This document shows positions 1 to 64,000 of a stretch of 64,000 bases of DNA, piece after piece. The DNA is taken from positions 4,469,501-4,533,500 of the forward strand of contig OX344762.1 in NCBI GenBank assembly GCA_947034895.1, given 5' to 3'. The position numbers were made by a program, and so were the translations under genes. Numbering within the stretch: the stretch's first letter is position 1; each line of letters begins with the position of its first letter. This stretch comes from Rhytidiadelphus loreus (lineage: Eukaryota > Streptophyta > Bryopsida > Hypnales > Hylocomiaceae). The notes beneath the pieces were generated by a model. The model had not been told where the DNA came from. It saw nothing but the letters and a program-made list of their open reading frames with translations, and made no database searches.

Positions 1-1430
1 AATGAATACTTTACATTGATTTCTTTTCCTCCGATATCACAATGGCAAGAGTTAATATAATTATATTAGAAGAAAGGATACTGACTACTATAATATTATT
101 GTTTTTTCAGGCTCATTATCATTGTTATGACTTTAATTTACATCTACAGGAAGATTAACCTACTGTCAAGTGAAAGATACTCAAAGAGGTAAATGGATTG
201 ATAGTTGTAGAAAGATTTTTAATTTCTTCTTTTAAAAATAAATCCTAAGAAAGGATTCGAACTCTAGGAGGTAAACTATTCCAATAGGATTGTAAAATTT
301 ATTCCACAACATTGCCAATTGCAAGATTCCAATTGTAAAACTTATTCATATTATATATCAACAACCAATTGGTTTAGAACCACTTATCGAATCAATTGGC
401 CATGGTCTTCCAGCTTTTCCGATTGGTAATTTCTCCAATAACTCCCCAGCTTTATTCCACATCCCGATTGTCTACTAAATCAGCACGCTAAGAAACGCAC
501 AGCCTTTCTCCAATCGGTCTTCATCTCTACAGATTCAATCTCTTAATTTACCAATCGGCTTTTCTCACAATTGATCACTCCTCATAGTTTCCTATTGATT
601 TCTATTCATGTATTTTAATTTTGCAATTTAAGACTCCAATTGATCTCTCAGAATTTAACAACTCAATCCAAGTTCATTTTGAGTTTTCCAATTGATATTT
701 TATAACACTATGATTCCGGTTATATCCAATTGGTAATTTATTCATCACACACATTCACTTTATAAACCAATTGGACAAATGCATCACATAACACACAGAA
801 ATACACAACATCCAATCGATAATCCTTATTTTTCTCCATCGCCATAGCCACCAACTCATATCAATTACTCCAATTGAATTTCACTTAGCAGATTCATTCA
901 TGCTCAGTTTATTTTTACAATTGATTTTCCATCTCTCCAACATACACTCACAATCATACACTCAGCATTTTCACACATCCCAATTGGTACACACACACAG
1001 TTACTCAATCACACATCCAGACTCTACAAAAACTCCCAATTGTAAACATTCCTTTATATTAATCTCATCAACAAACACACATTTCACTCACATACAATTG
1101 TTAACTTTCTGCTATATTAACCAAACACACAAAATAAAAAAATCAACACCAATTGTTTTACTTCCACACTCAGAAGAAGTGCCTGCTTCGCTCGAGGTCA
1201 ACTGAAAACACAATCGGAGAAACAACCTACATACCGGCCAGAGGCCAACCGAACATAACTGCCAATCAGAACAATCAGAAATTGCCCCTCCAAATCACCA
1301 TCGGTTCCCTATCGGTAATAAAAGGGTTTACAACCTGTATAGGCCTTGAAACTATACTTCCTATTGGTAAAACTACAAATTAAACATGAAAAACTACCAA
1401 TTGTCAAAAACCAAAAATACAATACAGTCC
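1..1430. repeat. Interspersed CCAATTGG palindrome array
   Basis: This AT-rich stretch has no gene. It is saturated with the 7-mer CCAATTG or the full palindrome CCAATTGG. Exact CCAATTG starts near 315, 329, 365, 636, 688, 726, 767, 870, 980, 1036, 1149 and 1397. Many one-base variants (CCAATCGG, CGATTGG, CAATTGAT, CCTATTGG) lie between them. Spacing is irregular and the sequence between copies differs, so this is not a tandem repeat. The array seems to begin before the window or near its first base. Function is unknown. Confidence 0.6.
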
Positions 1431-1800
1431 ACAATAGTTAACAAATGAATGCCTTAGCTTTTGATGGTTGTATTATGGCTAAATAGCTAAATTATAAGAC
1501 GCTAATACTTCTAAGTGCTTGAATTTTGGAATTTAAGTTTTAAGAGTCATGTGCACTTATTGCATATTTGCACTAGAATATTACAATTTGGCCCTCTAAA
1601 ACATGTCAATTTACGTGATGTGATCATAAATGGACTAGTGTTCTTGGAACACCAAACTTTAACACTATAGCTTGGAGCTCCAGGGACCAACTCTTCTACT
1701 AGTCTAAGCAATTTGATGGATTTGTCAATTGAAGTCCAAATACTCAAAGTTGTCCTCTCAAGTCTTTAATTGGGTTAATCATCTAATCATAACAAAAAGA
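1431..1800. other. No gene seen
   Basis: AT-rich sequence between the CCAATTGG array and the first TTAA element. The short open frames have no recognisable domain and no coding character. Confidence 0.5.
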
Positions 1801-2595
1801 TTAATCCCTAAAGTTCCTCAACTATATTTTCACCCAAAACTACCACTTCTCAGAGAAGTACCAAATTTTAGAAAAAACAATATGTTTGGATTTATGTAAC
1901 TATAGGGTCTTGACTCTTGAAGTATGTTGGTTTGAAACAATGTGCAAAAAAATTCAAAAATTTCCACCATGTGGATTGCAAAATATTAGTGTTTGATTGA
2001 CAAAAATCATTTTTTTGGCCCTACAAAAAATTAGGTAGCTACACTTTACAAGGTCACATTTGTATAAAAAAAGATGTCTAAAATGGTGGTAATTATCAAG
2101 GCAAGTTGACTAGTACATGCTTGAAAATTTTGAGATCATTTGGAATTGTGCAACATATAGGAAAAAAATATTAATTAGAAAGAAGTAGAGAATGATTCAA
2201 AATACAAAATTGTTGAGAATTTTGTTATATAATTGAAAAACTCCAATCCAATGGTTGTAATGTTGTAATAAATAATCTAAACTTTATGTTTTTATTTTTA
2301 TTTTTAAATATTGATTTTTGAGTTAGATAAAGGATTTCAAAGTTTATTTTAGAGTAGAGAATCCATAATTGTCCACAAACTTTGGAGAACTACTCATAAC
2401 TTTCATCTCTTTAATCAAAATGGGATTTTTCAAATTTTTTCATGTATTTATAAATCTAGAAAACCAATTTTAAAGTTTTGATTATGAAAAAAGTGATTTT
2501 TTCTGGATTGCACGGACTACGCAGGTGAGGAAAAAGTTATATATCATACAATAACTTTTTAACCATATAGTCAAAAATTATGAAAATTGTTTAGG
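1801..2595 (+). mobile_element. Truncated TTAA-family element
   Basis: The left end reads TTAATCCCTAAAGTTCC, matching the left end of the complete element at 62821-63766. Interior stretches also match that element in the same order, for example the block around 1960-2100 with the phrase CAAGGTCACA, and the AGAAGTAGAGAATGATTC block near 2190. Similarity fades near 2595, so the right end is lost or replaced. It has no coding capacity. Confidence 0.6.
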
Positions 2596-3949
2596 TGTTG
2601 CATGGTCCACCTAACAAAGATCAACAAACTTCACTTCAATGTTCACAAAAGACACCCCATCTACAACAAATCTACAAGAAATAACAATATTATGGATTAT
2701 AGTCTAGTTGTCATTTGAATTGGCTTTTCAAAGTCCAACATGGAACCCTAAATGAACCAACTCTTCATATATGGCAAACCACTAATAGCACTTATAGCAA
2801 GGGGTGTAGTTGGTTTGTTCATGAGATCCTTTAGACAATCTACTAATAGCACTCATAGCAAGTTCAAAGCACAACAATCTTTGTATATTGATCCCACTTC
2901 CTACCATTTGTGAACCATCCATATAATTGACATGGTATACACACATGCAATCTTTTGTACTCAAATTTCAATCAACTGTGGCAATTGGGATTGATGTGGA
3001 CATATTGATTCCCAAATCCATCACTCTTTTGGATTGTCATCTTTCCTAAACTACAATCCAATCTCATGCAGCTTTGACAAATATGTTGTACTAGAAGGGC
3101 TTGCAAACTGATTTGTATGTCTCTTGAGCAACTTTGTGCAAAGATTTATTGTGGTGATTAGAAAAAACAAGAAGAAGAAAATTTAAAGGAATGAATAATT
3201 GTCAAAGGTAGACTGCACTTCTATTTAGAATCTTTTTAGGTGATATATCTCTAATGTGATGCAATCATAGGTGCCCAAAAAATTGTATAAGAATCTAGTG
3301 CAATTGTAGCCATCATCATGATGGTGCAATTGCTAAATTGTGGCTCAAATAGTCAAATGATACCCCTCAAAAAAAGTCTCACTGTATGCAATTTCATATG
3401 GTGGCAACACCTATGATCCCTACCAAATGTAAGCATTTACACCAACAGCCCTAGCTATGCATGCAATTTGTGACTTGACAAATCTATAAGTCGTAGCATA
3501 TATTGTATGTAGGTTTTTTCATATTATATGGGGCCAAATGTGTCCGCTTAGGTATTTAAGGGTTAATTTAGATCTTCTAAACTCCATCGTTATTTCTTCT
3601 AATACATGTCCTAAAGCACCACCATATTCCCAAAAGTTTGAGAAGTTTTTTATTGAGGTTTGGAGCCTTGGTAGTAGTTTTGTAGGGTTTATATAGTCAA
3701 CATGTTTGGAAATGTGCATGTTAGAGAATGTTAATATTTTTTTGTTTTTTTTAAAATCATTTTGGAAAAATAGCTATTTATTTCTTCAATATTAATGTAA
3801 TACTTTGGATGATACTTGGTGATATCTATATACAAATTAGATGATACCTAGGTAAATTTGGCTACTTGATCTTTAACAAACCTACTAATCTAGCTATTTT
3901 GATTGAAGAAAATAAAAATATCCTTTAATAAGTGCTTTCATATCCATCC
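2596..3949. other. No gene seen
   Basis: AT-rich non-coding sequence. Open frames are short (60-66 codons) and resemble no family I know. There is an isolated GGGTTAA near 3550, but I found no matching partner end. Confidence 0.4.
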
Positions 3950-5200
3950 TTGATTTGAAAGAAGCACAAACCATGTTCTTGAATTTGGTTTCTAAAATGT
4001 CCTATGTGGATGCCTAAGCATTGTCTATAGTCCTTCCCAAGAAATGGATCTTTCTATCTTCCTAATTAGTTTGAACTACAAAAGAAAACATTTAAGAATC
4101 TCAAAACAAAGCAGTTTTAGTCAACTCGATTGAATTAAGCCAAAACTCTATGTTTTTGAGACAAAAGAATACACAAACAAAAATTATCTATCCTAAATTA
4201 GAGATCAGAGTTTGCCATTTCCGAAATGGTAAAATTCATTGAATTTTGAGCTTCTTAAAAGAAGTGATGACTAGATGAAGGTTGACCTTTAAAGTAGTTC
4301 AAACTTCATCCACTCAAAATTTCTATAGACTCTAGATTTCAAATCAACTTCAAATTTTAGATGTAATCTTAAGATTAATTCTACTTGCTCATTTCCAAAT
4401 TTGGTCAAAATGGATGAAAACTTCCTACTTTCATCCATTTTCTAATATAAACTTCATCCCTCATTATCTCTTTGACTTTAGCATGGTTTTCTAAGTGTAA
4501 ACTAAATTTTGAAAACTTCTAAGCTTCTTCTAAGTGATTTCAAATTCTAACTTTGGCTTGGTTGTCTTTAAAAGATTTTAGATTACTATTTAACTCATTC
4601 TTAAGACTCTAGATTTCTTCTCCCAATTTATTATTTTTAGAGTTTTAGAGTTTTTTCCTTTTAGGGCCAAAAATCAACTATCTAGCATGCTAAGACACTT
4701 AAAGTTTGAATTTTTCTAGTGAAAGTTATGAACAAATGAAGTTTGACCACTAATTGGTACTTCAAAACTTCATCCGCTATTTACTACTAATTTATAGCAT
4801 GAAAATTATTATTCTACTTTTCCTTGAAGTTTTAAACTCTAGATTTCTACTAGATTTTAAGTTTTCATTCTTATCTTCTTTGGATGAATTTAATTAATTC
4901 TCATCCATTTTTATTCTTAAACTTCTTTTGTTAATATATTGTTCTTTTTTAATCTATTTTCTAAGTGTCATATGCTTTCGGAAAGCTTTAGAAATCTTCT
5001 ATAAAGATTTGCAACTTAACTTGAAATAAAAGCTAAGTATTTGTAAAAGTCTAATTGCAATGGTAACTTCTACTATGGTTTTGACTTTTTAATCAAAAGA
5101 TTTGAAGGAAAATAGTTGAATTAGTCACTTACCTCAAAGTGAACTTCATCCTAAAGATGTGTGAAAATGGTTTCTGTACCCCCATCATTCTCCATCTTAT
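3950..5200. repeat. Dispersed repeat R2, first copy (decayed)
   Basis: This stretch resembles 22070-22800 in the same orientation. Shared phrases include a TAAGCATYGTC block (near 4016 and 22131) and repeated AACTTCATCC phrases with GATGAAG nearby. Both copies are heavily diverged, with no open frame and no visible ends. The class is unknown. Confidence 0.4.
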
Positions 5201-5963
5201 TCCTTCGTTGTAGATTGCTCATTGCTTAAACCCTAAAGTCCTAACTATGTGTTTTTGGCAAAATAATGATTTTAGGCAACTCACTACAAATGAAATTTTT
5301 ATTTTTTTTCTTTGAAATTTTCACACAAGATGTGCCTAAAGAGTAGCTTTAAGGATCAACAATTTTCATAACTTTTGACTACATAATTAAAAAGTTATTG
5401 TATGATATGTAGTTTTCAGTGATTTTTGGGCAACCTAGGCATTCCAAAAACATTCTTAAAAATTCACTTTTTTAAGAAATAAAAATTTGAAATTGATTTT
5501 CTAAATTTATACATACATAAAAAGCTTTGAATCATTCCATTTTGATTAATGAGAAGAAGTTTTAGTTTGCATATAGTTATCATTGGGAAAAAATTTAGGC
5601 CTTGAAAGGGACATTAAGAAAAGGTTTCCTAAGTTGTGAACTTATGTAATGCTAGGTAGATTATTTAATAATAATAAATAATAATAAAATTTGTAAATGA
5701 AAAAAAATAATAATAATAATCACAATTTTGTGTGGCACATTAGATTGTGATTATTTTATGAATTTTGAAATTTTGGATAAATTTTTTAAAATTATATATT
5801 TTGAATCATTTTTAATGTTTTTTTGAAATCTTTATTGAAACTATCCCTCACCATCTAGGCCTGTCCATTTGCTAAATTTTTAATTTTTAATTTTTTTAAT
5901 TTAAATTTAAATATTTAATTTTGTTTTTTCAGCCCGCATTAGGGACCTGACAACCCTCTTTAA

Positions 5964-6286
5964 CCCTTCAAGGTCGACATGGACGTTATGCATCCGATGG
6001 ATGCCAAAAAAAACTCTTACATTCATGACCTCTTTTTCATTTTTTTCATTTTATATACAATCATGGAGACACACAATCATTCAAGAGCTCTAATAGCATC
6101 ATTGATTGTACTGTAAATTTTAGGCACCCAAAATTGTTTGTAAAAGTCATGGAGACGGTAATAGACCCATGCTCTCCTTGCAACAAATTCTTGTAGGGCA
6201 GCTTGAAATGAGGGATTCTATAGAGTTGTGAACAGTGAAGCCTCACACTGTTTACAACCCACAGTCATGAGCCTAACGTTTGAGGG
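5964..6286. mobile_element. Small TTAA MITE (323 bp)
   Basis: It begins after TTAA at 5960-5963 with CCCTTCAAGG and ends with CGTTTGAGGG before TTAA at 6287-6290. The inverted ends match only weakly beyond CCCT. It directly abuts the 6291-7214 element, and the two share one TTAA. It carries a 61-codon open frame on the minus strand with no recognisable content. Confidence 0.4.
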
Positions 6287-6290
6287 TTAA

Positions 6291-7214
6291 CCCCTAAAGG
6301 ACTAAGGCCTTTTTTCTGCCAAAAAACACTCAAAATTGCCATATCTATAGCAAGGAGTGAAAAAAAATTGAAAATTGTTTCTTTTCCATATCTAACCGTA
6401 AGATCTTACACCTAAATAGTATGAGAGTGTGTGGAAAAAATTTCAGAATTTTTGACCGCTCAGATTGCAAGATATCTGCGTTTAAAGTGGAAATAATAAT
6501 TTTTTCAGCACATTGCGGGACTAGATTTTTTGACTTTGAACATTTTTAACTTAAAATTTTTGCACTACAGAGTTTTGAGCTTTAAATCTTTGTACTGGAG
6601 AATTAAGTTGAGGATCTAGGTAAAAAAAGAAAATTAAAAAAAAACTAATTATCATTCTTAAAATAATTGGTAAGTAGAAGTAGGTATGAGATAAAAGGAA
6701 AATCTAAAATATTCATATATTTTAGATGGAATTAAAATGCACTAATCCCAATGGTGAGATTGTTCTAGCAAGTAAATCAGACCATGCAAAAAAAAAAAAT
6801 TGAAAAATTTGAAAAATTTCATTCAAAAATGAATCTTACAAGTTATTTTTTTCAAGAAGATGCTATAACTGCCCGAAAAACAAGAATGTCCATAACTTTC
6901 TCATAACATATCCAAATGAAATGAATCAAAGCTTTCGAGGTAGAAAAAAATATAATCTATGAGAAAAAAAAATTAAAATTTTTTTATTCATTTTTTTTGG
7001 GCTGCCCGGACTGCCCACCGTCCCCTTGTTTGAGCTTATTTGGTCATAATTATTGTTTCCGGGCACCGATTGTGAAAAAAAATTATATTCTCACGAAGCT
7101 AATCAGAATTTCTACCTCCAAAATAAGTTTAAAAAAATTAGGAAAAAATTTCAGCCCGTAGGTACCTGCCCGAAAACACATTTGTCTCCCGAAGGGACAA
7201 TGGTCCTTTAGGGG
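6291..7214 (+). mobile_element. TTAA MITE (924 bp, perfect 12-bp inverted ends)
   Basis: It is flanked by TTAA at 6287-6290 and 7215-7218. The ends are CCCCTAAAGGAC at the left and its exact reverse complement at 7203-7214. The left subterminal part, with AAGGCC then a TTGCCATATCTATAGCAAGG block, matches the reverse complement of the right part of the 58892-59722 element. It is non-coding, so it is a non-autonomous DNA transposon dependent on an enzyme encoded elsewhere. Confidence 0.8.
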
Positions 7215-7660
7215 TTAAGGATCAAACTTCTTGAAATGGGAATCTCTACTCTATAATAAACTTTAAAGTTATTTATTTAACTCAATTTTCAATATTTTTT
7301 GAATTAAATAAAAACATTAGGTGTAGATTTTTTATTACAATATTATAGCCTTTGGGATTGGCATTTTATAATTCCATCAATAAATTGTTAACAATTTAGT
7401 ATTTTGAATCATTCTCTATTACTTTCTACTTACTTTTTTTTCCTATATATGTTGTACAATTTCAAATGATCTAAATTTTTTCAAGCATGTAACCTAACTT
7501 GACTTGAAGAATGAATTCAAAGAAGCACCACCATTCTGGACATTTTGTCATGGAAATGTGACCTTGTGAAGTGCAACTACTGGTTTATTGCAGTGCTAAA
7601 AAAATGATTTTTGTCACTTCAAATGTTAATGTCTTGCAATCTACACAGTGAAAATTTCTG

Positions 7661-8639
7661 AAATTTTTCTTACTCCTTCTAAGTTCCTTCTACTATTAGA
7701 AGGAAACTATTTTTCTTACTCCTCCTACTCCTTCTAAGTTCCTTCTCCTATTTTCCTTCTAATTTTTTTAATCTTTTCCCTTCCTACTTCATTTTTCTCT
7801 TCTATCTTCTTTATCTTGTACTTCCAATTATTAAAGTCCACTAATTAACTTTACTAAAGAATTTTTTTTTTCAAATTTCCAAAGATGAAATTCAAATAAT
7901 ACCAATGCCTTGTCCTCCTTTTCTAAATTTTAATAATTGTGGATAAATATTTCCAACGACTAAATGAAATCCTCCCTAGATTTCTTCCTAATCCTCTATC
8001 GTATTTGGCTATGGTTATATTTGATCTTCTACTTCTTGCACCTCATTCTACATATTCTTTTACTCTTAATCTCAACTACTAGTTTGTAGTGCTATTTATA
8101 AAGTTCAAGCTAAACTCCTCTATTTTGTCCATATTTCTTCAATGGCAAAGCTAATGTGAGATTGACTTGAATTCTTCTCACCAACAAAAGTGATTGCAAT
8201 TTAGTTTGTGTTATCTTTTTCCCCTCTCTTTTCTCCTACTTCCTTCTTTCTTTTTTCTTTTGTTTTTTTGTGACTTTTTGTATATGAAATTTGGTTAATC
8301 CAAACCCATCCCTCAAAATCTCCCTAGATTATACCAAATGCTCCATGTGCGGTCCCAAATGTCCCATGCGTTGTCTTGACCTACTATTTGTTTTCTTTAC
8401 ACTCCGATTATTGGATGGAAGGTCTTCTGTATTAGAGCCTATGAGAAGTTGTTTGGAGGTAGCTTGGAGGGCTGGAGGCTTCAATTGGCATGTATATTTT
8501 GGACAAGGAGGTGGATTACCAAATTGGGAAACTATAATGGAAGACATGGGGTGGGTGGGTGAGGTGGAATGGGACAAGGAGGATTAGAATGAAACAAGGG
8601 GTTAGGTATATTTCTAAGCAATGGAAAGAATATGTAGGT
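7661..8639. other. No convincing gene
   Basis: It begins with a C/T-rich stretch (repeated CTTCTAAGTTCC, 7670-7800). A 98-codon open frame at 8291-8587 has no recognisable domain and an overlapping antisense frame, so I do not call it a gene. Confidence 0.4.
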
Positions 8640-10520
8640 AAGTCAAAAGCTTTGTCGTACTTGGTGTTTTCACCAAGATTTTTGATACTTTAGGGGAGTC
8701 AAAGCTTTGCCGTACTTATGAACTAAGAGGTTGGACTAGCTAAAGCTTCATTGTGACTTGTTTTTTTCTACATAAAACTAGAGATTTTGACATATAGGAA
8801 AGTCAAAGGTCCACCACACTAGAAAAAACAAGGAAAATAATGGTCAAATTTGGACAAGGAAAAGTTAGAGAGATGTTAGTACACCAATATGTTAATACAA
8901 CCACATAGACATTACATAAATATCAACATAAGTTAGTACAAACACATATACAATTTTTAGGGAATTTATCACATGGGATTTTCTACCCAAAAAGTGTATA
9001 AATACAACATAAATAAGCTTTAGAGGGCCCCCACAAGTGGCATCACTAAGGTATAGGGGGACTTGTCTCTAGGGTTAGTACAAAGATCTCAAATACAAAA
9101 GTTAGTACAAAAAAGAAAAACCAACAAAGCACAAGGGAATGTAAGATTTGAAAGGAATCCAAAGTCCTTCAAAATATGCTTCAAAACAAGAATAATGAAG
9201 CAAAATTTCCCCTAAAACAACCATTTGGCTAGTTTTTACTTAATAGTAAAAAAATCCACTAATATAGACCTAATGGGTACAAACATTAATAAAAAGTGGT
9301 TTGAAAGGGAGAAAGGTGGCCTTATATACATTTTTCATGGGCACCCCTCCTTCTCTACTACCCAGTGGTAATCTTATCACTTAAGATTTTCATCCAAAAT
9401 TTAGGATTTTTTTACTTCTATATTAGTCCAAACTTTTAACTTTTGGAGAAAGATTCCAAATTCCAAATGGATTGTACCATTGGATTCAAGAGGGCATTTT
9501 TACAATTTTCCCCCTCCTTCTTTTCCATTGAAAAGTCATCAAAAAATCATCAAAAACTAACGCCAACTTAAAACAGAAATTGAATTAAAATCCAACTATT
9601 GAAGTGTACCTTTCCTAAAGAAATTTACTAGTCTAAGATCTTCAAAAGGTATAAGGGAATAAGAAAAGACTTTACTTCTATTTCATTATAATTTTATATG
9701 CTCCTAGAATGTCAACTTCACAAAAATTAATATTTCTTGATTTTGTTAGAATTGAAGAATTTCATTGGTTTGGGTACTTCTTGACATCATAATGCTTTGA
9801 AACATATCAAGGCACATTATTAGCGCAAAAAAACTAACCTAATTTTTAATGTGATTTATTGCAATTTGGATAATTTTTAGAAATTTTCTATAGTTGGCTT
9901 GAATGGTTGACTATCTTCGAGAGGATCTTTTGGAAATCAGAAGATTTTAGAAATTTTTATAGAATCTCTCATAGAATCCCATAAAAGATATGAAGGCTTA
10001 TATTTTTACTTTGCACTTTGGAGGAAAGAGATTAAAATCTTGCTATCTACTTTAATTATTGGTGACTAGAGAATCTTTTATATAAAGAAGAATCTTGGAA
10101 AATTGATTTTACCATTGGATTCTTGGCTTGATTTCAACCCTTGAATATTGCACTTTGATTATAGAGCCCTCCTCTAGTTTGTCTTGAGATTTTGAAACAT
10201 GAAGGCCTATAATCAAAGGTTCTATTATTCTTAGAATAACTAAAAAACTAAAATCTATCTTCAAAAAATGACTTAGAGTTCTTATTAGGATTTTTCTTGG
10301 TTTATTTTAGACTCTGAATTTCACATGCGGGATAGGTTTAAGCATTTTAGGCAATATTTACAATGTATTCACAACTTCTACTAATTCAATGGTTTCTAAC
10401 CTATATACATGCTAGATGTTGGATTATTTTAGGTATTCTATTTTGTTTTAGAACAAATATAATATTGGTTTGTGTAGTTCAAAAAATACCAAGGGAGAAA
10501 TACAACAAAAATAATGGGAT
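8640..10520 (-). repeat. Dispersed repeat R1, copy A
   Basis: It matches R1 copy B (about 23940-26010) along its length and in order. The shared parts are the GTCAAAGCTTTGCCGT motifs, a GGGAATTT-rich block, a CCTTCAAA block (about 9170), the TCTTATCA..GATTTTCATCC block (about 9370), a CTTTTGGAGA block (about 9440), the GGATTGTACCATTGG block (about 9470) and a tail to 10520. It is more diverged than copy B and has no open frame. Ends are not sharp and the class is unknown; a long LTR is one possibility. Confidence 0.6.
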
Positions 10521-13450
10521 TTTTTGACAAAAAAACTCAAATTAGCTAGAGTTTTAAGTAGCTAAGGTCACACATATGTAGATGACATTTCATTTAAGAA
10601 ATAATATGTTGATTTGGCTCGTAAAGGAATACTAATACTAAAAATGATCATATGTAATTTGTAAGAAAAATCTATAACTATATCCATCAATTAATAGACC
10701 ATGAATGCATTTTTGATGCAAATGCCATAAATTATAAATAGATTGAAAAACACACACAACATGAAATTAAAATAAGGTTTTCTCTCAATGCATATCACTC
10801 ATGGCAATAATCTTTTTTTATATAGTTGCTTTTAATTTCATAGTCTAAATTTCTAGTATAGTCAATGTCCATAGTCAATTTTCATAGTCTGTAGTTTATT
10901 TAATTAATATAATTAATTTTACAACTCTTATTACTCAATTACTTTCATTTTTTTTATAGTGGATAAACATCAACTTAGAAATTTTCAATAATTTTCAATA
11001 TTAACTATGCACTCTTATTCATTTTAGTTACGCCTTCAAAATTTGGAATAATATCAATTTCAAATAATCTTGCTAAATGATATGTATTATCATCTCACAA
11101 TTTCAAATCACTCACAACTATTCTCATTTTCAAATACATTCACTTATTTGGCAATAGTTTTATTATAAAGCCTTATTTATTTATTTATTAATTAGCCATC
11201 TTATATTTATCATGGCAATAGTCAATGTCCATTTATAATTTCTATAAAACATAATACATTCACAATAAAAACAAATAAAAATGCACATTTGCAATTCATC
11301 ACTCATTAAATTTCTAATACAATTAATTTAAACAATATGTGCTTGTATGCAACAAACAAAATCACACATACATTGCATTGATAATTCATCAAATAAAATT
11401 TCACACAAGTACACATTCACTTCATTGCAAAATAGTTCATAATACTTAAATTAACTCATAGAAAGAAAATACACAAGATAGTTCATAGAAAATACTCATA
11501 GAAAATTTGAAAATGTGCATAAAATAATGCTCATAGAAAAATGAAACACACAAAGAAGGTATGACAACACTCGTTTGCTCACCTACAAAATAAAAACTTC
11601 TAAATACATATATTCAAAATTTCTTCCTTTACACCCCTTCACTTGTAACTGTCCATGTCCATTCCTATAATTTTGACACTTCAAACCGTCAATTGTTACG
11701 TTTTGAAATCCAATTCACATTTGTATTACACCTTATAGTTTTTCAAAAATAAAATTCAAATACAAGTACACAACCCATTTCATACTAAAAACACAATTTT
11801 CAAACAAAGTTTAAAATTTTGTGTTTACATAGCCCCACCAATAATGCATTGACATCCCCGTCAATACTTCTTGCTCGATGAAGCTTCCATGTTCTTGTGC
11901 TCCCATTCCTCTGCACATGCTTCACCAATGCATATCTTCTTATCAACCGCCACTCCAACTACATTGTGTATACGCTGATGTAGAAAGAAGTTTTGAAAAG
12001 GTCCAAATCTTGTTTGAGAAAATTCATTGATCAGATTCTTGTAAACACTTCGAATAAAATGCGTGATTCCCATAGCCTCTACCACACATATAAATCATGT
12101 ACAATAATAGTATTGTATCTTGATCAAAAGTCACATTTCCATATTACTAGGGCAATAGGGGATTACATCAATGATGATGTTCTAATCACGACACCACTAA
12201 GCAAAAACTGCATAAAATATCGTTGTACAAAAACAAATTGGATCATGGTGGTTTATGTGTGCCTCAAAGAAACCATAATAAATCTGAGCATATTAGGTAG
12301 GTGTGTTCAAGGAGCCAAGAATTTGTGGCCAATTATACTCTATGTTGTGGATTGTCGACTAAGGATCCCATCGATATCAACGTGGACCATTACAAGAATT
12401 CTGAGGCCTGTAGAGGGCTATTAACTTCTAATTTTCTTCACCCCCGTAGTGCAGGTATAGAAAAATATAAAAAATATAAAAAAATATTCAATTTGACGTG
12501 TTGCTAATGTAGTAGTAATAGTGCCACATTAACTTTCAAATATAAAAAATATAAAATAATTTACTTTTTCTATAATTGCATTGATGTTTTCAAAACTCCC
12601 AATTTTGTTTTGGCATGAAGTTTTTCCTAATGAAGGGCAAAAATTGTTGGAGGAGGTTTTAAACTCCACCCCTCTCAAGATGATTGATTCATAATTTGTC
12701 TATCCAAAGCCTTATCTTTGGTCACTTTGTGAAAGTCCATAGTCCTCTAGCATCCAATCTATGACCCTCCAAGTGATAATAGGCATTTCAAATTTTTTAT
12801 CAAAAAGAGCCTCATAGTTTTTCAAGTGCCTTCAATTAAAGGCACTCTTCGAAACAAGCATAGATGTGATAGGCAAAATAAGGTTGGACAAAGGTGATTG
12901 AGGAATCGCCTTTAGATTAGCTTGTAAAATATAGGAAAATAACCTCTATTGATTACATAGAGGGCCCGTCGTGGTGTATAGCCTAGTCAAAATAGATGAA
13001 AAGCTAGATACATAGTTTTTCATCTCCAACTCAATAAGATTGCTCAAGGTCTATCTAGCTAGGCTATTATCAACTATAGCCTTTAACTGTGAAAAATCTC
13101 TAATGGAAATTATCTGAGCTTCAAGAACACGCCACCATGCATGTAGTTGATCCCACGTAGTAGTCTGAATGTAGGAATGAATCATCTTCGAATAGCACTT
13201 TAAAATAATAATCTTAATTTGTGGTGAACTAATAATAGCTTCTTGTTGTAAATATAACTCGTGTTGTAATTGCTCATAATATAGCAAAGAGTCATTAGAT
13301 GGATTTTAGGGCCTCCGAGAGACCGTGGGTTATACTTGAGGGTTCTTTTATCTTATTTTTTTTGCTTTATTTTTGTTTAAAATATAAAAGTACTTATTCT
13401 ATTTCATATTTTTTATTGTCATATGAATTATTAGGTTTATTTCATGTGAT
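10521..13450. other. AT-rich region with weak coding-like remnants
   Basis: 10521-11840 is AT-rich with nothing identifiable. Between 11861 and 12507 base composition rises and open frames of 68-143 codons appear on both strands, so part of a decayed gene or transposon may lie here, but I recognise no motif. 12580-13330 has no supported feature. Confidence 0.3.
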
Positions 13451-14591
13451 GTAGTGCGACTTTAGGATGCCAAATGATTTTGAAAACATGTAGTAGATAT
13501 GGCAAGCATCAAATTTCACTGAAACACATTCAATATGTTAGTTCTAACCAATCTTTGTTTGGGCAAGCAAAAAGCCCAAACAGTAAGAAAAACCACTACA
13601 ATTCAACTTCAATCAAAACAATTCTTACATCGTCACAACTCTTGCAATGCAATCACTTAAACATAATTGCAAGACAAATAGACATTTTCACAAAAACTAA
13701 GATATCCGAATACAACTAACAAGTTTAGAACTCTAGTACTAAAGCACTTATACTAGTTAAAGCATGATTTTTGTTCTCTTTGTTTAAACTGAGTTGATAA
13801 ATAGGCAAGTCCTACAAGCTCGTATTAATTGTAAAATATATGATCAAAAAATGAAATAAGGAGCATTTTAATTCTTGCACATGAAGTTTACAAAATTATT
13901 ACAACATAATTAAATAATCTTTTTTCAACAAAAGAAAATCTATTTTTCAAAAGGGTTAAAAATGTCATTGTGGTATAAGAAACCCAAGGTTTGCCGTTTA
14001 GAGCATTAATGATGGTTAATTGTAATGGTTACTTTGGCCGCCTTTTTTTAAAGAATTTTATTACATATTTCTGGATATTTCATTACTTTGCCTTATTCTT
14101 TTATTTCTTTCAATGAAAATTGAATTTTAATTAACTATTTGAAGCTATGCCGAATCTATTTTTCAAACTTGAATTAAATATTTGATAAATGTGCCGACCC
14201 TACCCCCAACATATGATATATTGCTAGTAAGAAAATGACTACTAAAAGTCAAAGCCAAGCAAAGTCAAGGTACATTGGCCATGCACTCTCTCTAAACTCC
14301 TTTTCACTTCCATGTCTGCGACTCCACTTTTACTACTAAAAAATTTAATTTTTTTTGTTGATTTGAACGTGTTGATTAGGACAAAAATCAAGAGTAATCT
14401 GTTGATTTGGACAAAAAAACTGTTGATTTTTGTTTAAATCAACACATCCAAATCAACAAAAAAACTAAATTTTCTAGTAGTATTTGCTGTAGTTAAGCTC
14501 TGAGTTACTTTATCCAAATCCACAATGAAATTTGATGCTTGGCATATCTACTACCTGCTTCCAATATCATTTGGCATTCTAAAGTTGCACA
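13451..14591. mobile_element. Element with ~70-bp terminal inverted repeats
   Basis: 13451-13520 and 14524-14591 are inverted copies about 70 bp long. Both contain the phrases ATGCCAAATGAT, TAGTAGATATG and CAAGCATCAAATTTCA. The element is about 1.14 kb with no coding frame. Long inverted ends are typical of Mutator-like or foldback non-autonomous elements. I could not read a clear target duplication, so the superfamily is open. Confidence 0.65.
14332..14484. repeat. Hairpin inverted repeat inside the TIR element
   Basis: Arms at about 14332-14378 and 14437-14484 are imperfect reverse complements; both contain GTTGATTTG or its complement, with a T-rich flank and an A-rich flank. The 58-bp loop repeats GTTGATTT and GGACAAAAA. 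Confidence 0.6.
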
Positions 14592-15359
14592 ACACGCCTT
14601 TTCCTCATAAATGTCATTGTAATAACATAAACCCAAGCAAAAATATCCTTACTTTACGAGGTTAACTAATATGACAATAAGAAATAACTAATATATTTGA
14701 CGGTCGATTTGGCTTATTAAGTAAAGATCTAATATGATTGTACAACATTCCATAAAGGATCAACAATTGGATTTTCTACTGCTATTTGGGCAATATGTGT
14801 CATGGTCATTATAACTATTTTTAAAATTGAATGCCTAGTTTAAAAAGGCTGCTTTGATAGTCATAAAACCAAAGATGGTTAACGGACCCTATCAAATTTG
14901 GCTTAATAAGTATTGTGTTGTGAAAGAATTGTACTGTTGAGCGGGTCTTTTGCATGTTGATCTCTCTTGGACGTGATTTGTATCATCTGACTAGTTTAAA
15001 TTAATAGTTGTGTTGATCTTACCTCATACCAAGAACACATAGTGTAAGATAAAACTTTAGCAATAGTCTAGTTGTGTTATATTGTAAAGCAAGGAGTGAA
15101 AAATAGTAGCTTTTTAGTCACAATTAAGTAGCTAGGTTAAGAATATAGTTTCTAATATTTATTTTGTATTTATAAGTTTATGACTTCTTATTCATTTTCT
15201 CCTCATGAAAACTATAACATGTTGTTTGTACGTTGAAGACATCTCATATACGATTTTCTAACCTCATTTTTTATGTATAATAATCATAGGTGTAGGTGTG
15301 GCCTAGCTACTACCTCAAGAAAATGACATGGTAGTATTATTGTAGTCACTTGATTTTTT
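14592..15359. other. No gene seen
   Basis: AT-rich spacer between the TIR element and the GACAAWTTGTC array. Nothing recognisable. Confidence 0.4.
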
Positions 15360-17560
15360 TTGCTTCTTGACAATTTGTTTTTTATAGTGTAAATAGGACA
15401 AATTGTCAAGTCGATTTCATATTGTTAAGATAATATAGACGATTTGTTGTAGTAGATTAGGTTTAAAACGATGTAATTGAAATTGTTTGTAGTATTGCAG
15501 ATTTGAACAGTTGTCTTCAACAGTGCATATAGTCAAGACAATTTGTCATTTTCTTGGCTTACTTTCTATTTTTCTTGGCTTACTTTCTATTTTTCTTGGC
15601 TTACTTTTTATTTTTCTAAATCTTGAATAAGTTGTCGTGTACTTGAATACTTTATAATCAAATTGTGATTTTTAACTATTTGTTGTTGTGATTGTTGTGA
15701 TATATTTTTAAAAGATCCAGTATTTGAACTCTCTTGGGCTTAGGAGTTTGCCAAGCTTTGAACGTGATACCAATGATTGGGTCACATTACTTGACAAATT
15801 GTCAAGTTTTTATTACGATTCAGTGATTGAACGTAATTGTGGTGTAGGTAATTGTGTGTGGAAATTTGTTTGGGAATATTTGGGTAATAAATTATATTTA
15901 TGTGTGTGTGTAATTGAAACAGTTTGTGTGACAAATTGACTTAGAATTGCTAAGTTATTTGATATGTTGTGGTACTGTTTGAATGACAATTTGTTGAGAC
16001 TAAGCATGTATGTGATTACCGAAACAAATTGTTAGCATTAATGTATAGACAAATTGCCATTGTTCCTATAATAGTTAAAGACAAATTGCCAAAGTATGTT
16101 GTGTATGAGTGAGGACAATTTGTCGAGTGAACTGGTTACCATTGGAGTAGACAAATTGATTGAACAGTTATTAAAACGAGTTGAGACAATTTGTCATATC
16201 AGATATCGAGATGGGAACAAACAAATTGATAGGGAGTGAAGGACAAATTGTCATTGGTGATCGCGGTTGCAACCAAGAATTGGACTAAAAATCAAGAAAG
16301 ACAAGTTGCCGTGGAGATAATGCCACTCAGTTGACAATTTGTCAATTATCCAGTATTACAGATAAGTACAAAAATTCCTTTAAATTATAATTATAATAAG
16401 TTGTCTTATATGTGTTTGAATCGAATTTATTTTCTTGCATAAATAAATTTGTTAATATAAGAGACAAAAATCGAATATATAAATTGATCTTGACAATTTG
16501 TTATAATAATCAATGAAAGAATCGATGAGAAAATTAGAATAGGAACTTTCAAAAATTGAAATAGATTAAAGACAAATTGTCTAAGAATTTTAAAGATGTA
16601 ATATCAATAATTGAGACACATTGAATAATCCAATTATTATTTGAATAGGTTTCTTTAGAAAAGAAAGTTGAGTTTTGAATTCAGGTAAGACAAATTGTCG
16701 TGAATTATTATTTATTAATTTTATATTGCCTTAAAATTATTTGTATAATTTTAGATATAGTTAATTGGAATTGATTATATGTTGGATACGATAATTTGTC
16801 TAAGAATATGTATTGATTTAAATTAATTCCAATTATGAATGGAAATCTATTAATTTAGGGATTACTAAATAGACAAATTGTCTCGACTCTTGGTATTCAA
16901 ACCACATCTAGTTGATCTTTAAATTGATAATTTGTCTCTGATTCCGAAAGAGTACCAAGCATAAGGACAATTTGCCTTTGTGGTTTCTCTCTATTATTGA
17001 ACAATTGATTGATTAAATCCGTTACCGTATGACAATTTGTCATGATCCGTAACTATACTCAATAACCGGTGAGGGACAATTTGTCAAAGAGTTCGAGGTT
17101 GTAAGAGACAATTTGTCTTGGTTGTTTGAGGCAAGTAGACTGAAGTGAGTATTGAATAAAATAAATAAATAAATGAATAGTTTTGGAATATAATTAGGCT
17201 TAAATTATTAAGTGTGGGAATTTGAATAGATATTGAATCTTCTTGTGATGATGTGTTAGATAAAATTGCCTTGTTGTTATTGTTGTTGTAAATGTAATGC
17301 ATCACACACTCATGCCCTTTTGCATTTAGTTAGAGACAATTTGTTGTAGGACTGGGACGGATTTTCTACTCATTATAATTTAGTAATTAGGCTAATTAAT
17401 TAGTGACTGCCCGACAATTTATCTCTCACGATAAAAATTCACTTTAATTAATGAACATATATCTATAGATATATAGATATATACTATTTGTACTTAGTGT
17501 CTAGATCATGCATGACAATTTGTGGTCTATCTTGACAATTTGTCAAAAATACCCCTACAA
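15360..17560. repeat. Interspersed GACAAWTTGTC palindrome array
   Basis: The 11-bp palindrome GACAAATTGTC / GACAATTTGTC (each is the reverse complement of the other) occurs exactly at 15397, 15537, 15793, 16114, 16185, 16242, 16333, 16571, 16689, 16872, 17031, 17075, 17107 and 17534. Roughly twenty near matches (GACAAATTGCC, GACAATTTGTT, GATAATTTGTC) lie between. Spacing varies from about 30 to 400 bp, and the sequence between sites looks unique. This is a motif array, not a tandem satellite. Open frames of 64-73 codons inside it are not gene-like. Function is unknown. Confidence 0.8.
15552..15620. repeat. Short tandem repeat, 21-bp unit, about 3 copies
   Basis: Three near-identical copies of a unit containing TTCTTGGCTTACTTTCTATT lie inside the GACAAWTTGTC array. 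Confidence 0.8.
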
Positions 17561-20500
17561 TACTAGTTTAAGATTGGGACTGCATTCATGCATCCAATAG
17601 CATTATTAATGGACTGTTAACCAAATTTATTTTGGAAATAAGAGTGAAATATATATATATCTTCCCTTTGTTTGTGTAATAGTGTAATATTTGTTTGTAA
17701 ATTCTACATCATTTTAGAAAACAAGTGACCTCAGTGACAATACATTAAACTATTTGATCATTCCTTTGAATTAGAACCCCTATACTATAGTCATGGGTTT
17801 TGGGGTTGAAGCAAAAATTTAGATTACAATTATGATTTTATTTTATGTATAGTAAAAATTTAATACTTTGATCAATTGATCTCTATTTATTTGAGCACAC
17901 CAAAGCAAAAATTGTACATGCAAAGTTTCCAAATTGCTTTAAAATAGATTATACATATGATATCTAGGGTTCTATTTGTTTAAACAATAGTAAAAAAATT
18001 ATTTTAGTAGTGAAGGAGAATTTTTCTATATTAGTAGTTATAATGTCTATATTGACTTTAATACTTGTAATGGGATTGTAAAATTTCTTTGGTGTAATAG
18101 GATAAATTTTTACAATACAATTTCATTTATTATTTTTATCAATTATATAAAAAGTGCAACATTTGTGGAAATCAAGTAATCAACAAAGACTTGGTTCAAC
18201 AAATGAAAATATTTGCTATGATGCAAAAAGAAAATTTACATATAAATTGTGGAATTCAAATTACAAAATGTATAATAATTTTTTGAATATTTTTTAGTAA
18301 AGCATGTATAAAAAATTATATAATTATTTTTTTTGGTTTTAAAGGACTAAATAACTATTCTTTCAATTATATCTTAGATTATCTTGAAATTTTTGAACTA
18401 ATTATTACTCTTTCACTAATATCATATCTTGAATTATTTACTTGATTTTGAATACAATCATATTTGTAGTTCCATTTCATTCTTATAAAGTTGGTTTACT
18501 TTTTGGTGTTGCAAATTTAATGAAATATTTAGCAAAATAATTGTTTCATATCTATGAATTCAAAATCTTAAAGTTTAAAAGAAGCCTTAATTCTGAAATC
18601 CTTAAACTTTATACTTGTAAAAAATGTCATATTATATTTATTAGGAAATATGTTGTCCTACAATGCCACATAATATGCTACTATGAATATTTATGAACAT
18701 TATGAAATGCATGTGTATATCATACAAAATAAGTTTGACCGTATACCATGTATAATACATTTTTTCATAATCTTCTTGATCTTGTCCTTTAAAATAATTA
18801 ATTTTCATCTAAGCCTTATTTCAAAACCAAACTCAAGAAAATATTTTCAAGTTCTTAAAGAAAAATGAATTCAACCAACTTAATTTATTTTCTAATCATT
18901 CCTCATTTTTTTTATTACTTCTCTTATTCTCCATCTTCTTTAATGTGTATCCTTTAAGATTAATTGGAAGTTAAAGAGAAAGAATTTCCTCAAAACAAAT
19001 CTTAACAAGTCTAAATGATACATGAGACTCATTGAAAATTTGGAATAATGAATCTTATAACATTACAAAACTAAGCCTTGTGCTTAAAGCTGTATAAAAA
19101 TTTAATTAATTAGAATGGAGATAAAAATGCTAATGTATAAAGTATATGGTGATATTTTTAGCATGTTGTGAGTTTCAATGCCCACTTTTGGCCTTTATAC
19201 AAAACACATCTATATTTTAAGATTTAGGTGAAATTTTCTTTCATTTTGAGTGCACGTAAGGGCTTTCTTAATCACCTTTTGATATAGAAGTGAAATACAA
19301 TGAGGTTTTAGTTTCCAAATTTAATTTTGTTTTAATGTGTACTTAAATATCAATCTATTGTGCTTTCTAAACAATTAATTTTTTGTGTAATTTCAAAATA
19401 CCTTACAATTTTGCAAAGTTCTAATTTCAAATTTAATTGTACTTCAATGGCCTAATTAATCAAAAGGGAAGTTCATGACATTTAAAAAAATATAAAACTT
19501 AAAAATTCAATCTTTGTAACAAAAGTTATAGACCAATGAAATTAATCTTTGAAAAGGTTATATAAATTCTTTTCTTTTCTTTTCTTTATTCTTAATCTCA
19601 AATTTATTTAAGATTTTAGCTACTTATTTAGTTTAATGAGGACTATTTAAAATATAAGTCTAAATTCAAATGAATTTTTTTTTAATAAAGTTCATCTAAT
19701 TTACTTTGCAAACTTTATCATTTTTTATCTTATAAAATTTAACTTTATTATCTAAGTGTAAACTAGCTATGAACTCCTTAAAGTCTCATAGGAATTAAAA
19801 ATAACAACATTACTTAGTTATTTTCAAAGTACTTAAAAAAAGGGGGTTGTGAATAAAATTATTTTTGTTATCATCTTACTTGTTGATATTTTCTTGGATG
19901 AAAAGGTTAAAGAAATTGAAGCCTATGAAATTAGCATTTTATAAAGACTACTTGGTATGTCGCAAGTACATTTTATGTCCCATTCAATGGGAAACTCACA
20001 TTGAAAGTAAATGCCATGCTTAAGACCAAAGGCGTTATGATTCGAGGTTTGATGTCAATTATAGTGAGGTTACACTTAACATGGATGCAATTCAATTTGT
20101 AGAACTGTAGAAGAAGAGGTTACAAATGAAGTGAAAAAGGAGTTAGTGGGCACCGATATTGAAGAATAATTCATATTTGATGATGACAAGATTATCAAGT
20201 CATTCATTGCTAAAGGCTTTTCTATCTCAACATGCATTTCAAAGGTATGTAGGGGAAAGATAAAAAAGATTGTATAAAAACCTCAGATTTTCTTAAAATC
20301 ATTGATAATTGCATTCTTAAGGATGAAAATGATTTGGTGGATCTTGTCATCTTTGCTTTTTTTGCTTTCCATGAAAGTGAAACTTTAAGGAGTTCCTTAT
20401 TTGATTTGTGTTAAACTTCTGTATTGTTAAATGGTAAAAAAAAATTAAAATGACTTACAAATTCATGCATAGTGCTAAATTTTCCTATAGCAAATTCAAT

Positions 20501-22069
20501 AGGTATGCCTAGTCTGTGAAACCTCTTAGTGGTGGTTGTCTTCTATAAAAACAACTAGTAATTACTATTGATTTAGATCATATAACAACGAATGTTGTAA
20601 ATTTCATATACAAGAAACTACAAATTCATCTTTCTTCTTGAACACATATAAAGTGCTACATTTGGGCACTTTATATGCCAGATTATGCTTATCTCCCTTC
20701 ACCATCATGACTAGTATGTTAAATTTTTATGTAAGTGTTCATTATGATGAGACAGATATAAGGGCTTTGGAGTTATATTATCATTAATTTGATAGATTTT
20801 TCAATCAAACTATATGTACTTGAAGTATTTTTTCGATTGATAAATTATGGTATATTTTTCAAACCTAAACAAAGAACTTTAATAGTTTTTAAAGCTGCTG
20901 AAGTGAAGTATTAAACACTTAAGAACAAAGGTTATTCTCAACTTGATATAACTTTGGTAATAAAAGAAGAAGTGTTGAAAGCGAGTCAAGAGTAGTTGGA
21001 GAAACTTGGTTTGAATCCAAGTATACACCAAATGGAATTTCAATGTTGAAATAATTTGATTTCATAACATCTCAAATGTTCTTTAAATCTTTCATTGTGT
21101 TTTGTTTCCAAAATCAAACTTGAATTTTAAGAGAATTATTCATAGTTGCAGGGCCTACATTCTAGAATTTTTGGACATGTACCTTTATGGAAGAACATGT
21201 GTATTGTATGGAAGTTGTGGTGGAGGAGTTGACTAAGAAGAAGCACATGAATTGGAAGACATCGCAACTAAGTAGTAGCGCACTTGAAGATGTTAGGATT
21301 GCGTGAGATAAAATTAAGTCTCCAACTGATGAGGTTATTGGTCCTTATGACAACTTGACAAGATGGCCGAATTTTTTAAAGTCTGGTAATAACCTCTCTG
21401 TATCTTAAGTGATTTTTACTTGTGTTTAATGATGTTGTTTTGTTACAACTTGATCGAGAAGCCTAATGGCAAAGTTCAATGCAACAAAATTATAAAGACT
21501 ACTTGATTGTTGAAAGTAATAGAATTTGATTTTGCCCTCTGCGAGCCCCAAATTCGTCACTTGAAACTCATAGTTTTATTTATTTTAGATTATTGCATTT
21601 TAAGTCATAATATTATACAAAAAGCCCCAAAAAGAGTATAGAATCAAAATAGATATGTCATGTGTTAATATAGCCTTTGGTCATAAATAGCCTTTTATCC
21701 TTAGAATCCATCCAAAATCCACTTGTACATAAGTTAGAACCACAAAGTAGTGGGAAACAACAAGCTTCCAGAGAACTTATCCGAAAAATCTAAACTCTAG
21801 TACATGTAAGTATGATTGGCTAAATTAGTTTCCATGAGAGATAGGCAAGGTGATAGGGAGATCCTTAAGTAAATCTCCACAGACAAGTTTTAGTTTCTCC
21901 ATTCCATTGACGAAACATTAGGAATCCCAATTGTTAGCATGGAGGTATCATTTTTTTAAAACATATCACACAGAGGAATCTATGGCCACTGGATAGTGTT
22001 CTAGGATCACAAACATGTCAAAAAATCAATAACAAAATCAATTCGTGTGAGTGTTTTTAAAAAACAAAA
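17561..22069. other. Long AT-rich stretch, possibly with a decayed gene at 19900-21450
   Basis: 17561-19850 is AT-rich with nothing I can identify. 19900-21450 is less AT-rich, and short coding-like stretches appear on the plus strand, broken by stops and frameshifts, for example around 20130-20400. I recognise no family and call no gene. 21540-22069 has no supported feature. Confidence 0.3.
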
Positions 22070-22800
22070 CCATGGTAAATAAATTCACAAAAGGTTCTTG
22101 TTTATTTTCACTTGTTTTGCTAGGGGTGTCTAAGCATCGTCCATTGTGCCTTCCAAGTAATGAACTCTTTCTTAAAATTCCTACATGTTCCTACTTGTAT
22201 CAAAAGAAGTTTAGTCTTTACTTAACTAAGGTTATTCCTTTAATTGGTTCAAAGCTAAGGTCACGGTGGTTTCTAAGTATAAGTAATTACAGTCTAAATT
22301 TAACTACTTAAGTTTGTAGGACTACTCATGCCATTTCTAAAAACATAAATTCATCAAAATCCAACCTTCCTAGCCAAGGTTATGAGCGGATGAAGTTTTG
22401 TCCTAAAAGGACCCTAAAAACTTCATCCAGTGTTTTAAAATACTTTCCTAATTCAATTAATTCTGAAATTTGACCTACTGGCTTAAGTTACTATTTAATA
22501 TTTATGGTTTTAATTTCAAGTCATTTGGATGATTTATACTCTGTGTCACCCAAATTTTTACCTATTTTTCATCCATTCATAACTTCTTCAATTTTGATCC
22601 AAATTAGTCGTATGATACCTTCTTAGAAAGATATGGACCTAAGCTTTAAGATCATACTCTAAAATTTTGGAATTGAAATAGTCTAGTCTAACTGACTTGA
22701 TCCTCTAATTCGGTTCCTATGTCTAAATACTACTTTTGAAAGTTAAAAAAGAAATTTAAGAACTGAAATTCATACCTCGGGGTTAATGTCATTGTGAAGG
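22070..22800. repeat. Dispersed repeat R2, second copy
   Basis: It resembles 3950-5200: a TAAGCATCGTCC block near 22131, a GGATGAAG phrase near 22390 and AACTTCATCC phrases follow in order. An 86-codon frame at 22051-22311 lies within it but shows no domain. Confidence 0.4.
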
Positions 22801-23354
22801 TTGTAGTGTACTCCCTCGATATCTTCATTGTTCGCCATCTTCCTCAGTCCTTTGATGATTTTGCCCACGGCTTAAAAAAGATGTTAAATACAAGTCTAAG
22901 TTCTATTTTCTCAACTTCTTCCTTCCTTTTTCTACTATTTGGAATTTTATATTATACTTGCCTAATGGTTGACTTTAGGAAGCTCTTGACTTTCTAACCA
23001 CTACTTTTCCATTCTTTTCTTGCCTAATTGACACCTTGCGACCTTTTACATGGTCCACCCTTCGTGTCTCAATTCTATTGGACCCTGTATTTCTATGGTC
23101 CTAATTCTATTCTAATCTACTACTAATTCTCTATCTCTCCTATCTCTTCATTATTTTTTGTTTCTAGTTAGTATTAGGAAGAGATGTGAGATGCACTAAA
23201 AGATGCGAGAGATTGGAGGGATTTTGTGAGGGACACCGAAAGGTGCGCTATTGCTATGGGGATGTTGTTTTTAGTGATTTTTCTTGCCTCTTCTTCCCAT
23301 TCTATGTTTTGTTCTTTCCTAATTTATGGCAAATTTTTGAACAACGACACTTTT

Positions 23355-23640
23355 ACATGGAGACTCAAGCACTTTGAGCTATGATCAAAGTTCGTTGACT
23401 GAGAAAATTTCAGATTTTCCAAACTATGGATGGGTCACAACCTCCCTGTCTGGATATTCAAGCACTTTGAGTTCTATTGAGAGAATTTCAGATTTTGAAG
23501 CTCTGGATGGTCGCAACCTCCCTGTCTAGAGATTCAAGCACTTTGAATTCTAGTCAAGCTAGTTGACTGAGAGAATTTCAAAATTTCCAAGCTCTAGATG
23601 GGTCCAACTCTCTAGATATCTAAGCTCTTTAGATACCTAA
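23355..23640. repeat. Tandem repeat, unit about 80-95 bp, about 3 copies
   Basis: Imperfect copies start near 23401, 23480 and 23570. Each contains GAGAGAATTTCAGATTT, then CTCTGGATGG, ACCTCCCTGTCT and TTCAAGCACTTTGA. The last copy decays into short CTCTAGATAC / TAAGCTCT repeats. Confidence 0.7.
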
Positions 23641-23939
23641 GCTCTCCTTTGAAATTTCTTTCTTGTTGTACCTAATCTCTCTGGTTGTATCTAAAAGGTC
23701 AAACTCTCTAGTTGTACCTAATCTCTTTGTGGAAATTCAATTATAGTTACTTTGGCCCTGTAGCTTATTGGGACCTCAGGCTTTGGCAGTTGTTGCCAAT
23801 TTTTGGCTTTTAAACTAAATTTTAAGGCCGTTGCTTAGCCACACACAAAGGGTCTTCATATGGGGATCCTTTAAACAAAAAATAAAGACGAAAATTAGAA
23901 CCAAGAGCAAAGCTTCACCGTCTCGGGGGTTTAGGCTCG

Positions 23940-26010
23940 AGTTTTTGAAAGCAATTTGCCAAAGTTTGGTCAACGTGACAACAATTCAAACGAAGCAAAG
24001 CCAAAGCTTCGCCGTACTCTAGATAATACTCTAAATTCTATAGACACCCAAAATACTATAAGTCCAAGCTCCGCCGTGTTTTGAGATTTTGCTAAAAGTG
24101 CTAGAAACAATTCTAATGCCTAAGGCCAAAGCTTCGCTATGATTTTATAATATCACCAAACTCCTATAGAACTCTAGACAAGCAAAGCCAAGGCTTCGCC
24201 GATTTTGACAACACCACGAGTGTACAAGACAATTTCAACAAAGTAAACTTGATTCAAAGTTGATTAGAGCAAGGAGGTTAGTACAGACACTTGTTAGTTT
24301 ATGAATGTTTACAACAATTTAGTACATCCACAATAAGCTCTAGGGAATTTCTCAATTAAGGAATTTTCCACTTAGAAGGTTAGATATTTTAAGAAAAAAA
24401 AAACATACACTAGAAGTCCTCCACAACGGCACAGCCAGACTTATGGTGGAGGAGGATCTAGGATTAGCACAATAACTCAACACAAACACTTATAAGTCTT
24501 TCACAATTGCATAGCCAGACTTATGGTGAAAGAAGTTCTAGGATTATTACAACAAACTACAAAACTTAACAAAAATCCACTCTAGTTAGTAAATAAACTT
24601 GCAACAAGTGCATACAAAGGCTAACTTTGAAGGGAACCCAACGTCCTTCAAAGAGAGCTTGGAAAACAACAACAATGGAGCTTAAAATGCTCCAAAAACA
24701 CACACATTTGCAACTTTGGCACTAAATGGCCAAAAAGTTCACACAAATGGATCAACGTGTTTTCAAAACCAAAAAATGGCTATAAGGGGCGAAAAGAGAG
24801 GAAAATGAGTGCCCTTTATACTCTCCCAAGGGCACTCACCTCCTCTAATTTTCTCATGGTAGTCTTATCATTTAGGATTTTCATCCTAATTTATCAATTT
24901 TGACTTTCTACGTTGGTCCTACACTCTAACTTTTGGAGATTAACTCCAAATCACAAACGGATTGTGCCATTGGCTTCAGAAGGCCATTTTTAGTTTTAGA
25001 GTACCCCCTCCCCTTTTTCTATCATTAAAAACTCAACGAATCCTAACGCCAACTTAACAACCAAAAAGGATAAAAACCCAACTTTTGGAGTTTGACTTTT
25101 CTATAAAAAGTAAGTGGCCTAGGCTCTTTATTAGATGTAAGGAAGTAAGAAAAGACCTAACTTCGACCTCATTCTGATTTCATATGCTCCCGAAATGCCG
25201 GTCAACTCCACACTAATCTTTAAATTTGCCGGTCTTAGAGGAATCTTGCAAGTTCGGGTACTTTTGGCTATCAGAATGTTTTGAAACTTGTTAGAGCATC
25301 TTATTAACATAAAACAAGCTACCCTAATTTTTAGTGAGATTTTATTGCAATCTGGGTAATTTCTAGGAATTTTCCATCGTAGGTTTTGAGCGTTTGACTG
25401 CTTGGAAAAAGATCTTTGATGATCAGAAAAAAACCGAGATTTTTTGTGGAACCTCTCATGGAATTCCACAATCCATGTGCAAGCTCATATTCTTACTTTG
25501 CACAATGGTCATAGGAGATTCGAAGGATGCCATCTCCTAGAATTATCGGTGTCTAGGGAATCTTCCACATAAAGAAGAATCTTGGTGAATCGACTTCGCC
25601 GTTGAGCTCCTAACATGGTATAGACCCCAAAACACCATCCCTTGGCCATAGATTCTTTCTACTAGTCCGTCTTGAATTTGTAACACCTGTAGGCTAACAA
25701 TTGGGGGTTCTACTAAATTGGATAAACGATTTGGAACTAAAACCTTTCTTTGGGAATCGACTTTAGGGTTCTCACCTAGGTTCCCTCGGACCAAATTGGC
25801 CATAGTTTGTCACAAGTAGGGTAGATTAGGCTATTATAGACAATATCACTCAATATGCACAAATTGCCTTATTTCCCGGTTTTCAACCTATGTACAAGCG
25901 GGTTTATGAACTAACTAAGCCAAAACACTCAATTTATGCCCATATACCATATTGGTATGTGACATACTCATTTTGGTTTTCCACTCTTTTTTGGGCTTTT
26001 TGTACCTAAA
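23940..26010 (-). repeat. Dispersed repeat R1, copy B
   Basis: This is the best preserved R1 copy. From the low-coordinate end it has five copies of a motif close to CCAAAGCTTCGCCGT spaced about 60 bp (near 23911, 24001, 24063, 24123, 24183), then blocks shared with copy A. A 112-codon minus-strand frame at 25131-25469 aligns with a plus-strand frame in copy C (26329-26577): both read KFQNI.IAK then VELTG/VELIG and LGLF/RGLFFLP. No known domain is recognisable, so this may be an old protein remnant or an accidental open frame in related DNA. Confidence 0.65.
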
Positions 26011-26194
26011 ACCTAACTTAATTTTGCAAAAATTGAAAAAAAGAAAATCATGAGTCCCAAGTGACGAATTGGAAGCTCACAATTCGCCAAGATTCCCTTA
26101 CATATGGAAGATTCACAAACTACTGATAATTAAAGAGAGGTCAGTTTTTTTACCTTTCTAGCAACCGTGCGCAAGACTAATTCTAGATTTGCAC

Positions 26195-27500
26195 GTGCCT
26201 TGAAAAATTCCATGAGAGGTTTTCCAAAAAGTCTCGGTTTTTCTGATCTCCAAAAGATCTTTTTTCAAACGGTCAACCGCTAAAAGTCACAAAGAAAAAT
26301 TCATGTAAATTACATAGGCTGCGGTAAAATGTCACTAAAAATTAGATTAACTTCTTTTGTATTAAAAATGCGCCCCGACAAGTTTCAAAATATTCCGATA
26401 GCAAAAGGCAATCAAATCACCGACATTCCCCCAATTATTAATTACGGTAGAATTTTCGTAGAGTTGATTGGTGTTTCAAGAGTGCACGAAGTCGGAATGA
26501 AGACATCAAGGGGTCTTTTCTTTCTCCCTAGGTCCCTTCCAAAAACCGTAGCCAGTCGCCCTAGTCCGAAAAGGTAACCTCTAAAAGTTAGATTTTTACC
26601 TTTTTATTGATTCTAGTTGGCGTTGGTTGTTGATGGATTTTTAGCAAGGGAAAAAAAGGGTAGAAGATTTTAAGGACTAGAAATGAACTTTTGAAGCTAA
26701 TGGCGCAATTTGTCTGCAATTTGGAGTTGAACTCCAAAAGTTAGAGTTTAGGACCAACGTAAAAACTCTAATACGGTGAAAATCCTAAAAGATAAGGATG
26801 AAAATCTCGCATGATAGAGTTACCTAGGTTAGAAAGGAAGGGTATAAAAAGGAACCCTACTCCCTCCCAAAACACCCCATTTTTTGTACTTGGGACCATT
26901 GGTCCCGTTTTGTGTGAAGATTTTCGCCCTTTTTTGGCCAAAACTCTTGAGTTTTCTCTTTTGGCTTCTTTTGAAGCCGTTGTTGGTGTTTTCCAAGAAG
27001 TGTAAAAGATTTCAAGGGTCCTTCTATACCTTGTTGCTATTTTGGGTTGAAAGTTGATACCTTCTTATTACAAAATATTGTATTGAGTTGGTCATTGATC
27101 TTTGTCCTTGAATCTTAATGTTATACTAACCCTAAAGCTTACCCTCCACCGTACTTTGACAATGCCGCATTGGAGGGCCTCTAGTTTTGTGTTTTCTTCA
27201 CCCTTATTGTATTAACCCTTGCTACTAACTCGAACTCCTTCTATCCTTGTCACTAACCTAAGTCCCATGTGTAGTATTGGTTCTAGTCTGTTTTATACTT
27301 GTTAAGGAAAATAGTGGAGTGGTTCCCTTTAAGGTAACAAACTTCTACCTTTCCTAATTGGTTGTAAGTCTTAGATTGTGTGTTAAAAGGTCCATTAGAC
27401 GGCGGAGCTTTGAACCTCCAAGGGTTCACAAGTCCTAGATTTGGTGTTAAATCCAAATCAAAGGCGAAGCTTTGAACCACCCTTCTAGTTAACTCCAAAG
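26195..27500 (+). repeat. Dispersed repeat R1, copy C (inverted, partial)
   Basis: It is homologous to copy B in opposite orientation. CCATGAGAGG and the CTCGGTTTTT block at 26209 match the reverse complement of 25440-25465. Further blocks follow outward: GTTGGACTCC-like (about 26720), GATAAGGATGAAAAT (about 26790), then the GGCGGAGCTTTGAACC motifs at 27400-27480. With copy B it forms a large inverted arrangement with a spacer of about 730 bp. Confidence 0.6.
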
Positions 27501-27699
27501 TTTAATTTCTAAAATACATTGAAAACAAATCAAAGTTTAGTATCCAAAATAGAGTTTTATCAAAGCTACAGTTAAGTGTCAAATCCCGAACTTTACCAGG
27601 TATCCATGGGTATCAAAGTTTCTTTCCCAAGCATCGATGGGGTCTTCACTCTCAAAGGTGCCAATGAAGGTTTGATCATTTTCCGTTTTTAGTTTTTCT

Positions 27700-27990
27700 T
27701 TACGAGGGCCAAGCCAGCCCCCGCAAATCCCAATTAGCCGGAACAGGAGCCTCCAGTAAGCTATATAGCAAGACCTTACCAGTCGGGTAGTAAGCCGCCC
27801 AGCCAACCGGAACAATAGCCCCTAGCAAACCGGAACAGCAAGCCCCAGCCAACCGAGACCGCGAGCCTCTAGTTAGCTGAGTAAGCAAGCTCAACCAACT
27901 GGATAGTAGACCCAGCTAGCCGAGTAGCAAGCCCAGCTAGCCAAATAGTAGATCTAGTAGATAGGACAGCAAGCCCAGTACCTCAGATTA
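27700..27990. repeat. GC-rich minisatellite, unit about 21 bp
   Basis: Degenerate tandem copies resemble AGCAAGCCCAGCTAGCCGAG. Repeated words are AGCCGGAACA, AGCAAGCCC and AGCTAGCC. The block is clearly richer in G+C than its surroundings. The open frames crossing it on the minus strand come from the repeat. Confidence 0.7.
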
Positions 27991-28083
27991 TTCGCCGTTT
28001 TTATGTTTTTTTTATTTTGGGGGGTTTGAAGGTTCTTTAGGAAAAATAGAGGGAAAAGAAGAAGAGAAACGAATTAACTATAA

Positions 28084-28400
28084 AATTAACATAGAAGTAG
28101 AGTAGGTTAGTATAGGGAAGGAGGCATAGATTATCATAAAAATAGAGTAGTTTAGCATAGAAAGGAAGAGACATAGGTTATCATAGAAGTAGAGTAGTCT
28201 AGCATAGAAAGGAAGAGACATAGGTTATCATAGAAGTAGAGTAGTCTAGCATAGAGAGAAAGAGACATAGATGAGCATAGAAGTAAAGTAGTTTAGTATC
28301 AAGAAGAAGAGGCATAAATTAGCATAGAAGTTAGAATAGTCTAACATAGAGGTTATAATAGTCTAGCATAGAGAAGAAGGATAGTTAGCATAAAGAATAA
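28084..28400. repeat. Tandem repeat, 47-bp unit
   Basis: GCATAGAAAGGAAGAGACAT recurs at about 28155 and 28202, and a variant follows at 28249, exactly 47 bp apart. More diverged copies lie on both sides. The unit is A/G-rich and includes GTAGAGTAGTCTAG. Confidence 0.85.
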
Positions 28401-29640
28401 AGAGTGAAGTAAGCAAGAAAAACGTCTATCCTACAACCATAACTTCCTTCAACCTCACACCCTTCCAACAACCATCACCACACGAAACCAATCTCAAATG
28501 CACAAGTGAAGAGTGAGAGAAGGCTTAGATAGAGAAGGGGCACTATAAAGGAAGATAGGACGGGAATCCCTTTTACCATTAGGATAAGTTGACGTATAAG
28601 AAAGTTAGGTTGGACATAAGTGGTAATTAATTCATATTTTGACTTACTAAATAGGTAGGTAACACCTCAACCACTCCCAATTAATGGGGCACGAGTGTTG
28701 AAACAAAGGAAAAGGAGGGGAAAGAAACTGAGGGAAAGATATACGGATCTTTCATGGCTATAAAGAATTTTTTGGCCAATGGGTGGGGTCATCCTCAATG
28801 GTGAAAGAAGGGGGCTTGACCGCCTTAATCATGAACCTCCATACCAAGGTAAGATCCTAACCTCTCTTCTTTAAAATTAGCCCATAAAGAGTTAATCATT
28901 AGATAGGGCCGAGAGCTAAGTGCTAGTAGGACAAAATTTAAGTTAGATTTGATTGAAGAAGTGTAGAATAGACACCGAGAGGTTTTCAAAAACATAAGAC
29001 ACGTAGGAATTCATTCTCTTTAAACATTGATTCATCAAATTGCAAAAGATTTTATTTCAACTCACTAAGATACTACAACATTGTACTATGATTTGTGAAT
29101 TGGCGATAGGTATTAGTTCTAAATTAGTGTTGCAAGTTTTAGATTGCATTTTTTCCTATTTTTGTGTTTTTTATAGAATCCAAAGCATTAATATGAACTC
29201 AGTTTTCAATGTTTTCTTCCTTGAAGTCAATTAGCATTGCAAAATGCACTACAAAAATTGCAACAACTCCTTCAAGTAGTTCAACCCTATATCCTATGGT
29301 GGAGCTTTGTTGTACATGGTGGGTTCTCTTCTTCCATCATTTTGTATAGTTTTCTAGGGTCAATTTGCTTTGAACTACTCCAATGTATTTAAAGAATAGG
29401 TCTATACTATCACTTCATTTTAGTGTGTTGTGATTTGTACAACATTTGATACTAAATTACATTGTGATTCCTGAAGTGTTGTAGTAGAGCTATTGGAAAC
29501 TATTTGCATTGAAATTACGCATGCTTGCACCACACGAGTACATGCTTCCCTTGAAAATTTCTCATCACATTTTTTTTACTTGAAATTGTCTTTTTCTCCC
29601 TCAAATTTGACAATGGATGAAATTCAACATTAAAGATTAA
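28401..29640. other. No gene seen
   Basis: Mixed-composition intergenic sequence. I found no domain, inverted ends or tandem repeat. Confidence 0.4.
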
Positions 29641-29679
29641 ATAAATATAAATAAATATTATTTTTTTAAATGATAAATA

Positions 29680-29990
29680 TTTAAAATTTAAAATTTAAAA
29701 TTTAAAAATAAATGATAAATATTTAAAAGTAAATAATAAATATTTAAAAATAGATAATAAATATTTAAAAATAGATAATAAATATTTAAAAATAGATAAT
29801 AAATATTTAAAAATTAATAATGAATATTTAAAAATTAATAATGAATATTTAAAAATTAATAATGAATATTTAAAAATTAATAATGAAAATTTAAAAATTA
29901 ATAATGAATATTTAAAAATTGATAATGAATATTTAAAAATTAACAATGAATATTTAAAAATTAATAACAAATAATAAATTTAATATAAAA
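29680..29990. repeat. AT-rich minisatellite, 21-bp unit
   Basis: About 14 copies of a unit close to TAAAAATAGATAATAAATATT. Because 21 is a multiple of 3, the minus strand stays open and reads a heptapeptide (LLIFKYS-like) repeated about 13 times. I treat the open frame as a by-product of the repeat. Confidence 0.9.
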
Positions 29991-30469
29991 ATGATAATCT
30001 GGAAAAGGACATTTTGATGTGGTCGCACTGATACTACATCAAATTTGAAAATTTTGTAATTTTGTATTAATTTTAATATTAATTTTTTAAAACTTTTTAT
30101 AATATTTGAAAATAATTTATTTGAACTATCCCGCACTAATCAAGCCTTGTAGTTTGCTAGCCAATTTTTTTTTTATAAATTTGCCAAATTTCGTAGCCAA
30201 AAGTTTGTCTTTTGACGTGAAAATGTAAAGATTTTCTTGCCATCATTTAATATAAAATGACTTAAATGCTAATTTTTTTTGCTAAAAATATGTTCAAAGT
30301 TTGATATACTAGCATGATTGAATAAAGCAATGCAATCTCTGATGATCTAGATGTCATAAATCATCATACAAATAGATCAATTTGGCTGTTATAGGGATGG
30401 CACTAACAACTTATAAGCTTTAATGATGAGCTAACTCTCCTAATAATTCAGCATCCAAAACTAAAGATG
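29991..30469. other. No gene seen
   Basis: AT-rich spacer between the minisatellite and the LINE target duplication. Confidence 0.4.
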
Positions 30470-33170
30470 TAAGATGGCTATGTTTTTTGTTTTGTTTTTT
30501 GAAACACATGGACAATTTCCATTGATAGAAAAAATAGTACACAGAACCAAAGGAACTAGCTTTTGGCAAAAATATTTAGGTTTTTCAAAATCTAAAAAGC
30601 AACCAATCAAAGCAAGCAACACAAGGCAACCACGACCAGAGTCCAAGTCAAAAAACCAAGTCAAAAGTCAAGTGCCAAAGCGAGCACAAGACAAAAGGCA
30701 AGACCTATAATCCAAAAACTACTCCTAGAAAGCCCCCAAAAGAGTTGCATTCTTAGTTGAAAGCACCCAACTTGGGATGAGCCAGTTTCCAGCTCATTGT
30801 AAGATGAGATTTTTTGCAAAAGAAATCTAATTGAAGCCAAATGCTATCAAAACGTCGGAGAAAGGTGCTTTCTTTGTCAAGGTAGAGTTCGCAAAGTTTT
30901 GTAGTTTTGAACCACACCACTTTTGCGTAGTCAACAAAGGCTTCCCATAGAACTTGCTCAAGTTTTTGTGGAGGCCAAGGGTTGTTGTTGAAACAAATTG
31001 CATTACAATCAAGCCAAGCAGTCCAAATCACCGAGCCTCTAAAGAGAGACCACATTGAAGTGCCCCTTTTCAATCTCCTAGGCAGTTTTGAACCTAGAAT
31101 ACATTGTTGCCAAGTAAGTGAAGGCCAACTTCCAGCAACTGAAAGAATTTGGAGAGCATAGTAAAGGACCGAAAGAGCAAAGTTCCATGCGTGACGGGGG
31201 TTTTCACAATGGTGAAACTAATGTAGGATAGATTCTTCAATTCCTGCATGACAATTGATATAGAGTGTAGAGATGTTTGGGTTGGCGATCTTGTGCCAAT
31301 TATGAACCGCCCTTGCATAGTGATAGACCAACAAAAGGAAGCCTGCATCTTTGTGAGGACGACCTTTTTGCCAAACTTCATTCCATCTAGATTGATATCC
31401 CACCACAAGATCACCATGTCATTTCTTATGAATAGGCTTAATTAGTAATGTGCGTTTGATCAATAGAGAACAATCCATCTTAGCGTTATATGAGTGAAGA
31501 GGTCTATAAAGGGGCAAGGAAGTATTCCACACCCATCTTCTTGGATCAAAGAATAACTCAGAAACTACTCCAACATAAATTGAGAGACCAACTTTGTTTT
31601 CAATGATTCTAATTTGTTTTAACCATCCTGAAACAATTGGTTTGTCGTAGGTCACGTGGTTGGTCAATTTTCTCAATGTCAAGAACGAGGATCCAATCGT
31701 ATAGCAATGGGTGTCTGATGGAAGTTCCACAAAGCCTCTATCCAAAGAGAATCAAGGCTTGAAATGGGGAGTGGTGACAAAAACTAATGAAAGAAGAGCA
31801 TCTGTGTCGTGTACAAAAAGACCAATATACTCCTGCTTCCATGTGATGAATTGATTATCCGTAAGCATGAAAATCCACTCAGTTGGGATAGAAGATACTA
31901 AATTGCGGTAAGAATGGACTTCAGAGTTTTCTAAATGGAATCTTACTTTTGCGTCTTCCCAAGTAAAAAAGGAATAAGAAGGATTATCCCAAATATGTTG
32001 GATTTGCTACATACCGTTTTCCATAAGTCGAGCGGCCTTGTTAGCAAAAAAACCATGATGACCTCCAATGAAGTTGTAAGAACTTCGTCACAATTTTGGG
32101 GCGGTAAAGCTATGATATGTTTGTTGAGTAGACGCTAAGCGCGTACAATTCAATCCCAAGCTCTAGATCCTTTACTTGCACAAAATTTATGGAGGAAGGC
32201 CCATTGTGGCATTGCTGGCCAAATCCCTTAGGATTGAAGTCTAAATTGAAGAAGGCGAAACCTCAGGAGAAATTGTAGATTAGATGATCTTGAAAGCATG
32301 GCTTTCAAGATTCATTTAGCCATAAGGGCATGGAGTGCTTTTTCTAGATCAATGAGATTCAAACCTTCAATTTACTTTAAGGCACAATAATCTGACCAAC
32401 TAACTTGTGCCCGGCTATGGTAGGTGGATCCTAACCAAAGAAAATCCCGCATTGAAGTACAAAGTTTTTGAATGATAAATAAGGAGCCTCTTTATATGGC
32501 AATAAAGTACCAGAATGTACTGAGGAGAATGAAATTGACTATCTAAAGACAAGTGAATGCTAGTCGAATATACTAGCTTCTTTCGAACCTTTCTTGTTAA
32601 GAAATCATCTACATCCGTGGTATGTAGATTGATTTGAAATGGAGAACCCAATAGTTTGAATAGTAAGTGCTCTACAACCTATGGACAATCAATATGTGTA
32701 AGCCAATGTAGGTAGGTTCAGAAAATAGCCAATATGCAAGGCTTTTAGGCTAGTTAATCTTAAGGCCTGAAGCAAGGCCATATCTTTCAATGAGAAGGGA
32801 GAAGTGACGAAAATTTCTTTCTTCACCCTTTAATGTGAAGTTAACATCATTTGCATACTAGTTAATGAGTTTTTTAGCACAGTCGGATGAAAGAGTGATA
32901 CCGGCTAGTTCACCATGGTGTAGTAGATGTTTGGCCACAACATTGAGTGCTTCTCTAACAAAAAGGAAGAGGTAAGGGGCAAGTAGACATCCTTGACGTT
33001 GTCATGTTGTAAATTCGTACATAGTATAAAAATACGTAGTATGCGTTATTCGTGTAGCTTCAAGGTGACGCCTTCTAGTGAAGATGTGAGTCATCTATAT
33101 AAAAAGGAGAGTCCCTATGAGAGTTGCATTGAATTGAAGTGTTGTAGTTTGCTTTTACTTTAGATTTAGA

Positions 33171-33630
33171 ATGTCGAATTGGAGGGTTTTTTTCTGAGTC
33201 TCAAAATGAAGAGCTTCAACCGGAAGCTGAGATTGAACTTTCTTTGTCACAACTACCAGATCAGCCTCTTTTGCTACGGGATCTTGTTTTATCGCATGAA
33301 CGTCCTAAAGATGAAACTGGGCCTTCCCGTCTGCCAAAGCAACCTCGTGTGGAATGGCGTTGGCACGGAAACTTACTTGAAGATGCTCGAGCATTGGTGA
33401 TTCTGCTTCAGGTCGGATGTGTTGAGCCCGGTAGCCGAGAAGTGACATTTGAAGGGAGCTTTGAAGGTTTGAACAACGATCAATATTTTTGCATGGTGAA
33501 GCCTATCGAAGGAAGTCGTGGTCACCAATGATGGTTAGAGGGGCCAGTCAATCCTTTAACTAAGGCGGATCGTACAGAATATGTGGCGGCGACTGTCAAA
33601 CGCATTCTCAAATTTCTACAGATGGAGTGA
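33171..33630 (+). pseudogene. Decayed small gene inside the 2-kb element, unknown family
   Basis: A coding-like frame of about 153 codons. It starts at ATG 33171, about 65 bp after a TATA-like box. It needs a one-base shift in a run of seven T (about 33186-33192) and passes a TGA at 33529-33531 before a final TGA at 33628-33630. The frame reads acidic and hydrophilic parts, then RLPKQPRVEWRWHGNLLEDA, an AL(V)ILLQVGCVEPGSREVTF block, NNDQYFCMVKP, and finally DRTEYVAATVKRILKFLQME. I recognise no domain. It could be a captured host gene piece or an element-specific protein. Confidence 0.5.
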
Positions 33631-34059
33631 AGTTTCGATTGGAATTCTAGTTTTTTACCTCTAATAGATGTATTTGGATCTTTAGTTCTTCATTCCATAC
33701 TTGGAGTGAATTTATATAATAGTTTTGTGTGTAAGAAGTAGTTTGAAAGAAATATCTAATTCATTTTCCTTCTAAGTGAACTTGGAGTGAATTTCTTTCA
33801 ATGATAAAGATAAGAAAATATTTGCTTGGGCCAAATAATGGCTCAATTATTGGGTTTTTTTGCTTTGGGAGCAAGTTAGGGGCTGACCTCACTTGTTTGT
33901 GTGGTTAGAGTGAAGATAGTGTGGAGAAAAAGGTGGGGGGTACTATTCATCTTCTCTCCCGTTGTGAGTTTGAAGAGGACCCGAATGTTTAGAGACTCAT
34001 TGTGTTGTGATTTTGAAGAGTTTTGAAATGAAAATTAGAGGTGTTGAGTATCATGGTGT

Positions 34060-34500
34060 TTAGTTTCCAAATTGATCTCACTTGCTTAATTTGGAGTTGT
34101 GAATCAAAAGTTGTGCTAGTTTGAGTGGTGGGAGGTTTGTTGCCTTTGAAAATAAGAGGTAGAGACTTCGACCGGCCATAAAAGACGGATAGGTTCTTGG
34201 TTTGCAATGAAATTTGGAGGGAGTGTAAGAAATTGTGTTAACTTTCCATGAACATATCATTCGTTCTATTTGGAGTTTGTATGAGAAAGTTGTGAATGTG
34301 GAAGCAAAGGAGGGTTTGCTGCCTTTCTTTTGTCAAGGCCGAAACTTTGGATGGCCATAGAAGTTGGACAGAGTTTTATATTCATTTGAGATTTGAAGGA
34401 GAAGTAGATTATTATATAAGATTTCCAAAAAGCTATTACTTGGTTCATTTGGAGTTGTGATGAAACGGTGGCACTCCACCAAAGTTCAGCTTGAGAATTG
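34060..34500. repeat. Imperfect tandem repeat, about 180-bp unit, inside the 2-kb element
   Basis: Copies near 34062, 34240 and 34425 share ATTTGGAGTT(G)TGA, GGTTTGCTGCCTTT or GGTTTGTTGCCTTT, and GGCCATA(A/G)AAG. The open frames on the minus strand (up to 145 codons) follow this repeat and are not taken as genes. Confidence 0.6.
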
Positions 34501-37026
34501 GAGTTGCGGTTGGAGGAGTTTTGAAGACTTTGTGTGTTTGTTTGTGTGGCTTGTGGCTTTGTAAACATTGTTGTTGCGGGCGGCTTGGGTAAAACCAACG
34601 CTAGCCTCATTTTGTGTTGTGAGTGATGAAGTGGGGTTAATGGCCCACATGGTCGAGACTTGCTTGTTCTCACGGTGAAAGCTTGTTTCTTAAAGCTGGT
34701 CACCGGGAGTTTGAAAGTTTAGAAGCCAATCTTTCGGACGGTCAGCTCGTGGTTTGGCCGTCCCGTTTTACCCGTCCGAAGCCGTGGGATCTTATCACAC
34801 ACCTTTACCCTTAAACCCATTTAGAGCCACATCAGGATAGGCCAACGGGCACGGTTTCAAGACGAAGAAAAAGATTCGACGTTCGAGACTGAAGATTCGA
34901 CGTTCGAGTGTGAAGATTCAAGTTTACTTGTGACTTTACGTTCTCAGTTCCTAAACCATTTCGAGTTGCAGCCGGAATCCCCGTGATTTCCCGAGGCAAA
35001 AGCTCTCAACACGACAACGTACCCCTTGAAGAACTAAGAATGATTCACTGAATGTCCTTACCATTGAGACAAATTGTTGTCTCTGCGTTTATAAATAAGA
35101 TCTTGACTAGATTCACAAAGCTAGAAGGGATTCCCATGACTTCCATCACTTAGAATAAAAAAGGAAGATGGACTATGTCATACGCTTTCTTGAAGTCTAA
35201 CTTCAATAAAATTAAGTCTTGCTTAGACTTTTTTGCCCATGCAATAGATTCATGAAGTAAAAGAATATTGTCAAAAATGTAACAGGTTGATATGAAGGCC
35301 GTTTGGTCAATGCCGATTTTGCTTAAAATAGGCTACAAGCTCTTTTGAAAAGCTTTAGCCAATACTTTGTAGGGAACATTGAGAAGACTTATAGGTCTCC
35401 AATTGCTCAGATCCTCCCTAGAGCCTCCTTTATATAATAGGGCAATCATGCCATGATTCATACCTTTAAGAAGGGATTCATTAAGAATAGATTAATGTAT
35501 CATATCAGTAAAAGCAAATCCTATCATGTTCCAATATTTCTTATAAAATTCTGTGATGACATCATCAGGGCCTAGATATTTGTTGGACGCCATGTCCTCA
35601 ACTGCAAATTTAAGCTCTTGTTCACTAATGGAACATGATAGTGATAATTTATCTGCCTCGGGGATGTTATCTTGTAGAAGACATAAGAATTCATCCATGG
35701 CAATAACTTGGTCAAGAATCACAGGATCAATCAGAGTATAGATGGCTATAGAAATCAGAGCATACTTTGTTCATCTCTTTTTGATCATCAACTAGAAGAC
35801 CTTGAGAGGTCTAGAGACCGGTGATTGCAGATGATGTATATTTTTCACAAATAGCTTTAAAGAATTCAGCATATATAATATTACCACAAAATTTCCATCT
35901 AATCCGTGATTTAACTTTTTATCCAGCCACCTTTCTAGTTTCCACTTCTTGAAAATGGAGTTGGGCTGCGCCATGTGAGTTTTGAACAATGAAGTCATCT
36001 GAAGAAACTTGTAAGACTATTGTGGCATTAGAGAGATCTTTCTTGGCACCATCCTCCTCTACTCGGAAATCCAAGGCCTTTCGGCAACAAAAAAAAACGA
36101 TAAGTTTTGGAGACAACTTTCATTTTAGAGAAAAAGGAAGTTGAGGGAGGGAGACCATACTAAGCCTGCTCAATGACTAATCGAGCTTTATCCAACCAGA
36201 GATCACTCATCGATCTTCCATCTACTTGGACGCATTTGGGTGGTATTGAACTCCACTGTGGCAGAAACTGGTGAGTGGTCTGACCAAGCATTGTCACTAT
36301 GAATCATGTAGTCAAGTAATTTGCGACTAGAAGAGCCTGTACCATTCTTGAAGAGGTACATCCTATCCAGTCGGGCTAGAATGTAGTGTCCATCAATTCG
36401 AAAGTTGTCCCATGAATATTGAAAACTTCCAACTGATCGTATGTTATCCTCTACATTGAGGTGCCGCTTGAGATTAGAAAAAAGGGCTTTTTCATTTGCA
36501 GGGATCATACTTCTATACAGATTTGTCTTGTCATGTCTAGCTTCAACCATGTTGAAGTCGCTTGCAAGAATCTAATGACAAGAGGGAGAGGTTGGAAGAA
36601 GTCTGATCATAGACTCTCATAGTTGGCATCTAGAAAAAGAGTCATTGGGAGTGTAGACATTGATAATTCCCACATCCTCGCCCGGAAGACCCTGTAGCAA
36701 TATCCATTGGGCCTTTTTGTCTAAAATAGTGCTAGAATTGATAACCATATGTGCAAGTTTTGGAGCCACCATGGTGATGATTCCACCCTTACTAGCACCA
36801 GGGCCCAAAGGGTCATTGTTGTAGCCTACAAAGGCGGTTGTTGAATATGAAGTGGCTGAATTCCAAATAGTTTTAGCTAGATTGTCAAAATCATGATTGC
36901 GGAGCTTATATTCTTGTAAAAGAACAATATCCAATTGTAGCATACAATGAAGATAGTTACGAAGCATGGAAATTGAGGTTTTGTTGTTAAGTCTTCTAAC
37001 GTTGAAAGATAGAAGTCGTATAATCA

Positions 37027-38487
37027 TTAACGAGGAATGGGTTGAGAGAATATTTGAGCAGCATTTTCTACGCTTTGTTGGGAGAGATTGCTCCTAAATC
37101 CCCAATTGTCTAACCTAGCTGGAGTAGGAGTGATTGGTGATGTAATAAAAGGAGATGAGAAGGTTCTAGTAGCTGCGCGGGCACTTTGGACAGATACAAT
37201 CATTGAAGCTGCAATGGGTTGGGCCTCAAAACCATCCTGTTGCAAAGGGGAATTGACTATGGGAAACACTTGATTTTGCCGAAAACGGTCTACCGTCATT
37301 TTCTAAATTGCCTTGTAGGCTCATGCATTGTCTCGTTTCTCTACTGAGCTGGATTGTGATGGAAGGCGATTATGTTGAGACTCCCGAAACAAGGTTAAAG
37401 AGGGCATCCTATGTTCCACCAGTGAGAATGAGATGGCACAGGGGGCCAAAGAAATCGACTAGAAATCTCTTGGGTTTCTACCTGCTACGTTGATTGGTGA
37501 AAATTGCATATTTTTGGCATCTTCAAAGGCTTCTTCTTCAACTGGAGAGGGATCATGGTTAAAGTCTTGCACGAATTTGTCAACAACTTCATCTATAAAT
37601 GAGAAGCGTGTACCTTGGTTGCCGCTGATGCCAAGTAGTTCTAGTGTAATATTGGCTGGCTCAGTTGAGACATTGTGAATAATTTGCAATGACTGAAAAG
37701 CTTGGATAACAATCGGATTGTTTGAATTACTTGGAGAACTCAAACTGTCCGGAAGGAGGTCTGCATCATGTATGTCAATGCTCGGCCTACCTGGAGGTTG
37801 GATCTGACTCTTGACCATGTTGCTCGACCTACCAAGGCACTGGGTCGAGTACTGATTGTTGCTGCCGGCATTACCTTGGATAACAAGTAAGTTCTGGTCA
37901 CTAACATGTGGATTGCCTAAAAATTGAGATGAGGTTTGATCTATACATGTATTAGAAGGCAAAGTGTCAATGGTCTGACTAACCATACCTAGAGTGTCAA
38001 TATTTGAAGTGATGATATTTTCGGCCGGACTTTCTGCATGCCCTATGTGACTAGTTGAACATATATTGTGAACATTAGAATGTTCTGTTGGTTGCGGCAA
38101 AATATCTTCAACGGCAATTATATCTCTTGTGGTATTCCTCAGCTGCAAGTTGTTCAAGGCATCATGTTCTTCCGCCAAGTGTTGCATATAATGTTCGATC
38201 TCTTCTTCGAGTTCCATATCAGTGACATTCACAGTTGAAGGCTCATCGACAATATCTGAAATGTGTAGTGGATTGTCAGCTAGAGTCAAGGGAAGAGCAA
38301 AAGGGAGATTTTCAATTACTGAAGCACCTTGGTTGGATGAGTCATGTTGACAATGTTGATGGGTTGCAGTTGCCGGTGGTCGCAAATGTTGGAAAGGGAA
38401 AGGCAGAGATGACATCTGCGGAGAAGAAAGCTGTGACATTTGGACTGAAAATATTGAGGATTCCGATGAAGCTGAGTCAATAGTCAA
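37027..38487 (-). pseudogene. LINE ORF1, C-terminal linker remnant
   Basis: One minus-strand frame runs from 38487 to a stop at 37459-37461 and continues in the same frame at 37299 to a stop at 37027-37029. It is low-complexity, rich in Ser, Asn, Pro and Gln. That suits the long linker that follows the zinc knuckle in plant LINE ORF1 proteins, but no CCHC motif or N-terminal domain is present. Its final TAA overlaps the ATG of ORF2 (TAATG), a common arrangement in LINEs. Identity rests mainly on position; alone it would be unrecognisable. Confidence 0.65.
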
Positions 38488-38507
38488 GTGCTAAGATGGC
38501 CATGTTT

Positions 38508-38928
38508 AATCACCTGATTAAAGAAAAATCTAAATTGTTGATTACTGAATGATGGAAAATTAACAAGGTATAGTGAAGTTCAAAAAAGAAGCAATCACAG
38601 GCATTAATCCTTAAAAGAGTTTTGAGCCAGTATTGGCCTACGTTTGTTGTATTCAAGGATTTAATGAGTGAAGATGGGAGTATTTCAAAATTATGGGTTG
38701 GACAATATTTGAACATGGACTCAAAGAATTTTACAAGATTTTTGGGAATTATTTTGAGTCATTCTATACATTTTGTGCCTATGCAAGTGGTGCATTATAC
38801 ATATTCCAGCATAAAGGTCTTCACTTATTGTATTTTGTACTCATTCAAGGGTGTCAAACACCACATTCCTTCACCGTATTCCTTGACTCGTGAATGAACC
38901 TGGGATCTTTTGAGCTGACATTGCAAAT
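38508..38928. other. Spacer between LINE and TTAA element
   Basis: This is pre-insertion sequence between the LINE target duplication and the TTAA element. No gene seen. Confidence 0.5.
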
Positions 38929-39662
38929 TTAACCCCTCACCACCCAAGGGGCTCAAAAGTGTCCTCATAAAGTTTTATGTCCAATTCAAAGTACTACAAC
39001 TTTTGCATCCAATGTCCAAATTAAATAAAACTTGTTGGGAAATTTTTACCTTTTCTTCTGTTTTGTTTGGTAAAATTTTTAGATCAATCAAAGAGGTAAT
39101 GATTTTTTGGAAGCCAATCAAAGTTCACAAGTTCAATTTGATTCACCAAAGTGCAATTCATAGCTGCAACTTCAGGGATTGTATCTCCTTCATCCAATGT
39201 TTGATTTCAATAAAAATTTGTTGGGGTTGTATTACCCTTGAAGTCTAGTTATTGTGCAAAATTTTCATGTCAATCCAAGTTGTTTTGAATGTTTAGGAGC
39301 AATTCAAAATTCAAAATCCCACCATTCTTGGACTATAGTGAACTTTGGCGGCTTGTATCTTCTTCATACAATGTCCGTTTCCAATAACTTTTATTGGAAA
39401 AGTTGCGCATACTAGTCTAGTTTGTATGGCTAAAATTCCATATCAATACAAGAAGTTATGAATTACTGAGAAGCATTTTAGTAGAAGGAGGTTTAGCCTT
39501 GTCTCAATTTTCTGCAACTTTTCTTGCATATTTTTTGACATTTGCAAGCATTAGAAGAAAGTTGGACCCAAGAAGGGGCTGCCTCAATGCAAGGAAGGTG
39601 GGCAAACATAACAGAAATAAACTCACCATTGTTGAGTGCTGGACTAATGATGACCAGTTGGG

Positions 39663-39935
39663 TAGTTGAGTGATGCTGGATTAGATGAATATGATTGGAC
39701 GATGAACTACCCCCTTGAGGAGGTGCCCGCTTACGTGGTGGCCCAGAAGTCCGCTAAAGCAGTCGTGGCTGCCCCATTTGGCGAGATGATGACTTGTACC
39801 TATATTCCAATTGGCGGGGGGGGTTGTAATCTTATGATCAACGGATTCTTGAAACTTCTTCTCGGACTATTTTTTGGCGGGCACAGGTATGAATTGATGC
39901 ATCGAAGGATTGAGCAAGCTGCTCTGATTTGAGCT
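39663..39935 (+). other. Unassigned open stretch in the TTAA element
   Basis: An 88-codon frame (39666-39932) preceded directly by a stop. It has a GC content higher than its surroundings and reads DEYDWTMNYPLEEVPAYVV, then a Gly-rich run and a hydrophobic part. The sequence just upstream in another frame reads VECWTNDDQLGS, which also looks coding. It may be a decayed extra exon of the element. No domain was recognised. Confidence 0.3.
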
Positions 39936-40099
39936 CGATCAACGCAGTGCGAGTAGTAAGGTAAGAATTTTTTGAACTTTGCAGCTTGATTGTTTTTGTG
40001 CATCTTTAAATCTAGTCTCTAAGGTGGTATTATATTTGGATTCAAATTCTTTGGGTTTGAATTTCTGTAGAATTGTTCTGTATTCACTCCCTTCCAGTA

Positions 40100-40520
40100 C
40101 TATGGAATTTAGATGCTTGCAACTTTTCTTATGAATGGTAGTTGTGTTAGTTGGCTCTGATTGATCAATGCAAGAGAAATTTGAGACTAGTGCAAGTGAG
40201 AAGAGAATTTTCTAAGGTTTCAAGCAAGCAATGAATGAAAGTTTAGTGGGAGTGTATACCTGTTGAATTCATAAATGGCAATTGTGTTAGTTAACTCTGA
40301 TCGGAATGGCGGATTTAAGATCAGTGCAAACGAAAAGATGATTGCCTAAGGTTTCAAGCAAGCATGCTAGAAAATTCAGGTAGAGTGAGGATTTGGGTAC
40401 CTTCTTATACAAGGGAAAGGGTGTGCCTGAAATTGCTTGTAACTATTGATCAATCACCTCCAGTATCAAAGAATTTAGATGCCTGCAACTTAGATCATGA
40501 ATGACATTCATATTAGTAGA
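40100..40520. repeat. Imperfect repeats upstream of the transposase-like gene
   Basis: ATGGYARTTGTGTTAGTTRR with CTCTGAT after it occurs near 40136 and 40276. AAGGTTTCAAGCAAGCA occurs near 40216 and 40350. A GGAATTTAGATGCTTGCAAC-like phrase occurs near 40105 and again near 40469. These look like diverged copies of a unit of roughly 140-180 bp, possibly a leader or subterminal repeat of the transposon. Confidence 0.5.
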
Positions 40521-40641
40521 TCAAGTAGGCCAACGAGTAACAATTTGTTAGATTCTTGAGTCTTCTAAGATATTTGTATTTTCATTTCTAATTCTGTAAA
40601 GTTGGTGCTATCCTGGGTACTAAATTTTTGAGAGTTTGTGT

Positions 40642-43600
40642 ATGGCACCCGAGAACTGAAGCACGGCTCTTAGGACGAATGTGTCACTCTATAAGGCGCA
40701 GGCCTCAATTGATTCAAAATATGCACCTGTAATTCAGCGTGGCAAGTTGCTCCATGAGCAACCATCGAGGTCTACTTTTGCAGCAAAGAGAAAGGCAGGA
40801 GATACTAATATAGACCTCTGGCTTGATGGAAGTATATATCCACTTGATCATCATACTGGGAAACATCCGAAATTTGATTCCCTAAAAAGTTTGCTGGAGT
40901 TTGTAGGGGATGGTGAGAGTAGCTTATTTGGATACGTGCAAAGGCTACATTCACAGAGCTTAGAGAGTGTGCGGTTAGAATTTCGAGAGGAGATAGTAGC
41001 CTTGAGAGAGCAAGCTCAACAGCTACAAATACAGATAGATTTGTAACGAATTCAATTGCAAGATGCATCGTTCTTCCAGAACGAGATCAAAATGCTACAG
41101 TCAGAGAAGAGTTTATTAGAAGAGCGCTTGAGTACTCTGCAAATGGAGGTTCATGTTGGATATGCTGAGAAGTTGGCCAGTGATTTGGAGCTTGAGGTTG
41201 CACAGCAGAACAGTGAATTAGCACAACAAAATTTGGTCACAGGTCATGGATTAGAAGTGCAGTCGATCAAGGCACAACTTTCAAAATCCAAGGCCGAATT
41301 GAACCGTCTTGTCATGAAATTCAACAAACTAAGGAAGACACCATATGGCTATCGCATGCAAGTTAGGCCACGTTGAGACTTGAGCAAACTAAAGCAGTCT
41401 AGAGGACATGCAAAGGCACAGAAGAGATTGGCCAGGTGCTTAGTGGGGCCAGAGACCGTGAGGAAAGTTCAAGAGAGGAATGCAAATGAAGGACGATCAT
41501 CTCGATTGTATGGTGATACAGAATCGCAAGTTGCAAGTGGTCAATTGTTTGGTAGTTTACTATCCAAAACAGAGATGTCGGCTATGTTAGAAACCCCAAG
41601 AATGACATTTGCCGAGAAGAAGATGATCAACTATTACTTGGACAAAATAGGTGCAAATGTTGGTCCTGAAAAAATATTAGAGACATGCGACAGAAATGGA
41701 GTCACATCTGATGGGTACAGTGCAATTTACAAAAAATTCAAGGGCGCAGTACAAGCGGCTGGAAAGGGAATTCGACTTGGGTGTTTGCCAAACCCTTATC
41801 AGATTTCAAAGCTGAGAAGGGAGATGAATGGGAATCTCAAAGACTTGATTGGCGAGTACTACAGCATTAATGACACTCTAATTCTTCCCGGTACAAAATC
41901 AAAGGAGTCGACAAAAGTTACATTGAGTAGTAAGAACTCTTTCTTCGTCGATGTGGAAGCAGTTCAGAGAACCATGGTGGCACTTTACGGATTCACCCCA
42001 GAAGGTAATTGCTACATCCAATTCAATTGCATTGCATTATAAATAAGTCATGCAATCGATCTAGAATGGATACAGATACTTTGATAAATTCTTGGGCTCT
42101 TCACGTAAGGGTGTTTCTGTTTCAATAGAATGACTAGTGTTTCTGTGCTTAAGCGGGCTTTGGATAAGCTGACCCTGATCACATCAACCAATTGACGACC
42201 CTGAATCCAATCGATCAGCTACTCAGCTAATTTCAAAACTCTAGGACCCTGAATCACATTGATACAAGCAAACCGATGTTATGGTACTTGATTGCATGAT
42301 CAGCTAATCAGCTAATTTCAAAACTCTAGGATCCTGAATCACATTGATTGCATGAGGTAGAACTATTAGGGTGACAATTTTAACCTCTACATGCACTGGT
42401 GTTTTTTTCAGAGTTACATGGCCATCCCTTGATATTTGTCCTGAAATTAGACGAGGCGGAAATAGTCCATGGACAAAAGTTAGAACGTGTGTCCATCACC
42501 ATTATGAATCGTGCCTTGGACAGAGATATTGAGAAAAACAGTCCTCGCTATTTCTCGGTGCAGTCTGAACGGGAGATCTGGCTAGTAGCAAGCTTCGAAG
42601 TACCAAAAGAATCTTATGAGGTGTTGTCTTGGGTGTTCAATAAATCAACGATTCCAGACTTGATATCTGCCCAGGAGGATGGACAACTACTACAAGTACT
42701 AGACATCGGCGAATTCAAAGTGCAGTGGCACTTAGCAACGGATATGAAAACCATTAAGGTAATGTATGGTCTAAAGCATGGAACAAATACGTTACATACA
42801 TGCATTTATTGCATGCAAGAACGAACTAAACCAATTGTAACAACCACTGCCCAAGCGATGCTAACAATGAGTAAGCGCACAAGCTCCTGGAGTGGCGGCC
42901 TTTTCTCCAACTGCATCCACGCTAAACCAATTCTGGGTGCACGGGGTCAGGGTAGATGGAAGCCCATTCTACAAATCCCCATGGATAGAGTTCATATATG
43001 TACACTTCATGCTCTAAACCGTATAGTGGAAAAGATACTTCACCTCTACTTCATGTACATTTGGACCATTCGGGATAAGATCCAACAAAAACAAGCAGTA
43101 GACTCAATGCAGACAGTATTATCTTCTACAGGGGCACATGGCGGAAACGTGCAAATATTCAAGGACAACGACCTCTCTGGGAAATCAAACAACGTGCCTA
43201 ACAAGCCTTTGCTTAGTGGAGCTAACTGCTCGAAGATATTTAAGGCAAGTCCCCTGCTTGGAGGATCTGACAAGTTGTGGAGAGACATCGTGAATTCGTC
43301 ACGCAACTTTCAAGACGGAGGAATTGCTAGAAGGACACAGCTGGACATGTGGGGAGGATTGGATGACTTAAGATTGTACTTCACAAAGCTAACTCTCGAT
43401 GACAACAAAGTGCACCAATTTAAAGATAAGGTAGAAGCTTGGGGACGATTATTTGTGCACTGTTTTGGTGAACATCATGTTACACAATACTTGGTATGTT
43501 TTCTAACCTTCCTCCTATAACAAAGATAGACATGATGAAAGTTCAAGAGAGGAATGGTACACTTGTGGGTATCCTAATTGTTGAATTAAGATTAACTGAA

Positions 43601-44253
43601 CTTCATGATAGTAAACATATTAGACGAATAACATATTCAGTTTATATATAATGCACACATTGATCCTTATGCAGAAATGAAATTAAAAAAACTGAAGTAT
43701 TCAAGACATGCCTTGGTTTGTAGAATTCTTATTGAATTCTTCATGAATTTGACCACTCGTATTTGAACTGTAACAGCATGTTATAGTTCGACATGCATGT
43801 TGGTTTGTTAACGAGTATGGATCCCTAGCCGTGTGGTCATGCCAAGGCATGGAGAAATCTCACCATGCGGCCAAAGCAGCCTATCACCGCCATACTCAAC
43901 ATGCAGGAGGAAAATTTTGAAATAGTCCTTTATTACAGGTTTACGAACACTGGTACCGCATAATCCAGCATTGTTTCAAAAATAAAAGTTTACACGATAG
44001 TGAGGAATTTCCTGACTTGAACGGTGATGCTGCTGTTCAAGCTAGGCGTGAGCGATCAATATCCTCTAGTGCTGCCGCCCATCATGCTGCATGGCGAGAA
44101 ACTTGTACTCGTCAGGGATCACGGTGGGTTCCAAACTCTGAAGATGTGAGTGAAGATCCAACAATGATAGATCAAGCTGCAACAAATTCTGATGGATACG
44201 AAGCAATGGCAGACTTAGAGGAATATGAAGCAACTTCAGACTTTGAAAACTAG
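40642..44253 (+). pseudogene. DDE-transposase-like gene of the TTAA element, three exons, three in-frame stops
   Basis: Exons 40642-42004, 42412-43493 and 43939-44253 join in frame (2760 bases, 920 codons); donors are GTAATT and GTATGT, acceptors TTTTTTTCAG and TATTACAG. The start ATG 40642 is followed in the same frame by stops at 40657-40659 (TGA), 41044-41046 (TAA) and 41374-41376 (TGA). The N-terminal part is Gln/Glu/Leu-rich and likely coiled coil (residues about 95-230). Exon 2 has KLDEAEIVHG, then ATDMKTIKVMYGLKHG directly before CIYC, then IPMDRVHICTLHALNRIVEK. The paired Asp blocks followed by a Cys pair recall DDE transposases with an inserted zinc ribbon; the assignment is inference. 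The C-terminus is acidic. The spacing is too well kept for chance, so decay is recent. Confidence 0.7.
42213..42348. repeat. 51-bp direct repeat in intron 1 of the transposase-like gene
   Basis: 42213-42263 and 42298-42348 are nearly identical (GATCAGCTAMTCAGCTAATT, then TTCAAAACTCTAGGAYCCTG). The copies are offset by 85 bp. Confidence 0.85.
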
Positions 44254-45010
44254 AATATCAGGGGTCCCTGGAATGCATCCCTGGACGTGTGTCCCAGTAT
44301 CTTCAGTCGAAGATCGTCCTTCTAGTAAATTCAACGACCTGTGCTAGGACCATTGTCTCAGAACATTACCAACACCATAGTCATTATACCCATCAAGTTC
44401 TGATTTATACCCATCAGATTCTGATTGTTGAATTACCAAAAGGAGCCTGAAGATGTCCAATCTGAAAATTCAATATCTAATCTATATTAGACTTGATATC
44501 TAATCTTGATCTGATTTTCTCTATTGTTTTCTCCCCAGGCCACCTGAGGCTGGGGCTTTGTACCTCCTTCCTTGCAATGAAATTCCGTTTCATTTTTGTC
44601 AAAAAAAAAATCCTGATCTCATCCTACTGTGAACTTGCTCCTGGCTTTCTGAGCACTTATTGTTGCCGTTTTTTGCGCTTACTGCTGTCATTTCTGATTG
44701 TCAGGACAACACAACTGGATTATTCGATCAACACAAAAGAAATCGAAATAGTCAAGGCTAAGAAACTTCAGACTTTTACAAACCTGCAGAAGACCTTTAA
44801 GACTATAGTTTTGATCAGAGTTGAGTGTCTTACCTACATCAATTAACTTGAAAGAATTCGAATCCGTTTTGGTGGTAGGACATCAGCAAAGGTGAAATTT
44901 CTTTCATTACGTTGATTCACCTATCACATGCAACTCACTGTTTAGAGTTTATTTGATGTGCAACAGAGGCAACATAGCATAACTAGAATTAGGCAGTAAA
45001 AAAATCAAGT
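44254..45010. other. Intergenic part between the two transposon genes
   Basis: A 3'-3' intergenic stretch. The 117-codon frame at 44493-44846 has no recognisable content, and an A-run interrupts its neighbourhood near 44600. Confidence 0.5.
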
Positions 45011-46525
45011 TCATACCTTTGTGGATGCTTGGCCATCTTGAACAATCCACATACGGAAATCTGTTGGGCAATCTGTACCCAATATAATGGTTATCTCTTG
45101 GCGCACATTTGATAACAACCAGTTTCTCCCTACTTCAATATCAGTTTGCCCATCTCCATATTCGCATGTTATGAATACAACATCAATAGGACCAATTTGA
45201 TCTATTTGTTGCCATTGATTGTTAGGTTGGAGACGCTCACGGTTGAACTGGAAATTTGCATATAATGTAGACCTACCGATTTGGAATTTGAAAACAAGTG
45301 AACTCCGATCCACTACACATTTAATAACATCGGCTCCTGTAGTGATTTTGTAATCCCAGCCTTCGTCCATTAGAGATGACATTAACTTCCCTGTCACATT
45401 TTTGAAAACAAAGAAAGTACTAGTTTGACGGATACTCTCAGCACACGAAAAAAGATCAACCATCACCGTTATAGGCATAAACCACTGTAAGTGTGTTTGT
45501 CGGCTGCCTGTTGTGGGTTTCATTGACGTTCTAAAATCCAATCGCATTTTTGCTCTGAAAGACTCGGTGGTTGCCATATCGGGGAGCGGCCACAATGGAT
45601 CGTCAAAGTTTGGTAACGGAATTGGCTCAAGACGACCATGTGTTTGGTTACCTATTTTAGGATAGTAGAACGCGTTGTAAAAGTACAAACTATCACGTAG
45701 GAGTTCTCTATCACTACGGCCTCCTCGATAAGGTTCACCTACCTCTGCATGAACTACCGTGATTATCCCCAATAAGCTTTTGGCATCAACCCAATCAACA
45801 TACTCCGAAAGATATAGATCTGTCCCAAAAAATCAACAATATGTTAATAATTTATTCAAGACTAAAATTACAATACAGTTTGCCAAAGCTTCAAATTGCA
45901 ATACAATGCATGACTAACTAATACCTTCAAATTATGAGAAAAGTTTAAGGACGCCCTAGTAAGCTCTATTATGAGGCAGAGATGAAAATCACAGTTCCCC
46001 TGGATCTTTAACTTAAAAACATCGAGCTTTGCTAAAGAATGACAAAACTGCACTCAGCACTTGTACTAAAATTGAAACTGCCTTGGACCAGGGCTATCAA
46101 ACCATTTCCCACAACCATTTGGATTCGTGGCTTCCAATTAAAACTAGCATACTCCATATTTAACAACAATTATAAAGAAGATTGAACCCATTTACAGTCA
46201 ATGAAAGATTGAACTTACAATTTGCACCTCCCATCAGCAATGGAGCTTGCGGATCCAACTCGAGCTACCTGAACATGTAAGCATGTTGGACTTTAACTTC
46301 AGAGACAACATTAGAATTAGAAGTGAAGCAAAATTGTAATATTTTGGCCTTATAGGCACCCTCAATCGAATTGCCTCCATGCCTGACTGCATCCCGTGCG
46401 TATCCTCCTCTTCTTCCAGGCGTAAGAATAACCTAGGAATTTATCTCAAACCGAGTTGGAACCCATTCCCCTGCTTCACCCTCAATATAAAGAATCACAG
46501 ATTGAACACTTGATCGGGGCCTCAT
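45011..46525 (-). pseudogene. Second gene of the TTAA element, unknown function, two exons, two in-frame stops
   Basis: Exon 1 is 46525-46219 (ATG at 46523-46525) and exon 2 is 45819-45011. The donor is GTAAGT, the acceptor is GGGACAG, and the phase agrees (one base plus two). The joined frame is 372 codons including the final TGA, and it has TAG at 46433-46435 (codon 31) and 46265-46267 (codon 87). The protein has no membrane segment. Readable parts are SVILYIEGEAGEWVPTRFEI, RRGGYARDAVRHGG, LPDMATTESFRAKMRLDF, FMPITVMVDLF and CEYGDGQTDIEVGRNWL. I recognise no family. The final codons AAG-GTATGA could be a further donor. It faces the transposase-like gene tail to tail within the same ends, so an accessory role in transposition is inferred. 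Confidence 0.65.
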
Positions 46526-47331
46526 TCTGACAGCGTGAGATCAAAGAGAAGAAGAATTGACATAATAAAAAGATCGAACTTGGCTCATCGGAAGGTTGAT
46601 TCAAAACTGGCGCGAGGGGCAAACAAACTCAAGTACAAAAGCTTGATTACTTGGAAGGGAACGAGTTCAAAAACAGGAGGGAACAAGCTCCTACTGATCT
46701 TGAAGAAGATGTATAGACGAGCTTGTACATCTAACGGGCAAATAGCCATCAACGTGTCAAGCTCTGAGTGATCCCAAGGACGCACGAAAGAGAAACGTAA
46801 GGCCAGTCATGATGGCCCACACGCCATGGACCACTCACAGACCACTTGCAGACCACTCACTCGCCTCAATGCCTATGTGGACAGCCATACTTTTGGGACG
46901 GGCACGCTCCAATAGTGATTAAAATAGTAAGAATTCTGACAGTCACTTTGAGGGTCCAACTTTATCCTAATGCTATTTTGCAAACACATTGAGTCAATTG
47001 AATGATATCTTTTTTTCACCAATGTGTTTGTATGCTGGTTTTGAATCACTTTATAGTTTAAAGTTTTATCATTTGATTAGGTTTAGAAACCAAATTTCGC
47101 CTCTAAATGTGTTTTTAGGAAAATTTCAGCATTCTTTTTCAACACTAAAACATTATAATCTCTCAATCTGTGCGGTCAAATGACTTCAAATTTGATAGAC
47201 ACCATTTACAACATACACACTACAAAATTTTATGGTTAAGATCTCTATATCTTAGTAACATTTAGATCTATATCACTTCAAAAGCAATGATGTTTTTGAA
47301 CCCAAAACAGCCTTGGGCGGTGAAGGGTTAA

Positions 47332-50302
47332 TTTTCATGGATTTGGGTTGGTGAATTTGGATGTAGATTCAGAATTATGGTTTGGAGTTGAAGGATTTTA
47401 GTGTGCATTGGGAGTCTCTGATGTGTTGCATTTGTTATTAGGAGTGGAACAATTTGGCAATGGTTGGGATTTTATTGTCTGCAATTGATTAAGGGGGGCT
47501 GCTATCATGTTGGTTTGGAAATTTGAGGAACTATAGTGTTCTATTTTTTTTGAATTTTTTTTGTTGAATTTTTTGAATTTTTTTGAAAATGAAAAAAGGA
47601 GTTGCAAAAAAAAAAAAAAAATTGAAAATGTAATAAGTTTATCTCAAAATAGTTGTTTGAACTTTGAAGCTTTCTTATGTTAATTTGGGTTGAACAAAAT
47701 GTTGAGTTCCAATTGCTCATAGTAATTTCAACTACTGAAAGGCTACTTACTATTTTCAATTTTAGAGTTGCAACTGCGAGGCCAAGGCACTTTACTTTGA
47801 TCAACTTTTTAATCCAGAACTCATTGACTTGAGACCTTGTTCTAAACTTCAAATTGTGGTGTTGTATTAGCAAAAGGAAACAACATGGTTGCGTCGTAAC
47901 GTCCCGATTGCAGTCAGGTTCATAAGATGACATAGAATGGATTGTACAACTCTTTTTTTTTCCTTTGATTGTATAAATTGTCACTTGCAAAAGCTATAGC
48001 ATGCGTTGTGATCTGAAGACACCTCGTGCACCTCACTGTCATAACATTAGCTTGTTTGTGTTTTTGGAATGGATATAGGTGAGGATCACAACTTCTTGGA
48101 GCTATTTCTATAGTCATTTGGCAAAGATCACATACTTCCATATTATGAATAGAGTTTCTAGTACAAAAACATTGATATTTGGATACATTTACTTGCTACT
48201 ATTAGCCCATGATACAAACATATTTGTTTTGAATCATTTATTGCTTGCAATGATATTATGTATGATTTTTTTGAAAAACTAGGTATGTTTTGCAAACCTT
48301 TTTTGAAAAAAATCCCATCAAAAACTTCTACCATGCTACATTACATCAATAGAAGAAAACTAGAAGAAACTGTATTTTATTTGACAAAAACTAATTGTAC
48401 TCAACAAAAAAGTACCATCTTGATTTTGTTGAGGTCTCCCTTCATAATACAAAATTATGTGTTTTACTTGTCAAAAATTTTCATTTTAATTGTCAAATTT
48501 TGTGCTGAACTGTTGGAACACAGAATTTTGCATTACAAAGGATAGAGTAAGTTGAAAATATAGAATGATGGTAGGAAAGGCTCTTGTCTAAATTAGCTTA
48601 GACAATATAAGCTAGTTACTTCTAAAAAGAGACATTATGATTAGTAATAGACAGAATGATGTCCTTGTTCAATAAGGGGTGTTCTAGTATACAATTTTTT
48701 TTTTCAACTTCAGTTTTTTGCTTGTTCCTGATTTTTAGAGCTCAGTTTTTTCCTAATGTTTTGTAAATTTTGACAAAAATACGAGTTTGCAAGTGCATTT
48801 ATTTTGTGATATATATTGAGCACTTTGTTTAATCTATATAATGTTTTTGAACACGTAAATGATAGTTTTCTTCTAAACCATTTTCTGTTGTTCGTAGAGT
48901 ATGTTGTCATATTATTTGATGACAAGTAGCTATTAGGCTCTATAGAGCACAACAAAGGTTGGTTGTAGACTTAGTATAGCCAAAATGGCCATGTATCGGT
49001 CATTGGAGGTAAAGTGATGTTTTGGGACTATTGGAGGTGTAAACGGAGTCATTTTGGGAAGCCTTTGGAGTGGTTGTAATCCTAAGCCTCCCCTTTGCTT
49101 CTTCATTCTCTTTAAGCAATAAACTTCTTGCCAACATGGCTTAATTATATCTCAAACTCCTAATTGACATTTTAAACACCTAATTAGATATTGGAAATGG
49201 GAAATGGAAGTGCTTGAAGCACTTTTGGACTTTTAGATATTAACTCACTGCATTTCTAGGGATTTCTACCAAATACAATGCAAAGACTCTTTTTAGATCT
49301 TTCTAATTGCAAATACTAATGAAAATGAGCAAAAGTGAAAAAAAAAAAAAAAATTGAGGCCTAAGTGAAAACTATGGGGCTTAAAATTGCCAATAAGTTT
49401 AATTTAACTCTCAACACAACATTGCAAAGCTATCTCAATGATTTGGCTAACTCAGGTCGCAATGTGCCTAAGTACATAACAAAGAACTTCACTTATTTGG
49501 AACATGGTACAAAAAACTTGAGAGAGAAATATCTTGAAGTGAAAGTGCATGCATTGGCAAAGTCATACATGTCACCCCTATTGATAAGTTCCATGTGTCA
49601 ATTGTGCCATGTCAAGCCCAAATCTTCACCCATTCATGTATTTTCCTCCCCTTAATGCCATTTTCCATTGATTTTCATTGATTTTCCATTGGTTTTCTTT
49701 CTTTCCCATAATTTCCCTTCCATACCATTTTAATAGAATACTGCCATTTTAACAAAATATCCGTTGGGTGCACAATGCATGGAATACCCTAATTATGTAC
49801 AAATTATGATTGGCCTTGGAATTTTCAAGGTCTACTTAGCTCTAAAATAGGGGTCTCTTTTTGCTCTACATACTCGTACAATGTATACCAACAATTACAT
49901 CCCCTTATGAATTTAGTAGGGTTGAACTTGACTATACAATATATAATCAAAAGCTATTTAGGCAACAACAAAGACCTTCAAGAAATTAGCCTCTAAATAT
50001 GTATGAGGTGCCACCAATCACATCATTAAGTGTTACATAACAAAAAATAAAATACAAAATATGTTTGGTATCAAATGAATTCATTATGAATATTATTGTA
50101 TTCCTACACTTGTACTTGTGGATACACAATCGTCATTCCTATAATCCTATTGAATACTAGAATGCAATGTATGTATTATTGTTGTTCGATTGAATTGAAT
50201 TTTAGAATCAAATATCACTCTATTTTTAGAAATAAAATAGCCCTACGTTTTACAATATGGAAAAATATATACTACTAATTGATAATTCAGAAATTAACAT
50301 CT
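47332..50302. other. No convincing gene
   Basis: AT-rich with A-runs near 47610 and 49340. A 96-codon frame at 49365-49655 follows the second A-run, and a 149-codon antisense frame (47541-47990) overlaps the first; neither has a domain. Confidence 0.4.
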
Positions 50303-50306
50303 TTAA

Positions 50307-51032
50307 CACCCAAAGGACCAAATTAGTATTCACTCAAGGGACATTGGAAATTTGGGTAGAAGATTAAAAAATTAAAAATTACTGAGCGTTTCTAAATTTT
50401 GACACAAGATGGAGACATTCACCCCTTTGTTGGAATGAAAAAAATTGTGATCGGATGCCTTGATCAAAAGTTATGTTGCCCCTAAATATTTGAGCAATTT
50501 GGATAATTTTGGCATCTTTTGCTATTTTTCTTCATTTACTTTTGAAATTTGGCACATATGTGACAAAATATGATATAATATATGATTGTATAGAAAATTT
50601 AGTATAAAAAAATCATTGCAAGAGGAGTCAAATCTCTACTAACCCTACAAGGCAAGTTTGAAAAAAAAAACATTTTTGTTTCACTACAAATACTATTATC
50701 TTGAAATCTACACTTAGAAAATTTGAAAAATTTTCCACACATTTTAAATTTATTTCTTTAAGCTCAATTTTTTGTAGAGCAAAAAGTTTACTCCAAAAGG
50801 ACTTAAAGTTTTGCAAGTTTGAAAAGATTTTTTTTCTCACTTCAAACTCATAATCTTTCAATCCACATGGTAAAATGGGTTGAAACTTTTTCCGTACATT
50901 TTTATAATAGTCTACTATACTTTTGTATGTTTGGAATTCAAAAAAAATTAATTATTTTTAAATTTGGCCAATGTTCTAAAATTAGCAATTTTAAAGAATT
51001 TCTCTTGAAAAACACCCCTAATCCTTTAGAGG
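50307..51032. mobile_element. TTAA MITE (726 bp)
   Basis: It is flanked by TTAA at 50303-50306 and 51033-51036. The left end is CACCCAAAGGACC, and the right end read inward is CCTCTAAAGGATTAGG. The ends match about 8 of 12 and contain the AAAGGA core of this family. It is non-coding and AT-rich. Confidence 0.65.
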
Positions 51033-51256
51033 TTAATTTGGAAATCATTTTAATATCTAAATGTTACCATGCTCAAATATAAATCCATACATACAATACA
51101 TGACCATTTTCTAGCATCTCAAACATATACTAGGCGCAATAATGATCCAAATTGGAAGTGCCTTGTTAGAATTATTGGATCCAGACACTATAAAAACCCA
51201 CATTTTAGGTGATAAGCCCTAATTTTTTAGAACAAAATATTTTTAACATCTATCGG

Positions 51257-51333
51257 TTGACATCTAGTTGTGTTTATGTCAATAATAACATCCAATGAAC
51301 ATCATGAAAAACATAAAAACAACTAGATGTCAA
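51257..51333. repeat. Short hairpin inverted repeat
   Basis: Arms at 51257-51279 and 51311-51333 (TTGACATCTAGTTGTGTTTA and its near complement) are separated by a 31-bp loop. Confidence 0.75.
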
Positions 51334-52961
51334 AATAATTGTAAAAAAAAATCCATTTCAAAAAATTTGGCTTTGTCAAAAAAATAAAGTTTCTTCTTAG
51401 TGAGATCAACATGAATACAAGCTTTTGTTTTAGACTATTGTATACCTCAATTTAACAACCTTCTATGTCAAATAAACAAAAATAATATGTTGCAACTATG
51501 GAAAATATTGGAACATAAAGTACATAGTTAAGATATTTGATTCAAACATGCATGTACAACTAATCCATCAACTTGTTGCATGAGGTAAGATCATCCAATT
51601 TTGAACATGTTTATAGAATCAAATCCTAGAAATAACCAAAGAAAATGTAGATGCTTGGTGTACTTTCTTCAAAGTGTGAACATTGAAAATAGAGCACAAT
51701 TTTAGGAAATCTACCAATTCAACTTTGACCTTTTATAACTTTTGCATACTATAATCAAATATTATTCTTAGATTTCTCCCAACTTTATTGCAAAATTATC
51801 TTTATATATTTTTTAAATGAGTTCATAATACTCAATAATGCTTGTCATAAAAACTTACTCAATTTAAGGTGATCCTACCTTAAGAACCAAAGTTGGTAGA
51901 GAAAATCAAGAGTATAAAAAGATGAGGTTAAAACCACTGTTCTCCAACTCCTCCCATTCCCTTGTCCTACTTGTTCACCCAAAATTGGCCACTTCATAAC
52001 ATAATTCCAAATCAAGTGATTTATTTTTAAGATAATGATAAATCCTTGTCCGTTAAATTCCTACTTTTTGATGCATGATTTTGAAACATGTCCACATCGT
52101 CAAGTGATTTATTTTTTAAGATAATCATAAATCCTTGTCCGTTAAATTTCTACCTTACAATGCATGATTTGGGTGCATGCCTACAGACACTAATAATAAT
52201 ATGAAGCTACAACCTGTCTTTCAAAAATTCATGAAAAATCCAAAAACCATAAAGGAACAAATATATGTTCTGATACCTTATAAAGTTCTTAAATCTTCTG
52301 GTCGAAACCTTGAAATAAAGACTCTCCATGCAAAAAAGTATTTGGCAAGTACAGTACTGAATTCTCCCCTGTGCAAGACTTTTTTGTGGGTAGTTTATAA
52401 ATGGTGTACGTAAGTGGAGTAAACATTTAGAATCCATTTAGTGAACATGCCAATCTACAACAATGGAAGAGTCAAAAGCCGTTTTGCCCAATGAGTAAAA
52501 CTTTGAAACTTCATAAATTGCTGGTATGGTATCCAAAAAATATGTATTTTAGTACATTGAAATCCTTTTAAAAATAGAATAAGACAGCAATTGAAACTCC
52601 ATTCTAACATGTGGAACCACTCAAAACAGTTGAAAGCCTCGAGAATAGGTTCCCTACCTTATGAAGTAATGGCAGAAGGGTACCATTCGCTGCAAGTCTG
52701 GCCAAGGACTCCTCCGGCAGCCCTGCATTGAATTCGATCTGTAGAAATTGCACATTTGCAAGTGCCACAGAATTCACCGTAGCACTCAAAGATGGCGAAA
52801 AAGTTGTACCGAAGGTGGCGAAAGCCTAGCTCCGGAACTCCTGGTCTCGTCCTGTTCTCAGCAACAAAACCTCACCTTCAACAATCAAAATTCTATCAAA
52901 TATTGCAGAGAAAGCTAATTTTGCAGAGTCAATACTGAGCAAAATCAACCAGCAGCAAAGC
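51334..52961. other. Spacer downstream of the pectin methylesterase gene
   Basis: It contains a direct duplication of about 88 bp (copies start at 52012 and 52100; both have TCAAGTGATTTATTTTT and AAATCCTTGTCCGTTAAATT). The rest, including the likely 3' untranslated region of the gene just below 52962, shows no clear signal. Confidence 0.6.
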
Positions 52962-55900
52962 TCATGTGCGGCCTGGGATGATTCTGTCACGCTTGTCAAA
53001 GTTTAGCTTGCGGGAGGATTGAATCCACGAGGGACCGTCGATGAAATCCATGTTCAGAAACTGCTGCACATCGTCATCGTTGAGCTCATACGACCACGGC
53101 ACTCGAACTGCTCGCTCGGCACCAGGACCGGAGCACTTGTATTGCGCGTAAAACGAAGTGCTGCAAACAACACAGGAATGCAATCGCAACGTTACACACG
53201 AGGCAATTCAAGGTCTGGAGGACATCTTTGTGTGGTTGGTGGTTAGAAAGTTCACTTCTGGGATCGCTTGGCTTGCTGGAATTGACTTGTTCTTCACTGA
53301 TGTCAAATGGAGCAATGAGATAATTTCAGCATGCTATGTGGTTTCATATGTTGGATTCTGTGAGGATGGCTTTTCACAAGGCCTTAAACCAGGCAAAAGA
53401 AAAGACTTAATGATAACCAGGACATCTTGGACTTGTTCGTCCACAGGTTATCAGACTTCTAACCGAGGCTTCAGTTGCTGTAAGAGAGTGAACGTAGGCG
53501 CGCATTTGATTCTTAATTTGAACAGGCTTCTAATTAATGGTTTTTGTGTAATGTCATTGTGTTCTTTTGACTAGCAAGAGCTCTGGCTCCACCTCGCATT
53601 GATTTGTAGTGCGTCACAGTAGTAGCTTTCATTGTCGCTTCACGTTCAACGTTGTCTGAATGCTTGCAATGTTGAAATGGTAAGCTCAACAGACAAAGAG
53701 AGGGGGCTTGAAACCCATCTTCTTTTAATTTTCTAATTAGAGGAAACGGAGCCTCCACCTTTGAAAGCATGACGACAAGCCTCTAATCCAAAAGCAAACG
53801 ACCGGTTTCAACGAAAAAAACTGTGACAACTTCCAACTTTGGAACAGTTATCGAAAAATGCGAGTGCCACAAAGCCAAGTTCTGTCCAACAATGGAAGTC
53901 GTTACTACTTCCATCGTTGGAATAAATCTTCCTGAGTGTTGAATGTGTAATATACAAACAGAAGGCAAAGCAAGAAGGCAAGGAGAGAAGCTCTTGACAG
54001 AGAACGGCGCACGGAATCGATCCTGCAAACTAGACTTACTTGTGGACCGTGGAGTCGCCGAAGTCGGTCCATCCAGCAGGGATGATTATGTCGTCCATGA
54101 AGGTGCGCACAAACACCACGCGCGACGACGAGCCCCACGCGCGCCCCAGCCACACCAGCCCATGACCCATGATGGTGCAGTCCAGGAAAACGAAGCCCGA
54201 CTGGTCTTCCGGCCGCGCCCGCGCTTGCGCCGTAATGGACCCCGTCGTCTCCGCTATCACATGAATCTCGCAGCCCTGCAGGGCTCCACTCTACATTAAG
54301 TACATTCCAATCAATTTATCAATCAATTCATCAATACGTATCCTCCGATTTAGTATTTCATTACAACAGGAAGTAAGCCTAGCAGTTGCAACACAACATC
54401 AATTACTTTGCAATGGTCTTTTGTAGCGGTTCCGTACTTTGCGAAAAAACTTATGGCCTACTGCGAACCATTGTGAAAGTGCTGCAAACTTGTTGCAAAA
54501 GTCTTGGGCACGGAACCAATGCACATTTATGCCTAAACTGTGAGCAAAAACTACTGCAACCTCAAATAGTTGCAATGTACCTCCGATTTAGTATTTCACT
54601 ACAACAGGAAGTAAGCTTAGCAGTTGCAACACATCATCAATTACTTTGCAATGGTCTTTTGTAGCGGTTCCGTACTTTGCTCGAAACTTATGGTCTATTG
54701 CGAACCATTGCTAAAGTGCTACAGACTAGTTGCAAAAGTACGTCTTGAGCATGGAACCGATGCATATCTATGCCTAGACTGTTGCAAAAACTATTGCAAT
54801 CTCAAATAGTTGCAAATACATTGCAGATGGACTAACCCACTGCAAAATGGATAATAGATTTCTGAAGGTCATTGCACAGCCACTACCAAAACTATCGCAA
54901 TATCAGCCTTCGGTACTAGTATTTGCAGTAATACAAGATTAATTGCAGGTGGAGCACTCACGGACCTCGTAAAGAGATCGGCCATCGCCGAAGATGAAGT
55001 CGATGGAGCCTTCGATGAAGCAGTTCTTGAAGTAGTGGCGACCCGCGTAGTCGAATAGCGTGTCTTGCGCGCCATAGAATCCGCAATCGTAGAACGCAGC
55101 CTTGTCGCCGCAGATGACCAACGCCACGGCTTGTTTGCCCATCTCCCCGGGTTCCGGCATTGGAGCTGTATTCTGCAAGAGCCCATAGACATGGACTCAA
55201 TCAGCAACCCTAGTCGTGAAGAGCATGCATTCATCGCCGCTACTTCAATCAACAGATTCATGGTGCAGTTAGGGTTTACCTTGAATCCCATGTCCATTGC
55301 TGTGAAGTGGTCGGCGTAGATGGCAACCGTGGCACTGCCTTCAGTTCCACTTTGGGCGGCCGTGTCGTTGCCGATGATGATGGTGGCGTTCATCCCCGCT
55401 CCTTGCATTGTGATATGCGGCTTGTTGCTCGGGATGAGCACCTTCTCTCTGCAATCATGTCGACGAGGAAGCTCAATCGTTTGAAATCGAAGGAAACTAA
55501 TGTTGAGACTACACTGCCCACTCATAAAATGCGGCGCTGAGGGATGGAGGGGAGGGATTGTACGGAGCTTGAGAAGATCGCAATAATTGTAACCGTTTCA
55601 AGGCTTTCAAACTCTTTGTAATCCCTCCCCGTATCCCTCAGCACCGCATTCTAGAAGCGACTCCACAATTGAACATTCTTGAAAGTTCGCACAAAATTTT
55701 CCAACTGATATAGGTTGCTGCGAAGAACTCTTCAATTCTTGAAAGCTCGTGATAGTTATTGAGACTATGTGCTTCTGTTTAGTGCTAATTTTAGGTTTCA
55801 CATTTCAGATGATGGTGTGGAGTTTACTTTTAGGTTTACTTACCTGAAACATTTTGCTCTTTTTGGTTTAAGAGTCGATTCAAGGACTCACTCATAAATG

Positions 55901-56268
55901 CCGGCTCGGATTTGGATGATGGTGCGCTGCTCGCTATTCTCCGGCACCGCGTCCACCGCGGCTTGCACGGTGACGAAATCGCCCCCACCACTTGGATCCA
56001 CGCGGAAGAAGTAGGACACGTTCTTGGACGACGTCGGGGAGCTTTGACAGGGCCGCGAGTACGTCTCGTTGCTGAACACTTGTGGAATGTCGCGCTGAAA
56101 TGGGGTTGGCAGCGGCAGATCAGGGTCGTTCCCATCAATCGGTTTGGAATATCCCAATCGGAGACGAAGAATTGTCGCTGGCGAGTGGGAGACGTGCACA
56201 ATGAGAATGACCGTGGCGAGAAGGATGACAATCCACACACAAGTGAGGCGGAACGGACCCATTCCCAT
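52962..56268 (-). CDS. Pectin methylesterase, five exons, 395 residues, no pro-region
   Basis: It removes methyl groups from cell-wall homogalacturonan (EC 3.1.1.11). Exons in coding order: 56268-55892, 55448-55280, 55172-54966, 54275-54040, 53160-52962; all introns are GT-AG with matching phases, total 1188 bases. Residues 8-27 are hydrophobic, a signal peptide or anchor. The catalytic set is present with family spacing: Gln196 (GKQAVAL), Gln218-Asp219 (GAQDTL), Asp240 (GSIDFIFG), Arg296 and Trp298 (WLGRAWG). The C-terminus ([25 protein letters not shown]) also fits. The inhibitor-like pro-region of type I enzymes is absent, so this belongs with the shorter type II forms, such as QRT1-like enzymes. 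The usual QAVALR reads QAVALV. No break is seen; it is probably functional. Confidence 0.93.
54342..54818. repeat. 238-bp tandem duplication in intron 3 of the pectin methylesterase gene
   Basis: Copy 1 (54342-54579) and copy 2 (54580-54818) both start CCTCCGATTTAGTATTTCA and run in parallel, with scattered substitutions and small indels. The intron spans 54276-54965, so more than two thirds of it is this duplication. The units are rich in TTGCAA. Confidence 0.85.
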
Positions 56269-57463
56269 TTCTTACACGCTCGTGCTGGGTTGCATTTGTG
56301 CCAAGATCGAAATTGTTGCTACAGAGGTTGTCAAAGAGTAATTCTAACCATTGGCAGGTGGTGCCAAGATTTCAAATCTTTTTTCGTGTTGCTTTCTGAT
56401 TCGGGAAAGTTGCGGCATAGCGCAGGGGTTATGCAGGTCATCTCCATGGTCAGAGTCCATCCCTCCGCCATAGCTGGTTACGTATAACTCGTCTCTTGCG
56501 ACTCCGGAATATTGCCGTTCAGATACTCTCATGGTCTTTCGCGAAATGCTTATGGTTCGTGTCTCACTCTGTTTTCGTGCTTCTTTCTCTGTGTCATCTT
56601 CACATCACGCTTGTTGGTGCAGCTGCTGATTCCCTGGTTGTTTCAGATGCTGATATGATCGTATGGTGGTGATCTCATCACTATAACATTCTTGAAAGGA
56701 GCTCCAAACAACTTGGGGCTCATTTTGATAATTCAAATAAGAATCAGGGTATCCAGAATGCTCCGATTATCTGACATCTTCTTCCTTTCACACACACACT
56801 CATACGTTGAGTTCAAGAGTTTTGGAGAAGGAGAAGCTTTGACATCAATCACTACAATATCTCCTCTGTACAGGAGCTCCTGGATTGACACTTCTGAGCA
56901 AGGAAAGGAACATGCTGTTGCACTGCATTCTCAGGCTTATTGATTGAATGCAAATGCAAGTATCATCCTGTTCTTTTATATGTTTGTCTTGAGAATCTTG
57001 AGAATGTTATAGTATTGCAGACCACTTTGAATTTTGCTTTGTGCATCCATGAATGAGTATGAGTAATTTTTTCAATTTATGGAGTATAATTGCATCCCAT
57101 CTCGTTGCAGATTGCTACAGTCCGCACATGTTTCTCCTAAATTTGTAAGATGTGTTGAATCTCCGACCTAGACTCTGGTTTTGACCCATGACGCATTCCG
57201 TTCCTGCTACTCTTGAAGCTTGGAATTGCATAGCTTGTGGTGAATATGGGCTGGGCACATGCATTTCCAGTACCTACGCTGAGTATTTGCCCTTGTGTGT
57301 TTCCATCTGCTGCCAAAGTTCGGAGGGTGGGTGGCAAAGTTAGTTAGGCGTGCGGCCGGTTTGATACACGGTATGCTGACCTTTCAGATGATACTGTCAC
57401 ATGCTTCTTCTTCAACGGCCGAGTCTCTGGTAAAGTTAAGTTATACCGTGTTCACTAACTTAG
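56269..57463. other. Upstream region of the pectin methylesterase gene
   Basis: This should hold the promoter and 5' untranslated region. I see no convincing TATA box close to the start codon. Open frames of 83 and 62 codons (56692-56943 plus, 56344-56532 minus) have no known domain. Confidence 0.4.
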
Positions 57464-57937
57464 TAAGGGCATCTGCAATGCGGACTCGGCATACAAGCCC
57501 TGTAACGGTAAATGCAGGGCCACTCCACGAGGCCTCGAAAGTGCCGGTTCTTTTTTTGGAAAAATTGATCCAATGCAAAGCCGGCAATCCCAACGTCAAG
57601 TGAATTTTTTTTGCATTATAAAAAGAAAGAAAGAAAAGAATCTACATTTAAAAAAAGCTTTTCATCAAAACAAGGGATGTTTGAATTGATTGGCACAATC
57701 TACAATGCAAAAAAAGGTTGACAATCATTATTATTCTTACACCGGGCCAACTTGTAGGTCCTTCAAATATTGCAAATTAGCCGGTCCTGGGTGGTCCCGG
57801 GTGGTCGCATACCGAGGCCGTGGAATTGAAGGCCCCAATAACGGTTGCATTGGATCACGATTTTAATTAAATATTTGGCTGGGCCCAGCACAGTGCCGAT
57901 ACTGTTGAGTTTGACGGGTGCATTGCAGATGCTCTTA
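57464..57937. mobile_element. MITE with TAAGRGCATCTGCAATGC ends
   Basis: The left end is TAAGGGCATCTGCAATGC at 57464, and the right end read inward is TAAGAGCATCTGCAATGC (57937-57920). 17 of 18 bases match. The 474-bp interior is non-coding and includes GGGTGGTCCCGGGTGGTC. MITEs with GAGCATCTCCAA-like ends are common in plants. I could not read a certain target duplication. Confidence 0.75.
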
Positions 57938-58887
57938 GGAACAAAGTTTGCATTGTTCCATGTTTCTTGCAGTCGTACCAGCTGTTCGTTAACTGCACTG
58001 ACATAAAATAACGGGCTCTTTATTACCGTTGATGACATTGTCTTATTTTCTCGTAACAAAGAAAAATGTTCACTTTTCTGCAGGATTCAATTGCATGCAT
58101 TGTTCTGGACATTCTAATTCTCAAATCTTGACTTACGGCATTGAGAAAACATCTGGAATGCTCATTTCCAGAAGATTATTGTACGGCTGGAACGTCATGT
58201 TCTCTGCTAGATTAATGAAATCACTTCTTTGTGTTGGGGTCAGCAAACTTGCAGTTGCCAAAAACGAGATCTTGCACTGGTCGGTGAGTTTAATTCCATT
58301 GAAAACTAGTTACGTAAGGCTAGTTTTAGTTTTGAGCAATTGCTAAAATAAATGCCATAGTCACAGAAAAGTGCCATAACATTCTTGTAAGTAACTGCTA
58401 ACAACTTTGGTCCAAACCCTAACCAAGAAAAAATCACAGAGTTGAAGATGCTCTAACCCTTGGACATTACTTTTCTAGACACACATCCTTGTATATATAT
58501 ATATATATATATATATATTTCTTGAATTCCAATATTGAGGAAATACACCGCTAGTATCAATCAATTCAATACTTCTTTGATAGTGTGATGGTAGCTCTCA
58601 AATTGCAAGGTGGGTACCCCCCAACCGCCACTTTTTGCTACCATGCCTAGTTACTATTACTATAATAGACTAGCCAAATTTTCATATTTTCTTCTTGACA
58701 AGTGAAAGGAGGTTCCAACGCACTAAAGATCGCCATATTTAGATACCATATGCTAAAGTTATGAAGGGTCAACTTTTGGGGGTAGATATTCCAAAATTGT
58801 TTCTTCCACATGCGTACGTATTGATTTTGGAGATATACAAAGTGGTGTGCAATTTGGTGTGTTTATGCACCCACAACAAAACAATCC
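57938..58887. other. No convincing gene; (TA)n microsatellite
   Basis: A 105-codon frame at 58029-58346 follows an acceptor-like CTGCAG (about 58083), so an unrecognised exon is possible. A (TA)n run lies at 58492-58519. Confidence 0.4.
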
Positions 58888-58891
58888 TTAA

Positions 58892-59722
58892 TCCCTAAAA
58901 GATCATTATTTTGTCTTTGGGGGGGACAAGTGGGATTTTGGGCAAGTACATGCGGTCTCAATTTTTTGAAATTTTTTTGGAAGATAGAAAATTTTATTAG
59001 CTTCATGGAAATATAATTTTTTTTTTCAAATGGGGCCTAGGAACAAAAGTTATGTCCAAATAAGCTAAAAACAAGGGAAAGGGGGGGGGGGGGGGGAAGG
59101 GATTAGCAAAAAAAATTCAAAAATTTGAATTTGAATTTTATTTTATTTTAATTTCTCATAGATTATATTTTTGTCTACATGGAAAGCTTTGATTCACTCC
59201 ATTTTTTAATGCAATTTTTACAATTTAAAAAAAAAAGTTCCACATGGGTTAGTTTGCTTTCTAGAACAATCTCACCATTGGAATTAGTGCATTTTAATTC
59301 CATATTAAAGATATTAATAATTTAGGATTTCTTTCTATCTTGTATCTACTTTTATTTAACAATTTTTTAAAGAATAAAAATTAATAATTTTTTTTTTCCT
59401 ACTCTCAACTCAATACTCCATAATAAAGATTTAAAGCTCAAAACTCTATAGTGCAAAAAATTTAAGTTAAGAAGGTTCAAATTCAAATAATCTAGTTCCG
59501 CAATGTACTAAAAAACTTGTTTTTTTTCACATTAAACGTAGATATCTTGCAATCTGTGCAATCAAAAAATTTGATATTTTTCCCTCACATTTTTATACTA
59601 GTTAGGTGTAAGACACTATGATTAGATGTGCAAAAAAAAGATTCAATTTTTTTCACTCTTTGCTATAGAAATGGAAATTTTTAGCATTTTTTGGCAAAAA
59701 AAAGGCCTTGGTCCTTTAGAGG
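58892..59722 (-). mobile_element. TTAA MITE (831 bp)
   Basis: It is flanked by TTAA at 58888-58891 and 59723-59726. The left end is TCCCTAAAAGATC, and the right end read inward is CCTCTAAAGGACCAAGGCC. It is in reverse orientation relative to 6291-7214, with which it shares the CTTTGCTATAG and TTTTTTGGCA blocks. It contains a 16-base G run at 59081-59096. Non-coding. Confidence 0.75.
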
Positions 59723-59726
59723 TTAA

Positions 59727-62700
59727 GTTAAAAATTTAATTTGCAATTGAACGTCCATTTGTACATTGGTTATATAATCCTCAAAATAAATTATGTTGTG
59801 CTTTCCCTACTTTAATGGCAATACAACCAAGAAGAAGAACCACTTAATTCAATAGGACTGTACATACAAACTAAGATAAATTAGGGATATTTTACACTTA
59901 GAGGCCCAACCAATTTGTTGTGTAAGAAACCCAAAATTCTTACTTGTAAACAAAGGTTGAAATTCACACTTGTAATTAATCTCATGGTTGAAATTTGTGC
60001 AATCAAACTCAAGGGGAATAGCCCAACTTCTGTTGGTAAACTATCCTTTAACCCCTTTAGAATGTTGGATACAATTGAAGAGGCATGTATTTGGCTACTC
60101 TTGCCGATGTTATGTGTACACATCAATATTTGACTTTTTTGTTGAAGGTTTTTGGAGATGAGATTTTTGCAGTAGAACATGGCAATAGTTGACTAGCAAT
60201 ACAATTTTTCAACCATTTTTTGAGTGATTCCAAGTTATTAGAAAATTCTTAATATGCAGTGTACTTTGTGAAAGTACTATATTGGGCCATATTTCAACAT
60301 TCAACAAGGCTTACAAGTCACTTTTTTTAGTTTTGAAATTTCTTTTCTTTTCCTATTGCCTTTGCAAGGGCTTAGCATGGTTTTATTTCATATGATTGAA
60401 TTCATGAAGTATTGACTATAATTCTTGAAGACCACAGGTACATGGCCACTTCCAAAACATATAGTTTCAAAAGAAAACCTTGACAATACTAAGAGCATGT
60501 ACCAAACTGACATGGCTGATGTTACTGACTATCTTAGAAAGTTAGGAATTTCCGATTATTGTGAGAATTTACATTGATGCAAGAGGTCAAACCAAAAAGA
60601 GAATTATAGAAATTGGATAAGACAAAAATAGGTGAGCCAACCAAAGAGTCTATATAAGTGTGGAGCATCAATGCCTAGCATTGCCTTGATTTATAGTTTG
60701 CTAAAAGATTTGTGGTTTCCTACACTGCAAAAGCCCCTGTAGTAGAGAATGTTTAGTTTTCTAATTAGGTTCTTCCAACAAAATTGACAGATGCTAGCTT
60801 AAAAAGAACATAGAAAAATTCGGAATCTACACTTAATAGAAAATAGAGATGAATGCTTCCAAACGTATCTTGTTGTGAAAAATGACAAGTAAAATTCAAG
60901 TTCTAACATAAATACATGCAATCACTGCATCTTCTGAGCTCATTGTGACAAACTGTCACAATAAGCTCAAAAAAATTTAATTAATGAAATTTTTTTTTAA
61001 CTCCCTCCCAAATTTCCCTGGGTTTAAAAAAAATTAGTAATTAAAATTAATTTCTTAATTCTTCGTCCTCCTCTTTACTTGTAAATTTTTGAACAAGGTT
61101 ACAATGGCAAACAATATGGGATTTGTTTCCCGTATCCCATATCAATATATCATATTCGTATCTATACATGTATTTATATTTGTACATGTAGTATATTCCA
61201 ATATCAAGTACTGTATCCATATAATATCCGTAACTGTACTCTGATTTGTATCCGTATATCATATATGTATTTGTATTTGGATGCATAGCTAAGATTAAAT
61301 CTCAAAGATCAACGGTTTAAATTTTTTTGAGAAATCGATGACAATTTCAAGGGTAAGCATTTTAAGAAAAAAAATCAACGACCTTAAAAAAATTTGAAAG
61401 AGGAGGGGGGCAACTAATATCCTTGGCTCACTCTTTGGGGTATATTGTGAAAAATGACAAGTAAAATTCAAGTTGCTACATAAATACATAATGAATCCAA
61501 ACACTACTTTGTTTCTTCCAAAGGAAAAAACATACAACCTAGGTTATACCAAAAAATAAATAAACAAAACCTAACTCCTCATGGAAATTCAAAATGAATT
61601 GAAGACAATACCTTATTTCCCTAAAAAAAAAACATACTCTTGTTGCGTTATTTATAAAAACATAATTCCATAAAGTAAATAAATAAATGAAATATAATCC
61701 TAATGATGAGATTTTGTAGGAAGGAAATTGAACCATGTGGGACTTAGAATTTTGGAAAAAACTTCAAATTGAATTAAAGAAGAAATGGAATCATTTATTA
61801 TTAAATATGAATATTGTATTTGCTCTTGAAAACAAGACTTTCACAAACTTTTTCATCTTTAGTCCAAAAAAAGTGAATAAAATCTTTCCATATAAAAAAA
61901 AATATTCAATTAATGATTGTCATTTTTTTTGTATTGCCCTACAAATTCTATTTTCAAGTAAAAATGGCATACCTTTGCTTTTACACATTGATTGGAATTA
62001 AAACTATCATACATTTTTTTAAAGCTTATATGTTTTTCTACCAAAATACCCTCCTATAAAAACATGTGTACAATGGACATCACAACTTCACAAGGTAATG
62101 CTCAAATTTTCATTTGTGAACCAAGGTATAAGATCATCCTCTTGGGATTAGTGACCATTTCAATAATTTTTAATATATTCTAAATAAATTATTTATAGTT
62201 ATATTAGAACTCACATCAAAGATACATTTAAAATTGCTCTCTTTTCATTGCTTGAAAGATAGTAGTGACCTCCAATTTAGTACCTTCTTCAAAATGAACC
62301 TATCAAATATAATTTTATGTATTCAATTACACATTAATTGCATTCTGCTCAATCTATTAGCTAGCAACAATCACCCATACAAACCACCACATGGAGAAGA
62401 TAGATTTAAACAAAACTTCATTAAGTTTCTACAATAAAACACTTGTTTCCAAAATTTTGATATTTTAAACATGTATTAGAAATATGTCAAAAATTGAAAA
62501 TCATTTTTTCCAAATAAAAATAAAGAACTTTATATAGCTTTTAAAAGAATTAAAAAAAATTATAGTAATGATATAAATGCTAAAAATAGTATGAAATTTT
62601 TAAGAAACATGGAAATAATAGTGATAAACATCATGATGTATTTGATGTACTACTTGAGCTCACACCACGAGAAATTCAATAGAAAAAGTTCAAAAGTAGT

Positions 62701-62816
62701 GCATTTTGATTTTTCAAAATGCTATCTCTAAAGTGTTAAAAAAATTATGATTTTAACAATTTTGGAAAAAATTAAAATGGAGTTAAGAGTAGATTATTGG
62801 AGCAACATATTCTTAG
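59727..62816. other. AT-rich region with no supported gene
   Basis: Open frames of 60-99 codons show no domain. 61121-61272 is a degenerate array of TATCCGTAT / TATTTGTA-like words, which makes a Tyr-rich frame on the minus strand. A 45-bp sequence at 60873-60917 (starting TTGTGAAAAATGACAAGTAA) is repeated directly at 61445-61489. Confidence 0.45.
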
Positions 62817-62820
62817 TTAA

Positions 62821-63766
62821 CCCCTAAACTTCAGAGACTATGTTTTCACAAAACTGCTCCAAAACTGCCCTTGCATTTGCAAGCACCAAATTTTAGATTA
62901 AAAACATTTTTGGACAAATGTAGCTGTATGATCTTTTAGTAAAATAGTTAGAGAAGATGTGGAAAAAAATTCAAAACTTTCCACTGTGTAGATTGCAAGA
63001 TATTAATGTTTGAAGTGACAAAAAAAAAAAAATTGGCCCTATGAAAATACGGGCTGCTGCACTTCACAAGGTCACAGTTGTATGAAAAAATGTCCAAAAT
63101 TGTGGTTACTCTTTGGATTCATTCCCCAAGTCAAGTTGTCTACATGCTTGAAAAATTTTAGATCATTTGGAATTGTACAACATATAGGAAAAAAATAGTA
63201 AGTAGAGAGAAGTAGAGAATGATTAAAAATACTAAATTGTTAACAATTTATTTATAGAATTGAAAAATGCCAATCCCAATGGTTGTAATGTTGTAATAAA
63301 TAATACACACCTACTATTTTTATTTTTTTTCAAAAATATTTAAAATTGAGTTAAATAAAGGACTTCAAAGTTTATTTTAGAGTAGAGATTCCATAACTAC
63401 CCACAAACTAACCCAAACTAAAATTCCTCATAACTTTCATCTCATTAATCAAAATAGAATGATTTAAATCTTACCACATATATAAGAATCTAAAGAATCA
63501 ATTTCAAATTCTTATTTTAAAAAAAAGTGGTTTTCAAAGAAGTTTTTTTTTTCTGCCTAGGTTGCCTGGGTTGCCCACTGAAAATTACATATCATGCAAT
63601 AACTTTGAACCATGTAGTAAAAAGTTATGAAAATTGTTGGACCTTATAGCTACTCTTTGTCCCCATATTTTGTGAAATTTTCAAAGAAAAAGAAAAAAAC
63701 TCCGGTTGTAGTGAGTTGCCCCAAATCACTATATTGCCAAAAGAATGTTGTTTGGACGTTTAGGGG
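62821..63766 (+). mobile_element. TTAA-family element, near complete (946 bp)
   Basis: The left end is CCCCTAAACTTC after TTAA at 62817-62820. The right end read inward is CCCCTAAACGTCC, followed by TCAA at 63767-63770 (probably a mutated TTAA). It shares its interior with 1801-2595 and with both halves of the split element at 5226-7660. Non-coding. Confidence 0.75.
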
Positions 63767-63770
63767 TCAA

Positions 63771-64000
63771 GCTTAAGAACATTTATAATAAAAAAACTAT
63801 ATGAAAATTTAGGTTTAGACTTCAAACTTTTTGGGCAATTGATTTCAAGATTTATTAGAAATCTTGAAACTTTGAATATAATTCAATTCTTTTTATACAT
63901 GAATATGTAAAACCTTGTATGCACGTATTTTTTTTAAATGATATTATATTTAAAAATACTGAAAATACAATTTTAATGATCTCTAATATTTCACTTAATC
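63771..64000. other. Nothing seen
   Basis: AT-rich sequence up to the window end, with no recognisable feature. Confidence 0.5.

Follow-up and report, generated by a model that had tools for sequence, protein, structure and literature searches.

Adaptive immunity was made possible by RAG1 and RAG2: RAG1 cuts antibody genes, and RAG2 carries a PHD finger that binds nucleosomes. Why RAG1-type enzymes came to need such a chromatin-reading partner is a question on which the plant transposon family described here would bear. Among the closest described systems, RAGL elements have two genes, convergent in most elements, and share CAC ends and a 5-bp target-site duplication (TSD) with Transib, which has a single gene (PMC7204232, in part). 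Plants, too, have been reported to contain Transib-like proteins (PMC9435367). In the part of PMC12730594 drawn on here, the whole CMCT group is characterised by CA..TG ends together with the C(2)C and H(4)H motifs, its members make TSDs of 2–5 bp, and C(2)C with H(3-4)H is common to Lanisha, RAG1, Transib and EnSpm. Lanisha is presented in the same part as a proposed superfamily of the CMCT clade (Maumus, McDaniel and Carey 2020, Repbase Reports 20:2521). Spy, of the PHIS superfamily, has been described without target-site duplications (excerpt of PMC4482050).

The window, a stretch of 64,000 nucleotides from the moss Rhytidiadelphus loreus (OX344762.1), contains a nested pair, a ~0.97-kb TTAA repeat into which a two-gene transposon of 7.4 kb has inserted (Table 1). 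The outer repeat has CCC..GGG termini, and the sequence-only reading was correct in placing TTAA directly outside 38933 and 47327 and in matching the inverted ends at 15 of 17 positions. Its view of the whole as a single TTAA-specific 8.4-kb element is refuted by the undivided state of the repeat in all seven other copies examined (L002–L008), where the sequence of 38933–39552 continues into that of about 46970–47327, and by the separate CATTAG...CTAATG ends of the gene-bearing element. The joined flanks of the window repeat align to these copies across the junction, at 88–92% identity, and the empty site in the relatives reads ATTTGCAAG followed directly by CTATTTTGC, an exact join (one exact empty site was seen, that of the window insertion). 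The undivided copies thus show that the TTAA ends and the two genes are not one element; TTAA is a property of the ~1-kb host repeat, not of the gene-bearing element inserted there.

Table 1. Features of the nested locus (window positions).
Feature	Position	Strand	Evidence or remark
Outer TTAA/CCC non-autonomous element, left part (616 bp)	38933..39548	+	TTAA at 38929-38932
Inserted two-gene transposon, 7,424 bp	39549..46972	+	Ends CATTAG...CTAATG; empty site in relatives
Left terminal inverted repeat CATTAGAAGAAAGTTGGACCC	39549..39569	+	CATTAG start recurs in three further subfamilies
Transposase exon 1, N-terminal part including a coiled coil	40660..42004	+	tblastn P0045, P0036 across stops; start codon not fixed
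Transposase exon 2, catalytic core and CTLH	42412..43493	+	114 genome matches; homologs P0001-P0050
Transposase last exon, H(4)H and catalytic Glu	43777..44253	+	tblastn P0030/P0033; acceptor CAG 43774-43776
Partner last exon, final part of ubiquitin-like domain, through the stop	44843..44920	-	tblastn P0053/P0056/P0064; AG acceptor
Partner exon 2, remainder of BAH-like region, central part, first portion of ubiquitin-like domain	45017..45819	-	
Partner exon 1, BAH-like N-terminal half	46219..46525	-	tblastn P0053/P0064; phase fits exon 2; two in-frame stops
Right terminal inverted repeat CATTAGGATAAAGTTGGACCC	46952..46972	-	Pairs with left end
Outer TTAA/CCC element, right part (355 bp)	46973..47327	+	TTAA at 47328-47331

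The search for further copies with the same ends, proposed earlier, did return the outer 5' end across the genome (40 scored matches, from 2380 first-look candidates, at 88–100% identity), and the copies examined, L002–L008, are without the genes. TTAA-CCCC stands at the 5' end of five of these seven, L002, L006 and L007 starting there next to unrelated flanks; L004 has TAAA and L008 gave no pattern match. The 3' end is visible in three copies, with TTAA in L002 and L005 and TTAG in L006. The outer element of the window has the piggyBac-type features of a TTAA target and CCC termini. The superfamilies earlier credited with TTAA duplications, piggyBac and Sola3, form an incomplete list, Kolobok making them as well, with termini given as 5'-RR..YY-3' (PMC9587614, in part), a pattern that the CCC..GGG ends do not show. 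A Kolobok with a KolX partner, considered because of the TTAA, was rejected once the link between TTAA and the genes fell. Sister copies starting at TTAA were likewise rejected, the pairs sought in L051 with L052 and in L053 with L054 having yielded none.

The plus-strand gene was rightly read as DDE-type, its second Asp being followed by a Cys pair. Exon 2 carries the first Asp in KLDE (42450–42452), the second in TDMK (42741–42743) and C(2)C from 42801, and the catalytic Glu lies within QGMEKSH (43852–43854). The resulting order, CIYC, HVIVRH and then QGME, is repeated in P0030, P0033 and families A and B. The two spliced frames described earlier do survive as tail-to-tail gene remnants, and the splice 42004/42412 is in phase. 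The second plus-strand splice, drawn from 43493 to 43939, was wrong, since the last exon begins upstream of 43939 and holds the catalytic Glu; nor are the frames intact, as the transposase is broken by stops at 41044 and 41374 (exon 1) and 43918 (last exon), before its terminal stop, and partner exon 1 by two more. The window copy is a dead relic. Pfam scans of the exons and homologs gave weak, below-cutoff matches alone, mostly to coiled-coil or unrelated families, NCBIfam scans were similar, a PDB sequence search with one exon gave no match, and neither did Rfam at gathering scores within the window.

Comparisons of sequence and of predicted structure support placing the transposase among the CMCT transposons, on the side of RAG1 and Transib. 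The fold prediction called for earlier gave, for a homolog, a match to RAG1, ProtoRAG and Transib that ends before the Glu, where model confidence is low. The Glu block itself aligns to RAG1 with z 7.2–11.1 and does not rise above shuffles when set against a single CACTA block of the same genome (L087); another CACTA control (z -0.6 to 0.5), built on open reading frames in which the corresponding block was missing, carries no weight here. With hhalign, the comparison to RAG1 reached 4% probability and E 0.009, the second Asp and the Cys pair being in register. Whole-protein searches of the PDB did not find RAG1 with P0030 or with profile A2, which barely includes the Glu exon.

As first noted, the convergent partner matches no recognised family, no Pfam family being found. 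Its exon 2 has 155 matches in the genome (150 listed), homologs P0051–P0079 and splice sites in place. The C-terminus forms a ubiquitin-like domain and the N-terminus is probably BAH-like: a BAH comparison gave a weak E of 0.034, the ORC1 BAH domain reached 0.4% probability although the expected stretch did align, and Pfam scans of the partner returned no BAH match. No Kelch or PHD match was found in Pfam either, and the N-terminal half of the structural model is mostly of low confidence. One of the homologs, P0053, is a Ceratodon protein. Two authors of the Lanisha report are said to work on this moss. Lanisha was the one candidate name that a literature search for a published description of the family gave, and the family may be Lanisha, to which it is likened by description, not by sequence, through the C(2)C and H(4)H likewise present in this transposase. 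The locus probably does belong to a poorly described plant group, as suggested earlier; the TTAA specificity attributed to that group did not hold.

The terminal inverted repeats of the 7,424-bp insertion match at 19 of 21 positions. CATTAG...CTAATG termini are found in the window, family A and family B, that is, in every element with both ends read; CAT begins all eight ends listed, and the outermost C and G are present in all ends read. Target duplication was scored at 13 insertions, comprising the window, one family B copy and 11 family A copies, and flank matches never exceeded chance as given by shuffles. A 1-bp match occurs in 6/13 (shuffle mean 3.9, with 273 of 2000 shuffles reaching 6), and the CATTAG reading of the ends gives a 2-bp match in 1/13 and one of at least 3 bp in 0/13, the shuffle level. 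When the ends are read as ATTAG..CTAAT, the flanks agree over 2 bp (GC) at the window copy and over 3 bp at L061, both at chance level. None of the 13 insertions has a 5-bp duplication or an AAATTT target. A scan of the window for CATTAGRRGRRAAR gave 24 occurrences against 19.8 expected, which is chance level.

We consider it quite probable that the locus is a nested insertion, in which a 7.4-kb cut-and-paste two-gene transposon with a transposase of the RAG1/Transib side entered the repeat with no detected target duplication. That both genes belong to a single 8.4-kb TTAA-specific transposon, be it piggyBac-, Kolobok- or Sola3-like, is scarcely credible: TTAA on each side and the 15/17 inverted ends speak for it, but the internal 7.4 kb is absent from 7/7 other copies, and the other gene-bearing copies with ends read have CATTAG and no TTAA there. 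Duplications of 1–2 bp might be hidden, or a deletion at insertion might mimic their absence; the 1-bp matches in 6/13 and the GC duplication that ATTAG..CTAAT ends would give the window fit such an explanation, which is nevertheless unlikely, as the 1-bp matches stay within the shuffles, 2-bp matches number 1/13 under both end readings, and the outer C and G are kept. The absence of a detected duplication recalls Spy, which differs in its AAATTT preference and its grouping with PIF/Harbinger.

The fold and the Glu block resemble RAG1 and Transib, and the Asp-Asp-Glu residues, accompanied by the C(2)C and H(4)H motifs, and the two, usually convergent, genes recall RAGL/ProtoRAG, so that a true Transib/RAGL (ProtoRAG-type) transposon could have reached plants. 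This is quite improbable, for the moss family has CATTAG instead of CAC ends, no 5-bp TSD of the kind given in that part of PMC7204232, a partner without a Kelch or PHD hit in Pfam, and a sequence too distant for whole-protein searches. It also differs from RAGL/ProtoRAG in its plant host, and from Transib, with its single gene and 5-bp TSDs, in having two genes and no duplication detected. An EnSpm/CACTA-like element, resembling RAG1 only because RAG1, RAGL and Transib are the relatives with solved structures, would equally show CA..TG ends and the Cys/His motif, which are CMCT-wide (PMC12730594, in part), and CACTA elements are plentiful in the same genome, with 150 scored matches to Transposase_21 (PF02992). 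We find it very improbable, since the Glu block stands above shuffles against RAG1 and not against the one CACTA block tested, and Pfam, scanned with limits of 10 and 5, gave no Transposase_21 match in the window transposase or its homologs, the scan filters dropping very weak matches.

In the nested insertion, the transposase would bind the CATTAG ends, the element would be excised in the manner of RAG1-type enzymes, and both ends would be joined to directly opposite target positions, which would give a blunt insertion and leave no duplication. The partner may serve as a DNA- or chromatin-binding accessory subunit, whose probable BAH domain would bind nucleosomes, like the RAG2 PHD finger, and whose ubiquitin-like domain would contact other proteins. 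A bolder proposal, which we advance tentatively, is that of a recently active plant RAG-like system with blunt insertion, its RAG1-fold transposase joined by its own BAH/ubiquitin-like chromatin reader gained independently of RAG2, as a second, parallel RAG1-RAG2 invention. With the same convergent two-gene plan and an unrelated-looking partner, the family would offer an independent comparison for RAG1/RAG2, and a RAG1-type enzyme inserting without target duplication would test what sets the strand-transfer spacing.

The window insertion is one member of a large two-gene family in this genome, with genes usually tail-to-tail: the partner gene lies tail-to-tail within 25 kb at 84 of 112 transposase loci (about 2 expected), and 20 of the 112 have no partner within 25 kb. 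Pattern searches picked up 37 stretches in a collection of viral contigs and 77 in a prokaryotic one, none of them a relative. A third subfamily (L085/L088) has the CATTAG left end, its right end not being reached within ~14 kb of the left. One sister subfamily comprises 24 copies with a near-identical left 300 bp (100% as printed) and moved recently; given these near-identical left ends, recently mobile material may exist.

The segment 38933–47327 of the window carries TTAA on both sides and inverted ends matching at 15 of 17 positions, both as described in the sequence-only reading; its proposal that the segment is a single 8.4-kb element holding both genes is refuted by other copies of the repeat. 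When the first 368 bp were searched against the 407-Mb genome of origin, the best 40 of 2380 first-look candidates were scored, with 88–100% identity. In all seven non-self copies examined (L002–L008), the match to 38933–39552 runs on into approximately 46970–47327 (ending at 47318 in L004); when the two window flanks are put together (300 + 300 bp), each of these copies matches them through the junction at 88–92%. The empty site reads ATTTGCAAG joined to CTATTTTGC, with one substitution in L002, while in the window CATTAG directly follows ATTTGCAAG and CTAATG directly precedes CTATTTTGC. As the flanks are continuous and uninterrupted in seven of seven copies, the TTAA element is a non-autonomous repeat of ~0.97 kb, split by a separate 7,424-bp insertion that holds both genes.

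Coordinates of the elements and open frames (window positions unless a contig is named)
Feature	Position	Size	Strand	Remarks
Outer TTAA element	38933-39548 + 46973-47327	616 + 355 bp (~0.97 kb)		
Gene-bearing insertion	39549-46972	7,424 bp		21-bp terminal inverted repeat, 19/21 matching
Open frame	37462-38490	343 aa	minus	a short way left of TTAA element
Pectinesterase-like frame	54872-55597		minus	Pfam PF01095, E 2.4e-8
Family A copy	C5:22490646-22500854	10.2 kb		
Family B copy	C2:51485340-51495926			begins CATTAG
Third subfamily	L085, L088			begins CATTAG at the one end read, the left

Among the same seven copies, L002, L006, and L007 start with TTAA-CCCC in unrelated flanks. By pattern check, the 5′ motif is found in six, preceded by TTAA in five and by TAAA in L004, with L008 giving no match; the 3′ motif is found in three, followed by TTAA in L002 and L005 and by TTAG in L006. 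The repeat is seemingly very common in this genome (2380 first-look candidates, 40 scored), and its ends are piggyBac-like.

The genome contains at least 114 matches to the transposase core exon and at least 155 to the partner exon, 150 of the latter being listed. Pairing was counted from the coordinates of the matches listed, with the transposase matches merged into 112 loci. At 84 of these, the nearest partner within 25 kb lies downstream on the opposite strand; seven have a divergent partner, one a partner on the same strand, and 20 none. Since random positions gave a mean of only 1.9 of 114 paired (maximum 6, 200 trials), the linkage is clear: the two genes travel together. The seven head-to-head loci (C2:14527766, C2:73106603, C4:25432911, C2:16032300, and three others) may reflect a gene order flipped in some subfamilies, or a true pair missed. 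At C2:3382983–3462827, four partner matches (3382983, 3410246, 3437395, and 3462093) are spaced by 25–27 kb, and transposase matches (3407246 and 3434395) lie 3 kb from two of the four, which suggests tandem duplication of the element plus its surroundings.

All 40 scored genome matches to the left 300 bp of family A start at the first base of the copy; 24 are printed at 100% (19 with full score, five one step lower) and 16 at 72–77%. An in-frame stop of the family A copy on C5 is missing in 10 of 10 sister copies examined. Both flanks were compared for 13 insertions, namely the copies of families A and B, the window copy, and ten further family A copies. With CATTAG taken as the end, flanks match over 1 bp in six and 2 bp in one, with no match of 3 bp or longer, against means of 3.9, 0.9, and 0.3 in shuffled pairings of the same flanks. 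With ATTAG ends, a 2-bp match (the window) and a 3-bp match (L061) occur once each, at shuffle level. The window copy itself has zero duplication when read as CATTAG...CTAATG and a duplicated GC when read as ATTAG...CTAAT. No target duplication was thus detected in 13 insertions; the exact empty site concerns the window copy, the other 12 being compatible with loss of target bases.

If it works as RAG1-type enzymes do, the transposase would recognise the CATTAG ends by binding, cut the element out, and join it to the target; the lack of a duplication would imply two joins placed directly opposite each other. In the simplest reading, the tightly linked partner would be an accessory subunit recognising chromatin. 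The family may be currently active.

Resemblance of the transposase to RAG1 is supported by the Glu block, the last-exon stretch with the catalytic Glu, which lies beyond the fold model's match. Compared with the RAG1 block, whose letters agree closely with PDB chains, the blocks of family A (VTHYMHNLVRHGPWYVETYGSLAVWNNQGME) and the window align without gaps, and that of the homolog P0030 requires one. The alignments score 72 for A, 63 for B, 59 for the window, and 54 for both P0030 and a second homolog, P0033, with shuffle means of 21.5–23.0; of 2000 shuffles, none attained the score for A, B, or the window, and one did for each homolog. For four sequences, z is 7.2 to 11.1 versus RAG1 and −1.4 to 0.0 versus the equivalent block from a single CACTA element of this genome (L087), which itself scores within shuffles against RAG1. 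The resemblance is weakened by whole-protein searches, which did not find RAG1, and by hhalign, which gave only 4% probability (E 0.009), although the second Asp and the Cys pair are in register. CACTA transposases (PF02992) are very abundant in this genome (best 150 of 676 candidates scored), most listed frames being stop-free inside the match.

Kojima 2025 (PMC12730594) gives three criteria for the CMCT clade: a C(2)C/H(3-4)H motif, CA..TG ends, and a 2–5-bp target-site duplication (TSD). The two-gene family has the first two and shows no sign of the third; its transposase therefore puts it near this clade, and we do not class the family as Transib, RAGL, or EnSpm. RAGL elements, as described in PMC7204232, have CAC ends and 5-bp TSDs, whereas here the ends are CATTAG and no TSD was detected. 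Transib-like proteins have been reported in plants (PMC9435367).

Beyond this genome, the organism-named relatives in the search tables are a partner from Ceratodon and pieces of the transposase from a fern, Adiantum nelumboides; pattern scans of viral contigs and one-per-species prokaryote contigs found none. These relatives point to a land plant, probably a moss, as host. The name Lanisha goes back to a 2020 proposal of Maumus, McDaniel and Carey. Because two of its authors work on Ceratodon, the two-gene family is quite possibly Lanisha. Four A. nelumboides gene models (P0088, P0089, P0092, and P0093) carry transposase pieces beside other sequence, with precomputed histone (PF00125, P0092) and PF00854 plus PF07690 (P0093) domains; they could represent capture or a prediction artefact.

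Elsewhere in the window, the 343-aa frame beside the TTAA element has no Pfam match at E 0.01, and the pectinesterase-like frame is probably part of a host gene.
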